From Modestobacter sp. VKM Ac-2984 (lineage in GTDB: Bacteria; Actinomycetota; Actinomycetes; Mycobacteriales; Geodermatophilaceae): a DNA stretch of 64,000 nt. The translations under genes were made by a program, and so were the position numbers. How positions within the stretch are numbered: position 1 is the stretch's first letter; each line of letters opens with the position of its first letter. The notes under the pieces are model-generated. The model saw nothing but the letters and a program-made list of their open reading frames with translations. It was not told the origin of the DNA and did not search any database. Positions 1-64,000 of this stretch are shown here, in pieces. The stretch lies in the NCBI RefSeq assembly GCF_026967985.1, contig NZ_JAPVBJ010000002.1:290349-354348 (forward strand), read 5' to 3'.

Positions 1-1
1 C

Positions 2-109
2 CCGCCGGACACGCTCGACGGTGCGGCCCGCGAGCTGATCCGGGGCGCCTACAAGCTCTCCGGCCAGCTGCTCCTCGCGCTCGACGTGAACCGCGCCGTC
101 GGCACCTGA
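2..109 (+). CDS. cheW: CheW-like chemotaxis adaptor, C-terminal end (partial)
   Basis: Only the last 35 codons are in the window. The frame ends [20 protein letters not shown] followed by RAVGT and a stop. This matches the end of CheW domains, where a strand of the type 'I-R-G-x-x-K-x-x-(G)-x-L-L-x-L-D-(L/V)-x-R' closes the SH3-like fold. CheW couples chemoreceptors to the histidine kinase CheA at the membrane. Four chemoreceptor genes follow on the same strand, which fits this identity, and a strong terminator separates the gene from them. The fragment could also be the CheW-like tail of CheA, but the stop so soon after the motif fits CheW better. Confidence 0.7.
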
Positions 110-112
110 GCA

Positions 113-149
113 CGGGGCCCCGTCCTCCCCGGGACGGGGCCCCGCTTCT
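113..149 (+). terminator. Intrinsic terminator after cheW
   Basis: A perfect 13-bp stem pairs 113-125 (cggggccccgtcc) with 132-144 around a 6-nt loop and is followed by a pyrimidine-rich tail (cttctc). It lies 3 bp after the cheW stop codon. The receptor gene at 199 is therefore probably transcribed mostly from its own promoter. Confidence 0.75.
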
Positions 150-198
150 CCGCCCCACCCCTCCACCCGATCCGCTCCCTCTCCCCTGGAGAAAGACC

Positions 199-1806
199 AT
201 GAGCACCACAGCACTCCCCCCTCGGCGGTTCGGGTGGTTCGCCGACCGGCCGATCGGCGTCAAGATCGGGGCGGTCATCGCCCTGCTCGCCGTCGTCGTC
301 CTCGGCACCAATGCGCTGGCGATCGGCCGGATCAACGACATGCGCGCCGGGCAGGACGCGATCTACACCGAGAACCTCCAGCCGCTGAACGCCCTGTCGG
401 AGATCCAGCGGGCGCACGCCGCGCACCGCGCTCGCACCCTCGAGTACGCGGTCTCCACGCCCGAGCGCCGGGCCGAGCTGATCGAGCAGATGGAGGAGAA
501 GACCGCTGACCTGCAGGCCGGCTACGACGCCTACGAGCCGTTCATCGTCGAGCAGAGCGCGATGGAGAACTTCCTCGCGACCCGTCAGCAGTTCCTCGGC
601 CTGCTGACCAGCCAGCTGTTCCCGGCGGCAGACCGTGGCGACCTGGCCGCCTTCGCCCAGGTGCAGGAGCAGCAGCTCCAGCCGCTGCTGCAGGTCATGG
701 CCGACGAGCTCGAGCTCGAGGGCGTGGCCCAGTCCGAGCAGGCCGCCGCGCGCAACGCCGCGGCCGCCGAGGAGGCCAGCAGCGCCACCACGCTGCTGCT
801 GACCGTCTCGATCGTGTCGATCGTCGTCGCAGCCGGCCTGGCCTTCCTGGTCGTCCGCCGCATCCTCGCCACGGTCGGCTCGGTGCAGCGCTCGGTGCAG
901 GCGATGGCCGACGGTGACCTGACCGTGCTGCCCGAGGCGCGCGACCGGGACGAGATCGGCCAGATGGCCGCGTCGCTCGCCGCCGCGCAGACCAACCTCC
1001 GCTCGGTGATGGCCTCCGTCGTCGCCTCGTCCGATGCGGTCGCGGCCGCCTCGGAGGAGCTGTCGGCGTCCTCGGCGCAGATCTCCGCCTCGGCGGAGGA
1101 GACCTCGGCGCAGTCCGGGGTGGTGTCGGCGGCGGCGGAGGAGGTCAGCCGGAACGTGGCGACGGTGGCTGCGGGTGCGGAGGAGATGGGCGCGTCGATC
1201 CGGGAGATCTCGCAGAACGCGAACGAGGCGGCGCGGGTGGCGGCGCAGGCGGTGGCGGAGGCGGAGACGACCAACGCGACGGTGATGAAGCTGGGTGACT
1301 CCTCGCGGGAGATCGGCAACGTGATCAAGGTGATCACCTCGATCGCGGAGCAGACGAACCTGCTGGCGCTCAACGCCACGATCGAGGCCGCCCGGGCCGG
1401 TGAGGCCGGCAAGGGCTTCGCGGTGGTGGCGAACGAGGTGAAGGAGCTGGCGCAGGAGACGGCGCGGGCCACGGAGGACATCGCCCGCCGGGTGGAGGCC
1501 ATCCAGGGCGACACCTCCGGTGCGGTGTCGGCGATCGGTCGGATCAGCGAGATCATCGGGTCGATCAACGACTACCAGCTGACCATCGCCAGTGCGGTGG
1601 AGGAGCAGACCGCGACCACCAACGAGATGTCCCGGTCGGTGCAGGAAGCCGCCGGCGGCTCCACGGAGATCGCCACCAACATCACCGGCGTCTCCACGGC
1701 GGCGTCCTCGACCACCCAGGCGCTGGGGCAGACCCGGCAGGCCGTGGACGAGCTGTCCCGCATGGCCAGCGACCTCCGCACGACGGTGGCCCGCTTCTCC
1801 TACTGA
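199..1806 (+). CDS. Methyl-accepting chemotaxis protein (receptor 1)
   Basis: A transmembrane chemoreceptor of 535 aa. A short cytoplasmic N-terminus leads into TM1 (about residues 21-43). A helical periplasmic domain of about 150 residues follows, of the four-helix-bundle type, then TM2 (about 195-219), a HAMP domain (about 220-272) and the cytoplasmic signalling hairpin. The hairpin tip is the canonical [19 protein letters not shown] followed by [14 protein letters not shown], which binds CheA/CheW. The protein ends RTTVARFSY with no CheR-tethering pentapeptide. The ATG at 199 is preceded by ggagaaag. The signalling half is nearly identical at DNA level to the three receptors downstream, while the ligand-binding half is unrelated. 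The ligand cannot be deduced. Confidence 0.95.
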
Positions 1807-1845
1807 CGCCGCCTCTCGTCCCGAGAGGCCCGATCCGCACGACTC

Positions 1846-1899
1846 CCGCGGCCGCTGTCTCGCCCCCTTCCCCGGGCGAGGCAGCGGCCGCGGTCCTTC
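1846..1899 (+). terminator. Intrinsic terminator after receptor 1
   Basis: A 20-bp stem pairs 1846-1865 with 1874-1893, with a single G-U pair and a short loop of about 8 nt, followed by tccttct. It lies 40 bp after the stop codon. Confidence 0.8.
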
Positions 1900-1939
1900 T
1901 CCCGTCACCCCGCCCCACACGCGCCCCCGGGGGGCGCAT

Positions 1940-1995
1940 CGAGTGACAGCTGAGCGGGCTTCCCAGCGGGTTGATGCCCGCTCAGCTGTCACTCG
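1940..1995. repeat. Perfect 20-bp inverted repeat in the receptor 1/2 gap
   Basis: The left arm 1940-1959 (cgagtgacagctgagcgggc) is exactly complementary to 1976-1995, with a 16-nt loop. No T-tract follows, and a strong terminator already lies upstream at 1846, so it is not an obvious second terminator. The 1807-2289 gap otherwise holds this repeat and the conserved block at 2025-2126. I saw no second copy in the window. Confidence 0.85.
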
Positions 1996-2024
1996 ACGGA
2001 GCGCGGCCGTGGGCTGGCGCCCGA

Positions 2025-2126
2025 GTCGACAAAGGGCCGCGGGGTGTCGGTCGTCGACCATTTCCCACGCCTTCCGCAACACGCCGCATGCATCGGTACC
2101 GCGCATTACCGGATCCCCCACCATGG
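2025..2126 (+). promoter_or_regulatory. Upstream block of receptor 2, shared with receptor 3
   Basis: Three short identical segments recur before receptor 3 at exactly the same spacing: gtcgacaaagg (2025), cgcattaccggatc (2102) and caccatgg (2119). The bases between them differ. This suggests a duplicated promoter or leader in which these segments are constrained. The frame opened by the internal ATG at 2123 shares no protein similarity with the equivalent frame before receptor 3, so I do not call it a gene. Confidence 0.55.
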
Positions 2127-2289
2127 CCCGCGAACCATCCTCAGGAAATGTCAGGACGACGCCGTCCGAACCGATCCGAGGTGTTCCACTCCCCCACCGA
2201 TCCGGAGAACGCGGCACCTCTCTCTGGAACGGGTGCAATCGATCCCATCCGCCCCGCCACACCGCCCGTTCCTGATCAGGAGACCCGCC

Positions 2290-3885
2290 ATGCGCTCCCC
2301 CGCACCGCCCGGCCCATCGAGCTGGTTCGCCGACCGTCGGCTCGCCGTGAAGTTCGGCCTCATGATCGGCGTCGTCGTCCTGGCCTTCGGTGTGCTGGTG
2401 ACCGCGACGCTGTCCTCGAACGCCAGCGTCCGGGACGCCAGCGCGCACCTGGCGGAGCTGGACCAGGCGGCCGAGCTGGTGCTGCAGCTGGACACCCGGG
2501 CCAGTGAGCTGAAGGTGGACGGCCTCAAGGCCCTGGTGAGCCCCACCCCCGCCGACCAGCTGGTCGACGTGACCGACGACGTCGCGACGGCGGACGCGCT
2601 GCTGGACGAGCTCCGGGGCGTCCCGCTGACCGGGGCCAGCGCCGCGGCGGCAGCTGCCGTGCAGTCGACCTTCGGCGACTACCAGGAGGGGCTCAGGGCG
2701 TTCGTGCAGGCGGCCGTGGCCGACCAGGTCGCCATGCGGGCCCGCTTCGAGGAGATCCAGGTCGCCAACGACCTCACCGACGGGGCGGTCGGCGAGGCCA
2801 AGGACGCGCTGGCCGCGGAGTCCGCGGTCGCCCAGGCCGAGCTGGACGCCGCGATCACCCAGGGGGCCCGCACCAGTGAGATCGCCGCAGCCCTGGGGTT
2901 GGTGGCGATCCTGGTCATCTGCCTGCTCACCCAGCGTTCGCTGGCCCGGCCCCTGCGGCAGGTCCAGGCATCGCTGGAGGCCATGGCGACCGGTGACCTG
3001 ACCGTGGACGCCGGCGTCTCGTCCCGGGACGAGGTCGGCCAGATGGCGGTTGCGCTGGGCACCGCGCAAGGGCATCTGCGTGCGGTGATCGCCTCGGTCG
3101 CCGCGTCCTCGGATGCGGTGGCGGCCGCCTCGGAGGAGCTGTCGGCGTCCTCGGCGCAGATCTCGTCGTCGGCGGAGGAGACCTCGGCGCAGTCCGGGGT
3201 GGTGTCGGCGGCGGCGGAGGAGGTCTCCCGGAACGTGGCCACCGTTGCCGCGGGTGCCGAGCAGATGGGGGCGTCGATCCGGGAGATCAGCCAGAACGCG
3301 AACGAGGCGGCCCGGGTGGCTGCCCAGGCGGTGAGCGAGGCGGAGACCACCACGCAGACGATCACCAAGCTGGGCACCTCGTCCCAGGAGATCGGTGCGG
3401 TGGTGAAGGCGATCACTTCCATCGCGGAGCAGACGAACCTGCTGGCGCTGAACGCCACGATCGAGGCGGCGCGTGCTGGTGAGGCGGGCAAGGGCTTCGC
3501 GGTGGTCGCCAACGAGGTGAAGGAGCTGGCGCAGGAGACGGCGCGGGCCACGGAGGACATCGCCCGTCGGGTGGAGGCGATCCAGGGCGACACCTCGGGT
3601 GCGGTGTCGGCGATCGGTCGGATCAGCGAGATCATCGGGTCGATCAACGACTACCAGCTGACCATCGCCAGTGCGGTGGAGGAGCAGACCGCGACCACCA
3701 ACGAGATGTCCCGGTCGGTGCAGGAAGCCGCCGGCGGATCGACGGAGATCGCCACGAACATCACCGGTGTCTCGGCGGCGGCCACTTCGACCACGCAGGC
3801 GCTGGGGCAGACCCGGCAGGCCGTGGACGAGCTGTCCCGGATGGCCAGCGACCTGCGGGGGAGCGTGGCCCGCTTCACCTGGTGA
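2290..3885 (+). CDS. Methyl-accepting chemotaxis protein (receptor 2)
   Basis: A chemoreceptor of 531 aa with TM1 at about residues 21-43, a helical extracytoplasmic domain, TM2 at about 199-217, HAMP to about 270 and the conserved signalling hairpin ending [10 protein letters not shown] chose the ATG at 2290 because aggag lies just upstream and the N-terminus [14 protein letters not shown] aligns with the [13 protein letters not shown] start of receptor 1. The frame is open upstream to 2044, but that stretch has no membrane or domain features. It differs from its neighbours in the ligand domain and in a stretch around [20 protein letters not shown] within the methylation helices. The ligand is unknown. 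Confidence 0.94.
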
Positions 3886-3898
3886 ACCCACTCGGCCC

Positions 3899-3937
3899 AC
3901 GGCCGGCACCTGATCCGCCTCGAGAGGTGCCGGCCGT
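3899..3937 (+). terminator. Intrinsic terminator after receptor 2
   Basis: A perfect 13-bp stem pairs 3899-3911 (acggccggcacct) with 3925-3937 around a 13-nt loop, starting 13 bp after the stop codon. Confidence 0.7.
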
Positions 3938-4005
3938 CGTCGTCCCGGTGTGTCGCGATGACCCGCGGCGACCATTCCTTCTCACTGCCCCGCCCCTCTG
4001 GACAT

Positions 4006-4107
4006 GTCGACAAAGGCGCACCGGAAATCGATTGGTGCACTTTGTGTTGCACACCAGACGACACGCCAGAAAAACGACACCTCGCATTACCGGATCAATC
4101 ACCATGG
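4006..4107 (+). promoter_or_regulatory. Upstream block of receptor 3, shared with receptor 2
   Basis: The block has gtcgacaaagg at 4006, cgcattaccggatc at 4083 and caccatgg at 4100. The offsets (78 bp from the first segment to gcattacc, 94 bp to caccatgg) are the same as in the receptor 2 block. The remaining 3886-4213 gap holds only the terminator at 3899 and an unusually A/T-rich stretch (about 4020-4080). Confidence 0.55.
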
Positions 4108-4213
4108 TCCTGACTCGCCGATCGCAGATGAATGCTGATCGGTGGAGCGAGCGGTCAGGTCACCAGTCCGACCCCTCCCACCCGCACAGTGCACGCACCC
4201 CTCAGGAGAGAAC

Positions 4214-5821
4214 ATGTCCGTCAGCCCGCTGGCCCGCTCTGGTTCGTTGTGGGGCGACCGCACCATCAAGACCAAGGTGCTCGCCTCGGCGGGCTTCGCC
4301 GGCGTCGTCGCCGCCGGCATCGGCATCCTGGGGATGACGGCGCTCAGTGACTCGGCGGCGTCGGCAGAACAGCTGTACGAGGACAACACGCTCGGCGTGG
4401 CCCGGGCTGCGGACCTGGACGCGCTGGTGGGAGACCTGCGGGTCAACCTCCGCGACACGATCCTGGGAGCCGACGCGGCGGCGAACATCGCCGCGATCGA
4501 GACGCTGGGTGCTGAGTTCCAGTCCGCGGCGGACGCCTACCGCCAGGTGACGGCGAGCCCGGAGAAGCTGGCCATCCTCGATGAGGTGACCGCTGACATC
4601 GCGGCGTACGTCGACTTCCAGCAGGACGTCCTGGTCCCGCTCGCCCAGAGCCAGGACTTCGGGGGCTGGATGAGCCGCAACGCCGCCGAGGGAACCCCCA
4701 TCGTCACGGAGGCCGAGGCGGAGATCCGTGAGCTGCGCGACCTGGAGTCGGCGGAGGCCGAGCAGGCGGCCGCGGACGTCCGCGCCGACTACGAGGCGCA
4801 GCGCACGTTGTCGATCCTGTTCATCGTCGTGGGCATCGGCATCGCGCTCGCCCTCGGCTGGTTCGTCGCCACCGGCGTCGCCCGGGCCACCGCGAAGGTC
4901 AAGCACGTGGTGGAGGGCCTGGCCGAGGGCGACCTGACCCGGACCAGCGGCCTCACCACCCGGGACGAGCTGGGGCAGATGGGCTCGGCCCTCGACGCCG
5001 CGGTGCACAGCCTGCGCGGGGTGATGGCCTCGGTGGTGGCGTCCTCGGATGCGGTGGCGGCGGCGTCGGAGGAGCTGTCGGCGTCCTCGGCGCAGATCTC
5101 GTCCTCGGCGGAGGAGACCTCGGCGCAGTCCGGGGTGGTGTCGGCCGCGGCGGAGGAGGTCAGCCGGAACGTGGCGACGGTGGCTGCGGGTGCGGAGGAG
5201 ATGGGCGCGTCGATCCGGGAGATCTCGCAGAACGCGAACGAGGCGGCGCGGGTGGCGGCGCAGGCGGTGGCGGAGGCGGAGACGACCAACGCGACGGTGA
5301 TGAAGCTGGGTGACTCCAGCCGGGAGATCGGCAACGTGATCAAGGTGATCACCTCGATCGCGGAGCAGACGAACCTGCTGGCGCTGAACGCCACGATCGA
5401 GGCGGCGCGTGCTGGTGAGGCGGGCAAGGGCTTCGCGGTGGTGGCGAACGAGGTGAAGGAGCTGGCGCAGGAGACGGCGCGGGCCACGGAGGACATCGCC
5501 CGCCGGGTGGAGGCCATCCAGGGCGACACCTCCGGTGCGGTGTCGGCGATCGGTCGGATCAGCGAGATCATCGGGTCGATCAACGACTACCAGCTGACCA
5601 TCGCCAGTGCGGTGGAGGAGCAGACCGCGACCACCAACGAGATGTCCCGGTCGGTGCAGGAAGCCGCCGGCGGATCGACGGAGATCGCCACGAACATCAC
5701 CGGTGTCTCGGCGGCGGCCACTTCGACCACGCAGGCGCTGGGGCAGACCCGGCAGGCCGTGGACGAGCTGTCCCGGATGGCCAGCGACCTGCGGGGGAGC
5801 GTGGCCCGCTTCAGCTTCTGA
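4214..5821 (+). CDS. Methyl-accepting chemotaxis protein (receptor 3)
   Basis: A chemoreceptor of 535 aa. TM1 spans about residues 20-43, TM2 about 199-220, then HAMP ([15 protein letters not shown]) and the signalling hairpin ending RGSVARFSF. The start at ATG 4214 is set by caggagag directly upstream. The cytoplasmic half is a DNA mosaic. Most of it follows receptor 1, including the diagnostic [20 protein letters not shown] segment. A short patch around the tip and the last roughly 200 bp follow receptor 2. This indicates gene conversion between the tandem copies. The sensory domain is distinct and its ligand unknown. Confidence 0.94.
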
Positions 5822-5840
5822 TCCGCCGCTCCACCGGAAC

Positions 5841-5879
5841 AGCAGGGCCGCACGGACCTCAGGTCCGTGCGGCCCTGCT
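5841..5879 (+). terminator. Intrinsic terminator after receptor 3
   Basis: A perfect 19-bp inverted repeat, 5841-5859 (agcagggccgcacggacct) against 5861-5879, is separated by one base and lies 20 bp after the stop codon. Confidence 0.8.
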
Positions 5880-6121
5880 GCGTTCCCCGCCCGGTTGCCC
5901 GTGCGGCATGTCGACTCGTCGTCCCTGGTCGACGGTCATCCGTCTTTCTGCAGGTCAGCGGCGCGACACGCCCGGACGATCAACGACCGGGCCGACCTGG
6001 TGCCCGACGATCTGCCGGACGAGACCGAGTCACATGCGCCCCACGGGGCCCACGCGTGACCGGCCGCCACGCCACCGACCGACGGACCGGTCGGACCAGC
6101 TCGAGCCCAGGAGGCCCCTTC
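5880..6121 (+). other. Leader region of receptor 4
   Basis: No gene is supported here. The segment has catgtcgac at 5908 and gacacgcc at 5965, which weakly echo the receptor 2 and 3 upstream blocks (offset 55 bp against 54-55 bp), but it lacks the gcattaccggatc segment. The ribosome-binding site aggagg lies just before the GTG at 6122. I see no convincing promoter hexamers. Confidence 0.4.
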
Positions 6122-7789
6122 GTGAGCGCACCATCCGTCCTCGCCCGGACGACCGGATCGAGCCAGCGGACGCCGCGCGCCGGCGCGCGTGGCTGGCTGC
6201 ACGACCGGGGCATCAGGACCCGCATCTTCGCCTTGAGCACCGTCCTGCTCATCGGCCTGGCGGCCGTCGCGATCACCGGGATCACCGGGTCGCACCGGGT
6301 GAGCGACCTGAACGCCCGGGCGACGGCGGCCGTGGGGGTCCAGCGCGCCGTCGAGGACGCCCGCTACGACCTCCTGTGGGCCGCCAACTGGCAGAACATC
6401 ACCGCCTGGCGCGCGCGGGTGGACGGTGGGGCGACCGCGGCCGCTCCCGACGGCGACAACGTGCCGAACTACGAGGACGGCGCCACCGGGTTCGAGGAGC
6501 TCTTCGCCATCGACCGTGACCTGCTGGACGCCGACGCCCGCGCCAGCCTGGACACGATCCAGGAGAACTGGACCGCGATGAGCGCCTTCAACGACCAGAT
6601 CTTCGCCCTCTGGGCGCAGGGCCGGCTGGACGAGGGCGACGCGGTCTCCACCGGGGACAAGTGGGACGTCTTCTACGTGCTCGACCAGGCGATGACCGAA
6701 CTGGTCGGCTCCGTGGACGCCCGCGTCGCGGAGACGCGCGCCGAGGCCGAAGCGGCCGAGTCGGCGATGGTCCGCAACATGGTGCTGGTCGCCCTCGCCT
6801 CGGTGCTGCTCGGCGCCGGTCTGTCGTTCGTGGTGTCCGGCGGGATCGTCCGCGGCGTCCGGGAGATCCAGACCGCTCTGGAGCGGCTGGCCGGGCGTGA
6901 CCTCACCGTGCGGCTGCCCGTCCGCGGCCGGGACGAGATGGGGCAGATGTCGGCGGCACTGAACACGGCCGCGCAGACGATGGCCGACACGGTCGCGGAG
7001 ATCGTCGCGTCGGCTGATGCGGTGGCGGCGTCGTCGGAGGAGCTGTCGGCGTCCTCGGCGCAGATCTCGTCGTCGGCGGAGGAGACCTCGGCGCAGTCCG
7101 GGGTGGTGTCGGCTGCGGCGGAGGAGGTGTCGCGCAACGTGGCGACGGTGGCTGCGGGTGCGGAGGAGATGGGCGCCTCGATCCGGGAGATCAGCCAGAA
7201 CGCGAACGAGGCGGCGCGGGTGGCGGCGTCGGCGGTGAGTGAGGCGGAGGCGACGACGGCGACCATCACGAAGCTGGGGATCTCCTCCAAGGAGATCGGT
7301 GCGGTGGTGAAGACGATCACTTCCATCGCCGAGCAGACGAACCTGCTGGCGTTGAACGCCACGATCGAGGCCGCGCGTGCCGGTGAGGCGGGCAAGGGCT
7401 TCGCGGTGGTCGCCAATGAGGTGAAGGAGCTGGCGCAGGAGACCGCGCGGGCCACGGAGGACATCGCGCGCCGGGTGGAGGCGATCCAGGGCGACACCGG
7501 CAAGGCGATCGAGGCGATCGGTGGGATCAGTGCGGTGATCGGGTCGATCAACGACTTCCAGCTGACCATCGCCAGTGCGGTGGAGGAGCAGACGGCCACG
7601 ACCAACGAGATGTCCCGGTCGGTGCAGGAGGCAGCCGGCGGCTCGACGGAGATCGCCACGAACATCACCGGCGTCTCCGCGGCGGCGTCGTCCACCACGC
7701 AGGCGCTGGGGCAGACCCGGCAGGCCGTGGACGAGCTGTCCCGGATGGCCAGCGACCTGCGGGGGAGCGTGGCCCGCTTCACCTACTGA
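6122..7789 (+). CDS. Methyl-accepting chemotaxis protein (receptor 4)
   Basis: A chemoreceptor of 555 aa from GTG 6122, chosen because aggaggcccctt precedes it. The frame is open further upstream, but that stretch has no domain signal. TM1 lies at about residues 35-57 and TM2 at about 217-241. The extracytoplasmic domain between them is acidic and tryptophan-rich ([20 protein letters not shown]) and unlike those of receptors 1-3. HAMP contains [15 protein letters not shown]. The signalling hairpin is conserved but is the most diverged of the four: it has [13 protein letters not shown]-type changes and a GKAIEAIGG segment where the others read SGAVSAIGR. It ends RGSVARFTY. Confidence 0.94.
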
Positions 7790-7841
7790 GTGACGCGTTT
7801 GGAACAACCTGTCACCGGGCACTGACCGTCCGGCAGCAACG

Positions 7842-7887
7842 CGCGGAGGTCGCCAGCTCGCTGTCCTGCGAGCGGGTGACCTCCGCG
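7842..7887 (+). terminator. Hairpin terminator after receptor 4
   Basis: An outer 10-bp stem (7842-7851 with 7878-7887, cgcggaggtc) and an inner 6-bp stem (7856-7861 with 7868-7873) are separated by small internal loops. It lies about 50 bp after the receptor 4 stop. No strong T-tract follows. Confidence 0.5.
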
Positions 7888-7943
7888 TGGCGCTGTGGCC
7901 CGGGCTGCCAGCACGATGGCCTGACCACTTCCCTGGAGGCGAC

Positions 7944-8852
7944 GTGCCCTACTCCCTGGTCAGCGCTGCGACGCTCGGCTTCGACCTCGTCCGTCTGCCC
8001 GCCGGTGGCCAGGTCGCCGACGTCCTGGTGACCGGCATCGGTGCCGATGCCGCCACCCTGCACCGGATCGCCGCGGCGCACCCCGCCGCCGGCTGCCCCG
8101 ACGACGAGCGCGCGGCCCTCGCCGTCCGCGCCCGCCGGGCCCACGAACTGGCCGCCGGCGGCGTCCCGCAGCTGCGCGACCTGACCGCCCCGGCCGGCGA
8201 GGACCGGTCCGCCCGCCTGGTCGCCCTGCTGGAGCGCGGCACGATCGGCAACACCCCCGCCCTGGAGCGCCTGGTACGCGACGACGTCCTCGGCCCGGAG
8301 CACCCCGTCGTGGCCGACCTCGACCCGGCCGTGACGACCCAGGCCGCCGACGTGCTGGCCGATGCCGCCACCGGCTGGTGGGCCGCGGACGCCCTCGACG
8401 CACCGACCCGGGCCGAGCTCACCAGCCCGTTCGCGACCGCGACCGCCTGGGAGCCCGGTCCGCGACCGGACCTCGGACCCGCGGCCCCGGGTGTCGCTGC
8501 CTTCTTCGAGGAGCTGCGCGGCCTGGACGAGCCCGGTCGCCGGCGGTGGCGGCTGGCCGTCGACGCCGGGCGCGCCCAGCGCCGTCCCTGGGCTGCGGCG
8601 ATGCACGGTGCCGCCTGGGCCGCGCACGTCTCCGGCCGCACCCGCACCCTGGCCGCCGTCCAGCTCATGACCGTCGGGGTCTTCGCCGAGGCCGGCTTCT
8701 CCTCCCGGGACGGCGCCGAGGGCGTCTGGAACGCACTGGCCGGCTGCGTGCAGGGCCTGGCGATGGCCGACCTGCTGGACGAGGAGTCCCTCGCCGTGCT
8801 GGGTGGCCCGTGGGCCGCGGTGACCGGGAGGTCCCTCCCCCTCGAGGGGTGA
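7944..8852 (+). CDS. Uncharacterised protein in the chemotaxis locus
   Basis: A protein of 302 aa, read from GTG 7944 because ggaggcgac precedes it. I do not recognise the family. It is soluble, with no signal peptide or membrane segment, and rich in Ala, Arg and Asp. It starts VPYSLVSAATLGFDLVRLPA. The C-terminal half is the more patterned part, including GRRRWRLAVDAGRAQRRPW and ending near GAEGVWNALAGCVQGLAMAD. It sits between the receptors and cheB on the same strand, but cheB has its own promoter. A role in chemotaxis is only suggested by position. Confidence 0.75.
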   Translation: MPYSLVSAATLGFDLVRLPAGGQVADVLVTGIGADAATLHRIAAAHPAAGCPDDERAALAVRARRAHELAAGGVPQLRDLTAPAGEDRSARLVALLERGTIGNTPALERLVRDDVLGPEHPVVADLDPAVTTQAADVLADAATGWWAADALDAPTRAELTSPFATATAWEPGPRPDLGPAAPGVAAFFEELRGLDEPGRRRWRLAVDAGRAQRRPWAAAMHGAAWAAHVSGRTRTLAAVQLMTVGVFAEAGFSSRDGAEGVWNALAGCVQGLAMADLLDEESLAVLGGPWAAVTGRSLPLEG

Positions 8853-8887
8853 ATCCCGCTCGATCTGCAGTACGCGTCTGAATCCGC

Positions 8888-8914
8888 TCAAGGCCCGGCA
8901 CGGGATGCCGATAC
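8888..8914 (+). promoter_or_regulatory. Sigma-28 (FliA/WhiG-type) promoter of cheB operon
   Basis: TCAA at 8888-8891, then exactly 15 bp, then GCCGATAC at 8907-8914. The flagellar sigma-28 consensus is TAAA-N15-GCCGATAA, so 10 of 12 conserved positions match at the correct spacing. The cheB start codon is about 48 bp downstream, leaving a leader of about 40 nt. It suggests that the che operon is co-regulated with late flagellar genes. Confidence 0.65.
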
Positions 8915-8961
8915 AGGTCTGGAGCGGCCCACCGGCCGGCACATCGGCTGCGGGGGAACGC

Positions 8962-10101
8962 GTGGAACAGATCAGGGTGATGGTCGTCGACGACTCCGTC
9001 GTCGTCCGCAAGATCGTGACGGACGTGCTGTCCGAGGACCCGATGATCACGGTCGTCGGCACGGCGCCGAACGGCCGGCTGGCCGTGGCCAAGCTCGAGC
9101 AGCTCAAGCCCGACCTGGTCACGATGGACATCGAGATGCCGGAGATGAACGGCATCGAGGCGGTGCGGGCCATCCGCAGCCGGGCCGGCGGGCAGGCGTA
9201 CAGCCGGGTGCCGATCATCATGTTCAGCACGCTGACCGAGCGCGGTGCCTCCGCGACCCTGGACGCGCTGTCCGCCGGTGCCAACGAGTACGTGACGAAG
9301 CCGGCCAACGTCGGCAGCGTCGCCCAGTCGATGGAGAGCGTGCGTCAGCAGCTCATCCCCAAGATCAAGGCCCTGACCGGCCGGCCGCAGACCAGCGGCC
9401 CCGCGGCCGCCCCGGTCGCCTCGCCGGTCGCCGTCCGTCCGCCGGTGGCGCGCACCCGCGCCCCCAGGGAGCCGGCCGTGCTCGTGATCGGCTCCTCCAC
9501 CGGTGGCCCCGAGGCGCTCACCAAGGTGCTGCCGCTGCTGCCGGCCTCGCTGCCGGTGCCGGTGCTGCTGGTGCAGCACATGCCCCCCGTCTTCACCCGT
9601 CAGTTCGCCCAGCGGCTGGACCGGCTCTGCCCGCTCACCGTGGTCGAGGCCACCGACGGCAGTCCGCTCGTGCCCGGCACCGTGCACATCGCCCCCGGTG
9701 ACTTCCACCTGACCGTGGGCACCAGTGGGGCCAACAAGCGGACGGCGTTGAACCAGGCACCGCCGGAGAACTTCTGCCGGCCGGCCGTCGACGTCCTCTT
9801 CCGCTCGGCCGTGGCCGCCTTCGACGGCGCCGTGCTCGGCGTCGTGCTCACCGGCATGGGCTCGGACGGGCGCATCGGCGCCGGACAGATCCGAGACGCC
9901 GGCGGCACGGTCGTCGCCCAGGACCAGGCCACCTCGGTGGTCTGGGGCATGCCCGGTGCGGTCGCCCAGGCCGGCTTCGCCGACGAGGTGCTGCCACTGG
10001 ACCGCATCGCCGAGGCGATCGTCCGACTGCTCCCGACCCCGCGCCCGGCCGCCAGCTTCGCCGCTGCCCGGGCCGCTGCCCCGATGGGAGGCCGACGATG
10101 A
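8962..10101 (+). CDS. cheB: Chemotaxis protein-glutamate methylesterase CheB
   Basis: CheB removes methyl groups from receptor glutamates (and deamidates glutamines) when phosphorylated by CheA, giving adaptation. The 380-aa protein has a receiver domain (phospho-acceptor D56 in LVTMDIEMP, K113) and a linker. The C-terminal methylesterase domain carries the catalytic triad S179 (VIGSSTGGPEAL), H206 (LLVQHMPP) and D302 (VVLTGMGSDG). I chose GTG 8962, behind gggggaac, because it places the receiver strand at the usual distance. An ATG at 8905 would add 19 residues but lies within the sigma-28 promoter region. The stop overlaps the cheR start as ATGA. Confidence 0.96.
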   Translation: MEQIRVMVVDDSVVVRKIVTDVLSEDPMITVVGTAPNGRLAVAKLEQLKPDLVTMDIEMPEMNGIEAVRAIRSRAGGQAYSRVPIIMFSTLTERGASATLDALSAGANEYVTKPANVGSVAQSMESVRQQLIPKIKALTGRPQTSGPAAAPVASPVAVRPPVARTRAPREPAVLVIGSSTGGPEALTKVLPLLPASLPVPVLLVQHMPPVFTRQFAQRLDRLCPLTVVEATDGSPLVPGTVHIAPGDFHLTVGTSGANKRTALNQAPPENFCRPAVDVLFRSAVAAFDGAVLGVVLTGMGSDGRIGAGQIRDAGGTVVAQDQATSVVWGMPGAVAQAGFADEVLPLDRIAEAIVRLLPTPRPAASFAAARAAAPMGGRR

Positions 10102-10922
10102 CCCTCACCGCCACGAGCTTCGACTGGGTGCGCCAGCTGGTGCACCGCGAGAGCGCGATCGTCCTGCAGCCGGGCAAGGAGTACCTGGTCGAGGCCCGGC
10201 TGCTGCCGATGGCCCAGCAGCGCGGCATGTCCGGGGTGAGCGAGCTCGTCGAGTCCGTCCGCAACCGGCCGGACCCGGCGACCACCCGGCGGATCGTCGA
10301 GGCGCTCACCACGAACGAGACGTCCTGGTTCCGCGACGGTGACCCGTTCACCGCGCTCACCAGCACGGTGCTGCCGCAGCTGCTGGCCGCCCGCCGGCCC
10401 GACGAGCGGCTGCAGATCTGGTCGGCGGCCTGCTCCAGCGGGCAGGAGGCCTACACGATCGCCATGCTGCTGGCCGACGCGCTGCCCAACGCCCCCACCC
10501 GGGTGTCGATCACCGCGACCGACCTGTCCCAGCAGATGGTGGAGCGCACCCGCGCCGGCCGGTTCAGCCAGCTGGAGGTCAACCGGGGCCTGCCCGCCAC
10601 GATGCTGGTGCGGCACTTCACCCGCAGCGGCAACGAGTGGGAGATCGCCCCGGCCCTGCGCCGGATGATCACCGCGAGCGAGTGCAACCTCGCCGCCCCG
10701 CTGCCCCGGATGGGCCCGTTCGACGTGGTCTACCTGCGCAACGTCCTCATCTACTTCGACCTGCCCACCAAGCAGGCGATCCTGACCCGAGTCCGCCAGC
10801 TCATGCGCCCCGACGGGTGGCTGTTCCTGGGCGCGGCGGAGACCACGCTCGGGGTCGACGAGAACTGGGAGCGGGTCGTCCTCGGCCGCGGCTCCGCCTA
10901 CCGCCCGCGAAAGGGAGCCTGA
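10098..10922 (+). CDS. cheR: Chemotaxis protein methyltransferase CheR
   Basis: A SAM-dependent methyltransferase (274 aa) that methylates receptor glutamates and opposes CheB. The N-terminal all-alpha domain ends with the family signature TTNETSWFRD (residues 71-80). The Rossmann-type SAM-binding loop is IWSAACSSGQEAYTIAML, and the later motif FDVVYLRNVLIYF is typical of CheR. It has no C-terminal TPR, and none of the receptors here ends in a pentapeptide, so it would act without tethering. It overlaps cheB by 4 nt, and the next gene starts 2 nt after its stop. Confidence 0.96.
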   Translation: MTLTATSFDWVRQLVHRESAIVLQPGKEYLVEARLLPMAQQRGMSGVSELVESVRNRPDPATTRRIVEALTTNETSWFRDGDPFTALTSTVLPQLLAARRPDERLQIWSAACSSGQEAYTIAMLLADALPNAPTRVSITATDLSQQMVERTRAGRFSQLEVNRGLPATMLVRHFTRSGNEWEIAPALRRMITASECNLAAPLPRMGPFDVVYLRNVLIYFDLPTKQAILTRVRQLMRPDGWLFLGAAETTLGVDENWERVVLGRGSAYRPRKGA

Positions 10923-10924
10923 CC

Positions 10925-11320
10925 GTGCGAGCTCTGGTGATCGACGATTCCCGCGCCATGCGGCGCATCGTCGGCAGCATCCTCAAGGACTTCGGCTTCG
11001 AGGTGCGTGAGGCCGGAGACGGCCAGCAGGCCCTCGACGCGCTGCAGGAGGGCAAGGCCGAGGGCTGGGTCCCCGACCTCTGCTGCATCGACTGGAACAT
11101 GCCGGTGATGGACGGGCTCCAGTTCGTCGTCGCCGTCCGCGCCAACCCCGAGCTCCGCCAGGTGACGCTGATGATGGTCACCACGGAGAGCGAGACGGGC
11201 CAGATCGTCAAGGCGCTGGCCGCCGGCGCCCACGAGTACCTGATCAAGCCGTTCACCGCCGACGCGCTCCGCGACAAGCTGGCGCTGCTCGGCCTGCTCC
11301 CCGAGGAGGTGTCCGCGTGA
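10925..11320 (+). CDS. cheY: Single-domain response regulator (CheY-like)
   Basis: A stand-alone receiver domain of 131 aa from GTG 10925. It has the acidic pocket IDDS (residues 6-9), phospho-acceptor D56 in CCIDWNMPVMDG, the switch Thr in MMVTTES and K108 in EYLIKPF. No output domain follows, so it acts by protein contact, probably at the flagellar switch or as a phosphate sink. It starts 2 nt after cheR and its stop overlaps the CheX start. This is the first of two receiver genes here. Compared with the second (11814), it has a longer helix-2/strand-3 insert (EGKAEGWVP). Confidence 0.9.
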   Translation: MRALVIDDSRAMRRIVGSILKDFGFEVREAGDGQQALDALQEGKAEGWVPDLCCIDWNMPVMDGLQFVVAVRANPELRQVTLMMVTTESETGQIVKALAAGAHEYLIKPFTADALRDKLALLGLLPEEVSA

Positions 11321-11817
11321 CCCTGCAGGAAGCCCCGCCGATCACCGCGCTGCTGGACCCGGAGACGGTGCAGAGCATCGCCGACGAGATCTGGCCGACC
11401 CTGGTCGGTGACGGTGAGGCGTTCGTCCCCGTCCCGGTCGCACCGCCGGCCGAGGTGGTCAGCGCGTGGGTGACGATCAGCGGCCCGTGGAACGGCGCCG
11501 TCGTCCTCACCTGCGCCCCGGCGACCGCCGGCGCGCTCGCCGAGAGCGTGCTGATGACCCGGCCACCCACGGTCGTGGACGACGAGGACGTCGCCGATGC
11601 GCTCGGCGAACTCGCCAACGTGCTGGGCGGCAACATCAAGTCCGTCCTGCCGGGGCCCTCCAGCCTCGGCCTCCCCCAGATCGGTTCCGCGCCCACCACC
11701 GGGCGGCTGGACGACGTCTGCCGCGTCAACGGTCAGTGGCGCGGACAGTCCCTGACCATCACCGTGCAGGGCGCCACCCAGGCGCTGCACCCGAGCGGAA
11801 CTGAGGTGCCGCAGTGA
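11317..11817 (+). CDS. cheX: CheX/CheC-family CheY-P phosphatase
   Basis: A protein of 166 aa. The family uses the surface motif [D/S]-x3-E-x2-N to dephosphorylate CheY-P. Here it is D94-A-L-G-E98-L-A-N101, followed by VLGGNIKSVLPGP, a good match. The flanking beta strands (VSAWVTISGPWNGAVVLTC before; SLTITVQGA after) fit the CheX fold. The start is GTG 11317, overlapping the previous stop as GTGA, with ccgaggagg upstream. It lies between two cheY genes and is probably the main signal-termination enzyme of the locus, since no CheZ is seen. Confidence 0.85.
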   Translation: MTLQEAPPITALLDPETVQSIADEIWPTLVGDGEAFVPVPVAPPAEVVSAWVTISGPWNGAVVLTCAPATAGALAESVLMTRPPTVVDDEDVADALGELANVLGGNIKSVLPGPSSLGLPQIGSAPTTGRLDDVCRVNGQWRGQSLTITVQGATQALHPSGTEVPQ

Positions 11818-12176
11818 AGATCCTGGTGACCGACGACAGCCGTGTCATGCGGCAGATCGTGATCCGCACCCTCCGTCAGGCGGGCTACGACGACCACGAC
11901 ATCGTCGAGGCCGTCGACGGACGCGACGCGTTCGAGAAGGTCGGGTCGGAGAAGCCCGACCTGGTCCTCTCGGACTGGAACATGCCCGAGATGTCCGGCA
12001 TCGAGTGCCTGGAGGCGCTGCGCGCCTCCGGCTCGCAGGTGCCCTTCGGCTTCGTGACCTCGGAGGGCTCCCCGGAGATGCGGGAGAAGGCGGCCAACGC
12101 CGGCGCCCTCTTCCTCATCGCCAAGCCCTTCAACGAGGACACCTTCAAGGACGCCCTGGACGGGGTGATCGCATGA
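11814..12176 (+). CDS. cheY: Single-domain response regulator (CheY)
   Basis: A receiver domain of 120 aa, starting at a GTG that overlaps the CheX stop. It carries TDDSR (residues 6-10), phospho-acceptor D54 in VLSDWNMPEMSG, FVTSEGS with the switch Thr/Ser, and K104 in LIAKPFN. Its length and motifs are those of classical CheY, which binds the flagellar switch protein FliM when phosphorylated. Immediate coupling to CheX-type genes on both sides suggests stoichiometric production of CheY and its phosphatases. Confidence 0.92.
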   Translation: MKILVTDDSRVMRQIVIRTLRQAGYDDHDIVEAVDGRDAFEKVGSEKPDLVLSDWNMPEMSGIECLEALRASGSQVPFGFVTSEGSPEMREKAANAGALFLIAKPFNEDTFKDALDGVIA

Positions 12177-12658
12177 CCGCCCCCGCACCGGCGCTGCTGC
12201 CCAACCCCAAGGCCGTCCGCGACCTGCTGGAGGGGCTGTTCGGCAAGGACGTCACCGTCTCCCCGGGCGACCCGGTGTCGCTCAACGACAAGCCGGCCGT
12301 GGCCGTCTACGTGGACCCGACGATGGCGACCACCGCCCTCTGCCTGGTCGACATCCGGCTCGCCGCCTGGCTCGCCGGGGCGCTGGCCCTGCTCCCCAAG
12401 GGCGGGCTCGAGGACGCCATCGACGAGGGCGAGCTCTCCGAGATGCACCTGGAGGTCGTCTACGAGGTGGTGAACGTCGCCGCCGCGCTGTTCAACGGCG
12501 GGGGCGTCAACCACTCGAAGCTGCACAAGCTGCACGCTCCGGGGGAGCCGATCCCGGGGGACATCGCCGGCCTCGCCGCGGCGTTCAACCGGATCGACCT
12601 CAAGGTCGACGTGGCCGGCTACGGCTCGGGCAACATGTCCATCGTGATGGCGCACTGA
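12173..12658 (+). CDS. CheX/CheC-like protein, second copy (diverged)
   Basis: A protein of 161 aa whose ATG overlaps the cheY stop (ATGA). It carries E94-V-V-Y-E98-V-V-N101, the phosphatase signature with Glu in place of the usual Asp/Ser at the first position. The signature occurs at the same residue numbers as in the CheX protein two genes earlier. The rest (ALCLVDIRLAAWLAGALALL before, VDVAGYGSGNMSIVMAH after) is compatible with the same fold. I infer a second, altered CheC/CheX-type phosphatase or CheY-P-binding protein. Function is not established. Confidence 0.7.
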   Translation: MTAPAPALLPNPKAVRDLLEGLFGKDVTVSPGDPVSLNDKPAVAVYVDPTMATTALCLVDIRLAAWLAGALALLPKGGLEDAIDEGELSEMHLEVVYEVVNVAAALFNGGGVNHSKLHKLHAPGEPIPGDIAGLAAAFNRIDLKVDVAGYGSGNMSIVMAH

Positions 12659-12685
12659 CCCCCACGACCGACCAGCAGGACCCAG

Positions 12686-12736
12686 CGACCAGGGGAGCGG
12701 GACCGGGCGAGAGCGCCGGACCTGCTCCCCTGGTCG
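12686..12736 (+). terminator. Terminator at the end of the che operon
   Basis: A perfect 13-bp stem pairs 12686-12698 (cgaccaggggagc) with 12724-12736 around a 25-nt GC-rich loop that can pair further, followed by ttgcgttc. It lies 28 bp after the last chemotaxis stop and serves as the boundary of the island. Confidence 0.7.
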
Positions 12737-12813
12737 TTGCGTTCAGCGCCAGCGGTAGCCGACCTCCGGACCCCCGCCGACCCGCCCCACGGCGGCGCCG
12801 GCTCCTGTGCGTC

Positions 12814-13749
12814 TCAGCGGCCGCGCGCGGCCGCCTCGCGGACGGCGTCGGTGATCGCCCGGACGCCCTCCTCGGCCCACAGGACCGAGTCGTGGTCGGT
12901 GTCGGGGACCTCGCGGGCGGTCACGTGGGCCTCGCCGAGCTGCATCGGCTCCAGCCGCACCTCGTCGTAGAGGCCGGGCACCTCGCCCTGCATGCCGCGG
13001 GTGGCCCACAGCAGGGTCGCCGGCACCGGGAGGTCGGTGGTCGCCTCGAGCACCACCTGGTTGCGGAGCATGTCCGCGCCGTCGACCCGGACCGCCTCGT
13101 GCGCCACCGCGCTGCGCAGTTCCGGCGGCGTGCCGGTGAGGTCGCGGACGAAGAACGCCGACGCCGGCGGGTGGTCCACCCAGCGGCCGATCGTCGGGTG
13201 CTCGGACCAGAACTCCCGGACGGCCGGCAGGTCGGGGAAGGTCCGGTCCAGTCGATCCAGGCTCGCCCCGAGGAACGCGCCGAGCATCGAGTCGGTGTCC
13301 GCGGCCGGCGGGACGGCGAAGGGCAGGCCGCCGTCGACCAGCACCAGCCCGTGCACCATGTCCCGGGCCACCCCGGCGGTGGCCAGCGCGGCGACGAACC
13401 CGCCCATCGAGTGGCCGACGAGCACGGTCGCGTCAGCCCCGGCCTGGGCGTCGGCGCCGAACCGGTCGAGCAGCGCGGCGATGTCCGCGGCGTGGACGGA
13501 GAGGCCGTAGGGGCCGGGGAGCTCGGCGCTGCCGGCGCGGCCCCGCAGGTCGGGCGCGACCACCTCGCACTCGCCGGCCAGTGCGGCCGCGACCGGCCCC
13601 CAGACCGCGGCGTTCCCGGTGATGCCGTGCACCAGCACGACCAGCGGGGCCCCCGGGGCGTCGGCCGCCCAGTACAGCGCGGCGAGCTCGCCGCCCTCGA
13701 CGGGGACGGTGATCTCCTCGGGGGAGCGGGCGTCGGCAGGGGTGCTCAC
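12814..13749 (-). CDS. Alpha/beta hydrolase
   Basis: A soluble alpha/beta-hydrolase of 311 aa from the GTG at 13749. It has the oxyanion motif LVHGITGNAAVWG (HG at 41-42), nucleophile elbow VGHSMGGF (S114) and a C-terminal histidine in VPDTDHDSVLW (H286), giving a complete Ser-Asp-His triad. The substrate cannot be read from the sequence; esterase, lactonase or haloperoxidase-like relatives share these motifs. A longer start (GTG 13794) is possible but would add a basic tail of 15 residues. It lies downstream of the AAA ATPase gene on the same strand and may be co-transcribed with it. Confidence 0.85.
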   Translation of the reverse strand: MSTPADARSPEEITVPVEGGELAALYWAADAPGAPLVVLVHGITGNAAVWGPVAAALAGECEVVAPDLRGRAGSAELPGPYGLSVHAADIAALLDRFGADAQAGADATVLVGHSMGGFVAALATAGVARDMVHGLVLVDGGLPFAVPPAADTDSMLGAFLGASLDRLDRTFPDLPAVREFWSEHPTIGRWVDHPPASAFFVRDLTGTPPELRSAVAHEAVRVDGADMLRNQVVLEATTDLPVPATLLWATRGMQGEVPGLYDEVRLEPMQLGEAHVTAREVPDTDHDSVLWAEEGVRAITDAVREAAARGR

Positions 13750-13813
13750 CCCGGCCACCCTGCCGTCCCGGCGGCGAGGTCGCACGTGGAACACGACCCG
13801 ATCGGGTGCCGCA

Positions 13814-15004
13814 CTACTCCGGGGCGTGCCGGAGCAGGTACCGGCCGAAGTGCGGGACGGTGAAGGCGATCTGGCCGCGCTCGGCGGAGTAGACCAGGCC
13901 CTTCTTGATCAGCGAGTCCCGCGCGGGGGAGAGGGAGGCCGGCTTGCGGCCCAGCGACACCGCGACGTCGGAGGTGCCCACCGCGGCGCCGCTCGGCCCG
14001 CCGAGCTCGGCCATCGCGTGCATGTACTCGCGCTCGGCCGGGGTGGCCCGGTCGTAGCGGGACCCGAAGAAGCCGACCGCGAGCTCGGCCTCGGCGGCCG
14101 GTGCGGCCATCGCGACGTCGTCGGCGGTGATGGGGGAGGCCGCAGCGACGTCCCAGGTGACCTTGCCGTAGGCCTGCACGAAGTAGGGGTAGCCGTCGGC
14201 GGCGGCGTAGAGGGCGTCCAGTGCCTCGGTGTCGAACTCGACGTCCTCCCGCTCGGCGGGGGCCAGCAGTGCCCGGTCGGCGGCGGCCCGGTCCAGCCGG
14301 TCGATCCGCAGGTAGCGGAAGAGCCGCTCGGAGTAGCTCTTGGAGGCGCTCAGCACCGCGGGGAGGTGGGGGAGCCCGGCGCCGACGACGATCAGCGGCG
14401 AGCCCTGCTGGGAGAGCTCGTGGCACGCGGCGCAGATCGCCGAGACGTCGTCGGTCTGCACGTCCTGCATCTCGTCGATGAACAACGCCACGCCCTTGCC
14501 GACGTCGGCGGCGAGGCCGGCCACGTCGCTGAGCAGCTCGACCAGGTCGATCTCCATGTCCCCGGAGTCGGCGCGCCCGGAGCTGGCCGGCACGTCGATG
14601 CCCGGCTGCCAGCGGTCGCGCACCTTCGCGTCGGCCGGGGCCTGGCGCTGGGCGAAGGCCTTGAGGGTGCCCAGGACGGCGTCGGTGGACTCCTGGTCGG
14701 GGTGCCGCAGCTCGCGCAGGGCCATGTGCAGCGCGGCCGACAGCGGGCGGCGCAGCGACTGGTCCGGGCGCGCCTCGATCTTCCCGGTGCCCCAGCCGCG
14801 GGTGATCGCCGCGGAGCGCAGCTGGTTGAGCAGCACGGTCTTGCCGACGCCGCGCAGCCCGGTGAGCACCAGGGAGCGCTCCGGCCGGCCACGGGCGATC
14901 CGCTCGAGGACGACGTCGAACGCGGAGAGCTCGGTGTCCCGGCCGGCCAGCTCGGGCGGGCGCTGCCCGGCGCCGGGGGCGTACGGGTTCCGCACGGGGT
15001 CCAT
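13814..15004 (-). CDS. AAA-family ATPase (ATP-binding protein)
   Basis: A 396-aa P-loop ATPase with Walker A GLRGVGKT (residues 49-56), Walker B ALFIDE (173-178) and a C-terminal winged-helix-like tail. It looks like the actinobacterial 'MDPxRNPYAPGAGQRPPELAGRD' family of ORC/Cdc6-STAND-like ATPases, whose role is not established. I chose ATG 15004 because TAGGGT lies 7 nt upstream, the layout of a leaderless start. An ATG at 15034 adds MARQRHRVLD. A perfect SOS box lies about 170 bp upstream (15177-15192), so damage-inducible expression is possible. The substrate or partner is unknown. Confidence 0.85.
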   Translation of the reverse strand: MDPVRNPYAPGAGQRPPELAGRDTELSAFDVVLERIARGRPERSLVLTGLRGVGKTVLLNQLRSAAITRGWGTGKIEARPDQSLRRPLSAALHMALRELRHPDQESTDAVLGTLKAFAQRQAPADAKVRDRWQPGIDVPASSGRADSGDMEIDLVELLSDVAGLAADVGKGVALFIDEMQDVQTDDVSAICAACHELSQQGSPLIVVGAGLPHLPAVLSASKSYSERLFRYLRIDRLDRAAADRALLAPAEREDVEFDTEALDALYAAADGYPYFVQAYGKVTWDVAAASPITADDVAMAAPAAEAELAVGFFGSRYDRATPAEREYMHAMAELGGPSGAAVGTSDVAVSLGRKPASLSPARDSLIKKGLVYSAERGQIAFTVPHFGRYLLRHAPE

Positions 15005-15092
15005 GTCGAGCACCCTATGCCGTTGTCTTGCCATGGCGGTAGAAACCGTTAGACGACGGCATCGACCGCCGTCTCGACATGCATCTGCGGCT

Positions 15093-15112
15093 GTCTAGCG
15101 TCAGCGTTAGAC
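15093..15112. repeat. Short inverted repeat in the ATPase upstream region
   Basis: gtctagcg (15093-15100) and cgttagac (15105-15112) pair at 7 of 8 positions around tcag. A related gttagac half-site occurs at 15048-15054, closer to the ATPase start. This could be an operator or an RNA hairpin in a long leader; no regulator gene is adjacent. Confidence 0.4.
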
Positions 15113-15176
15113 AAACCGATACGGCGTCAGAGAGGTGGTGGTGGGCTCCTCGACGGGTGTCACGCTATCACGGCGC

Positions 15177-15192
15177 TCGAACACACGTTCGA
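15177..15192. promoter_or_regulatory. Perfect SOS (LexA) box
   Basis: The 16 bp read TCGAAC-ACAC-GTTCGA, an exact match to the actinobacterial LexA operator TCGAAC-N4-GTTCGA. It lies between the AAA ATPase gene (transcribed leftward from 15004) and the 3' end of the VTT-domain gene, so the ATPase is the only annotated gene it could control. On the minus strand a TAGCGT hexamer (15164-15169) follows the box and could be the -10 of a LexA-controlled promoter. Confidence 0.8.
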
Positions 15193-15207
15193 ACCGATGA
15201 GCCGGCG

Positions 15208-15939
15208 TCAGGCCCGGGGCTCTCGGGCGCCGGCCGCCCGCCGGCGACCGCGGACCACGCCGAGCGTCACCAGGGCCAGGGTGAGCGGCACCAGGCTCAG
15301 CAGCAGCGGGACCCCGCCGTCCTGGTCGGCCGAGCCCACGGTCGCCCCGATGGACACGTGCAGCACGGTGCCCGGCACCAGTCCCAGTGCGGTCCCGGCG
15401 AGGTGGTCCCGCGACCGCATGCCGGACAGCCCGGCGGCGTAGCTGACCACGGTGAACGGCGCGATCGGCGTCAGCCGGCCGACCAGCACCGCGAGGAACC
15501 CGCGCTCGGACAGCCGGGCGTCGACCCGGGCCAACCGTGGGCCGGCCAGCCGGGTGACCGCCTCCCGGCCGAGTCGGCGGGCGACCAGGAACCCGGCGGC
15601 GGCGCCGAGGGCGCCGCTGGTCAGCGCCAGCGCCAGCCCGCCCCAGAACCCGGCGAGGACCCCGGCCAGCAGGGAGAGTGCTGTGCGGGGCACCGGCGCG
15701 AGCGTGGCCAGCGCCAGGCCGACCACGAGGACGGCCCAGCCGAGCGGGCCGACGTCGCCGAGCCAGTCGCGGAGCGCGGCCACCTCGGGGAGGTCGGCCG
15801 TGAGGGCGACGGTGCAGCCGGCGGCGATCAGGGCGACCAGCAGCAGGGCTCGGCGCGCGGTCCGGGCGGGCAGTCGGCGCGGCTCGGCGTCCGGTCGGCG
15901 GTGCGCCGGGGCCGGGTCCTGCGTCGGCGCACTGGTCAT
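15208..15939 (-). CDS. VTT-domain (TVP38/TMEM64, DedA-like) membrane protein
   Basis: An integral membrane protein of 243 aa, starting at ATG 15939 with gggag upstream. After a polar N-terminus of about 25 residues come several hydrophobic segments (RALLLVALIAAGCTVAL, GWAVLVVGLALATLAPVP, GGLALALTSGALGAAAGFLVA, and a C-terminal LLSLVPLTLALVTLGVV). The hallmark VTT region reads LVGRLTPIAPFTVVSYAAGL, with the re-entrant loop Pro residues. Family members are implicated in lipid scrambling/transport and membrane homeostasis. The specific role here is unknown. Confidence 0.85.
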   Translation of the reverse strand: MTSAPTQDPAPAHRRPDAEPRRLPARTARRALLLVALIAAGCTVALTADLPEVAALRDWLGDVGPLGWAVLVVGLALATLAPVPRTALSLLAGVLAGFWGGLALALTSGALGAAAGFLVARRLGREAVTRLAGPRLARVDARLSERGFLAVLVGRLTPIAPFTVVSYAAGLSGMRSRDHLAGTALGLVPGTVLHVSIGATVGSADQDGGVPLLLSLVPLTLALVTLGVVRGRRRAAGAREPRA

Positions 15940-15952
15940 GGCCGCAGTCTCC

Positions 15953-16002
15953 CAGCGCAGCGCAGCGCAGCGCCCCGCCGGGAGCCGACTCCCGACGGGG
16001 CG
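15953..16002. repeat. Tandem cgcag repeats and hairpin in the 15940-16260 gap
   Basis: Tandem copies of cgcag (about 15955-15972) run into a 14-bp inverted repeat (15971-15984 with 15989-16002, one mismatch, loop ccga). It sits in the divergent region upstream of the VTT-domain gene. The rest of the 320-bp gap holds no supported gene, only a TACCGT hexamer at 16249 that fits a leaderless promoter for the next gene. Confidence 0.5.
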
Positions 16003-16260
16003 CGCGATGACCGATCCGGGCGGGCGCCTCTCGGCGAGTGGTCGCACGAGGCGACGAGCACGAGGCGACGAGGGGGTGGGGCCCGAGGGTCCGACCGGAC
16101 CGGTACCCATCACAACGCCCGGCGCGCTCGATTGTTCCCCGCCGGATTGCGTGGCATGCACCGCAGTCGGCGGTGTCTACCGCTGTCTAGTCACGGCGCG
16201 AGAGTCGGTCATACGGCCCGAGTCCCACGGATCGTGATCGCTGGGCGCTACCGTGCCGCC

Positions 16261-16650
16261 GTGGCCACGATCGGGAAGTTCGCCGTCCGCGTCGTCGTGC
16301 TGGCGGCCATCATCTACGCCGTGACCCGGCTCGTCGACGGGATCGAGGTGATCGGCAACCCCACCGGGTTCTTCGGCGAGACCGGCACCTACCTGTGGGT
16401 GGCGCTGCTGTTCGCGCTGGTCAACTCCATCATCGGGCCGATCGTCCGGCTGCTGGCGCTGCCGTTCGTGATCCTCACCCTCGGCCTGTTCCTGCTGGTG
16501 ATCAACGCGGCGATGCTCGGCCTCACCGCGGTGCTGTCCGACCGGTTCACCGTGGACGGCTTCCTCGCCGCTCTGTTCGGCGGGTTCCTCATCGCCCTCT
16601 TCAGCTGGATCGCCGAGCTGGTGCTGCCCTTGAAGGTGCGCGGCCACTAG
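16261..16650 (+). CDS. Phage-holin-family (superfamily IV, 4TMS) membrane protein
   Basis: A small, very hydrophobic protein (129 aa) with four predicted membrane segments: FAVRVVVLAAIIYAVTRLV, YLWVALLFALVNSIIGPIV, ALPFVILTLGLFLLVINAAML and GFLAALFGGFLIALFSWIAEL. The ALVNSIIGPIVRLLALPF region is the signature of the widespread YvlD/4TMS 'phage holin' family (PF04020). Despite its name, this is usually a chromosomal membrane protein of unknown function. The start is GTG 16261; TACCGT 6 nt upstream and no Shine-Dalgarno suggest leaderless translation. The glutamate dehydrogenase gene begins 11 bp downstream. Confidence 0.85.
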   Translation: MATIGKFAVRVVVLAAIIYAVTRLVDGIEVIGNPTGFFGETGTYLWVALLFALVNSIIGPIVRLLALPFVILTLGLFLLVINAAMLGLTAVLSDRFTVDGFLAALFGGFLIALFSWIAELVLPLKVRGH

Positions 16651-16661
16651 CGTCGGTGAGC

Positions 16662-19600
16662 ATGGCTCGTCTCGGTTCGGAGTCCGATCGGTCCGCACGC
16701 ACCCCGGCCGCTCCGGGGGGTGACCGCATCCCGGTCCCCCCGGGTGGGGAGAGCGGCGACGGGACCGTCGACGGCCTGGTCGACACCCGCGCCGACATGG
16801 CCTCGTTGGAGGCTGCGCAGGAGGAGAAGCGCCGGCTGCTGGACCAGGCAGCCACCGCCGCCCGCGAGCTGCTGACCGCCCAGGGCACCCTCCCGGCCGG
16901 CGTCGGACCGGCCGACACCCCCGTCCTGCTGCACCGCTTCTACGCCGGGGAGCCGGCCGCCGAGGTGGTCGGCCACGACCCCGCCCAGCTGGCCGCCCTC
17001 GCACTCGGGCACCTCCGGCTGGCGGCCTCCCGCCGGCCCGGTACCCCGGTCGTCGACGTCCACCGCACCGACGGTGGGCGGGCCGTGCTCCGGGTGGTCG
17101 TCGACGACATGCCGTTCCTCGTCGACTCCGTCAGCGCCGAGGTGACCCGGCAGGGCATCGCCCCCGACCACGTCGTGCACCCGGTCGTGGTCGTCCGCCG
17201 GGACGCCGACGGGGAGCTGGTCGCCTTCTGCGACAGCGCCGACGCCGTCACCTGCGGGGCCGACGCCATCGCCGAGTCCTGGATGTCCGTCGTGCTGTCC
17301 GGGCAGGTCGACGAGGAGGCCGCCGCCGACCTGCTGGCCGGGATCGGTGCCGTGCTGGACGACGTCCGCCGGGCGCACACCGACGCCCCCGCCCTGGCCG
17401 GGCGGGCCGGGGAGATCGCCGACGCGCTGGGCCGGTTGCCGGCCCCTGCGGACGACGGGCACCCCGCCGACGATCCGGCCGAGGCCGCGGCGCTGCTCCG
17501 CTGGCTGGCGGGCGGCAACTTCCTCTTCCTCGGCGCCCGCACCGTCGAGCTGGTCGGTGACGCCGCCCAGCCGGCGGTCGAGGTGGTCGCCGGCTCCGAG
17601 CTCGGCGTGCTGCGCAGCTCCCCCGAGCGCGCCACCTCGGTGGCGCCGGCCGGGCTGGCCGCGCCGGGTGCGGGGGCCGCTCGCCGGGTCCGGATCACCA
17701 AGGGCGACGCCCGCTCCACGGTCCAGCGCCCGGCCTGGCTGGACCTGGTGGTCGTCGACCTGCCCAGCGACTCGCCGGGCAGCCGTGGCCGCCAGCACCT
17801 GTTGGTGGGCCTGTTCCCGAACGAGGCCTACACCAGCAGCGTCCGGGAGGTGCCGCTGGTCCGGCGGACCGCCGACGCCGTCCTGGACCGCTCCGGGGTG
17901 CCCGCCGACAGCCACTCGGGCAAGCAGCTGCTCGACGTCCTGGAGACCTACCCGCGCGACGAGCTGCTGCAGGTCGACGTCGACGAGCTGCTCCCGGTGG
18001 CGCTGGCCGTGCTGCACCTGCGCGAACGCCGGCAGACCCGGTTGTTCCTGCGCCGGGACCCGTTCGGCCGGTTCTTCTCCGCCCTCGTCTACCTGCCCCG
18101 CGACCGGTACACGACGCAGGTCCGGCTGACCATGCAGCGGCTGCTGCTGGAGCACCTGGGCGGCACCCACGTGGAGTTCACCGTCCGGTCCAGCGAGTCG
18201 GTGCTCACCCGCCTGCACTTCATCGTCCGGGTGCCGGTGAGCCGGCGGGGTGGCCCGTCGCTGCCCGACGTCGACGTCCCGGCGCTGGAGCAGGCCCTGG
18301 CGGCGGCCGCCCGCAGCTGGACCGACGACCTGGCTGCCGCCCTCGTCGTCCGGCACGGCGACGACGCTCCCCGGCTGCTGGCCCGGGTCGCCGACGCCTT
18401 TCCCGCGGCCTACCAGGAGGAGTTCCCGGCCCAGGTGGCCGTGGAGGACCTGGCCCGGCTGGACCGGCTGGCCCCCGGCGGGATGGACCTGCGGTTGCGG
18501 GCACCGGCCGGGCCGGAGGGGGAGCGCCGGCTGACCGTGTACCGGGTGGGGGAGCGGCTGCTGCTGTCCGACGTGCTGCCGGTGCTGCAGCACATGGGCG
18601 TCGACGTGCTCGACGAGCGGCCGTACGAGGTCGACCGGATCGGCGCCCCGATGGCCTGGGTGTACGACTTCGGCCTGGCGTCGCCGACCACCGAGGTGCC
18701 CTTCGCCGGCACGCTGCCCGAGCGGTTCACCGACGCGATCACCGCCGTCTGGGCCGGCCGAGCGGAGGACGACGCGCTGAACTCCCTCGTCCTGCTGGCC
18801 GGGCTGACCTGGCGGCAGGTGGCCGTGCTGCGCGCCTACGTGCAGTGGCTGCGCCAGGGTGGGCTCCCCTTCGGGCAGTCCTACGTGCAGGAGACCCTCG
18901 CCGCGCACCCGGGGATCGTGGCCCGGCTCATCGCGCTGTTCGAGACCCGGTTCCACCCCGACCGCTCGGCCGGCCGCGAGGCGCGCACCACCGCCCTGGT
19001 CGAGTCGCTGACCGCGGCGATCGGCGAGGTGGCCTCGCTGGACGCCGACCGGGTGCTGTCCTCGCTGCTGGCCGCCGTCCGGGCGACCCTGCGGACGACG
19101 GCCTACACGGCCGGCGTCTTCACCGACGGCGCCCCGCTGGCGCTCAAGCTCGACCCCTCCGCCGTCCCCGACCTGCCCGAGCCCCGCCCGGCGCGGGAGG
19201 TGTGGGTCAGCTCGCCGCAGGTGCTCGGCGTGCACCTGCGGTTCGGTGCGGTGGCCCGCGGCGGACTGCGCTGGAGCGACCGGCGGGAGGACCTGCGCAC
19301 CGAGGTGCTCGGCCTGGTCAAGGCGCAGACGGTGAAGAACACCGTGATCGTCCCGACCGGGGCCAAGGGCGGCTTCGTGGTGCTGCGCGGCCCGGGTGAG
19401 GGGGCGTCCCGCGACGAGGTGCTCGCCGAGGGCAAGGCCTGCTACACCCAGTTCATCGGCGCGCTGCTGACGCTCACCGACAACCTGGTCGAGGGCCAGG
19501 TGGTCCCCCCGGAGCGGGTCGTCCGCCACGACGGCGACGACACCTACCTGGTGGTCGCCGCCGACAAGGGGACGGCGACCTTCTCCGACCTGGCCAACTC

Positions 19601-21680
19601 GGTGGCGATCGAGCGCGGGTTCTGGCTGGGCGACGCCTTCGCCTCCGGCGGCTCGGTGGGCTACGACCACAAGGCGATGGGCATCACCGCCCGTGGTGCG
19701 TGGGAGTCGGTCACCCGGCACTTCCGCGAGCTCGGCGTCGACGTGCAGAACCAGGAGGTCACCGTCGTCGGCGTCGGCGACATGTCCGGTGACGTGTTCG
19801 GCAACGGCATGTTGCTGTCCGAGCACCTCCAGCTGGTGGCTGCCTTCGACCACCGGCACGTCTTCGTCGACCCGACCCCGGACGCCGCGGTGTCCTTCGC
19901 CGAGCGCCGGCGGCTGTTCGAGCTGCCGCGCTCCTCGTGGGCGGACTACGACCGCTCGCTGATCAGCCCGGGCGGGGGAGTCTGGCCCCGGACGGCGAAG
20001 TCGGTGCCGGTGTCCGCGCCGATGCGCGCGGCGCTGGGGCTGGCCGACGACGTGGACGCGCTGAGCCCGCCCGAGTTGGTGCGCGCGGTGCTGCTGGCCC
20101 CGGTCGACCTGCTGTTCAACGGCGGGATCGGCACCTATGTGAAGGCCGCCGCGGAGAGCGCGCTGGACGTGGGGGACAAGGCCAACGACGCGGTGCGGGT
20201 CGACGGCGGCCAGCTGCGGGTCCGGGTGGTCGGCGAGGGCGGCAACCTGGGCCTGACCCAGCGGGGGCGGATCGAGTACGCGCTGGCCGGGGGGCGGGTG
20301 AACACCGACGCGATCGACAACTCCGCGGGCGTCGACACCTCCGACCACGAGGTCAACATCAAGATCGCGCTGAACCGGGTGGTCGACGAGGGGCGCCTGG
20401 AGCCGGACGACCGGGCTCGGCTGCTGGAGGAGATGACCGACGAGGTGGCCGCGGCCGTGCTCGGGGACAACTACGCGCAGAACGCGACGCTGGCCACCGA
20501 GTGCGCCGCATCGCGGGGGCTGCTCGACGCCCACCAGCGCTACCTGCGGGCCCTGGAGCGGGCCGGCCGGCTCGACCGTGCGGTGGAGGCGCTCCCCGAC
20601 GACCGGGCGTTGGCCGAGCGCCGCCGCGACGGTCAGGCCCTGACCGGCCCCGAGCTGTCCGTGCTGCTGGCCTACGCCAAGATCGAGGCCGGCGACGCGG
20701 TGTTGGACTCGGGGTTGCCCGACGACCCGGCGCTGGCCGACCTGCTCGAGGACTACTTCCCCACCGCACTGCGTGCCCGCTTCCCGACCGCGCTGACCAG
20801 CCACCCGCTGCGCCGGGAGATCGTGGCGACGGTGCTGAGCAACCGGGCGGTCAACACCGCCGGCGTCACCGGGCTGTTCCGGCTCGGCGAGGAGACGGGT
20901 GCCCCGGTCTCGGCCGTGGTGCGCGCGCACACCGTCGCCCGGGCGGTGTTCGACGTCGACCGGCTGTGGGACGCCCCACGGGACCTGGACAACCGGGTGC
21001 CGGCCGCCACCCAGGTGCGGCTGCGCACCGAGGCGACCCGGCTGGCCGAGCGGACCACCCGCTGGCTGCTGCGGATCCCCGAGCTCACCGCGGAGCCGGC
21101 GGCCACGCTGACCCCGGTGATCGAGCGGTTCGCCGCGCCGGTCGCCGAGGTGCGCGCCGGCCTGCCCGGCTGGCTGCTGGGGGCCGACGCCGAGGCCTAC
21201 GCGGAGCGGGCCGCGGAGCTCCGGGCCGCCGGCGTCGCGCCGGAGCTGGCCGCCGAGGTCGCCGCCGCGCCGCTGCTGCCGACGGCGCTGGACCTCGCGG
21301 TGGTGGCCGAGGACACCGGCGCCCCCATCGCGCTGGCCGCGCAGGTGTCCCAGTGCCTGGCCGAGCGGCTGGCCCTCGTGCCGCTGCGCGAGCTGGTGAT
21401 CGGGCTGCCCCGGGACCGGCGCTGGCCGTCGATGGCCCGGGCGAGCCTGCGCGACGACCTGGCGGCCGAGCAGGCGACGCTCACCGGCGACGTGCTGGGC
21501 CTGCGGCGTTCCGACGGCGAGGCCGCGGCCGAGCTGGTCGAGCGGTGGGTCGACGCCTGGGACGTCGCCCAGCAGCGGGCCGCGGCCCAGCTCGCCGACC
21601 TGGCCGGCGGTGACCGGCACGAGCTGGCCGAGCTGCTGGTCGCCGTCCGCACGCTGCGGGGGCTGCGCCGCCGCCGCTGA
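16662..21680 (+). CDS. gdh: NAD-specific glutamate dehydrogenase, large (GDH2) type
   Basis: At 1672 aa this is the large bacterial NAD-dependent glutamate dehydrogenase, which oxidises L-glutamate to 2-oxoglutarate and ammonium in the cytoplasm. The N-terminal half carries ACT-like regulatory domains (VDDMPFLVDSVSAEVTRQG and following). The catalytic core includes GGLRWSDRREDLRTEVLGLV, with the catalytic lysine motif PTGAKGGFV (K902). A Rossmann region contains GVGDMSGDVFGNGMLLS, followed by GEGGNLGLTQRGRIEY. A long helical C-terminal domain follows. The start at ATG 16662 lies 8 nt after TAGCGT with no good ribosome-binding site. No accessory genes are linked to it. Confidence 0.95.
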   Translation: MARLGSESDRSARTPAAPGGDRIPVPPGGESGDGTVDGLVDTRADMASLEAAQEEKRRLLDQAATAARELLTAQGTLPAGVGPADTPVLLHRFYAGEPAAEVVGHDPAQLAALALGHLRLAASRRPGTPVVDVHRTDGGRAVLRVVVDDMPFLVDSVSAEVTRQGIAPDHVVHPVVVVRRDADGELVAFCDSADAVTCGADAIAESWMSVVLSGQVDEEAAADLLAGIGAVLDDVRRAHTDAPALAGRAGEIADALGRLPAPADDGHPADDPAEAAALLRWLAGGNFLFLGARTVELVGDAAQPAVEVVAGSELGVLRSSPERATSVAPAGLAAPGAGAARRVRITKGDARSTVQRPAWLDLVVVDLPSDSPGSRGRQHLLVGLFPNEAYTSSVREVPLVRRTADAVLDRSGVPADSHSGKQLLDVLETYPRDELLQVDVDELLPVALAVLHLRERRQTRLFLRRDPFGRFFSALVYLPRDRYTTQVRLTMQRLLLEHLGGTHVEFTVRSSESVLTRLHFIVRVPVSRRGGPSLPDVDVPALEQALAAAARSWTDDLAAALVVRHGDDAPRLLARVADAFPAAYQEEFPAQVAVEDLARLDRLAPGGMDLRLRAPAGPEGERRLTVYRVGERLLLSDVLPVLQHMGVDVLDERPYEVDRIGAPMAWVYDFGLASPTTEVPFAGTLPERFTDAITAVWAGRAEDDALNSLVLLAGLTWRQVAVLRAYVQWLRQGGLPFGQSYVQETLAAHPGIVARLIALFETRFHPDRSAGREARTTALVESLTAAIGEVASLDADRVLSSLLAAVRATLRTTAYTAGVFTDGAPLALKLDPSAVPDLPEPRPAREVWVSSPQVLGVHLRFGAVARGGLRWSDRREDLRTEVLGLVKAQTVKNTVIVPTGAKGGFVVLRGPGEGASRDEVLAEGKACYTQFIGALLTLTDNLVEGQVVPPERVVRHDGDDTYLVVAADKGTATFSDLANSVAIERGFWLGDAFASGGSVGYDHKAMGITARGAWESVTRHFRELGVDVQNQEVTVVGVGDMSGDVFGNGMLLSEHLQLVAAFDHRHVFVDPTPDAAVSFAERRRLFELPRSSWADYDRSLISPGGGVWPRTAKSVPVSAPMRAALGLADDVDALSPPELVRAVLLAPVDLLFNGGIGTYVKAAAESALDVGDKANDAVRVDGGQLRVRVVGEGGNLGLTQRGRIEYALAGGRVNTDAIDNSAGVDTSDHEVNIKIALNRVVDEGRLEPDDRARLLEEMTDEVAAAVLGDNYAQNATLATECAASRGLLDAHQRYLRALERAGRLDRAVEALPDDRALAERRRDGQALTGPELSVLLAYAKIEAGDAVLDSGLPDDPALADLLEDYFPTALRARFPTALTSHPLRREIVATVLSNRAVNTAGVTGLFRLGEETGAPVSAVVRAHTVARAVFDVDRLWDAPRDLDNRVPAATQVRLRTEATRLAERTTRWLLRIPELTAEPAATLTPVIERFAAPVAEVRAGLPGWLLGADAEAYAERAAELRAAGVAPELAAEVAAAPLLPTALDLAVVAEDTGAPIALAAQVSQCLAERLALVPLRELVIGLPRDRRWPSMARASLRDDLAAEQATLTGDVLGLRRSDGEAAAELVERWVDAWDVAQQRAAAQLADLAGGDRHELAELLVAVRTLRGLRRRR

Positions 21681-21750
21681 ACCCAGGGAATCCGTGCGAC
21701 ACGCCGGAGGAACGGAGTGTGCCGCAGATGGGTGGGGCACAACCGGCCTC

Positions 21751-22203
21751 GTGAAGACCGCTGTGATCGCCACCCTCGGTGGCCTGCTGACCCTCGCCGG
21801 CATCGGGCTGCTGGTGCTGCCCGGCCCCGGGTTCGTCCTCGTCGCTGCGGGGCTGGCCGTGCTGGCCACCCGGTTCGCCTGGGCGAAGAAGCCGCTGGAC
21901 TACGCCCAGGACAAGGCCGTGGCCGGCGTCGAGGAGGTCGGCCGCAGCCCCTGGCGGGCCGCCGGCGCCGTCCTCGCCGCCCTCGCCCTGGTCGCCGTCG
22001 GGGCGCTGGTGCTCGCCGGGGTGGAGCTGCCGTTCACCAACGCCTTCACCGCCCTCGTCCTGATGATCTCCGGGCTGTTCCTCGTCGGCACGGTGGTCTT
22101 CGCCCGCCGGCACGAGAAGGTCATGGTGGCCCGGGCCCACCGCCCGGGTGGGGTCGCCGGCACCGGGGGCGCCTACCGGGTGGTCGCGCCCGAGCAGGAG
22201 TGA
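21751..22203 (+). CDS. PGPGW-family transmembrane protein
   Basis: A 150-aa membrane protein read from GTG 21751. It opens with a hydrophobic helix pair containing GLLVLPGPGFVLVAAGLAVL, the PGPGW/TIGR02611-type motif. A charged loop (AKKPLDYAQDKAVAGVEEVG) and two more membrane helices follow. The function of this actinobacterial family is unknown. It starts 70 bp after the glutamate dehydrogenase gene, and its stop is 9 bp from the convergent amidase stop, leaving no room for a terminator. Confidence 0.85.
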   Translation: MKTAVIATLGGLLTLAGIGLLVLPGPGFVLVAAGLAVLATRFAWAKKPLDYAQDKAVAGVEEVGRSPWRAAGAVLAALALVAVGALVLAGVELPFTNAFTALVLMISGLFLVGTVVFARRHEKVMVARAHRPGGVAGTGGAYRVVAPEQE

Positions 22204-22212
22204 GCCCCCGGC

Positions 22213-23634
22213 TCAGCCCAGGTCGGGACGGCGCCGGCCGTGGCCGGTGGCCTGCTCGAACGCGTGCCCGACCTCCAGCACCCGCCGGTCGGCCCGCGGC
22301 GCAGCGATGACCTGCAGGCCCACCGGCAGCCCGTCCGGGGTGAAGCCCCCGGGCACCGACAGTGCGGGGCACCCGGTCGCCGAGATCAGCGTGCAGGAGC
22401 GCATCCAGCCCAGGTAGTCCTCCTGCGGGACGCCGGCGACCTCGGTCGGGTACTCCTGCTCGACCGGGAACGGCAGGACCTGCGTGGTCGGGGCCAGCAG
22501 CACGTCGAAGCGCTCGAAGAACGCGACGACCCGCTCGAAGAGCGCCGTGTGCGCGACCTCCGCGCGGCCGACGTCGGCGCCGGTCAGCGCCGCACCCCGG
22601 GAGGCGTTCCAGCGGATCGTCTCCTTCACCTGGTCCGGGTGCTCGCGCACCAGGGCGCCGAAGCTCGCCTCGAACAGCCAGGCGCGCAGCACCCCGAACG
22701 CCTCGTCGGCGCCGGCCAGGTCGGGGCAGTCCTCCTCGACGGTGGCGCCCAGGTCGCGGAACACCCCGAGCTGCTCCATCAGCACGGCGGTGATCGCCGG
22801 GTCGACCGGCACCTGGCCGCCGAGGTCGGGCGCCCAGGCGACCCGCAGGCCGGTCAGCTCGGTCGGCAGCGGCGCGGCGAACGGGGCGCCGGGGTCGGCC
22901 AGCGAGATCGGTACCCGCGGGTCGGGGCCGGCCAGCGCGGACAGCCCCAGCGCGACGTCGCCGACGGTGCGGCCCATCGGCCCCTGCACGGACAGCTGCG
23001 ACCAGCCGATCGCCGTCGGGTGGCTGGGCACCCGGCCGGGCGTGGGGCGCAGGCCGACGACGTTGCAGAACGCAGCCGGGTTGCGCAGCGAGCCACCCAT
23101 GTCGCTGCCCTCGGCGATCGGCACCAGCCCGGCGGCCAGCGCCGCTGCCGCGCCGCCGGAGGACCCGCCGGCGGACAGTCCGTGCCGGTAGGGGTTGTGG
23201 GTGGCGCCGAACAGGGTGTTGAAGGTGTGCGAGCCGGCTGCGAACTCGGGCACGTTCGTCTTGCCGACCCGGATCGCACCGGCCGCCTTCAGCCGGGCGA
23301 CGACCAGCTCGTCGCGGGCCGGCACCGTCTCGGCGTGCAGCGGGGAGCCCCAGGTGGTGCGCATGCCCCCGGTGGCGTGGGTGTCCTTGTGCGCGACCGG
23401 CAGGCCGTGCAGCGGGCCGACCGGCTCACCGGCGGCGAGCCGGGCGTCGGCGGCGTCGGCCGCGGCCCGGGCGCCCTCGGCGTCCAGCGTGACGATCGCG
23501 TTGAGCTCCGGGTTCAGCCGCTCGATCCGGTCGAGGTGGGCGTCCATCAGCTCGCGGGCGGAGACCTCCCGGTCGCGGACCAGCGCGACCAGCTCGGTCG
23601 CCGGACGGGTGCACAGCTCATCGAGGTCGCTCAC
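22213..23634 (-). CDS. Amidase signature family hydrolase
   Basis: A 473-aa amidase-signature enzyme with the Ser-cisSer-Lys triad: K83 in LPVAHKDTHATGG, the GGSSGG motif (157-162), and nucleophile S182 in EGSDMGGSLRNPA. The family hydrolyses C-N bonds of amides, aryl amides or N-acyl amino acids; the substrate is not predictable here. GatA of the Glu-tRNA amidotransferase shares the fold, but no gatB or gatC is adjacent. The GTG start at 23634 is 7 nt downstream of TACGGT with no Shine-Dalgarno, consistent with a leaderless mRNA. Confidence 0.9.
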   Translation of the reverse strand: MSDLDELCTRPATELVALVRDREVSARELMDAHLDRIERLNPELNAIVTLDAEGARAAADAADARLAAGEPVGPLHGLPVAHKDTHATGGMRTTWGSPLHAETVPARDELVVARLKAAGAIRVGKTNVPEFAAGSHTFNTLFGATHNPYRHGLSAGGSSGGAAAALAAGLVPIAEGSDMGGSLRNPAAFCNVVGLRPTPGRVPSHPTAIGWSQLSVQGPMGRTVGDVALGLSALAGPDPRVPISLADPGAPFAAPLPTELTGLRVAWAPDLGGQVPVDPAITAVLMEQLGVFRDLGATVEEDCPDLAGADEAFGVLRAWLFEASFGALVREHPDQVKETIRWNASRGAALTGADVGRAEVAHTALFERVVAFFERFDVLLAPTTQVLPFPVEQEYPTEVAGVPQEDYLGWMRSCTLISATGCPALSVPGGFTPDGLPVGLQVIAAPRADRRVLEVGHAFEQATGHGRRRPDLG

Positions 23635-23676
23635 CCCGGCGACCGTACTGGGTCTCTCAGCGCTGAGGAACCTCGG

Positions 23677-24435
23677 TCAGCGGGTCACTGCGGCTGCGGG
23701 GACGACGAGGGTCAGCTCGGTGCGGCCGTCGTGTTCCACGTGCAACCCCGCCCGGCGCAGCAGGGCGCGCAGCCGGACGACGGAGTCCGGCTCCGCCGTG
23801 GTGGTCGCCAGCAGCCGCGCCAGCCGGCCCTTGTGCGCCTTGTTGAAGTGGCTGACCACCGCCCGGGTGCCGTCGGGGCGCTCGCTGAGCACCTGCACGG
23901 TGACCGCGCCCGGGACGGGGGCCAGCTCGGCGTAGGCCCCGGAGCGCAGGTCCACCACCAGGTCGTCGACGCCGGTCAGCACGTCGGTGAGCACCGGCTT
24001 CCACAGCGACCGCAGCGTCGGCAGCCCGGGCAGGGAGCTGCCCGCGGAGAGCCGGTAGGCGGGGACGGGGTCGTCGGCGCGCAGCAGCCCGAACAGTGCC
24101 GACCCCACGGCCAGCCGCCCGGCGGCCCGGCGGCGTTGCGCCCGGGTGAGGGACCGCACGTCCAGGGCGTCGTAGAGGACGCCGGTGTAGCGCTCGATCG
24201 CCGGCATCGTCGGGCTGGTGCGCAGTGCGGCGTTGCGGGCGATCTCGCCGTCCTGGGCGGGGGAGAGGCCGAGCGCTGCGCGGGCGGCCGGGACGTCGCC
24301 GGCGAGGGACACCACCGCGGTCACCAGTTGTGCGCGCAGGGGGTTCAGCTCCGGGGTGCCCAGGGCACTCAGGTCCAGCGGGGCGCCGTCCCCGCCGGGG
24401 TGCTTGGTCTCCGACGGCGGCAGCAGGACGAGCAC
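23677..24435 (-). CDS. yaaA: YaaA family (peroxide stress/DUF328) protein
   Basis: A 252-aa cytoplasmic protein beginning MLVLLPPSETK, the invariant opening of the YaaA family. It also has RYTGVLYDALD and SHFNKAHKGRLARLL near the C-terminus. E. coli YaaA limits free iron and DNA damage during hydrogen peroxide stress and has been shown to bind DNA. The GTG start follows TACCGT by 8 nt without a ribosome-binding site, suggesting a leaderless transcript. It lies divergent from the PP2C phosphatase gene. Confidence 0.9.
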   Translation of the reverse strand: MLVLLPPSETKHPGGDGAPLDLSALGTPELNPLRAQLVTAVVSLAGDVPAARAALGLSPAQDGEIARNAALRTSPTMPAIERYTGVLYDALDVRSLTRAQRRRAAGRLAVGSALFGLLRADDPVPAYRLSAGSSLPGLPTLRSLWKPVLTDVLTGVDDLVVDLRSGAYAELAPVPGAVTVQVLSERPDGTRAVVSHFNKAHKGRLARLLATTTAEPDSVVRLRALLRRAGLHVEHDGRTELTLVVPAAAVTR

Positions 24436-24564
24436 GAGGACGAACGGTAGGTGACCCCGCCCGCCGTGTTCGTGGGCGCCCCCGGGTCGCGTGATCTACC
24501 GTTCGGCGACCGCTGCGTTCGCAGTGCAGGCCGGTCGGTCGGTGAGGACAGGAGGTGACGGCAG

Positions 24565-25416
24565 GTGCTCGTGCTCGACAGCGCTGCCGTCTCCACCCGC
24601 GGCCCCCGCCCGGACAACCAGGACTCCGCGGTCGCCGGCCCCCAGCTGATCGCCATCGCCGACGGGGTGGGCGGCAACGTCGGTGGCGCGGTCGCATCCT
24701 CGCTGGTGGTCAACTGGCTGGCTCCGCTGGCCACCGGCAGCACCGGCGAGGGCGCGGACGACCCGGTGCGGATCGTGGCCAGCGCGAACGAGCGGATCCG
24801 GGCCGCCTACACCGAGCGCCCCCGGCTGCGGACCATGGCGACCACGATGACCGTGCTGCACGTCGACGCCGAGGGGCTGGCGCTGCTGCACATCGGCGAC
24901 TCCCGCGGCTACCTGCTCCAGGACGGCGAACTCCAGCAGGTCAGCACCGACCACACCCTCGTGCAGGCGCTGATCGACGCCGGCTCGCTGACGCCGGCCG
25001 AGGCGAAGGTGCACCCCCAGCGGTCGGCGGTCTACGCGGCCCTGCACGGCGCGGACGACGACGTCGCCGCGGTCGACGTGCTGCGGCTGGACGCGCGCCC
25101 CGGTGACCGGGTGATGGTCTGCTCCGACGGGCTGTCCGACGTCGTCCCGCCGGCGGTGCTGTGCGACCTGCTGGCCGCCGAGGGCACGCCCGCCGAGGCC
25201 GCCGCGCGCCTGCGGGACGCCGCGCTGGCCGGCCCGCCCACCGACAACATCACCGTCGTCGTCGCCGACGTCCTGGAGGCGCTGCCCGACGGCGGCCCGG
25301 TCCGGGTGTGCACGTACGGCGCCGCCACCGAGCTCCGCGAGGAGACCGCCGAGGCGCTGGAGGCCGTCTGGCCCGGCCCGGTGCCGGTCGGCCTGGTCCA
25401 GCACCGCCCCCGCTGA
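24565..25416 (+). CDS. PP2C-family serine/threonine phosphatase
   Basis: A 283-aa PPM phosphatase, catalytic domain only, with no transmembrane segment. Metal-binding and catalytic motifs are TRGPRPDNQD (D20), AIADGVGGNVGG (D33), LLHIGDSRGYLL, VMVCSDGLSDVV and PTDNITVVVADV. It removes phosphate from Ser/Thr, probably opposing Hanks-type kinases encoded elsewhere. The start GTG 24565 has the strong site aggaggtgacgg upstream. A C-terminal extension of about 45 residues after the last motif has no recognisable domain. Confidence 0.92.
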   Translation: MLVLDSAAVSTRGPRPDNQDSAVAGPQLIAIADGVGGNVGGAVASSLVVNWLAPLATGSTGEGADDPVRIVASANERIRAAYTERPRLRTMATTMTVLHVDAEGLALLHIGDSRGYLLQDGELQQVSTDHTLVQALIDAGSLTPAEAKVHPQRSAVYAALHGADDDVAAVDVLRLDARPGDRVMVCSDGLSDVVPPAVLCDLLAAEGTPAEAAARLRDAALAGPPTDNITVVVADVLEALPDGGPVRVCTYGAATELREETAEALEAVWPGPVPVGLVQHRPR

Positions 25417-25432
25417 GCGCAGGGGTCCTCCG

Positions 25433-26593
25433 TCAGGTCCAGTAGAGCAACCGGGCGCCGGGCAGCCGGTCGGCGATCGCGTCGGTGAACCAGCTCCGCA
25501 GCTCCGTCATGGTGTCGCGGGGGTAGACGTGCTTGACCGCCCCGTACTTCCCGCGCTTGGTGGTCCGCGCGGCCTCGTCCATCTCCAGCTTCGTCCGCGG
25601 GTACCACTCGGTCAGCGTCGCCTTGCTGCCCGGCGTGAAGCGGTGGGTGATGCACTCGACGGTGAGGTCGGTGCCGGTGGGGAGCGCCGCGGCGACGTCG
25701 TCCAACAGCTGGCCGTGCTCCTCGCGCCAGCCCGGCTCCGGCATGATCGGCGCGATGGTCAGGCCGACCGGGTAGCCGGCGGCGGCGACCGCGCCCAGGG
25801 CGGCGATGCGGCCGGCGACGGGCGAGGTCGCCCCCTCGAAGCGGCGGGCCACCGACGCGGCGTTCAGCGAGAACCGCAGCCGGGTCCGGCCGCCGTGCGG
25901 CAGGTCGAGCAGGCCGGCGACGTCGTCGAACTTGGTGGTGGCCCGTAGCTGCACGGGCCCGGCCCAGTCGTGCGTGCCGAAGTGTCGGATCGCCGTGGCC
26001 AGCCCGCCGGTCAGGTGTTCCAGGGCGAGCGGATCGGTGTAGCAGGAGGCCTCGAACGTCGTCCCCTCGCCGGCGCGGGCAGCGGACCCGGAGGTGACGG
26101 TTCCGTGCCCGACGTAGCCGTCCAGGCCCGCCAGGGCCTCGTCGAGGTCGGCGTACACCCGGGTGATCGGCGGCCCGGACAGCGAGCCGGCCAGGTAGCA
26201 GTACTGGCAGTGCGCCGGGCAGCCCTGCGCGAGGTCGAACCGCCAGTCGGCCGAGGGGGCGATCGGCTGGAGCCGGCGCAGCGAGGGCGGCGGCACCACC
26301 AGCGCCAACGTCTGCTTGGCCGCCATGAACGCCGCCCGGTCGCCGTCGCCGCGCAGGGCGGGCAGCCGGTCGCCGCGCAGCAGCTCGATGTCGCTGACCC
26401 CCGAGGCCTCCAGCTGGGCCAGCACCCGCTGCCCGTACGGGCGCTCTGCCGCGGAACGGGTGACGAGGACACGGGACGGCGTCCACAGCCGGGTCGGCGT
26501 GGTAGCCGTGACGGGTCGAACGGCGAGCGGGGCGGCGGGGAACGGGGCGGCGGGGAGCGGGGAGCTGGCGGGAGCGGTGCGCGCGGTGGGCAT
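25433..26593 (-). CDS. Spore-photoproduct-lyase-like radical SAM protein
   Basis: A 386-aa radical SAM enzyme with the 4Fe-4S cysteines C125, C129 and C132 in GCPAHCQYCYLAGS. The segment TTFEASCYTDPLALEHLT (C184) corresponds to the region of SplB that carries its hydrogen-donor cysteine. The C-terminal ECITHRFTPGSK and RGKYGAVKHVYP segments are also SPL-like. SplB reverses the UV spore photoproduct thymine dimer. This organism type does not make endospores, so the lesion or substrate is open. The N-terminal 38 residues are low-complexity Pro/Ala from a GC-rich repeat (about 26520-26575), and the true start may be further in. Confidence 0.8.
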   Translation of the reverse strand: MPTARTAPASSPLPAAPFPAAPLAVRPVTATTPTRLWTPSRVLVTRSAAERPYGQRVLAQLEASGVSDIELLRGDRLPALRGDGDRAAFMAAKQTLALVVPPPSLRRLQPIAPSADWRFDLAQGCPAHCQYCYLAGSLSGPPITRVYADLDEALAGLDGYVGHGTVTSGSAARAGEGTTFEASCYTDPLALEHLTGGLATAIRHFGTHDWAGPVQLRATTKFDDVAGLLDLPHGGRTRLRFSLNAASVARRFEGATSPVAGRIAALGAVAAAGYPVGLTIAPIMPEPGWREEHGQLLDDVAAALPTGTDLTVECITHRFTPGSKATLTEWYPRTKLEMDEAARTTKRGKYGAVKHVYPRDTMTELRSWFTDAIADRLPGARLLYWT

Positions 26594-26631
26594 CGCCTGG
26601 TGCAACGGCCCCCGGACGGCCGTCCTTCCGC

Positions 26632-28092
26632 TCAGGCGGCGCGCCGCCGGACGAGGTCGCGATGTGCCATCAGCGCCCAGACCACGTGCCGCAGGTCCAT
26701 CCGCTCGCCGTCGGAGGGGAGGGCCGAGGGCAGCAGGTGCGGGGACGGGAGCAGTGACATGAGCCCGTCGGGGGCGGTCCCGCGGAACCGCTCCCCGATG
26801 CCGGACCACGGGTGCCCGCCGTCCGGGGCCACGGCGACCAGCCGGCCGAAGCGCCGGCTGAGCGCCAGGTCGTGGTCGTGGACGAGCCCGTGGTCGACGT
26901 CGCAGAGCAGGACGAGGTTGGAGACGTCGGTGCGGCCGCCGTGCAGCCAGTGCCTCAGGTGGTGGGCGTGCAGACGTTCCGGCCGCGTCTCCTCGCAGCC
27001 CGGTCGCGCACAGCCGCCGTCGCGCAGCAGCAGTGCGCGGCGCTGGGCGCGGGTGGCGTATCGCCGCGACCGGCCCTGGGCCAGTACCTCGGGGCCGTCG
27101 GTGACGATCGCGGTGACGGCCGCGTCGCAGGCCAGCCGACGCGCCTGCGCAGGCGTGAGGGCCGGACCGCCTTCCAATGCGGCCCGCCCGGCGGCCTCGT
27201 CGTCGGCGAGCACCGAGGCGTCCACGACGACGACCACCTCGCGACGGGGTGGGTCCCCGGCGCGGCGGTCGGCGTCGGCCGCCGCCGCGGCCAGCTGCGT
27301 CATCGCTCGGCATCGGCGCTCGGTGGTCACCGCCAGCGGCTCCACCTCGTCCTCGCCCGAGGCATCTCCGGCGGCATGTCCTCCCGCGGCGGGGACGCCG
27401 GTGGAGGCCGCCTCGCCGTCCCCAGCCGGTTCGGGACCGCCGGGCAGGGCGGCCTGGGCGCGGCGGCGGGCGGCCCGTTCCCGGCGGGCGTCCCGTTCGG
27501 CGAGTGACTCGATCGCGGCGAGGAACTCGGCGCCCTGCTCGGCTTCCATCCGCACCTGCACCGAGACCATCCCGTCGTCCTCGGTCCACCAGGAGAACCG
27601 TCGCCGGTCGGCGACCCGGCCCGCGTCGACGTCGTCGGCCCGGCGCCAGGCCCGCACGGTGCGCTCCACCTGGGAGGCGGTGGCGTGCCGGGCGAACTCG
27701 ACGAGCTCTGCCTCGGTGCCCGGTTCGGCGACCCGGGTCAGTGCGCGCACCTTCGAGTAGGAGAGCTCCCCGGCGGAGAAGGCGGCGCTGGTGAGAGGCA
27801 GCTCGCGCAGTGCCCGCGCCACCCGGACGTGCTGCCTGGCCGTCCCCGGCGTCAGCGCGCATTTCCAGGCCAGCCAGTGCGCGCACGAGGTGATGCCGAC
27901 GCCTCCCCAGCCCTCCCGCTCGTCGAACTGGGCGACCAATCGCAGCCAGGACGCCGTGGCCGCCGCCAGCTGCACTGCACCGGCGCAGATCCGATCACCC
28001 AGTGAGTCGAGGGGCTCGAGGGGTTCGATCGGCTCCGTGACGGCAGGGGCGACGACGGGCAGCGGCAGGGTAGAGACCAGTGCATCGATCAT
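26632..28092 (-). CDS. DUF222/13E12-family HNH endonuclease-like protein
   Basis: A 486-aa protein of the actinobacterial 13E12 repeat family. A long helical DUF222 region (FSAGELSYSKVRALTRVAEP) is followed by an HNH domain (CARPGCEETRPERLHAHHLR, then LCDVDHGLVHDHD; HH near residue 375). The family is abundant and probably nucleolytic, but its role is not established. I chose ATG 28092: TACGTT lies 7 nt upstream and an SOS box spans the start codon. A GTG at 28116 would place the operator inside the gene. M. tuberculosis relatives are known LexA targets, which fits. Confidence 0.88.
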   Translation of the reverse strand: MIDALVSTLPLPVVAPAVTEPIEPLEPLDSLGDRICAGAVQLAAATASWLRLVAQFDEREGWGGVGITSCAHWLAWKCALTPGTARQHVRVARALRELPLTSAAFSAGELSYSKVRALTRVAEPGTEAELVEFARHATASQVERTVRAWRRADDVDAGRVADRRRFSWWTEDDGMVSVQVRMEAEQGAEFLAAIESLAERDARRERAARRRAQAALPGGPEPAGDGEAASTGVPAAGGHAAGDASGEDEVEPLAVTTERRCRAMTQLAAAAADADRRAGDPPRREVVVVVDASVLADDEAAGRAALEGGPALTPAQARRLACDAAVTAIVTDGPEVLAQGRSRRYATRAQRRALLLRDGGCARPGCEETRPERLHAHHLRHWLHGGRTDVSNLVLLCDVDHGLVHDHDLALSRRFGRLVAVAPDGGHPWSGIGERFRGTAPDGLMSLLPSPHLLPSALPSDGERMDLRHVVWALMAHRDLVRRRAA

Positions 28093-28100
28093 GTGTTCGA
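28085..28100. promoter_or_regulatory. SOS (LexA) box over the 13E12 gene start
   Basis: TCGATC-ATGT-GTTCGA matches TCGAAC-N4-GTTCGA at 11 of 12 conserved positions. On the minus strand it begins at the last base of the -10 hexamer TACGTT and covers the presumed transcription start and the ATG, so bound LexA would block initiation directly. Confidence 0.7.
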
Positions 28101-28139
28101 ACGTAGGGGAGACCACCGACAGAACTGCAGCTCAGCAGC

Positions 28140-28167
28140 GCGGGACGGTTCCGCGGAACCGTCCCGC
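28140..28167. repeat. 28-bp perfect palindrome
   Basis: The sequence gcgggacggttccg and its exact complement are joined with no loop. It lies between the xthA stop (28219) and the 13E12 gene start. It could end xthA transcription or be an operator. A degraded look-alike (gcggtcccgcggaacc) occurs inside the 13E12 coding region near 26775. Confidence 0.6.
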
Positions 28168-28218
28168 CCGCCGCTTTCCTCGACGCCGGTACGGGCGCCG
28201 GACCGCGAGTGGACTGGG

Positions 28219-29022
28219 TCAGTCGGCCAGGTCGACGACGATCGGGGCGTGGTCGCTGGCGCCCTTGCCCTTGCGCTCCTCGCGGTCGATGCGGGCGCCG
28301 GTGACCCGCTGGGCCAAGGCCGGGGAGCCGAGCACGAAGTCGATCCGCATGCCCTCGCGGCGGGGGAAGCGCAGCTGGGTGTAGTCCCAGTACGTGTAGA
28401 CGCCGGGCCCGGGCGTGTACGGCCGGACGACGTCGGTGAAGCCGGCCTCGACCACGCCCCGGAACGCGGCCCGTTCGGGTTCGGAGACGTGCGTGGAGTG
28501 GCTGAACACCGAGATGTCCCAGACGTCGTCGTCCTGCGGGGCGATGTTCCAGTCGCCGACCAGCGCGACCTGCGCCTCGGCGTCCTCGGTCAGCCAGCCG
28601 CCGGCGTGCACCCGCAGGGCCTCCAGCCACTCGAGCTTGTACTGCAGGTGCGGGTCGGTCAGCGTGCGGCCGTTGGGGACGTACAGGCTCCACACCCGCA
28701 CCCCGCCGCAGACGGCGCCGAGCGCACGGGCCTCCTGGGCCGGCTCGACACCCTCCTTCGACGACCACGAGGGCATGCCGGGGAAGCCGACCTGGACGTC
28801 GCTGAGCCCGACCCGGGAGAGCAGCGCGACGCCGTTCCACTGCGAGTGCCCGACGTGCGCGACGTCGTAGCCCAGCGCCCGGAACCGGTCTTCCGGGAAC
28901 TGCTCGTCCTTGCACTTGGTCTCCTGCAGCGCCAGGACGTCGACATCGCTGCGCTGCAGGAAGGCCTCCACCCGGTCGACTCGGCTGCGGATGGAGTTGA
29001 CGTTCCAGGTGGCCAGGCGCAC
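28219..29022 (-). CDS. xthA: Exodeoxyribonuclease III / AP endonuclease
   Basis: A 267-aa EEP-family nuclease with the expected metal and catalytic motifs: N7 in TWNVNSIRSR, E34 in LALQETK, GDWNIAPQDDDVWD, RIDFVLG and the terminal SDHAPIVVD (D257-H258). It cleaves DNA at abasic sites and has 3'-5' exonuclease and 3'-phosphatase activity in base excision repair. The GTG start is 8 nt downstream of TAGGCT without a Shine-Dalgarno, so probably leaderless. With the SPL-like and 13E12 genes next to it, this stretch has three DNA-related genes in a row, although no operon is evident. Confidence 0.95.
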   Translation of the reverse strand: MRLATWNVNSIRSRVDRVEAFLQRSDVDVLALQETKCKDEQFPEDRFRALGYDVAHVGHSQWNGVALLSRVGLSDVQVGFPGMPSWSSKEGVEPAQEARALGAVCGGVRVWSLYVPNGRTLTDPHLQYKLEWLEALRVHAGGWLTEDAEAQVALVGDWNIAPQDDDVWDISVFSHSTHVSEPERAAFRGVVEAGFTDVVRPYTPGPGVYTYWDYTQLRFPRREGMRIDFVLGSPALAQRVTGARIDREERKGKGASDHAPIVVDLAD

Positions 29023-29050
29023 GGGTGCCGAGCCTAGGCCGGGCCCTTCC

Positions 29051-30013
29051 TCAGGCTTGCGGGAGAGGGGTCAGCTCGGTGTCCTGGCGGGCCTGAACGC
29101 GGGCGCGCATCCGGTCCCGGCTCTCCACGAACTTGGTGGCCTGGGCATCGAGGCCGACCAGGAACTGGGCGAGCTCCTCGCGGGCCTGCTCGCCCTCGGG
29201 GCCGAGGTTGGTGCGCTCGAACACCTTCCACGCGCGCAGCACGGGCTGGATGACCTCGTCGTGGTGCAGTCGCAGGTCGTAGATGCCGGCCTTGGCGATG
29301 AGCACGGAGTTCTTCCGGAAGCCGGCCATGGTGGCGCCGGGCATCTCGAAGCGCATCACCTCGTCGGCGACGGCCCGCATGGTCTTGTCCGGCTCGATCT
29401 CGAACGCCGCGGAGACGATGTTCCGGTAGAAGACCATGTGCAGGTTCTCGTCCTTGGCGATCCGGGCGAGGAGCTGGTCGGCGATCGGGTCGCCGGTGGC
29501 CTTGCCGGTGTTGCGGTGGCTCACCCGGGTGGCGAGCTCCTGGAACGAGACGTAGGCGACCGCCTCGAGCGGGGTCTTGTCGCCGGAGTCGTAGCCGGAG
29601 GTCATGTAGTCCATCCGGGCCCGCTCGAGCTCGACGGGGTCGACCCCGCGGGTGACGACGAGGTAGTCACGCAGCGCGACGCCGTGCCGGTTCTCCTCCG
29701 CCGTCCAGCGGCCGACCCAGGTGCCCCAGGCGCCGTCCCGGCCGAAGCGGGTGGCGATCTCCCGGTGGTAGCTGGGGAGGTTGTCCTCGGTGAGCAGGTT
29801 GGTGAACATCGCCGCCTTGGCGGTCTCGTCCAGCCGGGACTGCTCCGGCGACCAGTCCTCGCCGCCGAGGAAGGCGAAGTCCCGCCCCTGCGACCACGGG
29901 ACGTAGTCGTGGGGGTGCCATTCCTGCGCCAGCCCGATGTGGCGGTTCAGGTTCTCCTCCACCACCGGCTCGAGCTCGCTGAGCAGTGCTGCCTCGCGCG
30001 ACGTGTGGGACAC
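29051..30013 (-). CDS. Acyl-ACP desaturase (DesA type)
   Basis: A 320-aa soluble di-iron desaturase that introduces a double bond into acyl-ACP. The iron ligands can all be placed by family pattern: E76 (LTEDNLPSYH), E107 and H110 (EENRHG), E159 (QELATRVSH), E189 and H192 (DENLHMVFYR). The start at GTG 30013 is set by gaggaggtcgatc. The frame continues upstream, but that part is not conserved-looking. It is similar in layout to mycobacterial DesA1/DesA2 and plant stearoyl-ACP desaturases. Regiospecificity cannot be told. Confidence 0.93.
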   Translation of the reverse strand: MSHTSREAALLSELEPVVEENLNRHIGLAQEWHPHDYVPWSQGRDFAFLGGEDWSPEQSRLDETAKAAMFTNLLTEDNLPSYHREIATRFGRDGAWGTWVGRWTAEENRHGVALRDYLVVTRGVDPVELERARMDYMTSGYDSGDKTPLEAVAYVSFQELATRVSHRNTGKATGDPIADQLLARIAKDENLHMVFYRNIVSAAFEIEPDKTMRAVADEVMRFEMPGATMAGFRKNSVLIAKAGIYDLRLHHDEVIQPVLRAWKVFERTNLGPEGEQAREELAQFLVGLDAQATKFVESRDRMRARVQARQDTELTPLPQA

Positions 30014-30258
30014 GATCGACCTCCTCGGTCCGGTACCTGCGGTGTTGTGACCTACGGCGGACCGTGCCGACGGGCGTGGCCGACCGCGGTCGGGTCCGAC
30101 CCTTCCGTACCCGGGGGAAGCCGCACCAGACATCGGGGTGTGACCGGGCACACGACCTGCTCTTCCGGGGGTGAGGCCGTCCGCTGAACCCGTGATCTGA
30201 GGCCGAAACGGTGCGATCATGGTCGGATGACCGGATCGGCGATGCACGGGGCTGCCGC

Positions 30259-31836
30259 GTGAGCGACGAACCAGCGACCCGACGGGGCGGTCGGCACGGC
30301 GGGCGGAGAGGCCCACACACCGTCCGTGGCTTCGGCCCGGCCCTGCTGCTCACCGTGGTCGGCGCCCTGGTGCCCGGCTCTGCCTTCCTGGCCACCGGGC
30401 GGCGCCGGCTCGGTGCGCTCGTCGTCGTCGTGTTCATGGTGCTGCTCGGTGGGGTGGCCTACCTGGCCACCACGGGCCTGCGCGACGTGATCGCGGTGGC
30501 CGTCGACTCCGCGGCCCTGCGATGGGTGATCGGCGGCATCGTCGCCCTCGCGGTGGCCTGGCTGCTCGTCGTCCTGATCGGTTACGCGCTGTTGTTGCCA
30601 CGCCGTACGCGAGCATGGCAACACGTGCTCGGCGCGGTCGTCGTCCTGACCCTGTGCGCGGGGGTGGTCGCGCCCGCCGTGTGGGCCGTGCGGATCGCCG
30701 ATGCCCAGGCCCAGCTGCTCGACAACGTGTTCGCCGACCGGGAGAGCGCCACGGTCCCCGACCCGGTGGAGTCCGCCGACGACCCGGACCCGTTCGGCGA
30801 CCGGGAGGAGGTCAACTTCCTGCTGCTGGGCGGGGACGGCGGCGAGGGCCGCGAGGGCGTGCGCACCGACACGGTGATCGTCGCGAACGTGCAGACCGAC
30901 ACCGGCGCCACCACCCTGTTCAGCCTGCCCCGCAACCTGCAGGAGCTGCCCTTCCCCGAGGACAGCCCGCTGGCCGAGGTCTGGCCCGACGGGTTCGACG
31001 TCGGCAGCGAGGCCGAGAGCCTGCTCAACGCCGTCTACCGGAACGGGCCGGCGTGGTACCCGGGCATCCTCGGCGAGACCGACGACCCGGGCGCGGACAT
31101 GCTCAAGCTCGGCGTCGGCGAGGCCCTCGGCCTGGAGATCGACTACTTCGTGCTGGTCAACCTGGACGGCTTCAGCCGGCTGGTCGATGCGCTCGGTGGC
31201 ATCGACGTGAACGTCAACTACTACGTGCCGGTCGGTGGCGAGCCCTCGCTCGGGATCCTGCCGGACGACTACATCGAGCCGGGGCCGGAGCAGCACATGG
31301 ACGGCGCCCGGGCCCTCGACTACGCCCGCGGACGGTTCGGTCTCTCCGACTACCAGCGGATGGACCGCCAGCGGTGCGTGATCGGCGAGATCGTCGAGGC
31401 CGCCGACCCGATGACGCTCCTCTCCCGGTTCCAGCAGCTGGCCGCGACCACGCAGGACATCGTGTCCACCGACGTGCCGCAGTCCCGGCTGGACGACCTC
31501 GTCGACCTGGCGTTCGAGGTCAAGGACGCCGAGATCCGCAGCGTCGTCTTCGACGACACGGTGATCGACCCGGCCTACCCGGACTACGACCAGATCCGCA
31601 CGCTGGTGCAGCAGGCGCTGGACGGGTCGTCGGACACCCCGGCCGAGAGCACCCCGGCCGAGGAGGACGTGACCGACGACGGGGCTGCGCCGTCCCCCAC
31701 GTCGTCGGCCGGCGCGACCAGTGCCGCACCGGCAGAGCCCGACCCGGCCGCCGAGGTCGGTGACGCCTGCGCCTACGACCCGGCGCAGGCGGAGGCCGCC
31801 CGCGCGGAGGGGGAGCCCCCCACCCGCAACGGCTGA
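30259..31836 (+). CDS. LytR-CpsA-Psr (LCP) family glycopolymer ligase
   Basis: A 525-aa membrane protein with about four N-terminal transmembrane segments (residues 28-150), more than the single segment of classical LCP proteins, and an extracytoplasmic LCP domain. Its motifs are LLLGGDGGEGREGVRTDTVI (catalytic R/D pair), DYFVLVNLDGFSRLVDALGG and GARALDYARGRF with DYQRMDRQ. LCP enzymes transfer lipid-linked glycopolymers to peptidoglycan. The tail after about residue 455 is low-complexity Pro/Ala/Asp-rich. I chose GTG 30259; the site upstream is weak. The convergent lutC ends 5 bp after it. Confidence 0.9.
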   Translation: MSDEPATRRGGRHGGRRGPHTVRGFGPALLLTVVGALVPGSAFLATGRRRLGALVVVVFMVLLGGVAYLATTGLRDVIAVAVDSAALRWVIGGIVALAVAWLLVVLIGYALLLPRRTRAWQHVLGAVVVLTLCAGVVAPAVWAVRIADAQAQLLDNVFADRESATVPDPVESADDPDPFGDREEVNFLLLGGDGGEGREGVRTDTVIVANVQTDTGATTLFSLPRNLQELPFPEDSPLAEVWPDGFDVGSEAESLLNAVYRNGPAWYPGILGETDDPGADMLKLGVGEALGLEIDYFVLVNLDGFSRLVDALGGIDVNVNYYVPVGGEPSLGILPDDYIEPGPEQHMDGARALDYARGRFGLSDYQRMDRQRCVIGEIVEAADPMTLLSRFQQLAATTQDIVSTDVPQSRLDDLVDLAFEVKDAEIRSVVFDDTVIDPAYPDYDQIRTLVQQALDGSSDTPAESTPAEEDVTDDGAAPSPTSSAGATSAAPAEPDPAAEVGDACAYDPAQAEAARAEGEPPTRNG

Positions 31837-31841
31837 CGCCG

Positions 31842-32474
31842 TCAGCCCGCCAGGACCACCAGCAACGTGCGCGGGCCGTGCACGCCCTCGACCCGCTGCA
31901 GCTCGATGTCGCTGGTGGCCGAGGGGCCGCTGACCATCGTGAGCGGCCGCAGTGGGTCGAGTCGGCCCAGCCCCTCGGGCACGCTGCCGACGACCTGGTC
32001 GGCGGTCACCACGCAGACCAGGCAGTCCGGCAGCAGGGACAGCGCCCGCCGTCCGCAGGCGGGGGAGCCGTCGAGCACCAGGGTGCCGGTCTCGGCGACC
32101 GCCACCGCCACCGCGGTGACCGAGGCGGCCCGGTCGGCGAGCTGCACCGCCGGCCGGTCGTCGTCGACGTCGCAGCCGGCCGGCCGCCAGTCCTCGGCCA
32201 GCCCTGGAGCGACGACGACGTCGCCGGCCGTCCACCCGCTGCCCAGCCCCTGGTCCAGGGCGGCCCGGACGGTGGCGCCGACGTCGGCGGGGGCGCAGCG
32301 CAACACCGTGGCCTGGTAGTCCTCCACCCGGTCGACCAGCAGTTCCAGCAGCGCCGGGTCGCCGGCCGGGCGGCCGTCGGTGAGCCGGTAGTCGCGGACC
32401 ACCTCCTCGGGGGGCGTCCGGTCCGCCCCCAGGGCCTGACGCACCCGGGACAGCACCTCCTCGCGAGCGCTCAC
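31842..32474 (-). CDS. lutC: LUD-domain protein LutC
   Basis: A 210-aa LUD-domain subunit of the LutABC L-lactate dehydrogenase system. The core VAETGTLVLDG and the C-terminal MVSGPSATSDIELQRVEGVHGPR are the family signatures, the latter being the LutC/YkgG stretch that ends with the ATSDIE(L) motif. GTG 32474 is preceded by aggaggacgac. It is last in the lacI-lutA-lutB-lutC operon, 55 bp after lutB. LutABC converts L-lactate to pyruvate with electrons passed through Fe-S clusters. Confidence 0.92.
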   Translation of the reverse strand: MSAREEVLSRVRQALGADRTPPEEVVRDYRLTDGRPAGDPALLELLVDRVEDYQATVLRCAPADVGATVRAALDQGLGSGWTAGDVVVAPGLAEDWRPAGCDVDDDRPAVQLADRAASVTAVAVAVAETGTLVLDGSPACGRRALSLLPDCLVCVVTADQVVGSVPEGLGRLDPLRPLTMVSGPSATSDIELQRVEGVHGPRTLLVVLAG

Positions 32475-32529
32475 CGTCGTCCTCCTGTCGTGTTGCACGT
32501 GGAACGTCGCCCCGTGGCGCCCTGCCCGG

Positions 32530-34023
32530 TCACGACCCGTGCTCCCGGACCCAGGACTCCACGAAGGTCTCCCGCGGCGGGGTGGGCAGGTCGCGGCTGC
32601 GGGTCCAGCCGGAGACCGGCGGCGGCAGCGCGTTGGGCAACGTGGGCTTCCCGCGGGCGATCAGCCGGCCGAGCCGGGAAGCCCGCTGGGCCAGGTGCCA
32701 CAGCCGCGGGTGCGACATGACCTTCGCCAGGCCGCGGAAGGCCACCGCCTCCGCGGTCGGCCGCTCCCTGTCCCGGGCGACGGCCTCGACGTGTTCGGCG
32801 CGCAGGTGCACCAGGATCGAGGGGATGTCGATCGCCACCGGGCAGACGTCGTAGCAGGCGCCGCAGAGCGAGGAGGCGAACGGCAGGGAGGCGTTGTCCT
32901 CCACCCCGGTCAGCATCGGGGAGAGCACCGCGCCGATCGGCCCCGGGTACACCGAGCCGTAGGAGTGCCCGCCGGCCCGCTCGTACACCGGGCAGACGTT
33001 CAGGCAGGCCGAGCAGCGGATGCAGTGCAGCGCCTCGCGGCCCACCTCGTCGGCGAGCACCGCGGTGCGGCCGTTGTCCAGCAGCACCAGGTGGAACTCC
33101 TGCGGCCCGTCGCCGGGGGTCACGCCGGCCCAGGTCGAGGTGTAGGGGTTCATCCGCTCCCCGGTGGAGGAGCGCGGCAGCAGCTGCAGGAAGACCTCGA
33201 GGTCGCGCCAGGTGGGCACCACCTTCTCGATGCCCATGACGGTGATCAGCGTCTCCGGCAGGGTCAGGCACATCCGCCCGTTGCCCTCGCTCTCCACCAC
33301 GGTGAGCGTGCCGGTCTCGGCGACGGCGAAGTTCGCCCCGCTCACCGCCACCCGGGCGCGCAGGAACCGCTCGCGCAGGTGGGTGCGGGCGGCCATCGCC
33401 AGCTGCCGGGGGTCGTCGGTGAGGTCGGGGTCGACGCCGGGGATGGTGCGGGCGAAGATCTCCCGGATCTCGGCCCGGTTCTTGTGGATCGCCGGCACCA
33501 GGATGTGCGAGGGCTTGTCCTCCCCCAGTTGCACGATCAGCTCGGCCAGGTCGGTCTCGAACACGTCGAGCCCGGCCGCCTCCAGCGCCTCGTTCAGGCC
33601 GATCTCCTGGGTGGCCATCGACTTGACCTTGACCACCTCGGACGTGCCGGTGGCCTGCACCAGCCGGGTGACGATCTCGTTGGCCTCGTTCGCGTCCCGG
33701 GCCCAGTGGACGACGCCGCCGCGGGCGGTGACCTGGCGCTCGAGCTCCTCCAGGTGGTCGTCGAGGCGGGCCATCGTGGCGGCCTTGAGCGCCCGGCCGG
33801 CCTCGCGCAGCTGCGCCCAGTCGGGCAGCTCGTCGACCACCTTGGCCCGCTTGCCGCGGATCGTGCTGGTGGCGTGGCCGAGGTTGGCCCGCAGCTGACC
33901 GTCGCGCAGCGCCCCGCGGGCGGCGTCCGGGAAGGACTGGTCGCCGCGCAGGTGGCCCACGCCGCGGGGCGCGGTGGGCAGGCCGAGGAAGGTCGGCGCC
34001 TTCGGGGGGACGGTGGCGGTCAT
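32530..34023 (-). CDS. lutB: Iron-sulfur LUD protein LutB
   Basis: A 497-aa protein with an N-terminal LUD domain (VVKVKSMATQEIGLNEALE, VSGANFAVAETGTLTVVESE) and a C-terminal ferredoxin-like domain with two cysteine sets, CIRCSACLNVCPVY and CGACYDVCPVAID, for 4Fe-4S clusters. It is the electron-transfer core of the LutABC lactate oxidation complex. ATG 34023 overlaps the lutA stop by 4 nt, so the two are translationally coupled. Length and motif order are as in B. subtilis LutB. Confidence 0.95.
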   Translation of the reverse strand: MTATVPPKAPTFLGLPTAPRGVGHLRGDQSFPDAARGALRDGQLRANLGHATSTIRGKRAKVVDELPDWAQLREAGRALKAATMARLDDHLEELERQVTARGGVVHWARDANEANEIVTRLVQATGTSEVVKVKSMATQEIGLNEALEAAGLDVFETDLAELIVQLGEDKPSHILVPAIHKNRAEIREIFARTIPGVDPDLTDDPRQLAMAARTHLRERFLRARVAVSGANFAVAETGTLTVVESEGNGRMCLTLPETLITVMGIEKVVPTWRDLEVFLQLLPRSSTGERMNPYTSTWAGVTPGDGPQEFHLVLLDNGRTAVLADEVGREALHCIRCSACLNVCPVYERAGGHSYGSVYPGPIGAVLSPMLTGVEDNASLPFASSLCGACYDVCPVAIDIPSILVHLRAEHVEAVARDRERPTAEAVAFRGLAKVMSHPRLWHLAQRASRLGRLIARGKPTLPNALPPPVSGWTRSRDLPTPPRETFVESWVREHGS

Positions 34024-34793
34024 GCCGACACCGCCGGTCGGGTCTGCTGGTCGGGTGTCACGGCTTCCTCCGTCGAGGCGAGGATCTCGGCCAGGTGGAC
34101 CGTGCGGGTGCCGGCCCGGAGCCGGGAGAGGCCGCCGCCGATGTGCATCAGGCAGGAGGCGTCCCCGGCGGTGCAGACCTCGGCGTGCGTGCCGAGGACG
34201 TTGGCCATCTTGTCGGTGAGCATCGCGGTCGAGGTGTCGGCGTTCTTCACCGCGAAGGTGCCGCCGAAGCCGCAGCACTGCTCGGCGCCGGGCAGCTCGA
34301 CCAGCTCCAGCCCGCGCACCGCCCGCAGCAGCTGGTAGGGCCGGTCGCCCACCTTCAGCAGCCGCAGCGAGTGGCAGGTCGGGTGGTAGGTGACCCGGTG
34401 CGGGTAGTAGGCGCCGACGTCGGTCACCCCCAGCACGTCCACCAGGAACTGGGACAGCTCGTAGGTGCGCCCGGCCAGCTCCTCGGCCTCGTCGGCCAAC
34501 CGGTGCTCACCGGCCCGGCGGGCGACCGCGGCCTGCTGGTGGTGGATGGAGGCCACGCAGGACCCCGACGGCGCCACGATCGCCTCCGCGCCGGCGAAGG
34601 CCCGCACGTGGTTGGCGACGATCGGCACCGCCTCCCGGCGGTAGCCGGTGTTGACGTGCATCTGCCCGCAACAGGACTGCCCCGGCGGGACGACGACCTC
34701 GTGCCCCAGCCGTTGCAGCAGCGTGGCGGTGGCCCGGGCCACCGAGGGGGTCAGGGTGTCCACCAGGCAGGTGGCGAAGAGCGCGACCTTCAC
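34020..34793 (-). CDS. lutA: Fe-S oxidoreductase LutA (CCG-domain)
   Basis: A 257-aa protein built of two CCG domains: SCCGQMHVNTGYRREA in the first half and QCCGFGGTFAVKNAD in the second, with further cysteines in ATCLVD and PTCHSL. The family (GlpC/HdrB-like) coordinates an Fe-S cluster for electron transfer. In LutA it serves lactate oxidation. The GTG start has gaggaggag upstream, 15 nt after the regulator stop, which shows that the LacI-type gene and lutABC are one operon. Confidence 0.95.
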   Translation of the reverse strand: MKVALFATCLVDTLTPSVARATATLLQRLGHEVVVPPGQSCCGQMHVNTGYRREAVPIVANHVRAFAGAEAIVAPSGSCVASIHHQQAAVARRAGEHRLADEAEELAGRTYELSQFLVDVLGVTDVGAYYPHRVTYHPTCHSLRLLKVGDRPYQLLRAVRGLELVELPGAEQCCGFGGTFAVKNADTSTAMLTDKMANVLGTHAEVCTAGDASCLMHIGGGLSRLRAGTRTVHLAEILASTEEAVTPDQQTRPAVSA

Positions 34794-34808
34794 GGGCGGC
34801 TCCTCCTC

Positions 34809-35843
34809 TCAGCTCGCGACGGTCGGGCGCAGGCGCCGGACCATGCTGGACTCGCGGACGACGAGCATCGGCTCGAAGACGGGTTGGTCGTGCTGGTGGC
34901 CCTCGCCCGCAGCCTCGTCCAGCAGGAGCTCCGCCGCGCGGCGGCCCAGTTCCTGGCGGGGTTTGCGGACCGAGGTCAGCGGGACGGCGGCGGCTGCGGC
35001 GTAGTCGATGTCGTCGTAGCCGACGATGGCGAAGTCGTCGGGCACCCGGACCCCCTGGCGCACCATCTCCTGCAGCACGCCCATCGCGAGCAGGTCGTTG
35101 GCGCAGACCGCGGCGGTGGGCCGGAGCCCGGCCGGGAGCCCGAGGACGTGGGACGCCGCCTCGCGGCCACCGGCCACGGTCAGCGTGTCCGGGGTGATCA
35201 CGGTGAGCGCGTCGTCGGAGCCGGTGCCCTCGCGGACGGCGGCGACGACTCCCCGGTAGCGCTCCTGCAGCTGCGGCAGGCCGCGCGGGCCGCCGATGAA
35301 GGCGATCCGGCGGTGCCCGCGCTCCAGCAGGTGGTCGGCGGCCAGCCGGCCACCGAGGACGTCGTCGACGGCCACGGCGCACTGGTCGGGGCCGGGTGCG
35401 CGGCGGTCGAGCAGCACGACCGGCACGCCGCGCTGCCGGAGCGTCTCGACCTGCGGGGACAGCTCCGCGGTCGGGGTGAGGACGACGCCCCGCACCCGCT
35501 GCTCGGTGAGCACGTCCAGGTGGGCGGCCTCCTTGGCCGGCCGGCCGTCGGAGTTGCAGAGGATCACCGACAGCCCCTGCGCGTTCGCCACCTCCTCGAC
35601 CCCGCGGGCGACGTCGGTGAAGAACGGGTTGGCGATGTCCAGCACGACCAGCCCGATGGTGCGGCTGCGGCCGGCCCGGAGGTGGCGGGCCGACTCGTTG
35701 CGCACGAAGCCCAGCGCGGTGATCGCGCTCAGCACCCGTTCCCGGGTCCCGGGGCTGACCGTGTCGGGCCGGTTGAGGACGTTGCTGACCGTGCCGACCG
35801 AGACGCCGGCGTGGACGGCGACGTCCCGGATGCTGGCGGTCAG
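34809..35843 (-). CDS. LacI-family regulator of the rha/lut genes (CTG start)
   Basis: A LacI/GalR regulator of 344 aa. The helix-turn-helix (SIRDVAVHAGVSVGTVSNVL) is followed by the hinge (RHLRAGRSRTIGLVVLDI) and a periplasmic-binding-like effector domain. No ATG, GTG or TTG exists in frame before the DNA-binding domain: the frame opens after a TAG at about 35897, and the first such codon, GTG 35735, would remove the DNA-binding domain. A CTG at 35843 sits where homologues start, 5-6 nt after gagggggc, so I take it as the start. It probably senses rhamnose or a derivative and binds the operator at 35918. Confidence 0.85.
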   Translation of the reverse strand: MTASIRDVAVHAGVSVGTVSNVLNRPDTVSPGTRERVLSAITALGFVRNESARHLRAGRSRTIGLVVLDIANPFFTDVARGVEEVANAQGLSVILCNSDGRPAKEAAHLDVLTEQRVRGVVLTPTAELSPQVETLRQRGVPVVLLDRRAPGPDQCAVAVDDVLGGRLAADHLLERGHRRIAFIGGPRGLPQLQERYRGVVAAVREGTGSDDALTVITPDTLTVAGGREAASHVLGLPAGLRPTAAVCANDLLAMGVLQEMVRQGVRVPDDFAIVGYDDIDYAAAAAVPLTSVRKPRQELGRRAAELLLDEAAGEGHQHDQPVFEPMLVVRESSMVRRLRPTVAS

Positions 35844-35917
35844 CGCTGCCCCCTCGGTTCCCGGTCGGCCCGTTGACCGCTCGCACGCAGCATCCTACTG
35901 TGGCCCACAGCACCTTG

Positions 35918-35929
35918 TGAATCGTTTCA
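35918..35929. promoter_or_regulatory. LacI-type operator between lacI-lut and rha operons
   Basis: TGAATCGTTTCA is a dyad with the central CG typical of LacI/GalR operators (TGAA-TCGT-TTCA, outer arms perfect). It lies 14 bp before the rhaM start codon and 75 bp before the regulator's CTG, well placed to repress both divergent operons. Confidence 0.7.
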
Positions 35930-35942
35930 GCGAGGAGGGTCC

Positions 35943-36302
35943 GTGCCCCGCGTCTGCTTCACCCTCCAGGTCCGGCCCGACCGGCTCGCGGAGTACCGCG
36001 AGCGGCACGCCGCCGTGTGGCCGGAGATGCTCCGCGCGCTCCGCGACGCCGGCTGGCACGACTACCAGCTCTTCCTGCGCGAGGACGGACTGCTCGTCGG
36101 CACCGTCGTCACCGACGACCTCGACGCAGCCCAGGCCGCCGTGGACGCCGCGGACGTCAGCGCCCGCTGGGAGGCCGAGATGGCCCCCTTCTTCGAGACC
36201 GGGGACGGCCGCGGCAAGTCCTCGCTCGACCTCGTCTTCGACCTCGACGCCCAGCTGCGGGCCGCCGGGGAGCACACCACCACGAACGGAGAGACCCCGT
36301 GA
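35943..36302 (+). CDS. rhaM: L-rhamnose mutarotase
   Basis: A 119-aa dimeric alpha/beta-barrel protein that interconverts alpha- and beta-L-rhamnose before isomerisation. It begins MPRVCFTLQVRPDRLAEYRE; H22 in RHAAVWPEML matches the catalytic His of E. coli RhaM, and GWHDYQLFL supplies the Tyr region. It is slightly longer than the usual 104 aa because of a polar tail. The GTG start follows gaggagggtcc. Its stop overlaps the rhaI start, and the two are the head of the rhaMIDB operon. Confidence 0.93.
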   Translation: MPRVCFTLQVRPDRLAEYRERHAAVWPEMLRALRDAGWHDYQLFLREDGLLVGTVVTDDLDAAQAAVDAADVSARWEAEMAPFFETGDGRGKSSLDLVFDLDAQLRAAGEHTTTNGETP

Positions 36303-37471
36303 CCACCGATCTCCGCGCCCAGGCGCTCGCCGCCCTGGCCGAGCAGACCATCGAGCTGCCCTCCTGGGCGTTCGGCAACGCCGGCACCCGGTTCAAGGTC
36401 TTCAGCACCCCCGGCGTCCCGCGGGACCCGTTCGAGAAGATCAGCGACGCCGCCCAGGTGCACCGGCACACCGGCGTCGCCCCTCGGGTCTCGCTGCACA
36501 TCCCGTGGGACCTCGTCGACGACTTCACGAAGCTGGCCCAGCACGCGACCGACGAGGGCGTCTCGATCGGCGCGATCAACTCGAACCTGTTCCAGGCCGA
36601 CGAGTACCGGCTCGGGTCGCTGACCCACGCCGACCCGGCCGTGCGGACCAAGGCCGTGGCCCACCACGTGCAGTGCATCGACGTCATGCGGGCCACCGGC
36701 TCCACCGACCTGAAGATCTGGCTGCCCGACGGCACGAACTACCCGGGCCAGGACGACATCACCGACCGCCAGGAGCGCCTGGCGGAGTCGCTGCAGCAGA
36801 TCTACGCCGAGCTGGACCCCGAGCACCGGCTGGTCCTCGAGTACAAGTTCTACGAGCCGTACTTCTACACGATGGACATCCCCGACTGGGGCACCTCGCT
36901 GCTGCACTGCCTGGCGCTGGGCGAGCAGGCGAAGGTCGTGCTCGACACCGGCCACCACGCGCCGAACACCAACATCGAGTTCATCGTCGCCCAGCTGCTG
37001 CGGGTGGGCCGGCTCGGCGCCTTCGACTTCAACTCCCGCTTCTACGGCGACGACGACCTGATCGTGGGCGCAGCCGACCCCTTCCAGCTGTTCCGGATCA
37101 TGAACGAGATCGTCCGGGCCGACGCGCTCCGCCCGGACTCCGGCGTCAACTTCATGCTCGACCAGTGCCACAACATCGAGCCGAAGATCCCCGGCCAGAT
37201 CCGCTCGGTGATGAACGTGCAGGAGGCCACCGCCAAGGCGCTGCTGGTCGACCGCGAGGCGCTGCGGACGGCGCAGCGGAGCGGTGACGTGCTCGGCGCG
37301 AACGGCGCGCTGATGGACGCCTACAACACCGACGTCCGCCCGCTGCTCGCCGAGCTGCGCGAGTCGAAGGGCCTGCCCGCCGACCCCTACCGGGCCTACG
37401 CCGCCTCCGGGCACCAGGAGCAGATCGCCACCGAGCGCGTCGGAGGCCAGCAGGCCTCCTGGGGCGCCTGA
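36299..37471 (+). CDS. rhaI: L-rhamnose isomerase
   Basis: A 390-aa TIM-barrel isomerase converting L-rhamnose to L-rhamnulose. It is the rhizobial/actinobacterial type rather than E. coli RhaA. Metal-site segments include LVLEYKFYEPYFYTMDIPD, VVLDTGHHAPNTNIEF, FDFNSRFYGDDDL and NFMLDQCHNIEPKIPGQIRS. GTG 36299 overlaps the rhaM stop (GTGA). The assignment rests on these motifs plus position between mutarotase and aldolase. Confidence 0.93.
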   Translation: MTTDLRAQALAALAEQTIELPSWAFGNAGTRFKVFSTPGVPRDPFEKISDAAQVHRHTGVAPRVSLHIPWDLVDDFTKLAQHATDEGVSIGAINSNLFQADEYRLGSLTHADPAVRTKAVAHHVQCIDVMRATGSTDLKIWLPDGTNYPGQDDITDRQERLAESLQQIYAELDPEHRLVLEYKFYEPYFYTMDIPDWGTSLLHCLALGEQAKVVLDTGHHAPNTNIEFIVAQLLRVGRLGAFDFNSRFYGDDDLIVGAADPFQLFRIMNEIVRADALRPDSGVNFMLDQCHNIEPKIPGQIRSVMNVQEATAKALLVDREALRTAQRSGDVLGANGALMDAYNTDVRPLLAELRESKGLPADPYRAYAASGHQEQIATERVGGQQASWGA

Positions 37472-37490
37472 AGAACTGGAGGACGACGAG

Positions 37491-39527
37491 ATGACGAACC
37501 CCGTGGTCAGTGACCTGCTCGCCCGCTCCAACCGGCTGGGCGAGGACCCGCGCAACACCAACTACGCCGGCGGCAACACCTCCGCCGCCGGCACCGACAC
37601 CGACCCGGTCACCGGGCAGCCGGTCGAGCTGCTCTGGGTGAAGGGCTCCGGCGGCGACCTGGGCACCCTCACCGAGCCCGGCCTGGCGGTGCTCCGGCTG
37701 GACCGGCTGCGCTCGCTGGTCGACGTCTACCCCGGCGTCGACCGCGAGGACGAGATGGTCGCCGCGTTCGACTACTGCCTGCACGGCCGCGGCGGGGCCG
37801 CGCCGAGCATCGACACCGCGATGCACGGGCTGGTCCGCGCGGCCCACGTCGACCACCTGCACCCGGACTCCGGCATCGCCCTGGCCACCGCGGCCGACGG
37901 CGAGGCGCTGACGGCCGAGTGCTTCGGCGACCGCGTGGTCTGGGTGCCGTGGCGCCGTCCGGGGTTCCAGCTGGGGCTGGACATCGCCGAGATCGCCGAG
38001 AAGAACCCACAGGCCATCGGCGCCGTCCTGGGTGGGCACGGCATCACCGCCTGGGCCGACACCAGCGAGCAGTGCGAGGCCAACTCGCTGGAGATCATCC
38101 GGACGGCGGAGCGGTTCCTCGCCGAGCGCGGCCGCCCCCAGCCCTTCGGTGCCCCGCTGCCCGGGTACGAGGCGCTGCCGGAGGCCGAGCGCCGGGCGAA
38201 GGCGGCCGCGCTGTTCCCGGTGGTCCGCGGCCTGGCCTCGACCGACAAGCCGCAGGTCGGGCACCTCACCGACTCCGACGTCGTGCTGGACTTCCTCGCC
38301 GCCGCCGAGCACCCGCGGCTGGCGGCGCTGGGCACCTCCTGCCCCGACCACTTCCTGCGCACCAAGGTCCGCCCGCTGGTGGTCGACCTGCCGGCCTCCG
38401 CCCCGGTCGAGGACGTCGTCGTCCGGCTGAAGGAACTGCACGAGGCCTACCGCGCCGACTACGCGGCCTACTACGAGCGGCACGCGAGCCCGGACTCCCC
38501 CGCCATGCGCGGCGCGGACCCGGCGATCGTGCTGGTGCCCGGCGTCGGCATGTTCAGCTTCGGCGCGAACAAGCAGACCGCCCGGGTCGCCGGTGAGTTC
38601 TACGTCAACGCGATCAACGTGATGCGCGGCGCCGAGTCCGTCTCCACCTACGCGCCGATCGACGAGAGCGAGAAGTTCCGGATCGAGTACTGGGCGCTGG
38701 AGGAGGCCAAGCTCGCCCGGATGCCGAGGCCCAAGCCGCTGGCCACCCGGGTCGCGCTGGTCACCGGCGCGGCGAGCGGGATCGGCAAGGCGATCGCCCA
38801 GCGGCTGGCCGCCGAGGGCGCGTGCGTCGTCGTCGCCGACCTGGACCTGGCCAAGGCCACCGACGCCGCGGCGGAGATCGGCTCGGCCGACGTCGCGGTG
38901 GGCGTGGCGGCCGACGTCAGCGACGCCGAGGCGGTGGCCGCGGCGTTCCGCACGGCCGTGTTGGCCTTCGGCGGGGTCGACCTGGTGGTCAACAACGCTG
39001 GGCTGTCGATCTCCAAGCCGCTGCTGGAGACCACCGAGGCCGACTGGGACCTGCAGCACGACGTGATGGCCAAGGGCTCGTTCCTGGTCTCCCGCGAGGC
39101 GGCCCGGATCATGATCGAGCAGGGGATGGGCGGCGACGTCGTCTACATCTCCAGCAAGAACGCGGTCTTCGCCGGCCCGAGCAACATCGCCTACTCCTCG
39201 ACCAAGGCCGACCAGGCCCACCAGGTCCGGCTGCTGGCCGCCGAGCTCGGCGAGCACCAGATCCGGGTCAACGGCATCAACCCCGACGGCGTCGTCCGCG
39301 GGTCGGGGATCTTCGCCGGCGGCTGGGGCGCCAAGCGCGCCGCGGTCTACGGCGTCCCGGAGGAGGAACTGGGCCAGTTCTACGCCCAGCGCACCCTGCT
39401 CAAGCGCGAGGTGCTGCCCGACCACGTCGCCGACGCCGTCTTCGCCCTCACCGGCGGCGAGCTCACCCGGACGACCGGCCTGCACGTCCCGGTCGACTCC
39501 GGCGTCGCCGCCGCCTTCCTCCGCTGA
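37491..39527 (+). CDS. rhaD: Bifunctional rhamnulose-1-P aldolase / lactaldehyde dehydrogenase
   Basis: A 678-aa fusion. Residues 1 to about 400 form a class II aldolase domain (GGNTSAAGT, Zn ligands H122 and H124 in HVDHLHPDS, LGGHGITAW) that splits rhamnulose-1-phosphate into dihydroxyacetone phosphate and L-lactaldehyde. From about 420 there is an SDR domain: NAD-binding TGAASGIGKA, NNAG, and catalytic Y568/K572 in YSSTKADQ. It should oxidise lactaldehyde to lactate. This fused RhaE/W-like form is known in actinobacteria and bacilli. The ATG follows ctggaggac. The product lactate links directly to LutABC. Confidence 0.93.
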   Translation: MTNPVVSDLLARSNRLGEDPRNTNYAGGNTSAAGTDTDPVTGQPVELLWVKGSGGDLGTLTEPGLAVLRLDRLRSLVDVYPGVDREDEMVAAFDYCLHGRGGAAPSIDTAMHGLVRAAHVDHLHPDSGIALATAADGEALTAECFGDRVVWVPWRRPGFQLGLDIAEIAEKNPQAIGAVLGGHGITAWADTSEQCEANSLEIIRTAERFLAERGRPQPFGAPLPGYEALPEAERRAKAAALFPVVRGLASTDKPQVGHLTDSDVVLDFLAAAEHPRLAALGTSCPDHFLRTKVRPLVVDLPASAPVEDVVVRLKELHEAYRADYAAYYERHASPDSPAMRGADPAIVLVPGVGMFSFGANKQTARVAGEFYVNAINVMRGAESVSTYAPIDESEKFRIEYWALEEAKLARMPRPKPLATRVALVTGAASGIGKAIAQRLAAEGACVVVADLDLAKATDAAAEIGSADVAVGVAADVSDAEAVAAAFRTAVLAFGGVDLVVNNAGLSISKPLLETTEADWDLQHDVMAKGSFLVSREAARIMIEQGMGGDVVYISSKNAVFAGPSNIAYSSTKADQAHQVRLLAAELGEHQIRVNGINPDGVVRGSGIFAGGWGAKRAAVYGVPEEELGQFYAQRTLLKREVLPDHVADAVFALTGGELTRTTGLHVPVDSGVAAAFLR

Positions 39528-39528
39528 C

Positions 39529-41031
39529 GTGGGGGCCACGATCGCGACTCTGGCCCCCAGGGAGCTGACGCTCGCGGCCGTCGACCTGGGGGCCTCGAGC
39601 GGGCGGGTGATGGTCGGCCGGGTGGGTCCGGAGCGGCTGGAGCTGCGCGAGGCCAACCGGTTCGCCAACCGGCCGGTCCGGGTCGCCGGCACGTTGCACT
39701 GGGACGTGCTGGCGCTCTACGGCGGGGTGCTCGACGGCCTGCGGGCCGCCGGCCGGGACGTCGGGCCGCTGGACGGCGTGGGCATCGACAGCTGGGCGGT
39801 CGACGTCGGGCTGCTCGACGCCGACGGCGCGCTGCTGGGCAACCCGGTGCACTACCGGGACGCCCGGCACGCCACCGCCGTCCCGGGGGTGCACGAGCTG
39901 GTGTCACCGGCTGAGCTCTACCGGGTCAACGGCCTGCAGCACCTGCCGTTCAACACGGTCTTCCAGCTCGCGGCGATGCGGCAGCTGGCCGGGTTCGGGC
40001 TGGCCCGCCGGGCGCTGCTGATCCCCGACCTGCTGGCCTACTGGTTGACCGGGGCGGTCGGGGCGGAGGTCACCAACGCCTCCACCAGCGGGCTGCTGGA
40101 CGCCTGCACCCGGCAGTGGTCGACCGACCTCATCGACCGGCTGCACCTCCCGCACGAGCTGTTCCCGCCGTTGCGGCAACCCGGTGACCGGCTCGGCGAG
40201 CTCACCGACGAGGTGCTCGCCGACACCGGGCTCACCGGGCCGGTCCCGGTGACGGCGGTCGGTTCGCACGACACCGCTTCGGCTGTCGTCGGGGTGCCGG
40301 CGGAGTCCGAACGGTTCGCCTACGTCTCCTGCGGCACCTGGTCGCTGGTCGGGGTGGAGCTGCCCGGCCCGGTGCTCACCGAGGCCAGCCGGGAGGCCGG
40401 CTTCACCAACGAGCTCGGGGTGGACGGGACGGTCCGTCACCTGCGCAACGTGATGGGGCTCTGGCTGCTCCAGGAGTCGTTGCGCACCTGGCAGTCGGCC
40501 GGGCTGCCGGCCGACCTCACCGAGCTGCTGCACGCCGCGGCCCGGGAGCCGGCCTTCGGGGCGGTCGTCGACTGCGACGACGACCGCTTCCTGCCGCCCG
40601 GCGACATGCCCGCCCGGATCGCCGAGGTCTGCCGGGAGACCGGGCAGACGCCGCCGCAGAGCCAGGCGGCCACCGTCCGCTGCATCCTGGACAGCCTCGC
40701 GCTGGCCTACCGGCGCACGGTGCGCCAAGCGGCCGAGCTCTCCGGGCGGTCGGTGGACGTCGTCCACCTGGTCGGCGGCGGTGCCCGCAACACGCTGCTC
40801 TGCCAGCTCACCGCCGACGCCTGCGGGCTGCCGGTGCTGGCCGGACCGGTCGAGGCGGCGGCGCTGGGCAACGTGCTGGTCCAGGCCCGCGCCGGGGGCG
40901 CGCTCAGCGGCGGGCTGGCCGAGCTCCGGACACTGCTGCGGGCGACCCAGCAGGTCGTCCGGCACGATCCCACCCCGTCCCAGGAGGCCGCGTGGCAGGC
41001 CGCGGAGGACCGGGTCCGGCGTACCCGCTGA
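39529..41031 (+). CDS. rhaB: Rhamnulokinase
   Basis: A 500-aa FGGY-family sugar kinase phosphorylating L-rhamnulose. The phosphate-1 loop is AVDLGASSGRVMVG, GIDSWAVDVGLLD is the sugar-binding region, and VHLVGGGARNTLLCQLTADA is the C-terminal nucleotide-binding signature. The start is GTG 39529, one base after the rhaD stop, so it is last in the rhaMIDB operon. The N-terminal 11 residues (VGATIATLAPR) precede the conserved core and may be trimmed if a later start is used. Confidence 0.94.
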   Translation: MGATIATLAPRELTLAAVDLGASSGRVMVGRVGPERLELREANRFANRPVRVAGTLHWDVLALYGGVLDGLRAAGRDVGPLDGVGIDSWAVDVGLLDADGALLGNPVHYRDARHATAVPGVHELVSPAELYRVNGLQHLPFNTVFQLAAMRQLAGFGLARRALLIPDLLAYWLTGAVGAEVTNASTSGLLDACTRQWSTDLIDRLHLPHELFPPLRQPGDRLGELTDEVLADTGLTGPVPVTAVGSHDTASAVVGVPAESERFAYVSCGTWSLVGVELPGPVLTEASREAGFTNELGVDGTVRHLRNVMGLWLLQESLRTWQSAGLPADLTELLHAAAREPAFGAVVDCDDDRFLPPGDMPARIAEVCRETGQTPPQSQAATVRCILDSLALAYRRTVRQAAELSGRSVDVVHLVGGGARNTLLCQLTADACGLPVLAGPVEAAALGNVLVQARAGGALSGGLAELRTLLRATQQVVRHDPTPSQEAAWQAAEDRVRRTR

Positions 41032-41036
41032 ACGCG

Positions 41037-41070
41037 GCCAGGAGCCCGGCCCGGTGACCGGGCTCCTGGC
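41037..41070. terminator. Bidirectional terminator between rhaB and epimerase operons
   Basis: A perfect 13-bp stem pairs 41037-41049 (gccaggagcccgg) with 41058-41070 around an 8-nt loop, midway between two convergent stop codons. Confidence 0.75.
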
Positions 41071-41080
41071 GGTCAGCGCC

Positions 41081-41968
41081 TCAGCCCGCCCCGCCCCGCT
41101 GCGCCGCCGCCCCGGCCAGCCCGGCCTTGGTGAACGCCAGTGCGTCCCGGGCCAGGGCGTGGTTGTCGGTCCACAGGTTGCGCCAGATCGCCAGGTCGTT
41201 GGAGAGCGTCCGGTGCACGACCTCGGAGGAGAACGACTCGAAGGTGGCGATCCCCTCGTAGCCCACCTCGTCCAGCGCCCCGAAGAACTCCCCCCACGGG
41301 ATCGACCCGGTGCCCAGGGCGCCTCGGTGGGACTCCCCGATGTGGACGTAGCCCAGCCGCCCGGCCGCCGCGGCCGCCCGCACCGCATCGGCGAACGAGT
41401 GCTCCTCGATGTTCATGTGGTACGTGTCCAGGTGCGCCATCACGTTGGGCCGGTCCACCACGGCGATGAAGTCCAACGTCTCCTGGGTCGTGTTGATGAT
41501 GTTGGTCTCGTACCGGTTGCAGAACTCCAGGGCGAGGGTGATGCCGGAGGCCGCAGCCCTGTCCGCCAGCCAGGCGATCGTCTCCTGGGAGTTGGCGCGG
41601 CCCCGTTCGGTCGCCGGGGCGTCGTACTTGCCCAGCTTGGAGTAGAGGACCCCGCACAGGGTTGTGCCGCCGCTGTCGCGGAGGACGCCCAGCGCGGCGG
41701 CCAGCCGCGCGCGGCCGCGGGCCACCACGTCCGGGTCCTCGCTGGACACGTCGGTGTCCGCGCTCAGGCCGAGCGAGGCGCTCACCTGCAGCCCGTGCTC
41801 CTGGAGCAGCTCGGCGGTCATGTCCGCGTCGAACCCGGTGGGGTCGATCGGGGCGATCTCGATCAGGTCGTAGCCGGCCTCCGCGGTGGCGGCGATGGCC
41901 CGGCGCGCCTCCTCCCGCGTCCAGCTGCCGGTCCAGACCAGGGCGTGCACGCCGTGGGTCACGGTCAT
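41081..41968 (-). CDS. Ketose 3-epimerase-like sugar phosphate isomerase/epimerase
   Basis: A 295-aa TIM-barrel enzyme of the D-tagatose/D-psicose 3-epimerase group. The metal site is complete: E148 (LALEFCNRYE), D181 (AHLDTYHMNIEE), H209 (VHIGESHRG) and E244 (ATFESFS), at nearly the same positions as in characterised epimerases. It is last in the operon after the ABC transporter, 64 bp from the second permease, with agagagga before the ATG. Together with a rhamnose module, an epimerase acting on a related deoxy-ketose (for example rhamnulose/fuculose type) is plausible, but the substrate is not established. Confidence 0.85.
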   Translation of the reverse strand: MTVTHGVHALVWTGSWTREEARRAIAATAEAGYDLIEIAPIDPTGFDADMTAELLQEHGLQVSASLGLSADTDVSSEDPDVVARGRARLAAALGVLRDSGGTTLCGVLYSKLGKYDAPATERGRANSQETIAWLADRAAASGITLALEFCNRYETNIINTTQETLDFIAVVDRPNVMAHLDTYHMNIEEHSFADAVRAAAAAGRLGYVHIGESHRGALGTGSIPWGEFFGALDEVGYEGIATFESFSSEVVHRTLSNDLAIWRNLWTDNHALARDALAFTKAGLAGAAAQRGGAG

Positions 41969-42032
41969 GGGGTCCTCTCTCCGTGTCCCGGTCCCGGGGC
42001 ACTGTCAGGCGGTGACGTTCGGTCGGCGGGCG

Positions 42033-43145
42033 CTACGACGTCCCGCCGTAGCGCCGGTTGGCGAACCCGTTGAGCAGGGCGGCGAAGACGAGCACGAAGC
42101 CCAGGGCGAACAGCTGGAACTGGGTGCCGGCGTTGCCCGGGACGGCGAGCAGGATCCCGGCGTTGAGCCACACGATCAGCAGCGTGGCCAGCACCACCCC
42201 GGCGACCCGGCCGATGCCGCCGGTGATCGCCACCCCGCCGAGGACGGCGATGGTGATCGCCGGCAGGGCCATGCCGTTGCCGGCCACGCCGGCGTCCGGC
42301 CGGGCGGAGGCGAACTGGGCCACGGTGTAGACGGCCACCAGCCCGGACAGCGCGCCGGCCCCGACGTAGGCCAGGAAACGGGTGCGGCGGACGTTGATCC
42401 CGGTCCACTCGGCCGCCACGTCGTTGGTGCCGATCGCGTAGAGCTTGCGGCCGTAGGTGGTGCGTGCCATCACCAGCCAGATCACGACGATCGCCGGGAT
42501 CAGGTACGTGAACACCCCGAGCGGGACCGCCGGCACGGCGTCGGGCAGGAACGGGACCTCCACCGCCCGGGCGGTGGAGTAGAGCTCCTGGATCGGCTCG
42601 GCGTTGATCGGCTGCTGGTCGTTGATCACCAGGGCCAGCGAGCTGAACGCGTAGTAGGTCGCCAGCGTGGTGATCAGCGCCGGGAAACCCAGGTAGGCGA
42701 CGAGGACGCCGTTGAGCGCGCCGCACAGCGCGCCGAACGCCACGGCCAGCACCAGCGCCGGGAACAGCGACCAGCCCCACTCGCCGTAGGCGAAGCCGAA
42801 GACCATCCCGGTCAGGGAGACGATGGCGCCGACCGACAGGTCGATGCCGCCGCGGCCGGAGGTGATCACCAGCAGCTCGGCCAGCCCGAGCAGCACCAGC
42901 GGCACGGCGTTGATCAGCGTCGCCGCCAGGTAGCCGCTGTCGTAGGGCGCGCTGAGGTAGTTGTTGCCGCTCAGCGTCGTCATCGTGATCAGCACGACCG
43001 CGAGCAGGAGGACCAGCAGCGCGATGCGTTGGGTCAGCAGGACCCTCAGCAGCCGGCCGGGCAGGCTCTCCGGCCGGTCGGTGGCGGCGCCAGGCTGCGG
43101 CTTCTCCGGTGCCGGTGCCGGGGGAGGGGTGGTCGAGGTGGTCAT
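42033..43145 (-). CDS. rhaQ: Sugar ABC transporter permease (RhaQ-like)
   Basis: A 370-aa BPD_transp_2 inner-membrane permease with about ten hydrophobic segments. Family hallmarks are GGIDLSVGAIVSL and AITIAVLGGVAITGGIGRVAG. The N-terminal 30 residues are Pro/Ala-rich. It overlaps the upstream permease gene by 4 nt. The rhamnose assignment comes from neighbouring rha genes and the matching order of S-T-P-Q components in known rhamnose transporters, not from a residue signature. Confidence 0.85.
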   Translation of the reverse strand: MTTSTTPPPAPAPEKPQPGAATDRPESLPGRLLRVLLTQRIALLVLLLAVVLITMTTLSGNNYLSAPYDSGYLAATLINAVPLVLLGLAELLVITSGRGGIDLSVGAIVSLTGMVFGFAYGEWGWSLFPALVLAVAFGALCGALNGVLVAYLGFPALITTLATYYAFSSLALVINDQQPINAEPIQELYSTARAVEVPFLPDAVPAVPLGVFTYLIPAIVVIWLVMARTTYGRKLYAIGTNDVAAEWTGINVRRTRFLAYVGAGALSGLVAVYTVAQFASARPDAGVAGNGMALPAITIAVLGGVAITGGIGRVAGVVLATLLIVWLNAGILLAVPGNAGTQFQLFALGFVLVFAALLNGFANRRYGGTS

Positions 43146-44188
43146 GAGTCGCTCCTGGTGCGCCGGCGGAGCAGGTCGGCCCCGACGGCGACGATGATGA
43201 ACACACCGACGAACAGGGAGGACAGCTGCGTCGGCCAGCCGAGCTGGGTCACCCCGGTGGCCACGGTCTGGACGAGCAGCGCGCCGAGCACGGTGCCCAG
43301 CACCGAGCCGCGGCCACCGGTGATCGACGTCCCGCCGATCACCACCGCGGCGATCACCGCCAGCTCCAGGCCGGACCCGACGTTCGCAGCCAGGCTGGAG
43401 GTGCCCTGGGCGAGCACGAAGCAGGCCGCGAGGCCGGCGAGCAGGCCGGTGACCACGTAGGCCGACAGCACCCGGGCGCGGACCGCGACGCCGGCCAGCC
43501 GAGCGGCGTTCGCGTCGCCGCCGACGGCGTAGAAGTGCCGGCCGCCCGCGGTGTGCCGCAGGTAGTACCAGGCCAGCGCGGCGATCACGATGGTGATGAG
43601 GAAGGCGTGCGGGATGCCGAGGGTGCGACCGGCGTCCCCGCGGCCGAAGAAGTTCAGCGTGCGGGGGATGCCCTCGACGGTCGAGGAGCCGAAGATCTGC
43701 AGCCCGACGAAGCGGAACAGGTTCAGTGTGCCGAAGGTGATGATGATCGCGTGCACCCGGCCGTAGGCGATCAGCACGCCGTTGACCAGGCCGAGCACGC
43801 CGCCGACCGCGATGGACAGCGGGACCGCCAGCACCAGCGGCAGGCCGGTGTCCACCATGGTCTGGGCGGTGATCACCGAGGCGACCATGACGATGCTGCC
43901 GACGGAGACGTCGATCCCGCCGGTGATGATCACGATCGTCATGCCGATGCCGATGAGCGCGATCGGGGTGGTCGCCACCAGCAGCGGGACGATCGAGCCC
44001 GCGGTGAAGAAGGCCGGTGTCGCCAGGCTCAGCACCAGCCAGAGCAGCGCGATGACGACGATGAGCACCGTCTCCTGGCTGGTGACCGGCGGCGGTAGCA
44101 CCCGGCCGCGCCCCCGGCCGGGTCCGTCCCTGCCGGAGACCGCGGTGCTCCCGGCCCCCCCGGGTGGGGTGAGCGTCGAGTTGCTCAT
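43142..44188 (-). CDS. rhaP: Sugar ABC transporter permease (RhaP-like)
   Basis: A 348-aa permease of the ribose/rhamnose type, starting at ATG 44188, which overlaps the ATPase stop (ATGA). The conserved segments are TGGIDVSVGSIVMVA and AAVVIGGTSITGGRGSVLG. It is the first of two permeases that would form a heterodimeric channel. Before the first membrane helix there is a 30-residue Gly/Arg-rich cytoplasmic tail (GRDGPGRGRGRVLPPP). Confidence 0.86.
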   Translation of the reverse strand: MSNSTLTPPGGAGSTAVSGRDGPGRGRGRVLPPPVTSQETVLIVVIALLWLVLSLATPAFFTAGSIVPLLVATTPIALIGIGMTIVIITGGIDVSVGSIVMVASVITAQTMVDTGLPLVLAVPLSIAVGGVLGLVNGVLIAYGRVHAIIITFGTLNLFRFVGLQIFGSSTVEGIPRTLNFFGRGDAGRTLGIPHAFLITIVIAALAWYYLRHTAGGRHFYAVGGDANAARLAGVAVRARVLSAYVVTGLLAGLAACFVLAQGTSSLAANVGSGLELAVIAAVVIGGTSITGGRGSVLGTVLGALLVQTVATGVTQLGWPTQLSSLFVGVFIIVAVGADLLRRRTRSDS

Positions 44189-45738
44189 GCGGGTACTCCC
44201 GTCTGGTCGGGCTGGGTCTCGGCGGCGGGCCCGGACTCGTCGCCTGCGGCGGCGGTCAGCACGTCGACCTGGTCGGCGTTGGGGCCGAACTCCACGGTCG
44301 TGGTGCCGGCGCGGACCACCTGGATGCGGTCGGCGATCCGGATCGCCTCCAGCAGGTCCGAGGTGACGATCAGGACCGCCACGCCGTCGTCGGCGAGCTG
44401 GGTGATCAGCCGGTGGATCTCCTCCTTGGCGCCGACGTCGACCCCCTGGGTCGGCTCGGCGAGCACCAGCACCTGGGGCTTGTCGACCAGTTGACGGGCC
44501 AGCACGACCTTCTGGGCGTTGCCGCCGGAGAGCGCCGCCACCGGCGTCCTCTCGCTGGGCGCCTTCACCGCGAGCCGGTCGATCATCGACCGGGCGACCT
44601 CGGTCTCCTGGCGGCGGTCCAGCCACACCCCGAGCCGGGACAGCAGGCCCAGGTGGCCGGCGGAGATGTTGAAGGAGATGGGCTGGAAGGAGAACAGCCC
44701 CTGCTCCTTGCGGTTGGCCGGCAGCAGGGCGATCCCCAGGCCCTTCGCCTCGCGCGGAGAGCGCGGGCGCACCTCGGTGCCGTCGACCAGGATCGCGCCG
44801 TCGGTGGCCCGGTCCATGCCGTAGACCGTGGCGCCGATCTCCGCGACGCCGGAGCCGACCAGCCCGTAGAGGGCGACGATCTCCCCGGCCCGTACCTGGA
44901 CGTCGACGTCGTGGAAGCGGCCGGTCAGCCCCAGGCCGCGCAGCTCCAGGCGGGGGTCACCGGTGGGGACGTCGCGTTCGGGGCGCTCGTCCTCGATGGC
45001 CCCGCCCACCATCATCTCCACGATCTGCCGGACCGAGAGGTCGCCGATCGGGTGGGTCCCGATGGTGCGGCCGTCCCGCATCACCGTGACCTCGTCGGCG
45101 ATCCGGAACAGCTCGTCGAGCCGGTGGGAGATGTAGATGATCGCGACGCCGGCCTCGGTGAGCCGGCGGATCACCCCGAACAGCACCTCGACCTCGCGGT
45201 CGGTCAGGATCGCCGAGGGTTCGTCCAGGATCAGCACCCGGGCCTCGCCGGCCAGCGCCTTGGCGATGTAGACCTGCTGCTTCTGGGCGATGGAGTGCGT
45301 GCCGACGGCGGTGGTCGCGTGCTCGGCGGGCAGGCCGATCAGCTCCAGCAGCTCGGTGACCCGGGCGATCTGCGCTGCCCAGTCCACGCGCCCGCCGCGG
45401 GTGATCTCCCGGCCCAGGAAGACGTTCTCGGCGACGGTGAGCTCGTCGAACAGCTGGGGTTCCTGGTAGACGGTGGCGATCCCCAGGGCCATCGCGTCGG
45501 TGGTCGAGGTGATCGACACCCGATCCCCGTCGAACTCGACGGTCCCGGCGTCAGGGCGCTCCGCTCCTGCGAGGATCTTGATCAACGTCGACTTCCCGGC
45601 CCCGTTCTCACCGACGAGGGCGTGCACCGTGCCCGGCTGGACGACCATGTCGGCGTTCTCGATGGCGTGGACGGCGCCGAACCGCTTGGCGATGCCCTGG
45701 ACCGCCAGCCGTGGCGGGTTCGAGCTCTGTTCGGTCAT
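44185..45738 (-). CDS. rhaT: Sugar ABC transporter ATP-binding protein (RhaT-like)
   Basis: A 517-aa duplicated ATPase. Domain 1 has Walker A GENGAGKST, an atypical signature THSIAQKQQ and Walker B VLILDEPSA. Domain 2 lacks a canonical Walker A (GLVGSGVAEI), as is normal in RbsA/RhaT-like proteins, but has signature ALSGGNAQKV and a Walker-B-like VLVLAEPTQGVDVG. It powers the sugar importer with the two permeases. Note the unrelated E. coli proton symporter also called RhaT. It lies second in the transporter operon, 81 bp after the binding-protein gene. Confidence 0.9.
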   Translation of the reverse strand: MTEQSSNPPRLAVQGIAKRFGAVHAIENADMVVQPGTVHALVGENGAGKSTLIKILAGAERPDAGTVEFDGDRVSITSTTDAMALGIATVYQEPQLFDELTVAENVFLGREITRGGRVDWAAQIARVTELLELIGLPAEHATTAVGTHSIAQKQQVYIAKALAGEARVLILDEPSAILTDREVEVLFGVIRRLTEAGVAIIYISHRLDELFRIADEVTVMRDGRTIGTHPIGDLSVRQIVEMMVGGAIEDERPERDVPTGDPRLELRGLGLTGRFHDVDVQVRAGEIVALYGLVGSGVAEIGATVYGMDRATDGAILVDGTEVRPRSPREAKGLGIALLPANRKEQGLFSFQPISFNISAGHLGLLSRLGVWLDRRQETEVARSMIDRLAVKAPSERTPVAALSGGNAQKVVLARQLVDKPQVLVLAEPTQGVDVGAKEEIHRLITQLADDGVAVLIVTSDLLEAIRIADRIQVVRAGTTTVEFGPNADQVDVLTAAAGDESGPAAETQPDQTGVPA

Positions 45739-45819
45739 GACCTGGCGACCTCCGTGGTGGGTGCGCCCGGGGTGGGGGGACGGGCCGGCCGGTCCGTCCC
45801 CCCACTGAGCCCGGAGGGA

Positions 45820-46854
45820 TCAGTAGTCGTACTCGCCGACGTTGTCGGCCGTCAGGACGAGCGGGTCACCGAGCAGCAGCACGTTGTTCTCCGCGTCGTA
45901 GGTGACGCCCTCGATGCCGGGGACGTCCGGGGACGCCGAGATCTCCTCGCCCGCAGCCAGCTGGGTGCCGGCCCAGGCGGTCAGCTCACCCAGCGCCTCG
46001 ACGTCCCAGAGCACGCTGGCCGCGGCCGAGCCGTCCTCCAGGTAGGGCGCCATCGAGTTCGGCGTCCCGAGCCCGACGGTCTGGACCTGGCCGATCTTCC
46101 CGGCGTCCCGGACCGCCTGGGCGACACCGGGCGCCGAGGAGGTGCACTCCCCGACCAGACCGGTCAGCGACGGATCGGAGTTCATCAGGTCGGTCGCCAT
46201 CTGGGTGGCGACCGTCTGGTCCTCACCGGCGTAGACGACGTCGGTGATCTCCGCGTCGGGGTACTCGGACTGGGTGTACTCCCGCTGCACCTCGATCCAG
46301 GAGTTGAGGTTCTCCGCCGTCTCCCCGCAGGAGACGATCGCGTAGCGCCCCGACCCACCCATGGCCTGCATGAGCTCGTCGGTCAGGGTCTGGCCGATCC
46401 CCTCGGTGGAGGCCTGGCTGACGAAGACCTCGCGGACGGAGTCCGGGGCGTCGGTGTCGGTGGTGGCCACGGCGATCCCCGCGTCGGCGGCCTGCTGCAG
46501 CAGCGGGGCCATCGAGTCCGGGTCGTTGGGGGCCACGAACAGCACGTCGACGCCCTGCTGGATGTAGGAGCGCACGATGTCGGCCTGGGCGGCGGCGTCG
46601 GCTTCGACCGGGCCCTGGTAGAGCCACTCGCACCCGAGCTCCTCGCAGGCCTGCTCCCCACCGGTGTTCATCGCCTCGAAGTAGGGGATGCCCTGCAGCT
46701 TCGGCACGAAGGCGATCGTGGGCTGGTCGTCGCCGCCGCCTTCGCCGCCACTGTCGCCGGTGGCGGAGCCGCCGCTGCCCTCTCCGCAGCCGGCCAGCAC
46801 CAGTGATGCCGCGGCGAGTCCGGCCGCGAGGGTCGTGTACCGGTGTGCTCTCAT
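45820..46854 (-). CDS. rhaS: Rhamnose-type sugar-binding lipoprotein (RhaS-like)
   Basis: A 344-aa lipoprotein: signal peptide with lipobox LVLAGC, then a Gly/Ser/Glu linker and a Peripla_BP_4 domain (TIAFVPKLQGIPYFEAMNTG, VDVLFVAPNDPDSMAPLL, TTDTDAP). It captures the sugar outside the membrane and delivers it to the two permeases. ATG 46854 has aaggag 5 nt upstream. The frame stays open further upstream but has no signal there. Substrate by context: rhamnose or a related 6-deoxy sugar. Confidence 0.88.
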   Translation of the reverse strand: MRAHRYTTLAAGLAAASLVLAGCGEGSGGSATGDSGGEGGGDDQPTIAFVPKLQGIPYFEAMNTGGEQACEELGCEWLYQGPVEADAAAQADIVRSYIQQGVDVLFVAPNDPDSMAPLLQQAADAGIAVATTDTDAPDSVREVFVSQASTEGIGQTLTDELMQAMGGSGRYAIVSCGETAENLNSWIEVQREYTQSEYPDAEITDVVYAGEDQTVATQMATDLMNSDPSLTGLVGECTSSAPGVAQAVRDAGKIGQVQTVGLGTPNSMAPYLEDGSAAASVLWDVEALGELTAWAGTQLAAGEEISASPDVPGIEGVTYDAENNVLLLGDPLVLTADNVGEYDY

Positions 46855-46982
46855 GCTCACTCCTTGGTGCGGCGGGCGTACCCGCGGTGGACCGCCCCCG
46901 GGTTCGGGAGCGGTTTCCGGGCAGGTCCCGGACGGGAGGGGTCGGCCGGTGGCCGATCCCTCACCGGGATCGGTCGGGCGGC

Positions 46983-47759
46983 TCACGACGGCTCGTCCAA
47001 ACCGACGACGTGCACCCGGGTACCGGCGGCGGAGATCGACGCAGCGGCCGCAGGGTCCACCCCGGCGTCGGTGTAGACGGCGGTGAGCCGCTCGATGGGG
47101 ACGCAGGGGTGGATGGAGAAGCTGCCGAACTTCGATGAGTCGATCAGGCCGTAGACCTCGCGGCAGGCACTGGCCAGGTACGTCTTGGCCTGCGCCTCCT
47201 CGCTGGCGAGGTCGAGCAGCCCGTGGTGCGCGGAGATGCTGTGCCCACCGAGGAAGCCACGGTCGATACGGCCGCGGCCGGCGAGCACGTCACCGACCAG
47301 TCCGACCAGGGAACGCGCGGACCGTCGCACCACGCCGCCGGGCAGCAGCACGTTGGCGTCGGTGCGCTCGCACAGCAGGGTGGCGATCGGCAGGCTGTTG
47401 GTCACGACGACCAGGCCGCGCCGGTCCAGCAACTGGCTGGCGAGGTAGTGGCAGGTGGTCGAGGAGTCCAAGGCGATGACGTCGCCGTCGCGGACCAGCG
47501 GCGCCACGGCGTAGGCGATCGCCTCCTTCTCCGCCCGGTGGTGCCGCAACCGGGTGTCGAAGGTCCCCTCGTCGGCGGAGCGGGCGGCGACCGCACCACC
47601 ACGGATGCGACGCAACGCCGAACGCTGCTCGAGCGCTTCCAGGTCCTTGCGGATCGTGACGGTGGAGACGCCGAGCTGGCTGGCGAGAGTGCGCACGAGG
47701 ACCCGGCCGTCCGAATCGAGCCGGGACATGATCGCCTCGGAACGGGTGATCTCGTCCAC
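46983..47759 (-). CDS. DeoR-family transcriptional regulator
   Basis: A 258-aa DeoR regulator: N-terminal winged helix (LASQLGVSTVTIRKDLEALE, then LRRIRGGAV) and a C-terminal sugar-phosphate sensor domain (IALDSSTTCHYLASQLL, VTNSLPIATLL, GLIDSSKFGSFSIHP). The GTG start has gggaggga upstream. It is the first gene of the transporter-epimerase operon (129 bp before rhaS) and probably controls it in response to a phosphorylated sugar such as rhamnulose-1-phosphate; this is inferred. A 15-bp palindrome 34 bp before its start is a likely operator. Confidence 0.92.
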   Translation of the reverse strand: MDEITRSEAIMSRLDSDGRVLVRTLASQLGVSTVTIRKDLEALEQRSALRRIRGGAVAARSADEGTFDTRLRHHRAEKEAIAYAVAPLVRDGDVIALDSSTTCHYLASQLLDRRGLVVVTNSLPIATLLCERTDANVLLPGGVVRRSARSLVGLVGDVLAGRGRIDRGFLGGHSISAHHGLLDLASEEAQAKTYLASACREVYGLIDSSKFGSFSIHPCVPIERLTAVYTDAGVDPAAAASISAAGTRVHVVGLDEPS

Positions 47760-47792
47760 GTCCCTCCCGCCACCTGCAGTCTGAGGTGATGT

Positions 47793-47807
47793 GGATCACT
47801 GTGATCC
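47793..47807. promoter_or_regulatory. Palindrome upstream of the DeoR gene, likely operator
   Basis: GGATCAC-T-GTGATCC is a perfect 15-bp dyad 34 bp upstream of the DeoR GTG. A second site, atcacagtg at 47905-47913 (within tgatc-like flanks), repeats nine bases of it about 110 bp further upstream, as expected for a looping autoregulator. The rest of the 47760-47982 gap is relatively A/T-rich and carries no gene. Confidence 0.55.
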
Positions 47808-47982
47808 GCGTCTCGGACCTAAGCGGAGGGGCAAGCAAGTGACAAAGCACAAAAAGGTAACGAAGGCCCGAAGGGTGCCAATCGAAACCAGCGGAGTTGT
47901 CGATCATCACAGTGTGCGACGAGATCGCGACGTGACGAAGCAGGTGGCAGGTGGCGCCGACCGGACGTCCGGACCGACACAG

Positions 47983-48017
47983 GCCTCGGCGGCGGCCCGG
48001 TGGGCCGCCGCCGAGGC
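47983..48017 (-). terminator. Terminator after the tctC1 operon
   Basis: A perfect 16-bp stem pairs 47983-47998 (gcctcggcggcggccc) with 48002-48017 around a 3-nt loop, just after the tctC1 stop on the minus strand. Confidence 0.75.
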
Positions 48018-48039
48018 GCGGTTGAGCTGATCGCCCGGA

Positions 48040-49044
48040 TCAGCCGCCGAGGATCGGCTCGTACACCTCCTGGGTGCGGTCGAGCAGCTGCTGGAACTCC
48101 TCCGCACCCTGGAACTCCGCCGGCACGTACTCCTCGCCGATCTGCTCGACGACCGCCGGGTCCTCGGACGCCGTCCGCAGCGCGTCCTCCAGCTCGGTGA
48201 CGATCTCCTCGGGCAGCTCATCGGGCCCGATGAGACCGAACGTCGACCCGGAGAGCGTCAGCTCCGGGAAGCCGGACTCGGCCAGGGTGGGGGTGTCCGG
48301 CAGCCAGGGCAGCGGCTCCGCGGAGGAGACCGCCAGCGGGCGGAACTGGCCGGCGTCGATGTTCGCGGTCACGTCGGAGGAGGCGTTGATCAGCACCGCG
48401 TCGACGTTGCCGCCCAGGAGGGCGGTGGTCATCTCGGCGTTGCCGTTGAACGGCACGGCGGTGACCTCGACGTCGTACTCCTCGGCCAGCCGCTGCAGCT
48501 CGATCGCCTGCGGGGTGGACGCGCCAGGCGTGCCGACGTTCAGCGAGCCGGGCTGCTGCCGGGCAGCAGCGAAGAACTCCTCGGCGGTGGCGTACGGCGA
48601 GTCCGCGCCGACGGCGAGCACCGACGGCACCTCGCTCATCACCCCGATCGGCGTCACGTCGTCCTTGGTGTAGCCGACCTCGTTGGCCAGCGGGGTGAGC
48701 ACCAGGGTGCCGGGGGTGGCGAGGGAGAGGGTGTGCCCGTCGGGGTCGGCGCCGATCAGCTCCTGGGTCGCGAGCGCGCCCGAGCCGCCGGGCAGGTTCT
48801 CCACCACCACGGTCTGGCCCAGCTGCTCCTCGAGGGAGGCGCCGTAGGCGCGGGCGGTCAGGTCCGTGGGACCGCCGGCCCCGTAGGGCACCAGCAGCCG
48901 GATCTCCTCGGTCGGGTACTCCGCGGCCGACTCGGCGGAGCCGGCCGTCTCCTCCGCCCCGCCGCAGGCGGTGAGCAGGCCGAGGGCGGTGCAGGCGGCG
49001 AGGGCGCGGGCGGTGCGGGCGCGGGAGGTGCGGGACAGGGGCAT
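48040..49044 (-). CDS. tctC: TTT substrate-binding lipoprotein TctC (copy 1)
   Basis: A 334-aa Bug-family binding protein of the tripartite tricarboxylate transporter (TTT) system. It has lipobox LLTAC near residue 27, then the first ligand loop LLVPYGAGGPTDLTAR and the second GSLNVGTPGASTPQA, both typical of the pocket that grips a carboxylate. The ATG follows ggaggcaac. It is last in the long operon led by tctB, after the CoA-transferase genes, and has no transporter membrane genes of its own, so it probably feeds the single TctAB pair. Confidence 0.9.
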   Translation of the reverse strand: MPLSRTSRARTARALAACTALGLLTACGGAEETAGSAESAAEYPTEEIRLLVPYGAGGPTDLTARAYGASLEEQLGQTVVVENLPGGSGALATQELIGADPDGHTLSLATPGTLVLTPLANEVGYTKDDVTPIGVMSEVPSVLAVGADSPYATAEEFFAAARQQPGSLNVGTPGASTPQAIELQRLAEEYDVEVTAVPFNGNAEMTTALLGGNVDAVLINASSDVTANIDAGQFRPLAVSSAEPLPWLPDTPTLAESGFPELTLSGSTFGLIGPDELPEEIVTELEDALRTASEDPAVVEQIGEEYVPAEFQGAEEFQQLLDRTQEVYEPILGG

Positions 49045-49073
49045 CGTTGCCTCCGGTGGTGGGGTGGGGCCGG

Positions 49074-49742
49074 TCAGTGCGGGTCGAGCTCGCCGACGTC
49101 GTCGGCGAAGGTGAGCCGGGCGGCGGTGACCGACTGCAGCTCCGCGCGGGTGAGCCCCGGGGCCATCTCCTGGACGACCAGCCCGTCGGGGCCGACGTCG
49201 AGGACCGCCAGGTCGGTGTAGACCCGGTCCACCACTCGTCCGGCGGTGAGCGGGTAGGTGCACCGGGGCAGCAGCTTGGGGCGGCCGTCCCGGGTGGTGT
49301 GCGTCGTCATCACCAGCACGCGCTTGGCGCCCACGGCCAGGTCCATCGCCCCGCCGACGGCGGGCGGCATGGTGGCCAGGTCGGTGATCCAGTTGGCCAG
49401 GTCGCCGGTCTCGGAGACCTGGAAGGCGCCGAGCACGGAGATGTCGATGTGCCCGCCGCGCATCATCACGAACGCGTCGGTGTGGTGGAAGTAGCAGCCC
49501 CCGGGCAACAGCGTCACCGGCTGCTTGCCGGCGTTGATCAGCTCCCGGTCCTCCTCGCCGGGCGCCGGGGCCGGTCCCATCCCGAGGATCCCGTTCTCGC
49601 TGTGGTAGACGATCTCCTTGTCCGGTCCCACCACGTCGCCGACCAGGATCGGCATGCCGATGCCCAGGTTGACGTAGGAGCCGTCCGGGATGTCCCGGGC
49701 CACCCGCCGGGCCACGGCCACGTCGCTCAGCGGGCTGATCAC
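49074..49742 (-). CDS. 3-oxoacid CoA-transferase, beta subunit
   Basis: A 222-aa family I CoA-transferase beta subunit. The catalytic glutamate lies in HSENGILGMGP; GSYVNLGIGMPILVGD and GGAMDLAVGAKRV are also conserved. GTG 49742 overlaps the alpha-subunit stop (GTGA), with no separate ribosome-binding site. PcaJ (3-oxoadipate), ScoB (succinyl-CoA:acetoacetate) and AtoA-like enzymes look alike at this level. With the TctC and decarboxylase neighbours it probably activates the acid made or imported by this operon. Confidence 0.9.
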   Translation of the reverse strand: MISPLSDVAVARRVARDIPDGSYVNLGIGMPILVGDVVGPDKEIVYHSENGILGMGPAPAPGEEDRELINAGKQPVTLLPGGCYFHHTDAFVMMRGGHIDISVLGAFQVSETGDLANWITDLATMPPAVGGAMDLAVGAKRVLVMTTHTTRDGRPKLLPRCTYPLTAGRVVDRVYTDLAVLDVGPDGLVVQEMAPGLTRAELQSVTAARLTFADDVGELDPH

Positions 49743-50407
49743 GACGCCGCCACCTGGACCACCCGGTCGACGAAGATGCCGGGGGTGACCACCGCCTCGG
49801 GGTCCAGGTCGCCCAGCTCGACGAACTCCTCGACCTGCACCACCGTGAGCGCCGCCGCGGTGGCCATCGTGGGGCCGTAGTTGCGCGCCGCCGTCCGGTA
49901 GACGAGGTTGCCCCACCGGTCGGCCCGGTGGGCCTTGATCAGCGCGACGTCGCCGGGCAGCGGGTGCTCGAACACGTGCGGGCGGCCGTCGATGGTGCGC
50001 ACCTCCTTGCCCTCGGCCAGCAGGGTGTCCGCGCCGGTCGGGGTGAAGAACCCGCCCAGCCCGGCGCCGGCGGCGCGCATCCGCTCGCTCAGCGTCCCCT
50101 GCGGCACCAGCTCCAGGCCGATCTCCCCGGCCCGCCACCGCTCCTCGAACCAGATCGAGCCCATCGACCGGGGGTAGGAGCAGACGACCGTCCGCACCCG
50201 GCGTTCCCGGATCAGCGCGGCGACGTCCCTCTCCCCCGCCCCGGCGTTGTTGGTGACCACGGTCAGGTCGCGGGCACCGTGGTCGAGCAGGGCGTGCACC
50301 AGCTCCACCGGGACGCCGGAGTCCCCGAAGCCCCCGATCAGCACCGTGGCGCCGTCGGAGATGCCGGCGACCGCGTCGGCGAGGGTCGCCACCCGCTTGT
50401 CGATCAT
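49739..50407 (-). CDS. 3-oxoacid CoA-transferase, alpha subunit
   Basis: A 222-aa family I CoA-transferase alpha subunit with the CoA-binding loop VLIGGFGDSGVPVELV, GGFFTPTGADTLLAEGKE and KAHRADRWGNLVYRTAARN. It starts at ATG 50407, overlapping the upstream enzyme's stop (ATGA). Together with the beta subunit it transfers CoA from an acyl-CoA donor to a free acid. Substrate is not readable. Confidence 0.9.
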   Translation of the reverse strand: MIDKRVATLADAVAGISDGATVLIGGFGDSGVPVELVHALLDHGARDLTVVTNNAGAGERDVAALIRERRVRTVVCSYPRSMGSIWFEERWRAGEIGLELVPQGTLSERMRAAGAGLGGFFTPTGADTLLAEGKEVRTIDGRPHVFEHPLPGDVALIKAHRADRWGNLVYRTAARNYGPTMATAAALTVVQVEEFVELGDLDPEAVVTPGIFVDRVVQVAAS

Positions 50408-52101
50408 CGCGGCCCCTGCCGGCGGTACCAGCGCGGCGAGGTCGACGGCGGCGGGGTGAGGGCCGCCCGCACCACCAGCACGTTCGGGCCGGTGGCGCCC
50501 AGCGCCGCGGTCAGCCGGCTCTCGAACTCCGGCCCGAAGCCGTCGACGGAGTCCGCCGGGACGCCGAAGGAGCGGGCCAGGGCGACGAAGTCGGGGGTGA
50601 CCAGGTCGACGCCGCGGGTCGGGGTCCCGCTGTGCACCTGGTCGAAGCGGAGCATCCCGTAGCCGCCGTCGTCGACGATCACCACGGTCAGCGCGGGCTG
50701 CTCCTGCGCGACCGCCGCCAGCTCGCCGCAGGCGAAGAGGAAGCCGCCGTCGCCGACCAGGGCCAGGGCGCGGCCCTGCCCGGCCAGCGCGGCGCCGAGC
50801 GCCGCGGGGAAGGCGTAGCCGAGCGTGCCCCAGCCCATCGGGAAGGCCAGCCGGCGCGGCCCGGGGACCCGGCCGAACGCCGCCACCCAGTAGCCGGCGA
50901 TGCACATGTCGGCCAGCAGCATCCCGTCGGGCAGCACTCCTTCAGGCGCGGACACCCGGTCCAGGACGTCCAGCAACTGGGCGGCCTGCGGGTCCTCGGC
51001 CGCCACCAGCGCGCGGACCCGGTCCCCCAGGCCGGCCAGCCGCTCCCGGAGCTGGGGGAGGCCGTCGCGCGGCGGGGTGCCGGCGAGGAGCTGGCCGACC
51101 ACCGTGGTGGCGTCCCCCACCAGGGTCAGGTCGGCCGGGTAGTTCTTGTTCGCGTCGGCGGCGTCGACGTTCACCGCGAGCAGGGTGGCCGGCTGCGGCA
51201 TCGCCCAGTTCTGCGTGGTCATCCCGTCGAGGTCGCTGCCGACGGCGATCACCAGGTCGGCGTCGTCCCACAGCGCCCCGATCTCGGGGACGTGCGCCGG
51301 CCCGGGGACCAGGCACGGGTGGTCGGGCCGGAGCACCCCGCGGCCGTTGTAGGTGGTGACCACCGGGGCGGCCAGCTGCTCGGCGAGCCGGCCCAGCACC
51401 TCCCCGGCGCCGCTGCGGAGCGCGCCGCCGCCGGCCCAGATTAGCGGGCGCCGGGCCGCGGTCAGCAGCTCCACCGCGCGGGCGACGTCCGCCTCGGGCG
51501 CGGTGGCCGACGGCGGGACGTCCGGGGCGGTCGGCCGGGCGCCGTCCACCGGCTGGCTGAGCAGGTCGGTCGGCACCCCGAGGTAGACCGGCCCGGTGGC
51601 GGCGGTCAGCGCGACGGCGCCGGCCCGCACCGTCTCCTCGCCCAGCCGGCCGGCCGAGTCGCAGGTGACCGTCAGCTTGGTGACCGGGGCGAACATCGCG
51701 CCTTGGTCCCGGGTCTCGTGCAGCACCCCGCGGTGCACGCCGGGGCGGCGCAGCGTGGTGGGGATGTCGGTGGCGACCACCAGCACCGGCGCGCCCGACG
51801 CCATCGCCTCGCCGGTGGCGCCCAGGGTGTTGGCCGCCCCGGGGCCGGTCGTGACGACGGCGACGCCGAGCCGGCCGGTGGCCCGGGCGTAGCCGTCGGC
51901 GGCGTAGACCGCAGTCTGTTCGTGCCGCACCCCGACCAGCCGCAGCCCCGCGGCGGCCGCCGCCTCCCAGACGGCCAGGTTGTGCACACCGGGCAGGCCG
52001 AAGGCGATCTCCACGCCCAGCTCCTGCAGGGCGGCGACCAGGTCGTCGGCGCCGGTCCGCACGCCGATCGCGGTCGTGGTGGCCTCAGTCACCGAGGACA
52101 T
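50404..52101 (-). CDS. ThDP-dependent decarboxylase/ligase-like enzyme
   Basis: A 565-aa thiamin diphosphate enzyme of the acetolactate synthase/benzoylformate decarboxylase superfamily. The ThDP-activating Glu lies in VRHEQTAVYAADGYAR, followed by VVTTGPGAANTLGA. The C-terminal ThDP/Mg motif is GDGGFLFACGELAAVAQ. ALS itself is unlikely: no small subunit is present, and the context is a transporter with CoA-transferase. A decarboxylase of an imported 2-oxo acid is my best inference, with the substrate open. The ATG overlaps the tctC2 gene by 17 nt; a GTG three codons in (52092) is an alternative. Confidence 0.85.
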   Translation of the reverse strand: MSSVTEATTTAIGVRTGADDLVAALQELGVEIAFGLPGVHNLAVWEAAAAAGLRLVGVRHEQTAVYAADGYARATGRLGVAVVTTGPGAANTLGATGEAMASGAPVLVVATDIPTTLRRPGVHRGVLHETRDQGAMFAPVTKLTVTCDSAGRLGEETVRAGAVALTAATGPVYLGVPTDLLSQPVDGARPTAPDVPPSATAPEADVARAVELLTAARRPLIWAGGGALRSGAGEVLGRLAEQLAAPVVTTYNGRGVLRPDHPCLVPGPAHVPEIGALWDDADLVIAVGSDLDGMTTQNWAMPQPATLLAVNVDAADANKNYPADLTLVGDATTVVGQLLAGTPPRDGLPQLRERLAGLGDRVRALVAAEDPQAAQLLDVLDRVSAPEGVLPDGMLLADMCIAGYWVAAFGRVPGPRRLAFPMGWGTLGYAFPAALGAALAGQGRALALVGDGGFLFACGELAAVAQEQPALTVVIVDDGGYGMLRFDQVHSGTPTRGVDLVTPDFVALARSFGVPADSVDGFGPEFESRLTAALGATGPNVLVVRAALTPPPSTSPRWYRRQGPR

Positions 52102-53065
52102 CGCGGAAGGTCTCCTCGGTCTCGACGAACAGCTCGCCCAGGCCGTCGGCGCCGATGAACTCCTCCGGCACGTACCGCTCGTCCAGCGACTCGACGACCT
52201 GCGGGTCCTCGGTGGCGCTGCGCAGCGTGTCCTCCAGCGTCTGCACGGCCTCCTCCGGCGTGCCGGCCGGGGCGATGACCCCGAAGGTCGTGGTGCTCTG
52301 CACCAGCTCGGGGTAGCCCAGCTCGACGAAGGTGGGGGCGTCCACGTAGGGCAGCGGCTCGGGACTGCCGACGGCCAGCACCCGCAGGTCGCCGGACTCG
52401 ATCGCGGGCAGGATGTCCTGGGACAGGTTGGCGAAGCCGGCGGTGACGTTCTCCCCCAGCAGCGCGGTCTGCACCTCCGCGTTGCCGTTGAACGGGACGA
52501 CGGTGAGCGGGACGTCGTACAGCTCGCTGATCCGCTGGGTCTCCGCGGCGTGGGTGTTGGTGGCCCCGGGGGTGCCGACGGTGACCGCCTGCGGGTCCTC
52601 CCGGGCGGCCTCGAAGAGGTCCTCCAGCGACTGGTACGGCGAGTCGGCCGGCACGAGGATCCCCGAGGGCACCTGGGTGACCACGCCGATCGGCGCGAAG
52701 TCCTCCCGGGTGTAGCCGACGTCGTTGGACAGGTAGTTGAGCACCGCCGTGGGCAGCGCCGTCATCGACAGCGTGTAGCCGTCGGCGTCGGCGTTGATGA
52801 GCTGCTGGTAGGCGGTCGCCCCCGAGGCCCCGGGCGCGTTCTCCACGACGACGGACTGGTCGAGCTCGCTCTCCATGTGCGCCGCCAGCGCCCGGGCGGC
52901 GATGTCGGTCGGACCGCCGGCCGTGTAGGGCACCAGCAGCCGGATGTCCTCGGTCGGGTACTCCTCCGCGGCCCCGGAGGCGTCGGTGGTCTCCTCCGCG
53001 CCGCCGCATCCGGTCAGTGCGACGCCGGTGACGAGCAGGACGGCGAGGGTGCGGCGCGCGGTCAT
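52085..53065 (-). CDS. tctC: TTT substrate-binding lipoprotein TctC (copy 2)
   Basis: A 326-aa Bug-family binding protein with lipobox ALTGC, ligand loop LLVPYTAGGPTDIAAR and VTVGTPGATNTHAAE. It is encoded directly downstream of tctA with a 4-nt overlap (ATGA), so it is the cognate binding protein of TctAB. The ribosome site aggagaacg precedes ATG 53065. It differs clearly from copies 1 and 3 in the second loop, so ligand ranges may differ. Confidence 0.92.
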   Translation of the reverse strand: MTARRTLAVLLVTGVALTGCGGAEETTDASGAAEEYPTEDIRLLVPYTAGGPTDIAARALAAHMESELDQSVVVENAPGASGATAYQQLINADADGYTLSMTALPTAVLNYLSNDVGYTREDFAPIGVVTQVPSGILVPADSPYQSLEDLFEAAREDPQAVTVGTPGATNTHAAETQRISELYDVPLTVVPFNGNAEVQTALLGENVTAGFANLSQDILPAIESGDLRVLAVGSPEPLPYVDAPTFVELGYPELVQSTTTFGVIAPAGTPEEAVQTLEDTLRSATEDPQVVESLDERYVPEEFIGADGLGELFVETEETFRDVLGD

Positions 53066-54717
53066 CGTTCTCCTGGGGTGGTGGAGGTGGACCCCGAGGG
53101 GCCGTCGGTGGGGGTGCCAGCAGTGGTGTCGGTGGTCGAGTCGGCGCCGGGGCTGCCCTCGGCGGTCACCTGCCGGTCGGCGTCCGGGGCCGATTCGTCG
53201 GTCTCGTCGACGTCGGCGGGGTCGACCCGGCCGAAGACCGCCTTGCGCCGGCGGCTGGTGATCGCGCTGACGATGATGATCAGCGCCATGAAGGCGAACA
53301 TGCCGCCGGAGATGGGGCGGGTGACGAAGATGTCGAGGTCGCCGCCGGAGAGCAGCATCGACTGCCGGAAGGCCCGCTCGAGGATCGACCCGAGCACGAA
53401 GGCGAGCACCAGCGGGCCCGGCTCGAAGCCGGTCTTCTTCATCAGCCAGCCGATGACCCCGAAGCCCAGCACGACCCACATGTCGAACGCGTTGTTGTTG
53501 ACCGAGAAGACGCCGACCATGGTGACCAGCAGCGCGAACGCGGCGAGGATGCCGGCCCGCACCCGGAGCATCTGGACGAAGACCCCGACCAGCGGGATGT
53601 TCAGCGCCAGCAACATCATGTTGCCGATCACCATCGAGGCGATGACGCCCCAGAAGATCTCCGGCTCCTGCTCGATCAGCTGCGGCCCCGGGGTGATGTT
53701 CTGCTGGATCAGGGCGCCGAAGATCAGCGCCAGCACCACGTTGGGCGGGATGCCCAGGGTGAGCAGCGGGATGAACGCCGAGGTGGAGGAGGCGTTGTTC
53801 GCCGTCTCCGGGCCGGCGACCCCCTCGATGGCGCCCTTGCCGAAACGGCTGGGGTCCTTGGCCCGGCGCTTCTCCATCGCGTAGGAGGCCAGCGAGGAGA
53901 CCACCCCGCCGCCGCCGGGCAGCACCCCGATCACGAAGCCGAGCAGCGAGCCGCGGCCGATCGCGCCGGAGGAGTCGCGGAAGTCCTTCCGGGTCGGCCA
54001 GATGCCCTTGATCTTCGAGGTGACCGCCTGGACCTTGTCGGTGCGCTCCAGGCTGTGCAGGATCTCCCCGACACCGAACAGGCCCATCGCCACCGCGACG
54101 AAGTCCAGGCCGTTGAACAGCGCCACCTCGCCGAAGGTGAAGCGCGCCGTGCCGGTGATCGGGTCCAGGCCGATGGTGGCCAGCAGCAGCCCCAGGGCGG
54201 CCATGCACAGGCTCTTCAGCACCGAGCCGGTGCCCAGGTAGGTGACCAGCAGGATGCCCAGGATGGTCAGCGCGACGTACTCCGGCGGCCCGAAGGAGAC
54301 CGCCAGGTCGGCCAGTGGGGGTGCCAGCAGGATCATCCCGATCACGGAGACCGTGCCGCCGATGTACGAGCCGATGGCGGCGATGCCGAGGGCCGGGCCG
54401 GCCCGGCCCTGCTTGGCCATCTGGTAGCCGTCGAAGGTGGTCACCACCGACGCCGCCTCGCCGGGCAGCCGCAGCAGCACCGAGGTGATCGTGCCGCCGT
54501 ACATCGAGCCGTAGTAGATGCCGGCCAGCAGGATGATCGCGGTCACCGGCTCGACCGTGTAGGTGATCGGCAGCAGCAGGGCGATCGACGCCGTCGGCCC
54601 GAGGCCGGGCAGCACCCCGATGACGGTGCCGATCAGCACGCCGAAGAACACGTACAGCAGGTTGGTCGGGGTCAGGGCGACGGAGAAGCCCTGGAGGATG
54701 CCGTCCCAGCTGTCCAC
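53062..54717 (-). CDS. tctA: TTT large membrane protein TctA
   Basis: A 551-aa TctA with 11-12 membrane segments. The conserved family motif GTVIGVLPGLGPTASIALLL near the N-terminus and its inverted counterpart GFVIGVLPGGGGVVSSLASY, plus GSMYGGTITSVLLRLPGE and KGAIEGVAGPETANNAS, are all present. It forms the ion-coupled permease with TctB. The C-terminal 50 residues are an acidic Thr/Ser/Asp-rich tail. The GTG start is one base after the tctB stop. Confidence 0.95.
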   Translation of the reverse strand: MDSWDGILQGFSVALTPTNLLYVFFGVLIGTVIGVLPGLGPTASIALLLPITYTVEPVTAIILLAGIYYGSMYGGTITSVLLRLPGEAASVVTTFDGYQMAKQGRAGPALGIAAIGSYIGGTVSVIGMILLAPPLADLAVSFGPPEYVALTILGILLVTYLGTGSVLKSLCMAALGLLLATIGLDPITGTARFTFGEVALFNGLDFVAVAMGLFGVGEILHSLERTDKVQAVTSKIKGIWPTRKDFRDSSGAIGRGSLLGFVIGVLPGGGGVVSSLASYAMEKRRAKDPSRFGKGAIEGVAGPETANNASSTSAFIPLLTLGIPPNVVLALIFGALIQQNITPGPQLIEQEPEIFWGVIASMVIGNMMLLALNIPLVGVFVQMLRVRAGILAAFALLVTMVGVFSVNNNAFDMWVVLGFGVIGWLMKKTGFEPGPLVLAFVLGSILERAFRQSMLLSGGDLDIFVTRPISGGMFAFMALIIIVSAITSRRRKAVFGRVDPADVDETDESAPDADRQVTAEGSPGADSTTDTTAGTPTDGPSGSTSTTPGER

Positions 54718-54718
54718 G

Positions 54719-55231
54719 TCAGCCCCCGATCACAGCGTCGACGAGGCCTTCGGGGAAGGGCACGCCGAGCAGTTCGACGAACAGCAGGTACATGACGGCC
54801 GTGCCGCCGACGGCCAGCCCCAGCGTCCAGCGCCAGGACTCACCGCCGAAGACCCGCAGCCACAGCACCAGCATCAGGAACGCCGAGACGACGAAGCCGA
54901 AGGTCTGGAACAGCAGGATGAAGACCCCGAGGCTGACCAGTCCGGCGATGATCCGAATCGTGCCGCGGGTCCACGGCTCGTAGTCCTCGGCCGGGTCGAT
55001 GAGGACGAGCACGGCTGCGGTGCCGGTCAGCAGCAGCGAGACGATGAAGGGCCACAGCCCCGGGCCCGGGGCCGTGAGCTCGCCCAGGCCCAGCTGTCGG
55101 GAGCCGATGATCGCGGCCACCCCGAGGACGAGGAGCAGCAGGGGCGCGATCCGGTGCAACTGGCGCCACCGATGCCCCCGGTCCGCCGTCCCCTCGGTGG
55201 GGGCGCCGGACGCCGATGTCGAGCCGTGCAC
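54719..55231 (-). CDS. tctB: TTT small membrane protein TctB
   Basis: A 170-aa four-helix membrane protein: RIAPLLLLVLGVAAIIGSRQ, GLWPFIVSLLLTGTAAVLVL, IRIIAGLVSLGVFILLFQ and a C-terminal TLGLAVGGTAVMYLLFVELLGV. This is the TctB layout. I chose GTG 55231, behind gaggtgagc. Longer frames exist, but they run through the promoter region that carries the 15-bp motif. It is the first gene of the tctB-tctA-tctC-ThDP-CoA-transferase-tctC operon. Confidence 0.87.
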   Translation of the reverse strand: MHGSTSASGAPTEGTADRGHRWRQLHRIAPLLLLVLGVAAIIGSRQLGLGELTAPGPGLWPFIVSLLLTGTAAVLVLIDPAEDYEPWTRGTIRIIAGLVSLGVFILLFQTFGFVVSAFLMLVLWLRVFGGESWRWTLGLAVGGTAVMYLLFVELLGVPFPEGLVDAVIGG

Positions 55232-55261
55232 GTGCTCACCTCGTCCTCGTTGACGCCCCGT

Positions 55262-55276
55262 GTGAGCCAGGACACT
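55262..55276. promoter_or_regulatory. 15-bp motif, copy A (tctB/lysR promoter)
   Basis: GTGAGCCAG-GA-CACT, 31 bp upstream of the tctB start and within the divergent tctB/lysR region. It shares 13 of 13 fixed positions with copies B and C at the tctC3/aldehyde dehydrogenase promoter. Confidence 0.7.
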
Positions 55277-55371
55277 AGGGCGGGCTTTGAGAATGGTCCA
55301 ATACGGAATCGCCCGCTGATCCAGAACGGCTGTGCATGAGTGGGAGAGCATGAGCGAGAGAGGAGGAGGCG

Positions 55372-56280
55372 ATGGAGCTGCGACACCTGCGCGCGTTCGC
55401 CGCCGTCGCCGAGGAGCTGCACTTCGGCCGGGCGGCGCTGCGGCTGCACGTGGCCCAGCCGGCGCTCAGTCAGCAGATCAAGCACCTCGAAGAGGACGTC
55501 GGCACGCTGCTGCTGGAGCGGACCACCCGGCAGGTGCGGCTGACCGCGGCGGGCGTGGTCTTCCTGGAGCACGTGCACCGGGTGCTGGCCGAGGTCGACC
55601 GGGCGCGCGAGTCGGTGCTGGCCGCCGAGCGGGGCGCCCGCGGCGAGATCCGGGTCGGGGTGACCGGGGCGATCACCTGGCGGCTGCTCCCCCGGATGGC
55701 CCGCGCCTACCGGCAGCGCTACCCGCTGGTGCGATTGGACCTGCACCCCGCGGTGTTCAGCGGCACCCAGGTCAGCTCGCTGCTGGACGGCCGGATCGAC
55801 GTCGGCTTCCTCCGCGCGCCGGTGCCCGACGGGCCGTTGGCCAGCCGGGTCATCCTCAACGAGCCGCTGATGGCCGTGCTGCCGCTGGACCACCCGCTGG
55901 CGGGGCAGGCCGCGGTGGCGCTGGCGGACCTGTCCGGGGACGGCTTCATCACCTATCCCTCCCGCCAGGGGTCCGCACTGCGCGACGCGGCGGTGCACGC
56001 CTGCTTCTCCGCCGGGTTCACCCCGCGGGTGGTCCAGGAGGCCCCGGACACCCACACCGTGGTCGCCCTGGTCGGCGCAGCGGTGGGCGTGACGCTGATG
56101 CCCGCCTCCGCCGAGCGGCTGCAGCTGGAGGGGGTGGTCTTTCGGCCGATCGCCGGCGGGGTCGACCTGCGGGTGCCCATCGCGCTGGCCTGGCGACGGG
56201 AGGACCCCTCCCCGGTGCTGGCCGGTTTCCTGGCCACCGCCGAGGAGGTGCTGCCCAGTCCGTCACCAGGCGATCGGTGA
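55372..56280 (+). CDS. LysR-family transcriptional regulator
   Basis: A 302-aa LysR regulator: winged helix (HLRAFAAVAEELHFGRAALR, LHVAQPALSQQIKHLE, LLERTTRQVRLT) and a two-lobed effector domain resembling the BenM/CatM/CbbR substrate-binding fold. The ATG has gagaggaggagg upstream. It is divergent from the tctB operon and convergent with tctC3, so it is the natural regulator of the whole cluster. The inducer is presumably the transported carboxylate or a metabolite of it. Confidence 0.93.
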   Translation: MELRHLRAFAAVAEELHFGRAALRLHVAQPALSQQIKHLEEDVGTLLLERTTRQVRLTAAGVVFLEHVHRVLAEVDRARESVLAAERGARGEIRVGVTGAITWRLLPRMARAYRQRYPLVRLDLHPAVFSGTQVSSLLDGRIDVGFLRAPVPDGPLASRVILNEPLMAVLPLDHPLAGQAAVALADLSGDGFITYPSRQGSALRDAAVHACFSAGFTPRVVQEAPDTHTVVALVGAAVGVTLMPASAERLQLEGVVFRPIAGGVDLRVPIALAWRREDPSPVLAGFLATAEEVLPSPSPGDR

Positions 56281-56312
56281 CCGGCGCCGTCCCCCGCTGC
56301 GGACGGCGCCGG
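56281..56312. terminator. Bidirectional terminator between lysR and tctC3
   Basis: A perfect 12-bp stem pairs 56281-56292 (ccggcgccgtcc) with 56301-56312, starting at the lysR stop. tctC3 ends 11 bp beyond it on the other strand. Confidence 0.75.
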
Positions 56313-56322
56313 CCACCAGGAC

Positions 56323-57330
56323 TCACTCCTGCAGGATCGGGCCGTACGTCTCGACGATCTCGTCGATCCGGTCGGCGAAGGCGTCCGTGCCGATGAACTC
56401 GTCGGGCACGTACTCCTCGCCGAGCCGCTCCATCACCTCGGGCTGCTCCAGGCAGTCGTTGACCGTCGTCTCCAGGGTGGTGACGACGTCCTCGGGCGTG
56501 CCGGCCGGGGCTGCGAGACCGAACACCGACACGCTGTTGGTCAGCTCCGGGAAGCCCGACTCGGCCAGCGTGGGCACGTCCTCCAGGTAGTCGACCTGCT
56601 CGGGGGGGCTCACCGCCAGCGGCACGAACTCGCCGGCCTCGACGTTCGCCAGCACGTCCTCCGAGGCGTTGATGAAGACGGCGTCCACGTTGTCGCCCAG
56701 CAGGGCGGTGGTCATCTCGGCGTTGCCGGTGAACGGCACCGCGGTCAGCTGGACGTCGTACTCCGCGGCCAGCCGCTGCAGTTCCATCGCCTGGGACGTC
56801 GTCGCCCCGGGGACGCCGACGTTCACCTGGCCGGGGTTCTCCTCGGCGTACTGGAAGAACGCCTCGGCGTCGGCGAACTCGGAGTCCGCCCCGACCGCGA
56901 GGACGGAGGGGATCTCGGTGACGGCGGCGATCGGGACGTAGTCCTCGTTGGTGTAGCCGACGTCCTGCTGGAGCGGGTTGGTCGCGGTGGCCGGGACGGC
57001 GATCAGGGACAGGCTGTAGCCGTCGGCGCCGCCGGCCAGCATCGCCTGCATGCCGAGCGACCCCGAGGCGCCGGGGCGGTTCTCCACCACGACGGTCTGG
57101 CCGAACTCCGTGGACAGGCAGTCGCCGATCGTCCGTGCGGCCAGGTCGGTCGGGCCGCCCGCGGCGTAGGGGACGTAGAGGGTGATGTCGTCGGTCGGGT
57201 ACTCCGCCGCTGCGGCGTCGTCCCCGCCACCTCCCACTGCGACCTCGTCCTCTTCCCCGCCGCCGCAGCCGGCCAGGGTGAGTGCAGATGCGGCGAGGAG
57301 TGCGGGAAGGGTGAGCCGGCGTCGTTGCAT
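56323..57330 (-). CDS. tctC: TTT substrate-binding lipoprotein TctC (copy 3)
   Basis: A 335-aa Bug-family binding protein with lipobox TLAGC, ligand loop LYVPYAAGGPTDLAAR and VNVGVPGATTSQAME. It has its own promoter with a copy of the 15-bp motif and stands apart from the tctBA operon, so it is a third receptor for the single TctAB transporter. Two extra cysteines (GDCLSTEF and NDCLEQPE) could form a disulfide. ATG 57330 follows ggaggcaacc. Confidence 0.9.
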   Translation of the reverse strand: MQRRRLTLPALLAASALTLAGCGGGEEDEVAVGGGGDDAAAAEYPTDDITLYVPYAAGGPTDLAARTIGDCLSTEFGQTVVVENRPGASGSLGMQAMLAGGADGYSLSLIAVPATATNPLQQDVGYTNEDYVPIAAVTEIPSVLAVGADSEFADAEAFFQYAEENPGQVNVGVPGATTSQAMELQRLAAEYDVQLTAVPFTGNAEMTTALLGDNVDAVFINASEDVLANVEAGEFVPLAVSPPEQVDYLEDVPTLAESGFPELTNSVSVFGLAAPAGTPEDVVTTLETTVNDCLEQPEVMERLGEEYVPDEFIGTDAFADRIDEIVETYGPILQE

Positions 57331-57371
57331 CGGTTGCCTCCGTCGTGTGTGGGGGAGTTGCCTGCGAAGGC

Positions 57372-57386
57372 AGTGGCCTGGCTCAC
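57372..57386. promoter_or_regulatory. 15-bp motif, copy B (tctC3 promoter)
   Basis: AGTG-GC-CTGGCTCAC, the reverse complement of GTGAGCCAGGCCACT, 42 bp upstream of the tctC3 ATG on the minus strand. It is inverted relative to copy C. Confidence 0.7.
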
Positions 57387-57453
57387 TGTGCCCTCCCTCG
57401 CGCACGGTCGCCCGGCCGCTGGATCACGGTCGGGCAACGATCCCGCAGGCCCT

Positions 57454-57468
57454 GTGAGCCAGTTCACT
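57454..57468. promoter_or_regulatory. 15-bp motif, copy C (aldehyde dehydrogenase promoter)
   Basis: GTGAGCCAG-TT-CACT, 36 bp upstream of the aldehyde dehydrogenase ATG, in the divergent region with tctC3. Copies B and C face each other across about 67 bp. Confidence 0.7.
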
Positions 57469-57503
57469 TACCAGACGTCCAAGACGACTGGCAGAGTGCC
57501 GAC

Positions 57504-59069
57504 ATGGCTGCTGCGTCGTCGCCCCCCGCCCTGCACGTCAAGCCCGGCACGGAGTGGGCCTCGGTCCTCGGCCGTGCCGCAGGGCTCGCCCCGGAGGCGT
57601 TCGGCACCGACCGGCTGCACAACCTGGTGGACGGTGCCTGGCGGCCGATCGGCAGCCCCGAGCCGCTGGTCACCCCGGTCGACGGCACCAAGCTCATCGG
57701 CCTCCCCCGGCTGTCGGCCGGCGAGGCGCAGCACGCCGTGCTGGCCGCCGCCGCGGCGCACCGCGAGTGGGCACGGACGCCGCTGGCCGAGCGCAAGGCC
57801 CGGGTCACCGCGGCCGTCGACGCGATGGCCGCGGCCCGCGACGAGCTGGCCCTGCTGCTGGCCTGGGAGATCGGCAAGCCGTGGAAGCTGGCCTGCGCCG
57901 ACGTCGACCGGGCGCTGGACGGCGTGCGCTGGTACGTCGATGGGATCGACACCATGCTCGGCGACCGCGCGCCGCTGGCCGGCCCGGTGTCCAACATCGC
58001 CAGCTGGAACTACCCGATGTCGGTGCTGGTGCACGCCGAGCTCGTGCAGCTGCTGGCCGGCAACGCCGTGCTGGCCAAGACGCCGTCCCAGGGTGGCGCC
58101 GCGTGCCTGACCCTGGCCCACGCGCTGATGGCCCACGCGGGGCTGCCGGTCACGCTGCTCTCCGGCGGCGGCGCGGAGCTGTCGTCGGTGCTGGTGCGCT
58201 CCCCGGAGATCGGCGCGCTGGCCTTCGTCGGCGGCCGCTCCAACGGCGGCAAGGTCGCCGCCGACCTGCTGGACACCGGCAAGCGGCACATGCTCGAGCA
58301 GGAGGGCCTCAACGCCTGGGGGATCTGGGAGTTCTCCGACTGGGCCGGGCTGGCCGCCCACCTGAAGAAGGGCTTCGAGTACGGCAAGCAGCGGTGCACC
58401 GCCTACCCGCGTTACGTCGTCCAGCGCGAGCTCGTCGACCAGTTCCTCGCCACCTACCTGCCGCTGGTGCAGTCGCTCCGGTTCGGGCACCCGCTGGCCG
58501 TCGAGGCCGACGCCGACGACCTCCCCACCCTGGACTTCGGGCCGGTGATCAGCGCCGCCAAGGCCCAGGAGCTGGGCCGCCAGGTGGACGACGCGATGCA
58601 CCGCGGCGCCGTCCCGCTGTACCGGGGCAGCGTCGCCGACGGCCGGTTCATCACCGGGCAGGACACCTCGGCCTACGTGGCACCGGCGGCGCTGCTCTCC
58701 CCGGCCGGCGCGAGCTCCCTCATGCACGCCGAGCCGTTCGGGCCGATCGACACGATCGTCGTGGTCGACTCCGAGGCGGAGCTGTTGGCCCAGATGAACG
58801 CCTCCAACGGCGCGCTGGTCGCCAGCCTGGCCTGCGACGACGAGGACAAGGCCCGCCGGCTGGCCCGGGAGGTGCAGGCGTTCAAGGTCGGCATCAACAA
58901 GCCCCGCTCGCGCGGCGACCGGGCCGAGCCGTTCGGTGGCCGGGGCGCGTCCTGGCTGGGCTGCTTCGTCGGCGGCGAGCTGCTGGTGCAGGCGGTCACC
59001 CAGGGGGCGGAGAACGAGCTGCTCTACGGCAACTTCCCCGAGCACTCGCGCTACCCCGCCGCCATCTGA
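57504..59069 (+). CDS. Aldehyde dehydrogenase family protein
   Basis: A 521-aa NAD(P)-dependent aldehyde dehydrogenase. Rossmann and substrate segments include NIASWNYPMSVLVHAE, and C298 in GKQRCTAYPRYVV is the catalytic cysteine. The usual ELGGK glutamate motif is replaced by MLEQEGLNAWG (E265 or E267 could be the base), so it is a diverged member. The start is ATG 57504. It is divergent from tctC3 and its promoter bears the 15-bp motif. With the ThDP enzyme it could oxidise an aldehyde released by decarboxylation; the substrate is unknown. Confidence 0.85.
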   Translation: MAAASSPPALHVKPGTEWASVLGRAAGLAPEAFGTDRLHNLVDGAWRPIGSPEPLVTPVDGTKLIGLPRLSAGEAQHAVLAAAAAHREWARTPLAERKARVTAAVDAMAAARDELALLLAWEIGKPWKLACADVDRALDGVRWYVDGIDTMLGDRAPLAGPVSNIASWNYPMSVLVHAELVQLLAGNAVLAKTPSQGGAACLTLAHALMAHAGLPVTLLSGGGAELSSVLVRSPEIGALAFVGGRSNGGKVAADLLDTGKRHMLEQEGLNAWGIWEFSDWAGLAAHLKKGFEYGKQRCTAYPRYVVQRELVDQFLATYLPLVQSLRFGHPLAVEADADDLPTLDFGPVISAAKAQELGRQVDDAMHRGAVPLYRGSVADGRFITGQDTSAYVAPAALLSPAGASSLMHAEPFGPIDTIVVVDSEAELLAQMNASNGALVASLACDDEDKARRLAREVQAFKVGINKPRSRGDRAEPFGGRGASWLGCFVGGELLVQAVTQGAENELLYGNFPEHSRYPAAI

Positions 59070-59124
59070 CCACCCGCCACGGCCTCCGGGCGGGGCGGAC
59101 ACGGGGTCTGAGAGGGTCGGTGGC

Positions 59125-59322
59125 ATGACCTCACCGGAGCCGCGCGCCCCCCGACAGCGGCTGATCGGCCTGTTCCTGCTGGGCGTCGCCGCCGTCCTGC
59201 TGGTCTCCTCGGTCACCTGGTTCGGCAGCGACCGGGGTGCGATCGGCATCGCCCAGGTGGTGGTGGGCCTGGTGCTGGCGGCGGTGGGCGGCCTCGTGGT
59301 GCGCCGGGCGCAGCCGCGCTGA
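59125..59322 (+). CDS. Small two-helix membrane protein
   Basis: A 65-aa protein from ATG 59125, 55 bp after the aldehyde dehydrogenase. Two hydrophobic segments (RLIGLFLLGVAAVLLVSSVTW and IGIAQVVVGLVLAAVGGLVV) are joined by a short GSDRGA turn, with basic residues at the C-terminus. I recognise no family. It may be co-transcribed with the dehydrogenase or independent. Confidence 0.6.
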   Translation: MTSPEPRAPRQRLIGLFLLGVAAVLLVSSVTWFGSDRGAIGIAQVVVGLVLAAVGGLVVRRAQPR

Positions 59323-59387
59323 CCCCCGCCGTCCCCGCGCCTCGGCGGCCAGCTGCCGCATCGCGGTGACCGACGCCGGCTCCCCGG

Positions 59388-60734
59388 TCATCGGGCGAGC
59401 CCGGTCAGCGGCCCCTCGGCGACCACGGTGCCGGCCGCGTCGAGGACCCGCACCATCGCCGCCGACGGGGGCACAGCGCCTGCGCCGCCCCCGGACACCA
59501 GGGGCAGGGTCGTGAGCAGGTCGCCGTCCCCGTCCAACACCTCGGCGGTGACGCCGGTGAGCGGCCCGCTCACCGCCAGGTCCCCGCCGGAGATCGGCAG
59601 GGCGAACAGCCGGTCCAGCAGGTCGGGTCCGGCGGCCGCGGGCGCGCCGGCGACGGTGGCCGTCTCACTGCTGTCGGTTTCGGCGATGGACCGGCCCGCC
59701 CAGGTCACCGTCGCCCCGGACGGGAACGTGAGGCCGACCATGATGATCTGCTCGGCTGCACTGCCGGTGGGGGTGCCGACGGCCAGCAGCGTGGGCTGCA
59801 CGTCCTCCGGTCGGACGCCGTAGTGGCCGAGCGCCGTCTGGAGCAGTCCCTGCAGCCAGGTCTCGTTGGCCGACGACCGCAGGCCCCGCGGGTCCGCGAC
59901 GGGGATCGGCGAGGTGGCCACCGCCTCAGCACTCTCGCTGAACCCACCGCCCAGGGTGTAGGCGGTCGTGCCGTCCCGGACCACCCGGACCTGCGGACCG
60001 AGCAGCCAACCGGTCGGTGCGGGGACGTCGATCACGGCCACCCCGTCGGTCGCCGGAACCGGCGTGAACTCGGTGGTCTCCGAGCCGTCCGCGGCGACCG
60101 ACGGCCCGGGGGCGTAGGTGAACTCGTCGTCGGGGCGGCTCACCGCGATCAGCACGCCGCGGGAGGCGGCCGCATCGGTGACGTCGAGCAGCAGCTGTGG
60201 CTGGTCCGGGAAGGTCTCCTGCGGCCGCGTCGCCGGTGTCATCTCCTCCGGTCGCGCCCCGGTCGGGCCGGTGAACCAGATCGAGGACAGCTGGGCGTCC
60301 TCCCGGCCGAACACCAGGGCGACGCGGCCGGTGGCCGTGTCCTCGGCGAAGGCCACCCGGTGCGAGTCGCTTGGTGGTGTCGGCACGTAGGCCGGGTCCC
60401 ACGGTCCCCAGCCCAGGGCCGCGACGTCGGCGAGCCACTCCTCGTCACTGGCGAGGGAGCCTCGGGTCGGCAGGTCGTAGAGGCTCGGCAGTGGCGTGCT
60501 GGACGGTGCGGCCACGTCGTCCGCGGTGTCGACCGTGGGGAGCAGGCCGCGCAGCACCGGCACCGACCCGAAGACCAGCACCACGGCCAGCCCCACGCCG
60601 ACCACGGCCGCCTGCTGACGGCGCTGCCGCCGGTGCCGCACCCGGGTGCGCTCGGCCAGGTCCGCGGGGGCGCGGGGCGCCGGGCGGGTGGCGAGGTGCG
60701 TGCGCAGGTCGGTCTCGACGTCGATCAGGTCCAT
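59388..60734 (-). CDS. Membrane-anchored protein paired with a SigE-type sigma factor
   Basis: A 448-aa protein with a short cytoplasmic N-terminus, one membrane segment (residues 42-62) and a large extracytoplasmic domain without a recognised family. It starts 1 bp after the sigma factor stop, so the two are certainly coupled. It lacks the HxxxCxxC zinc motif of ZAS anti-sigma factors, so if it controls the sigma factor the mechanism is different. The soluble domain is rich in Asp, Thr and Pro (TPLPSLYDLPTRGS and later). Anti-sigma or sensor function is inferred from position. Confidence 0.7.
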   Translation of the reverse strand: MDLIDVETDLRTHLATRPAPRAPADLAERTRVRHRRQRRQQAAVVGVGLAVVLVFGSVPVLRGLLPTVDTADDVAAPSSTPLPSLYDLPTRGSLASDEEWLADVAALGWGPWDPAYVPTPPSDSHRVAFAEDTATGRVALVFGREDAQLSSIWFTGPTGARPEEMTPATRPQETFPDQPQLLLDVTDAAASRGVLIAVSRPDDEFTYAPGPSVAADGSETTEFTPVPATDGVAVIDVPAPTGWLLGPQVRVVRDGTTAYTLGGGFSESAEAVATSPIPVADPRGLRSSANETWLQGLLQTALGHYGVRPEDVQPTLLAVGTPTGSAAEQIIMVGLTFPSGATVTWAGRSIAETDSSETATVAGAPAAAGPDLLDRLFALPISGGDLAVSGPLTGVTAEVLDGDGDLLTTLPLVSGGGAGAVPPSAAMVRVLDAAGTVVAEGPLTGLAR

Positions 60735-60735
60735 C

Positions 60736-61236
60736 TCAGCGCTCCTCGAGGGCACGGGCGGGCAGGACGGCGCGCAGCCGGGCGAGACCGCGGGTGGTCT
60801 GGCTCTTCACGGTGTTGACCGAGCAGCCCAGTGCGGCTGCGGTGGCGGCCTCGCCGAGGTCCTCGCCGTAGCGGAGCACCAGGACTGCGCGCATCCGCGG
60901 CGGCAGGGTGGCCAGCGCCGTCGCCATGGCGTCGCGCTCGGCGAACGCGTCGGTCTGGTCGGGCTCGGGGGCGTCGTGCGCCGGGAGGGAGACGATCTCC
61001 TGGGTGGTGCGCCGGCGGCGCCAGCTCGCGGCGCTGGTCACCAGCACCTTGCGCACGTAGGGGTAGGCGTCCGTGCCGGAGATCCGGCCCCAGTGCCGGT
61101 AGGCCTTGAGCAGGGCGGTCTGCAGCAGGTCCTCGGCGTGGCCGCGGTCGGCGGTCAGCAGGAAACCGACCCGCAGCAGGTCGTCGGAGCGTGCGGCGAC
61201 GAACGCCTCGAACGCTGCCTCGTGCTCGGCTCTCAC
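60736..61236 (-). CDS. SigE-family RNA polymerase sigma factor
   Basis: A 166-aa actinobacterial SigE-family (sigma-70, ECF-like) sigma factor with region 2 (LLTADRGHAEDLLQTALLKA, then YRHWGRI) and region 4 (LPPRMRAVLVLRYGEDLGEA with the helix-turn-helix LGCSVNTVKSQTTRGLARL). No region 3 or extra domains. The start at GTG 61236 has ggggggatcc upstream. It directs RNA polymerase to specific promoters; its regulon and signal are unknown. Confidence 0.93.
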   Translation of the reverse strand: MRAEHEAAFEAFVAARSDDLLRVGFLLTADRGHAEDLLQTALLKAYRHWGRISGTDAYPYVRKVLVTSAASWRRRRTTQEIVSLPAHDAPEPDQTDAFAERDAMATALATLPPRMRAVLVLRYGEDLGEAATAAALGCSVNTVKSQTTRGLARLRAVLPARALEER

Positions 61237-61375
61237 CGGATCCCCCCGTCGTCACCCTGTAAGACGCGGTGAGCACGGCCGGAGGGGTGTCTCCGTGACC
61301 TCATCGTGATCATCTGGCGTTCTCGGCGGACACCCGGCACTGTGACTCACGACACATCGAGCAGTGGAGGTGGCC

Positions 61376-61576
61376 GTGCAGATCAGCAGGGAGCAGTTGG
61401 TCCAGGTGCTGCGCACCGAGGGGGACAACGACACCGCGGACAAGGTGGAAGGAGACCTGCCGGAGCAGATCGACACCGACCGGGACGGCGATGCGCTGGC
61501 CGCGGCGGGGCTCGACCGCACCCAGCTGATGGCCAAGCTGGCCGGCGGTTCGTTCGGGGGCACGCTGGCCCCCTGA
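61376..61576 (+). CDS. Small acidic protein of unknown function
   Basis: A 66-aa protein from GTG 61376, chosen because ggaggtggcc precedes it. An earlier GTG at 61364 would add four residues. The sequence is acidic and helical (VQISREQLVQVLRTEGDNDT, then ADKVEGDLPEQIDTDRD) with a Gly-rich end (LAGGSFGGTLAP). I recognise no domain. It lies divergent from the sigma factor gene and convergent with the DUF1801 gene. Confidence 0.6.
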   Translation: MQISREQLVQVLRTEGDNDTADKVEGDLPEQIDTDRDGDALAAAGLDRTQLMAKLAGGSFGGTLAP

Positions 61577-61580
61577 GCGC

Positions 61581-61967
61581 TCACCGCAGGTTGCTGCGCC
61601 GCCCCAGGGCGATGGCCTGGTGCACGAACTCGGCGACGGCATCTGCCGCCTCCGGGGTGGGGGCGGCGACGAACTCCAGGGAGCGGACCGTGCGGCCGGT
61701 GCCGCGGAGCAGTCCCTCGGGGTCGGGCAGCTGTGTGCCGCGCTCGAAGACGAGGGTCACCCCGGTGTCGCGGGGGAACAGGCCGCAGACGAAGCCGGCC
61801 TGCGGGTGGCGGTGGTTGGTGCTGTGCCAGCCGGTCCGCACCCGCTCCTGCAGCTCCGGGTACGCCGTCCGGAGCAGGTCGCGCAGGTCCAGCGTGGCCC
61901 TCGCCACGGCGAGTGGGTGGCCGGCCAGCAGCTGCTGGATCTCGTCGGGAGGAGCCGGAGCGCTCAT
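61581..61967 (-). CDS. DUF1801 (YdhG-like) protein
   Basis: A 128-aa protein with the DUF1801 fold: ATLDLRDLLRTAYPELQERV, then HPQAGFVCGLFPRDTGVTLV, a putative small-molecule-binding beta-barrel of unknown function related to Fe-S-scaffold-like/YdhG proteins. The start ATG 61967 is preferred; an alternative at 61982 adds five residues. Confidence 0.75.
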   Translation of the reverse strand: MSAPAPPDEIQQLLAGHPLAVARATLDLRDLLRTAYPELQERVRTGWHSTNHRHPQAGFVCGLFPRDTGVTLVFERGTQLPDPEGLLRGTGRTVRSLEFVAAPTPEAADAVAEFVHQAIALGRRSNLR

Positions 61968-62030
61968 GGCAGCACTGTGCACCCGCCCACCGACGGTCCT
62001 GGGTCGGCCAGGACCGTCGGTGGGGTGCGG

Positions 62031-63242
62031 CTACCCGGCGAAGGGGCGCTCGCGGGCCAGTTCCTCCTTGGCGACCCCGCGGATGTGCACCGCGTCCGGG
62101 CCGTCGACGATCCGCAGCGTGCGGGCGCTGGCGTAGAACCGGGCCAGCACGGTGTCGCCGCTGACCCCGGCACCACCGTGGATCTGGATCGCCCGGTCGA
62201 TGACGTCCAGGGCCACCCGCGGTGCGGCGACCTTGATCGCGGAGATCTCGGTGCGGGCGCCCTTGGCCCCGAACCGGTCGATCAGGTCGGCGGTCTGCAG
62301 CACGTAGAGCCGGGCCTGGTCGATCTCGATCCGGGAGAGCGCGATCGACTCCCGCACGGTGCCCTGCTCGGCCAGCGGCCGGCCGAAGGCGACCCGGGAC
62401 TTCGCCCGTTCCACCATCAGCGCCAGCGCCCGCTCGGCCATGCCGATGGCGCGCATGCAGTGGTGGATGCGGCCGGGGCCGAGCCGGGCCTGGGCGATCA
62501 TGAAGCCGTCGCCCTCGCCGGAGAGGATGTTGCCCACCGGCACCCGGACGTCGGTGAACCGCAGCTCCGAGTGTCCGTGCTGGTCCTGGTAGCCGAACAC
62601 CGGCAGGTGCCGGACGATCTCCAGGCCCGGGGTGTCGCGCGGCACCAGCACCATCGACTGCTGGCGATGCGGCGGGCCGTCCGGGTCGGTCTTGCCCATC
62701 AGGATGAAGATCTCGCAGCGCTCGTCCGCGGCGCCGCTGGTCCACCACTTGCGGCCGTTGATGACGTACTCGTCGCCGTCCCGGACGATCGAGGTCTGGA
62801 TGTTGCGGGCGTCGGAGCTGGCGACGTCCGGCTCGGTCATGGCGAAGCCGGAGCGGATCTCGCCCTCCAGCAGCGGGGTGAGCCAGCGGGCCTTCTGCTC
62901 CTCGGTGCCGAAGAGCATCAGGGTCTCCATGTTCCCGGTGTCCGGGGCCCCGCAGTTGGTCGCCTCCGGCGCGATCACCGGCGACCAGCCCATGATCTCG
63001 GCGATCGAGGCGTACTCGAGGTTGGTCATGCCCCCGAGTTCGTGGTGGAAGAGGTTCCACAGGCCGCGCGTGCGCGCCTCGGCCTTGAGGTCCTCCAGGA
63101 CGGGTGGATGGGCGTGGTCGTCGTGGCCGCGCGCAGCGCGCCACTCCTCGTACACGGGCTCAGCGGGGAAGACCTGCTCCCGCATGAAGTCCCACATCCG
63201 GCCACTGACGTCCTCGGCCTTGGCGGAGAGGGTGAAGTCCAT
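62031..63242 (-). CDS. Acyl-CoA dehydrogenase
   Basis: A 403-aa flavoprotein of the acyl-CoA dehydrogenase superfamily. FAD/substrate segments are [49 protein letters not shown] and [13 protein letters not shown]. The C-terminal segment [20 protein letters not shown] and the overall pattern resemble the FadE2/ACAD10-11 group rather than classical short-chain enzymes. It oxidises an acyl-CoA to its enoyl-CoA and passes electrons to ETF. Which acyl chain is unknown, and no beta-oxidation partner is nearby. Confidence 0.92.
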
Positions 63243-63310
63243 GGACGGACGTTAGCGCCGGACGTGACGCAGGACGCACCGGGGTCTGGCACCCGGTGCC
63301 AGACGCACGA

Positions 63311-63340
63311 CCGCCCGGACACCGGGTGGTGTCCGGGCGG
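63311..63340 (-). terminator. Terminator after the DUF4383 gene
   Basis: A perfect 13-bp stem pairs 63311-63323 (ccgcccggacacc) with 63328-63340 around a 4-nt loop, 34 bp beyond the DUF4383 stop on the minus strand. Confidence 0.75.
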
Positions 63341-63373
63341 CCGTGGTCACGAGGTGTGCGGGCTCGACCGCCG

Positions 63374-63835
63374 TCAGCGACGCAGGGACTCGTCCGGTCC
63401 GCGCGCGGTGTCCACGGTCTTCACCGGGCCCAGGGCGATGGCCAGGCCGGCGATGACGCTGGCCAGGTGCAGCCAGTTGTCGGCCCAGTTGATGCTCAGG
63501 AAGTTCAGCGAGTCGTCCCCGCCCGCGGCGAAGAGGCCGTAGACGAAGGCGGCGCCGTAACCGACGGCCAGCAGCCAGCCGTACACGCGGGCGGTGCTCA
63601 GCTTGCTGGCCAGCGCGATGCCGGCCAGCCCGATGACCAGGTGGACGATGTTGTGCAGCGGGTTGATGCCGAACCCGAGGATCGTCTCGTCGGTGTGCTC
63701 GGCGAAGTCGTCGAAGCCGGTGATGAAGAAGCCGACGATGCCGACGATCGTGTAGACGACACCGATCGCCAGGGCGAGCATCTGCGGCCAGGTCATGCCT
63801 CGACGGCCGGCGCCGGGCAGGTCTGCAGTGGACAT
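63374..63835 (-). CDS. DUF4383 membrane protein
   Basis: A 153-aa integral membrane protein with four hydrophobic segments: MLALAIGVVYTIVGIVGFFI, NIVHLVIGLAGIALAS, GWLLAVGYGAAFVYGLFAAG and LHLASVIAGLAIALGPV. The NPLHNIVHLVIGL motif is typical of DUF4383. It is a common actinobacterial protein of unknown function. ATG 63835 has ggaggcaccc upstream. Confidence 0.88.
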   Translation of the reverse strand: MSTADLPGAGRRGMTWPQMLALAIGVVYTIVGIVGFFITGFDDFAEHTDETILGFGINPLHNIVHLVIGLAGIALASKLSTARVYGWLLAVGYGAAFVYGLFAAGGDDSLNFLSINWADNWLHLASVIAGLAIALGPVKTVDTARGPDESLRR

Positions 63836-63912
63836 GGGTGCCTCCGTGTTGTCACTGCCCGCCAGGTGCTCGGCGGGCCTGCACAGCCAGTTCCCAGACT
63901 CCAGGTACGAAA

Positions 63913-63942
63913 ACGGCCGCCACCCGATCGGGTGGCGGCCGT
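63913..63942 (-). terminator. Intrinsic terminator of the gene entering from the right
   Basis: A perfect 13-bp stem pairs 63913-63925 (acggccgccaccc) with 63930-63942 around GATC. On the minus strand it is followed by TTTTCG, a classical U-tract, so it ends the gene that stops at 63958. Confidence 0.8.
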
Positions 63943-63957
63943 TGCCGAACCGTCATC

Positions 63958-64000
63958 TCAGGCCGGGCGGGGTGTCGCCTTCGGCCGCCGGACGACGAAC
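63958..64000 (-). CDS. C-terminal end of an unknown gene (partial)
   Basis: The last 13 codons and stop (FVVRRPKATPRPA) of a minus-strand gene entering from beyond the window. I prefer this frame because its third codon positions are almost all G or C, and because a U-tract terminator follows 16 bp later. The product cannot be named. Confidence 0.4.
   Translation of the reverse strand, partial: FVVRRPKATPRPA

Follow-up and report, generated by a model that had tools for sequence, protein, structure and literature searches.

The sites analysed here are most like those bound by C. glutamicum GlxR, S. coelicolor Crp (SCO3571) and M. tuberculosis Crp (Rv3676). In the available excerpts of the literature the GlxR motif is written as NGTG(N)8CACN and the consensus for S. 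coelicolor Crp as GTG(N)6GNCAC (PMC10033298), while GlxR sites are also given the consensus TGTGA-N6-TCACA (PMC7999487). The sequence GGTGACACAGCCCACA is tabulated as a CRP site for Rv0079, and according to the excerpt of the same study repression is associated with CRP sites close to the start and activation with distal ones (PMC9645806).

Three copies of a short sequence, GTGAGCCAGNNCACT, lie around a lysR gene within a 64-kb stretch of Modestobacter DNA (the window). Operators of LysR-type proteins contain T-N11-A boxes, as for BenM and AlsR. To our knowledge the control of TTT transport systems, to which genes at this locus belong, has been little studied, and no such regulation is described among the matches listed (titles and abstract openings) in literature searches on TTT with LysR, on TTT or TctC with Crp, and on Modestobacter with Crp or operator. 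We propose, with a probability of roughly 0.7, that the three copies are Crp/GlxR-type sites (GTGA-N6-NCAC) at the promoters of tctB, tctC3 and an aldehyde dehydrogenase (ALDH) gene, with Crp as the likely binder.

The locus and its three sites

Downstream of tctB are two further transporter genes, one tctA-like and the other a second tctC (Table 1). The best NCBIfam model for the LysR protein is AlsR, at 273.9 bits (i.e. below the cut-off of 430 for that model), and the protein falls below the NCBIfam cut-offs shown. Judged by this protein, the closest named relatives are Modestobacter and Geodermatophilus.

Table 1. Features of the tctB to ALDH region, in coordinates of the window.
Feature	Position	Strand	Remarks
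tctA-like large membrane subunit	53062..54717	-	downstream of tctB; named by eye
tctB	54719..55231	-	PF07331; GTG start
Site 1	55261..55277	+	TGTGAGCCAGGACACTA; predicted Crp/GlxR-type dyad at tctB promoter; exact copy of GTGAGCCAGNNCACT at 55262..55276
Conserved block	55294..55310	.	TGGTCCAATACGGAATC; -35-like TTGGAC for tctB and/or putative LysR site
lysR	55372..56280	+	HTH_1 and LysR_substrate; AlsR/BenM-like
tctC3	56323..57330	-	PF03401; extra TTT substrate-binding lipoprotein; ATG at 57330
Site 2	57372..57386	-	GTGAGCCAGGCCACT; predicted Crp/GlxR-type dyad upstream of tctC3
Conserved block	57421..57443	.	GGATCACGGTCGGGCAACGATCC; between sites 2 and 3; weak candidate LysR site
Site 3	57454..57468	+	GTGAGCCAGTTCACT; predicted Crp/GlxR-type dyad upstream of ALDH
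CAGAGT	57492..57497	+	-10-like; 6 bp before ALDH ATG
ALDH	57504..59069	+	PF00171; ATG at 57504

A search of the window returned three exact copies of GTGAGCCAGNNCACT, identical at all fixed bases, and no fourth. All are within 2.2 kb around lysR, and the distances to the start codons are 31 bp for site 1 (from the GTG at 55231), 42 bp for site 2 and 36 bp for site 3. The copy number, positions and strands, and a spacing of 31-42 bp from the three genes, are thus as given in the preliminary description, which had been made from the letters of the window.

Nor does GTGAGCCAGNNCACT occur beyond these three places in the whole genome (4,557,465 bases in 21 contigs), where a reversed control pattern has 0 exact matches against the 3 found. 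The control has 25 matches in 146 genomes (own included), corresponding to a chance rate of ~0.17 per genome. When up to two mismatches are allowed the numbers in the genome become 107 places for the motif and 97 for the control, i.e. near background. Across the same 146 genomes the exact motif is matched 39 times in 26 genomes, and 14 of these matches fall within the locus described here, in seven genomes of Modestobacter. The other 25 equal the number for the reversed control and are background. Loci were available for 23 of the 25, and 15 of these places fall outside called ORFs; this carries little weight, since the crude caller, which uses G+C at third positions, is visibly wrong in places and set the promoter copies of L018, L031 and L032 inside ORFs. 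A search of the genome and of relatives had been suggested earlier; it shows the string to be unique to the locus in its own genome and at background level elsewhere. The exact 13-mer was therefore dropped as a regulon motif across relatives. As judged from these counts and the alignments below, the 13-base string is a local feature and no wide motif, and the constrained unit inside it is the GTGA-N6-NCAC dyad.

Conservation of the sites in related genomes

The region between tctB and lysR was extracted from 15 of 112 family genomes, i.e. from all that have a LysR match at E 1e-110, and was aligned for the window and 11 relatives (12 regions). Site 1 reads TGTG[A/G]-N5-GACACT in all 15. The TGTG and GACACT are invariant, the base following TGTG is A in 14 of the genomes, and the next five vary; five genomes of the second genus (g5, Geodermatophilus as judged from named loci) have TGTGACGCCCGACACT, with the same arms and a different centre. 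The right end of the site (ACACTA, 55272-55277) is a -10-like TAGTGT when read towards tctB. It is separated by 18 bp from TTGGAC here; across the 12 aligned regions the spacing is 18 or 19 bp, where in L043 the second ACACTA is taken as the reference point. Within the block that contains TTGGAC, TGGTCCAAT is present in each of the 15 LysR-carrying genomes.

The arms AGTGA...CCACT of site 2 are kept in all seven Modestobacter genomes that have the cluster, as read from alignments. The GCCAG core is kept in six, and is replaced in the seventh (AGTGATCGACGCCACT) with the arms unchanged. At the six Geodermatophilus loci site 2 is absent from its position; four have a different GTG-N8-CAC ~98-112 bp upstream of tctC3 and two have none, the tctC3 start of one locus (L041) being an estimate. 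The block at 57421-57443 has the core CACGGTC..GCAACGATC, which is found in 5/5 Modestobacter loci tested and 0/6 Geodermatophilus loci. By eye, the block is also present in G008 and is not seen in ALDH promoters of genomes that lack LysR.

The centre of site 3 is about 43.5 bp before the ATG, and the position of CAGAGT suggests that the ALDH transcript is leaderless. ALDH matches at E 1e-200 are found in 24 of 112 family genomes (25 loci); the 24 upstream regions were aligned, leaving out the second copy in G016. A CTGGCA..GT element precedes the ALDH start in 19 of these, and the five without it (G058, G164, G077, G050 and G027) were not counted. In 16 of the 19 homologous promoters there is a GTG-N8-CAC within 45 bp of CTGGCA, and in 15 it lies 18-21 bp before it. 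The four promoters without the dyad at the usual spacing include that of G018, in which one arm base is off, and that of G008 (same genus), in which the dyad is at 25 bp and in a different register; within 45 bp of CTGGCA no GTG-N8-CAC was found in G018, G030 or G042. In 2000 rounds of single-base shuffling of the upstream regions, the dyad turned up in 0.3 of the 19 promoters on average and in 3 at most; the test ignores the relatedness of the genomes.

No LysR orthologue passes E 1e-110 in 12 of the 19 genomes that share the ALDH promoter. The dyad is nevertheless present in 10 of these 12, always 18-21 bp before CTGGCA. Four of the twelve (G002, G011, G015 and G069) are 70-80% complete, so the absence of LysR is less certain there; of the other eight, with completeness of 99-100, six have the dyad, all of a single genus (g4). 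The ten genomes comprise seven of g4 and three incomplete Modestobacter assemblies, and are few independent events. Their dyad centres vary, e.g. GCGCTG, TCGCGG and TCACCA. The neighbours of ALDH in genomes without LysR, assigned by eye, include an ArsR-like ORF (G002), a LacI-like ORF (G035), a PTS-like ORF (five g4 genomes) and an FGGY-kinase-like ORF (four genomes); as far as these neighbourhoods go, ALDH has no one local regulator that travels with it.

The partial dyad seen earlier in the motif is borne out by these comparisons, as the outer GTGA...CAC arms are conserved in orthologues and the sites are promoter-proximal. What makes the 13-mer unique is its central bases, and these vary from one orthologue to another. 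By alignment it is the outer arms that are constrained; GCCAG is not.

Comparison with Crp and GlxR sites

Constrained arms and a variable centre, as seen at sites 1 and 3, are the pattern of a Crp/GlxR-type dyad, and the right arm is imperfect at sites 1 and 2 when set against GTGA/TCAC. The genome encodes a protein of the corresponding family. There are nine PF13545 (HTH_Crp_2) matches, only one of which is over the cut-off. This protein matches the solved Crp/Fnr proteins 3i54 and 3d0s, which we take to be M. tuberculosis Crp, at ~E 1e-100, and its recognition helix (SRETVNKALADF) is identical to theirs. Modestobacter Crp thus has both protein subfamily and recognition helix in common with Rv3676. 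A match to it is present in 56 of 59 genomes, counting its own; the remaining three are 67-72% complete. One class III cyclase domain (PF00211) is over the cut-off in the genome, and production of cAMP is predicted.

The crp genes of the family themselves carry such dyads. Thirty crp loci were fetched and 27 upstream regions extracted (L132, L145 and L154 could not be parsed). In 25 of the 27 a GTG-N8-CAC starts within 25 bp before TAGACT, with 14 distinct sequences, and in L142 and L144 there is none within that distance. Three crp promoters read GTGAGCCGAGCCAC, which differs from site 2 at two core bases. A weight matrix made from the crp promoters ranks our sites 43rd, 89th and 18th in the window and thus does not single them out, a result that goes against the Crp reading; the matrix is built on one promoter family with 14 distinct sites, is dominated by its flanks and is a poor discriminator in either direction. 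GTG-N8-CAC alone is common, occurring 47 times in the window.

As with the GlxR sites of C. glutamicum, the GTG-N8-CAC dyads here are near promoters of carbon-metabolism genes, and site 3 matches nine of the ten bases of TGTGA-N6-TCACA as the consensus stands in the excerpt (PMC7999487). The right arms are ACACT, CCACT and TCACT rather than TCACA, and the three sites share a GCCAG core. At sites 1 and 2 there is an exact match to the S. coelicolor Crp consensus (GTG-AGCCAG-GACAC and GTG-AGCCAG-GCCAC), while site 3 differs in having T instead of G, by the form excerpted (PMC10033298). M. tuberculosis Crp sites such as the Rv0079 example have similar arms and a CAG centre as here; the targets differ, with no TTT gene among those in the available part of that study (PMC9645806). 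We note that the shared GCCAG core is unlikely to have arisen by chance and is not required by Crp, whose specificity does not explain it. It may reflect a preference for this core, copying or convergence.

Alternative regulators

The preliminary description had assigned the sites to the neighbouring LysR protein as its operator, tying transporter, extra binding protein and dehydrogenase into a dedicated regulon. That is what three identical copies confined to 2.2 kb around lysR, with none elsewhere in the genome, would lead one to expect, and like known LysR-type operators site 1 sits in a divergent lysR intergenic region, doing so in every one of the 15 genomes with a LysR match. Unlike such operators, the three copies have no T-N11-A at positions common to them (by inspection), and the dyad upstream of ALDH is conserved in promoters of genomes that have no LysR match, so that the co-occurrence with the LysR gene expected of its operator is lacking; the incomplete assemblies noted above temper this last point. 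Since the ALDH dyad is not tied to the presence of LysR, we reject the LysR operator as the main reading, and consider it improbable. Furthermore, other blocks in the same intergenic regions track the presence of LysR and tctC3 better than do the dyads, and those at 55294-55310 and 57421-57443 are better candidates for LysR sites. The latter is a weak one, because it is missing from Geodermatophilus, which has LysR, and the former may also be no more than the tctB -35 region. The idea of an operator was right in kind, and the protein probably wrong; the three genes may plausibly be under one regulator, and the dyad class fits global control by Crp/GlxR rather than a unit dedicated to LysR.

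Several regulator families use GTGA..TCAC-like arms, so that the sites might belong to a different global regulator with the same half-sites, e.g. an uncharacterized dimeric repressor or Rex. The survey in which one HTH_Crp_2 protein passed the cut-off covered that regulator family, and a nuoA-like gene of the same genome is preceded by an exact TGTGA-N6-TCACA that resembles a Rex site (TTGTGAACCAGTTCACAA). The Rex motif is TTGTGAA-N4-TTCACAA. Neither the three sites nor the ALDH orthologues (e.g. GGTGATCACCATCACC) have its arms, and as the TGTGAA arm is missing from both, Rex is rejected for the three sites. Since a Crp is present whose recognition helix is identical to those of solved Crp/Fnr proteins, we regard a different global regulator as rather unlikely, if somewhat less so than LysR. 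Alternatively, the shared string could be part of the core promoter or have been copied locally in recent time, with no regulator binding it. The right arm of site 1 does coincide with the -10-like TAGTGT at its near-constant distance from TTGGAC. But the other arm, TGTG, is just as invariant, and at ALDH the dyad and the -10-like element of the promoter lie apart. Moreover, in G168 (L043, which is the same as L187) a local duplication has left an additional ACACTA that keeps the promoter spacing, with a full dyad persisting apart from it, which suggests that the dyad and the -10 are separate constraints at site 1. We consider this explanation very improbable.

A possible scheme of regulation

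If Crp binds the three sites, cAMP-Crp would set the expression of tctB (and hence the transporter operon), tctC3 and ALDH according to carbon status. Repression is expected at tctB, where the dyad overlies the -10-like TAGTGT together with the start region (transcription is predicted to begin near 55264) and bound Crp would occlude the promoter. Activation is expected at ALDH because the dyad adjoins the -35 region, with its centre about 41-44 bp before the probably leaderless start. The classical class II activator position is near this distance. The adjacent LysR protein would then respond to substrate through other sequences, most likely TGGTCCAAT-N3-GAATC, with the GATCACGGTCGGGCAACGATC block as a less certain candidate. 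Promoter elements, regulatory signs and LysR sites are all inferred here from sequence.

The Modestobacter lineage comprises desert and stone-surface bacteria. Under the Crp scheme, the targets of a global carbon regulator would come to include a TTT operon together with its extra binding protein and a dehydrogenase. We also tentatively suggest, as a rather doubtful possibility, that placement of the TTT/LysR cluster beside ALDH in Modestobacter has wired the tct genes into a pre-existing global control of ALDH, the GCCAG site having converged or been copied at three promoters; uptake would then be repressed, and oxidation activated, by a single regulator. The three sites are real, and the regulation is fairly ordinary, most likely of Crp type rather than LysR. 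A natural error is corrected in this way, for a locally unique 13-mer beside a LysR gene resembles a private operator, and orthologues from genomes in which no LysR match was found reveal that only the outer arms are kept.

Related dyads elsewhere in the genome

The symmetrical form GTGA-N6-TCAC occurs 66 times in the genome compared with 7 for the reversed control, an excess that is overstated since the dinucleotides of the control differ. Seven of the first 15 places are outside ORFs and eight inside by the crude caller. One that lies near an adenylate cyclase gene (C16:158266) was considered as a promoter site for the cyclase, and was dropped as it is inside another reading frame. By eye, other occurrences are upstream of genes for an ABC ATPase (L208), an etfB-like protein (L211) and a luciferase-like monooxygenase (L210), the last of which the caller placed inside another ORF.

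Binding proteins and putative regulatory elements near the transporter genes

The window holds one tctAB pair but three TctC-type binding proteins, recognized by their cross-matches. Upstream of the Geodermatophilus tctC3 genes there is a different conserved element, AACCGTCATGAA(G/C)CTGTGACC, lying about 100–130 bp from the gene (loci L038–L043); judged by eye, this form is present in three of the six loci, with near variants in the other three. At the tctB promoter of one of these loci (L043, about 7890–7945) the Crp-type dyad and the -10-like ACACTA are set apart by a local duplication. The window contains one more candidate Crp-type site, GTGATCCACATCAC, beside a DeoR-type regulator ORF.

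Features of the window
Feature	Position	Strand	Remark
TctC-type binding protein	48040-49060		start uncertain; cross-matches
TctC-type binding protein	52085-53065		cross-matches
TctC-type binding protein	56323-57330		cross-matches
DeoR-type regulator ORF	46983-47759	-	adjoins rhamnose-type ABC binding protein
Candidate Crp-type site GTGATCCACATCAC	47786-47799		~27 bp upstream of DeoR-type regulator ORF

In g4, another genus of the family, the same ALDH gene adjoins ORFs that by eye are PTS-like, FGGY-kinase-like or LacI-like (L167–L171, L179), and this suggests a role for the enzyme in the oxidation of sugar-derived aldehydes.

Other sites in the genome that carries the window

TTGTGAACCAGTTCACAA (L123, 1501–1516; G000:C17:135506), followed by GTGAAGCAGTTCACAA, lies 5′ of a gene that by eye is nuoA-like, and the two resemble tandem Rex sites. 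Elsewhere GTGACCCAGTTCAC (L212, 1194; G000:C12:412193) is located immediately 5′ of a short ORF ending in IDGMCGVY that resembles a mycofactocin precursor, with a TetR-like ORF divergent to it, both identified by eye.
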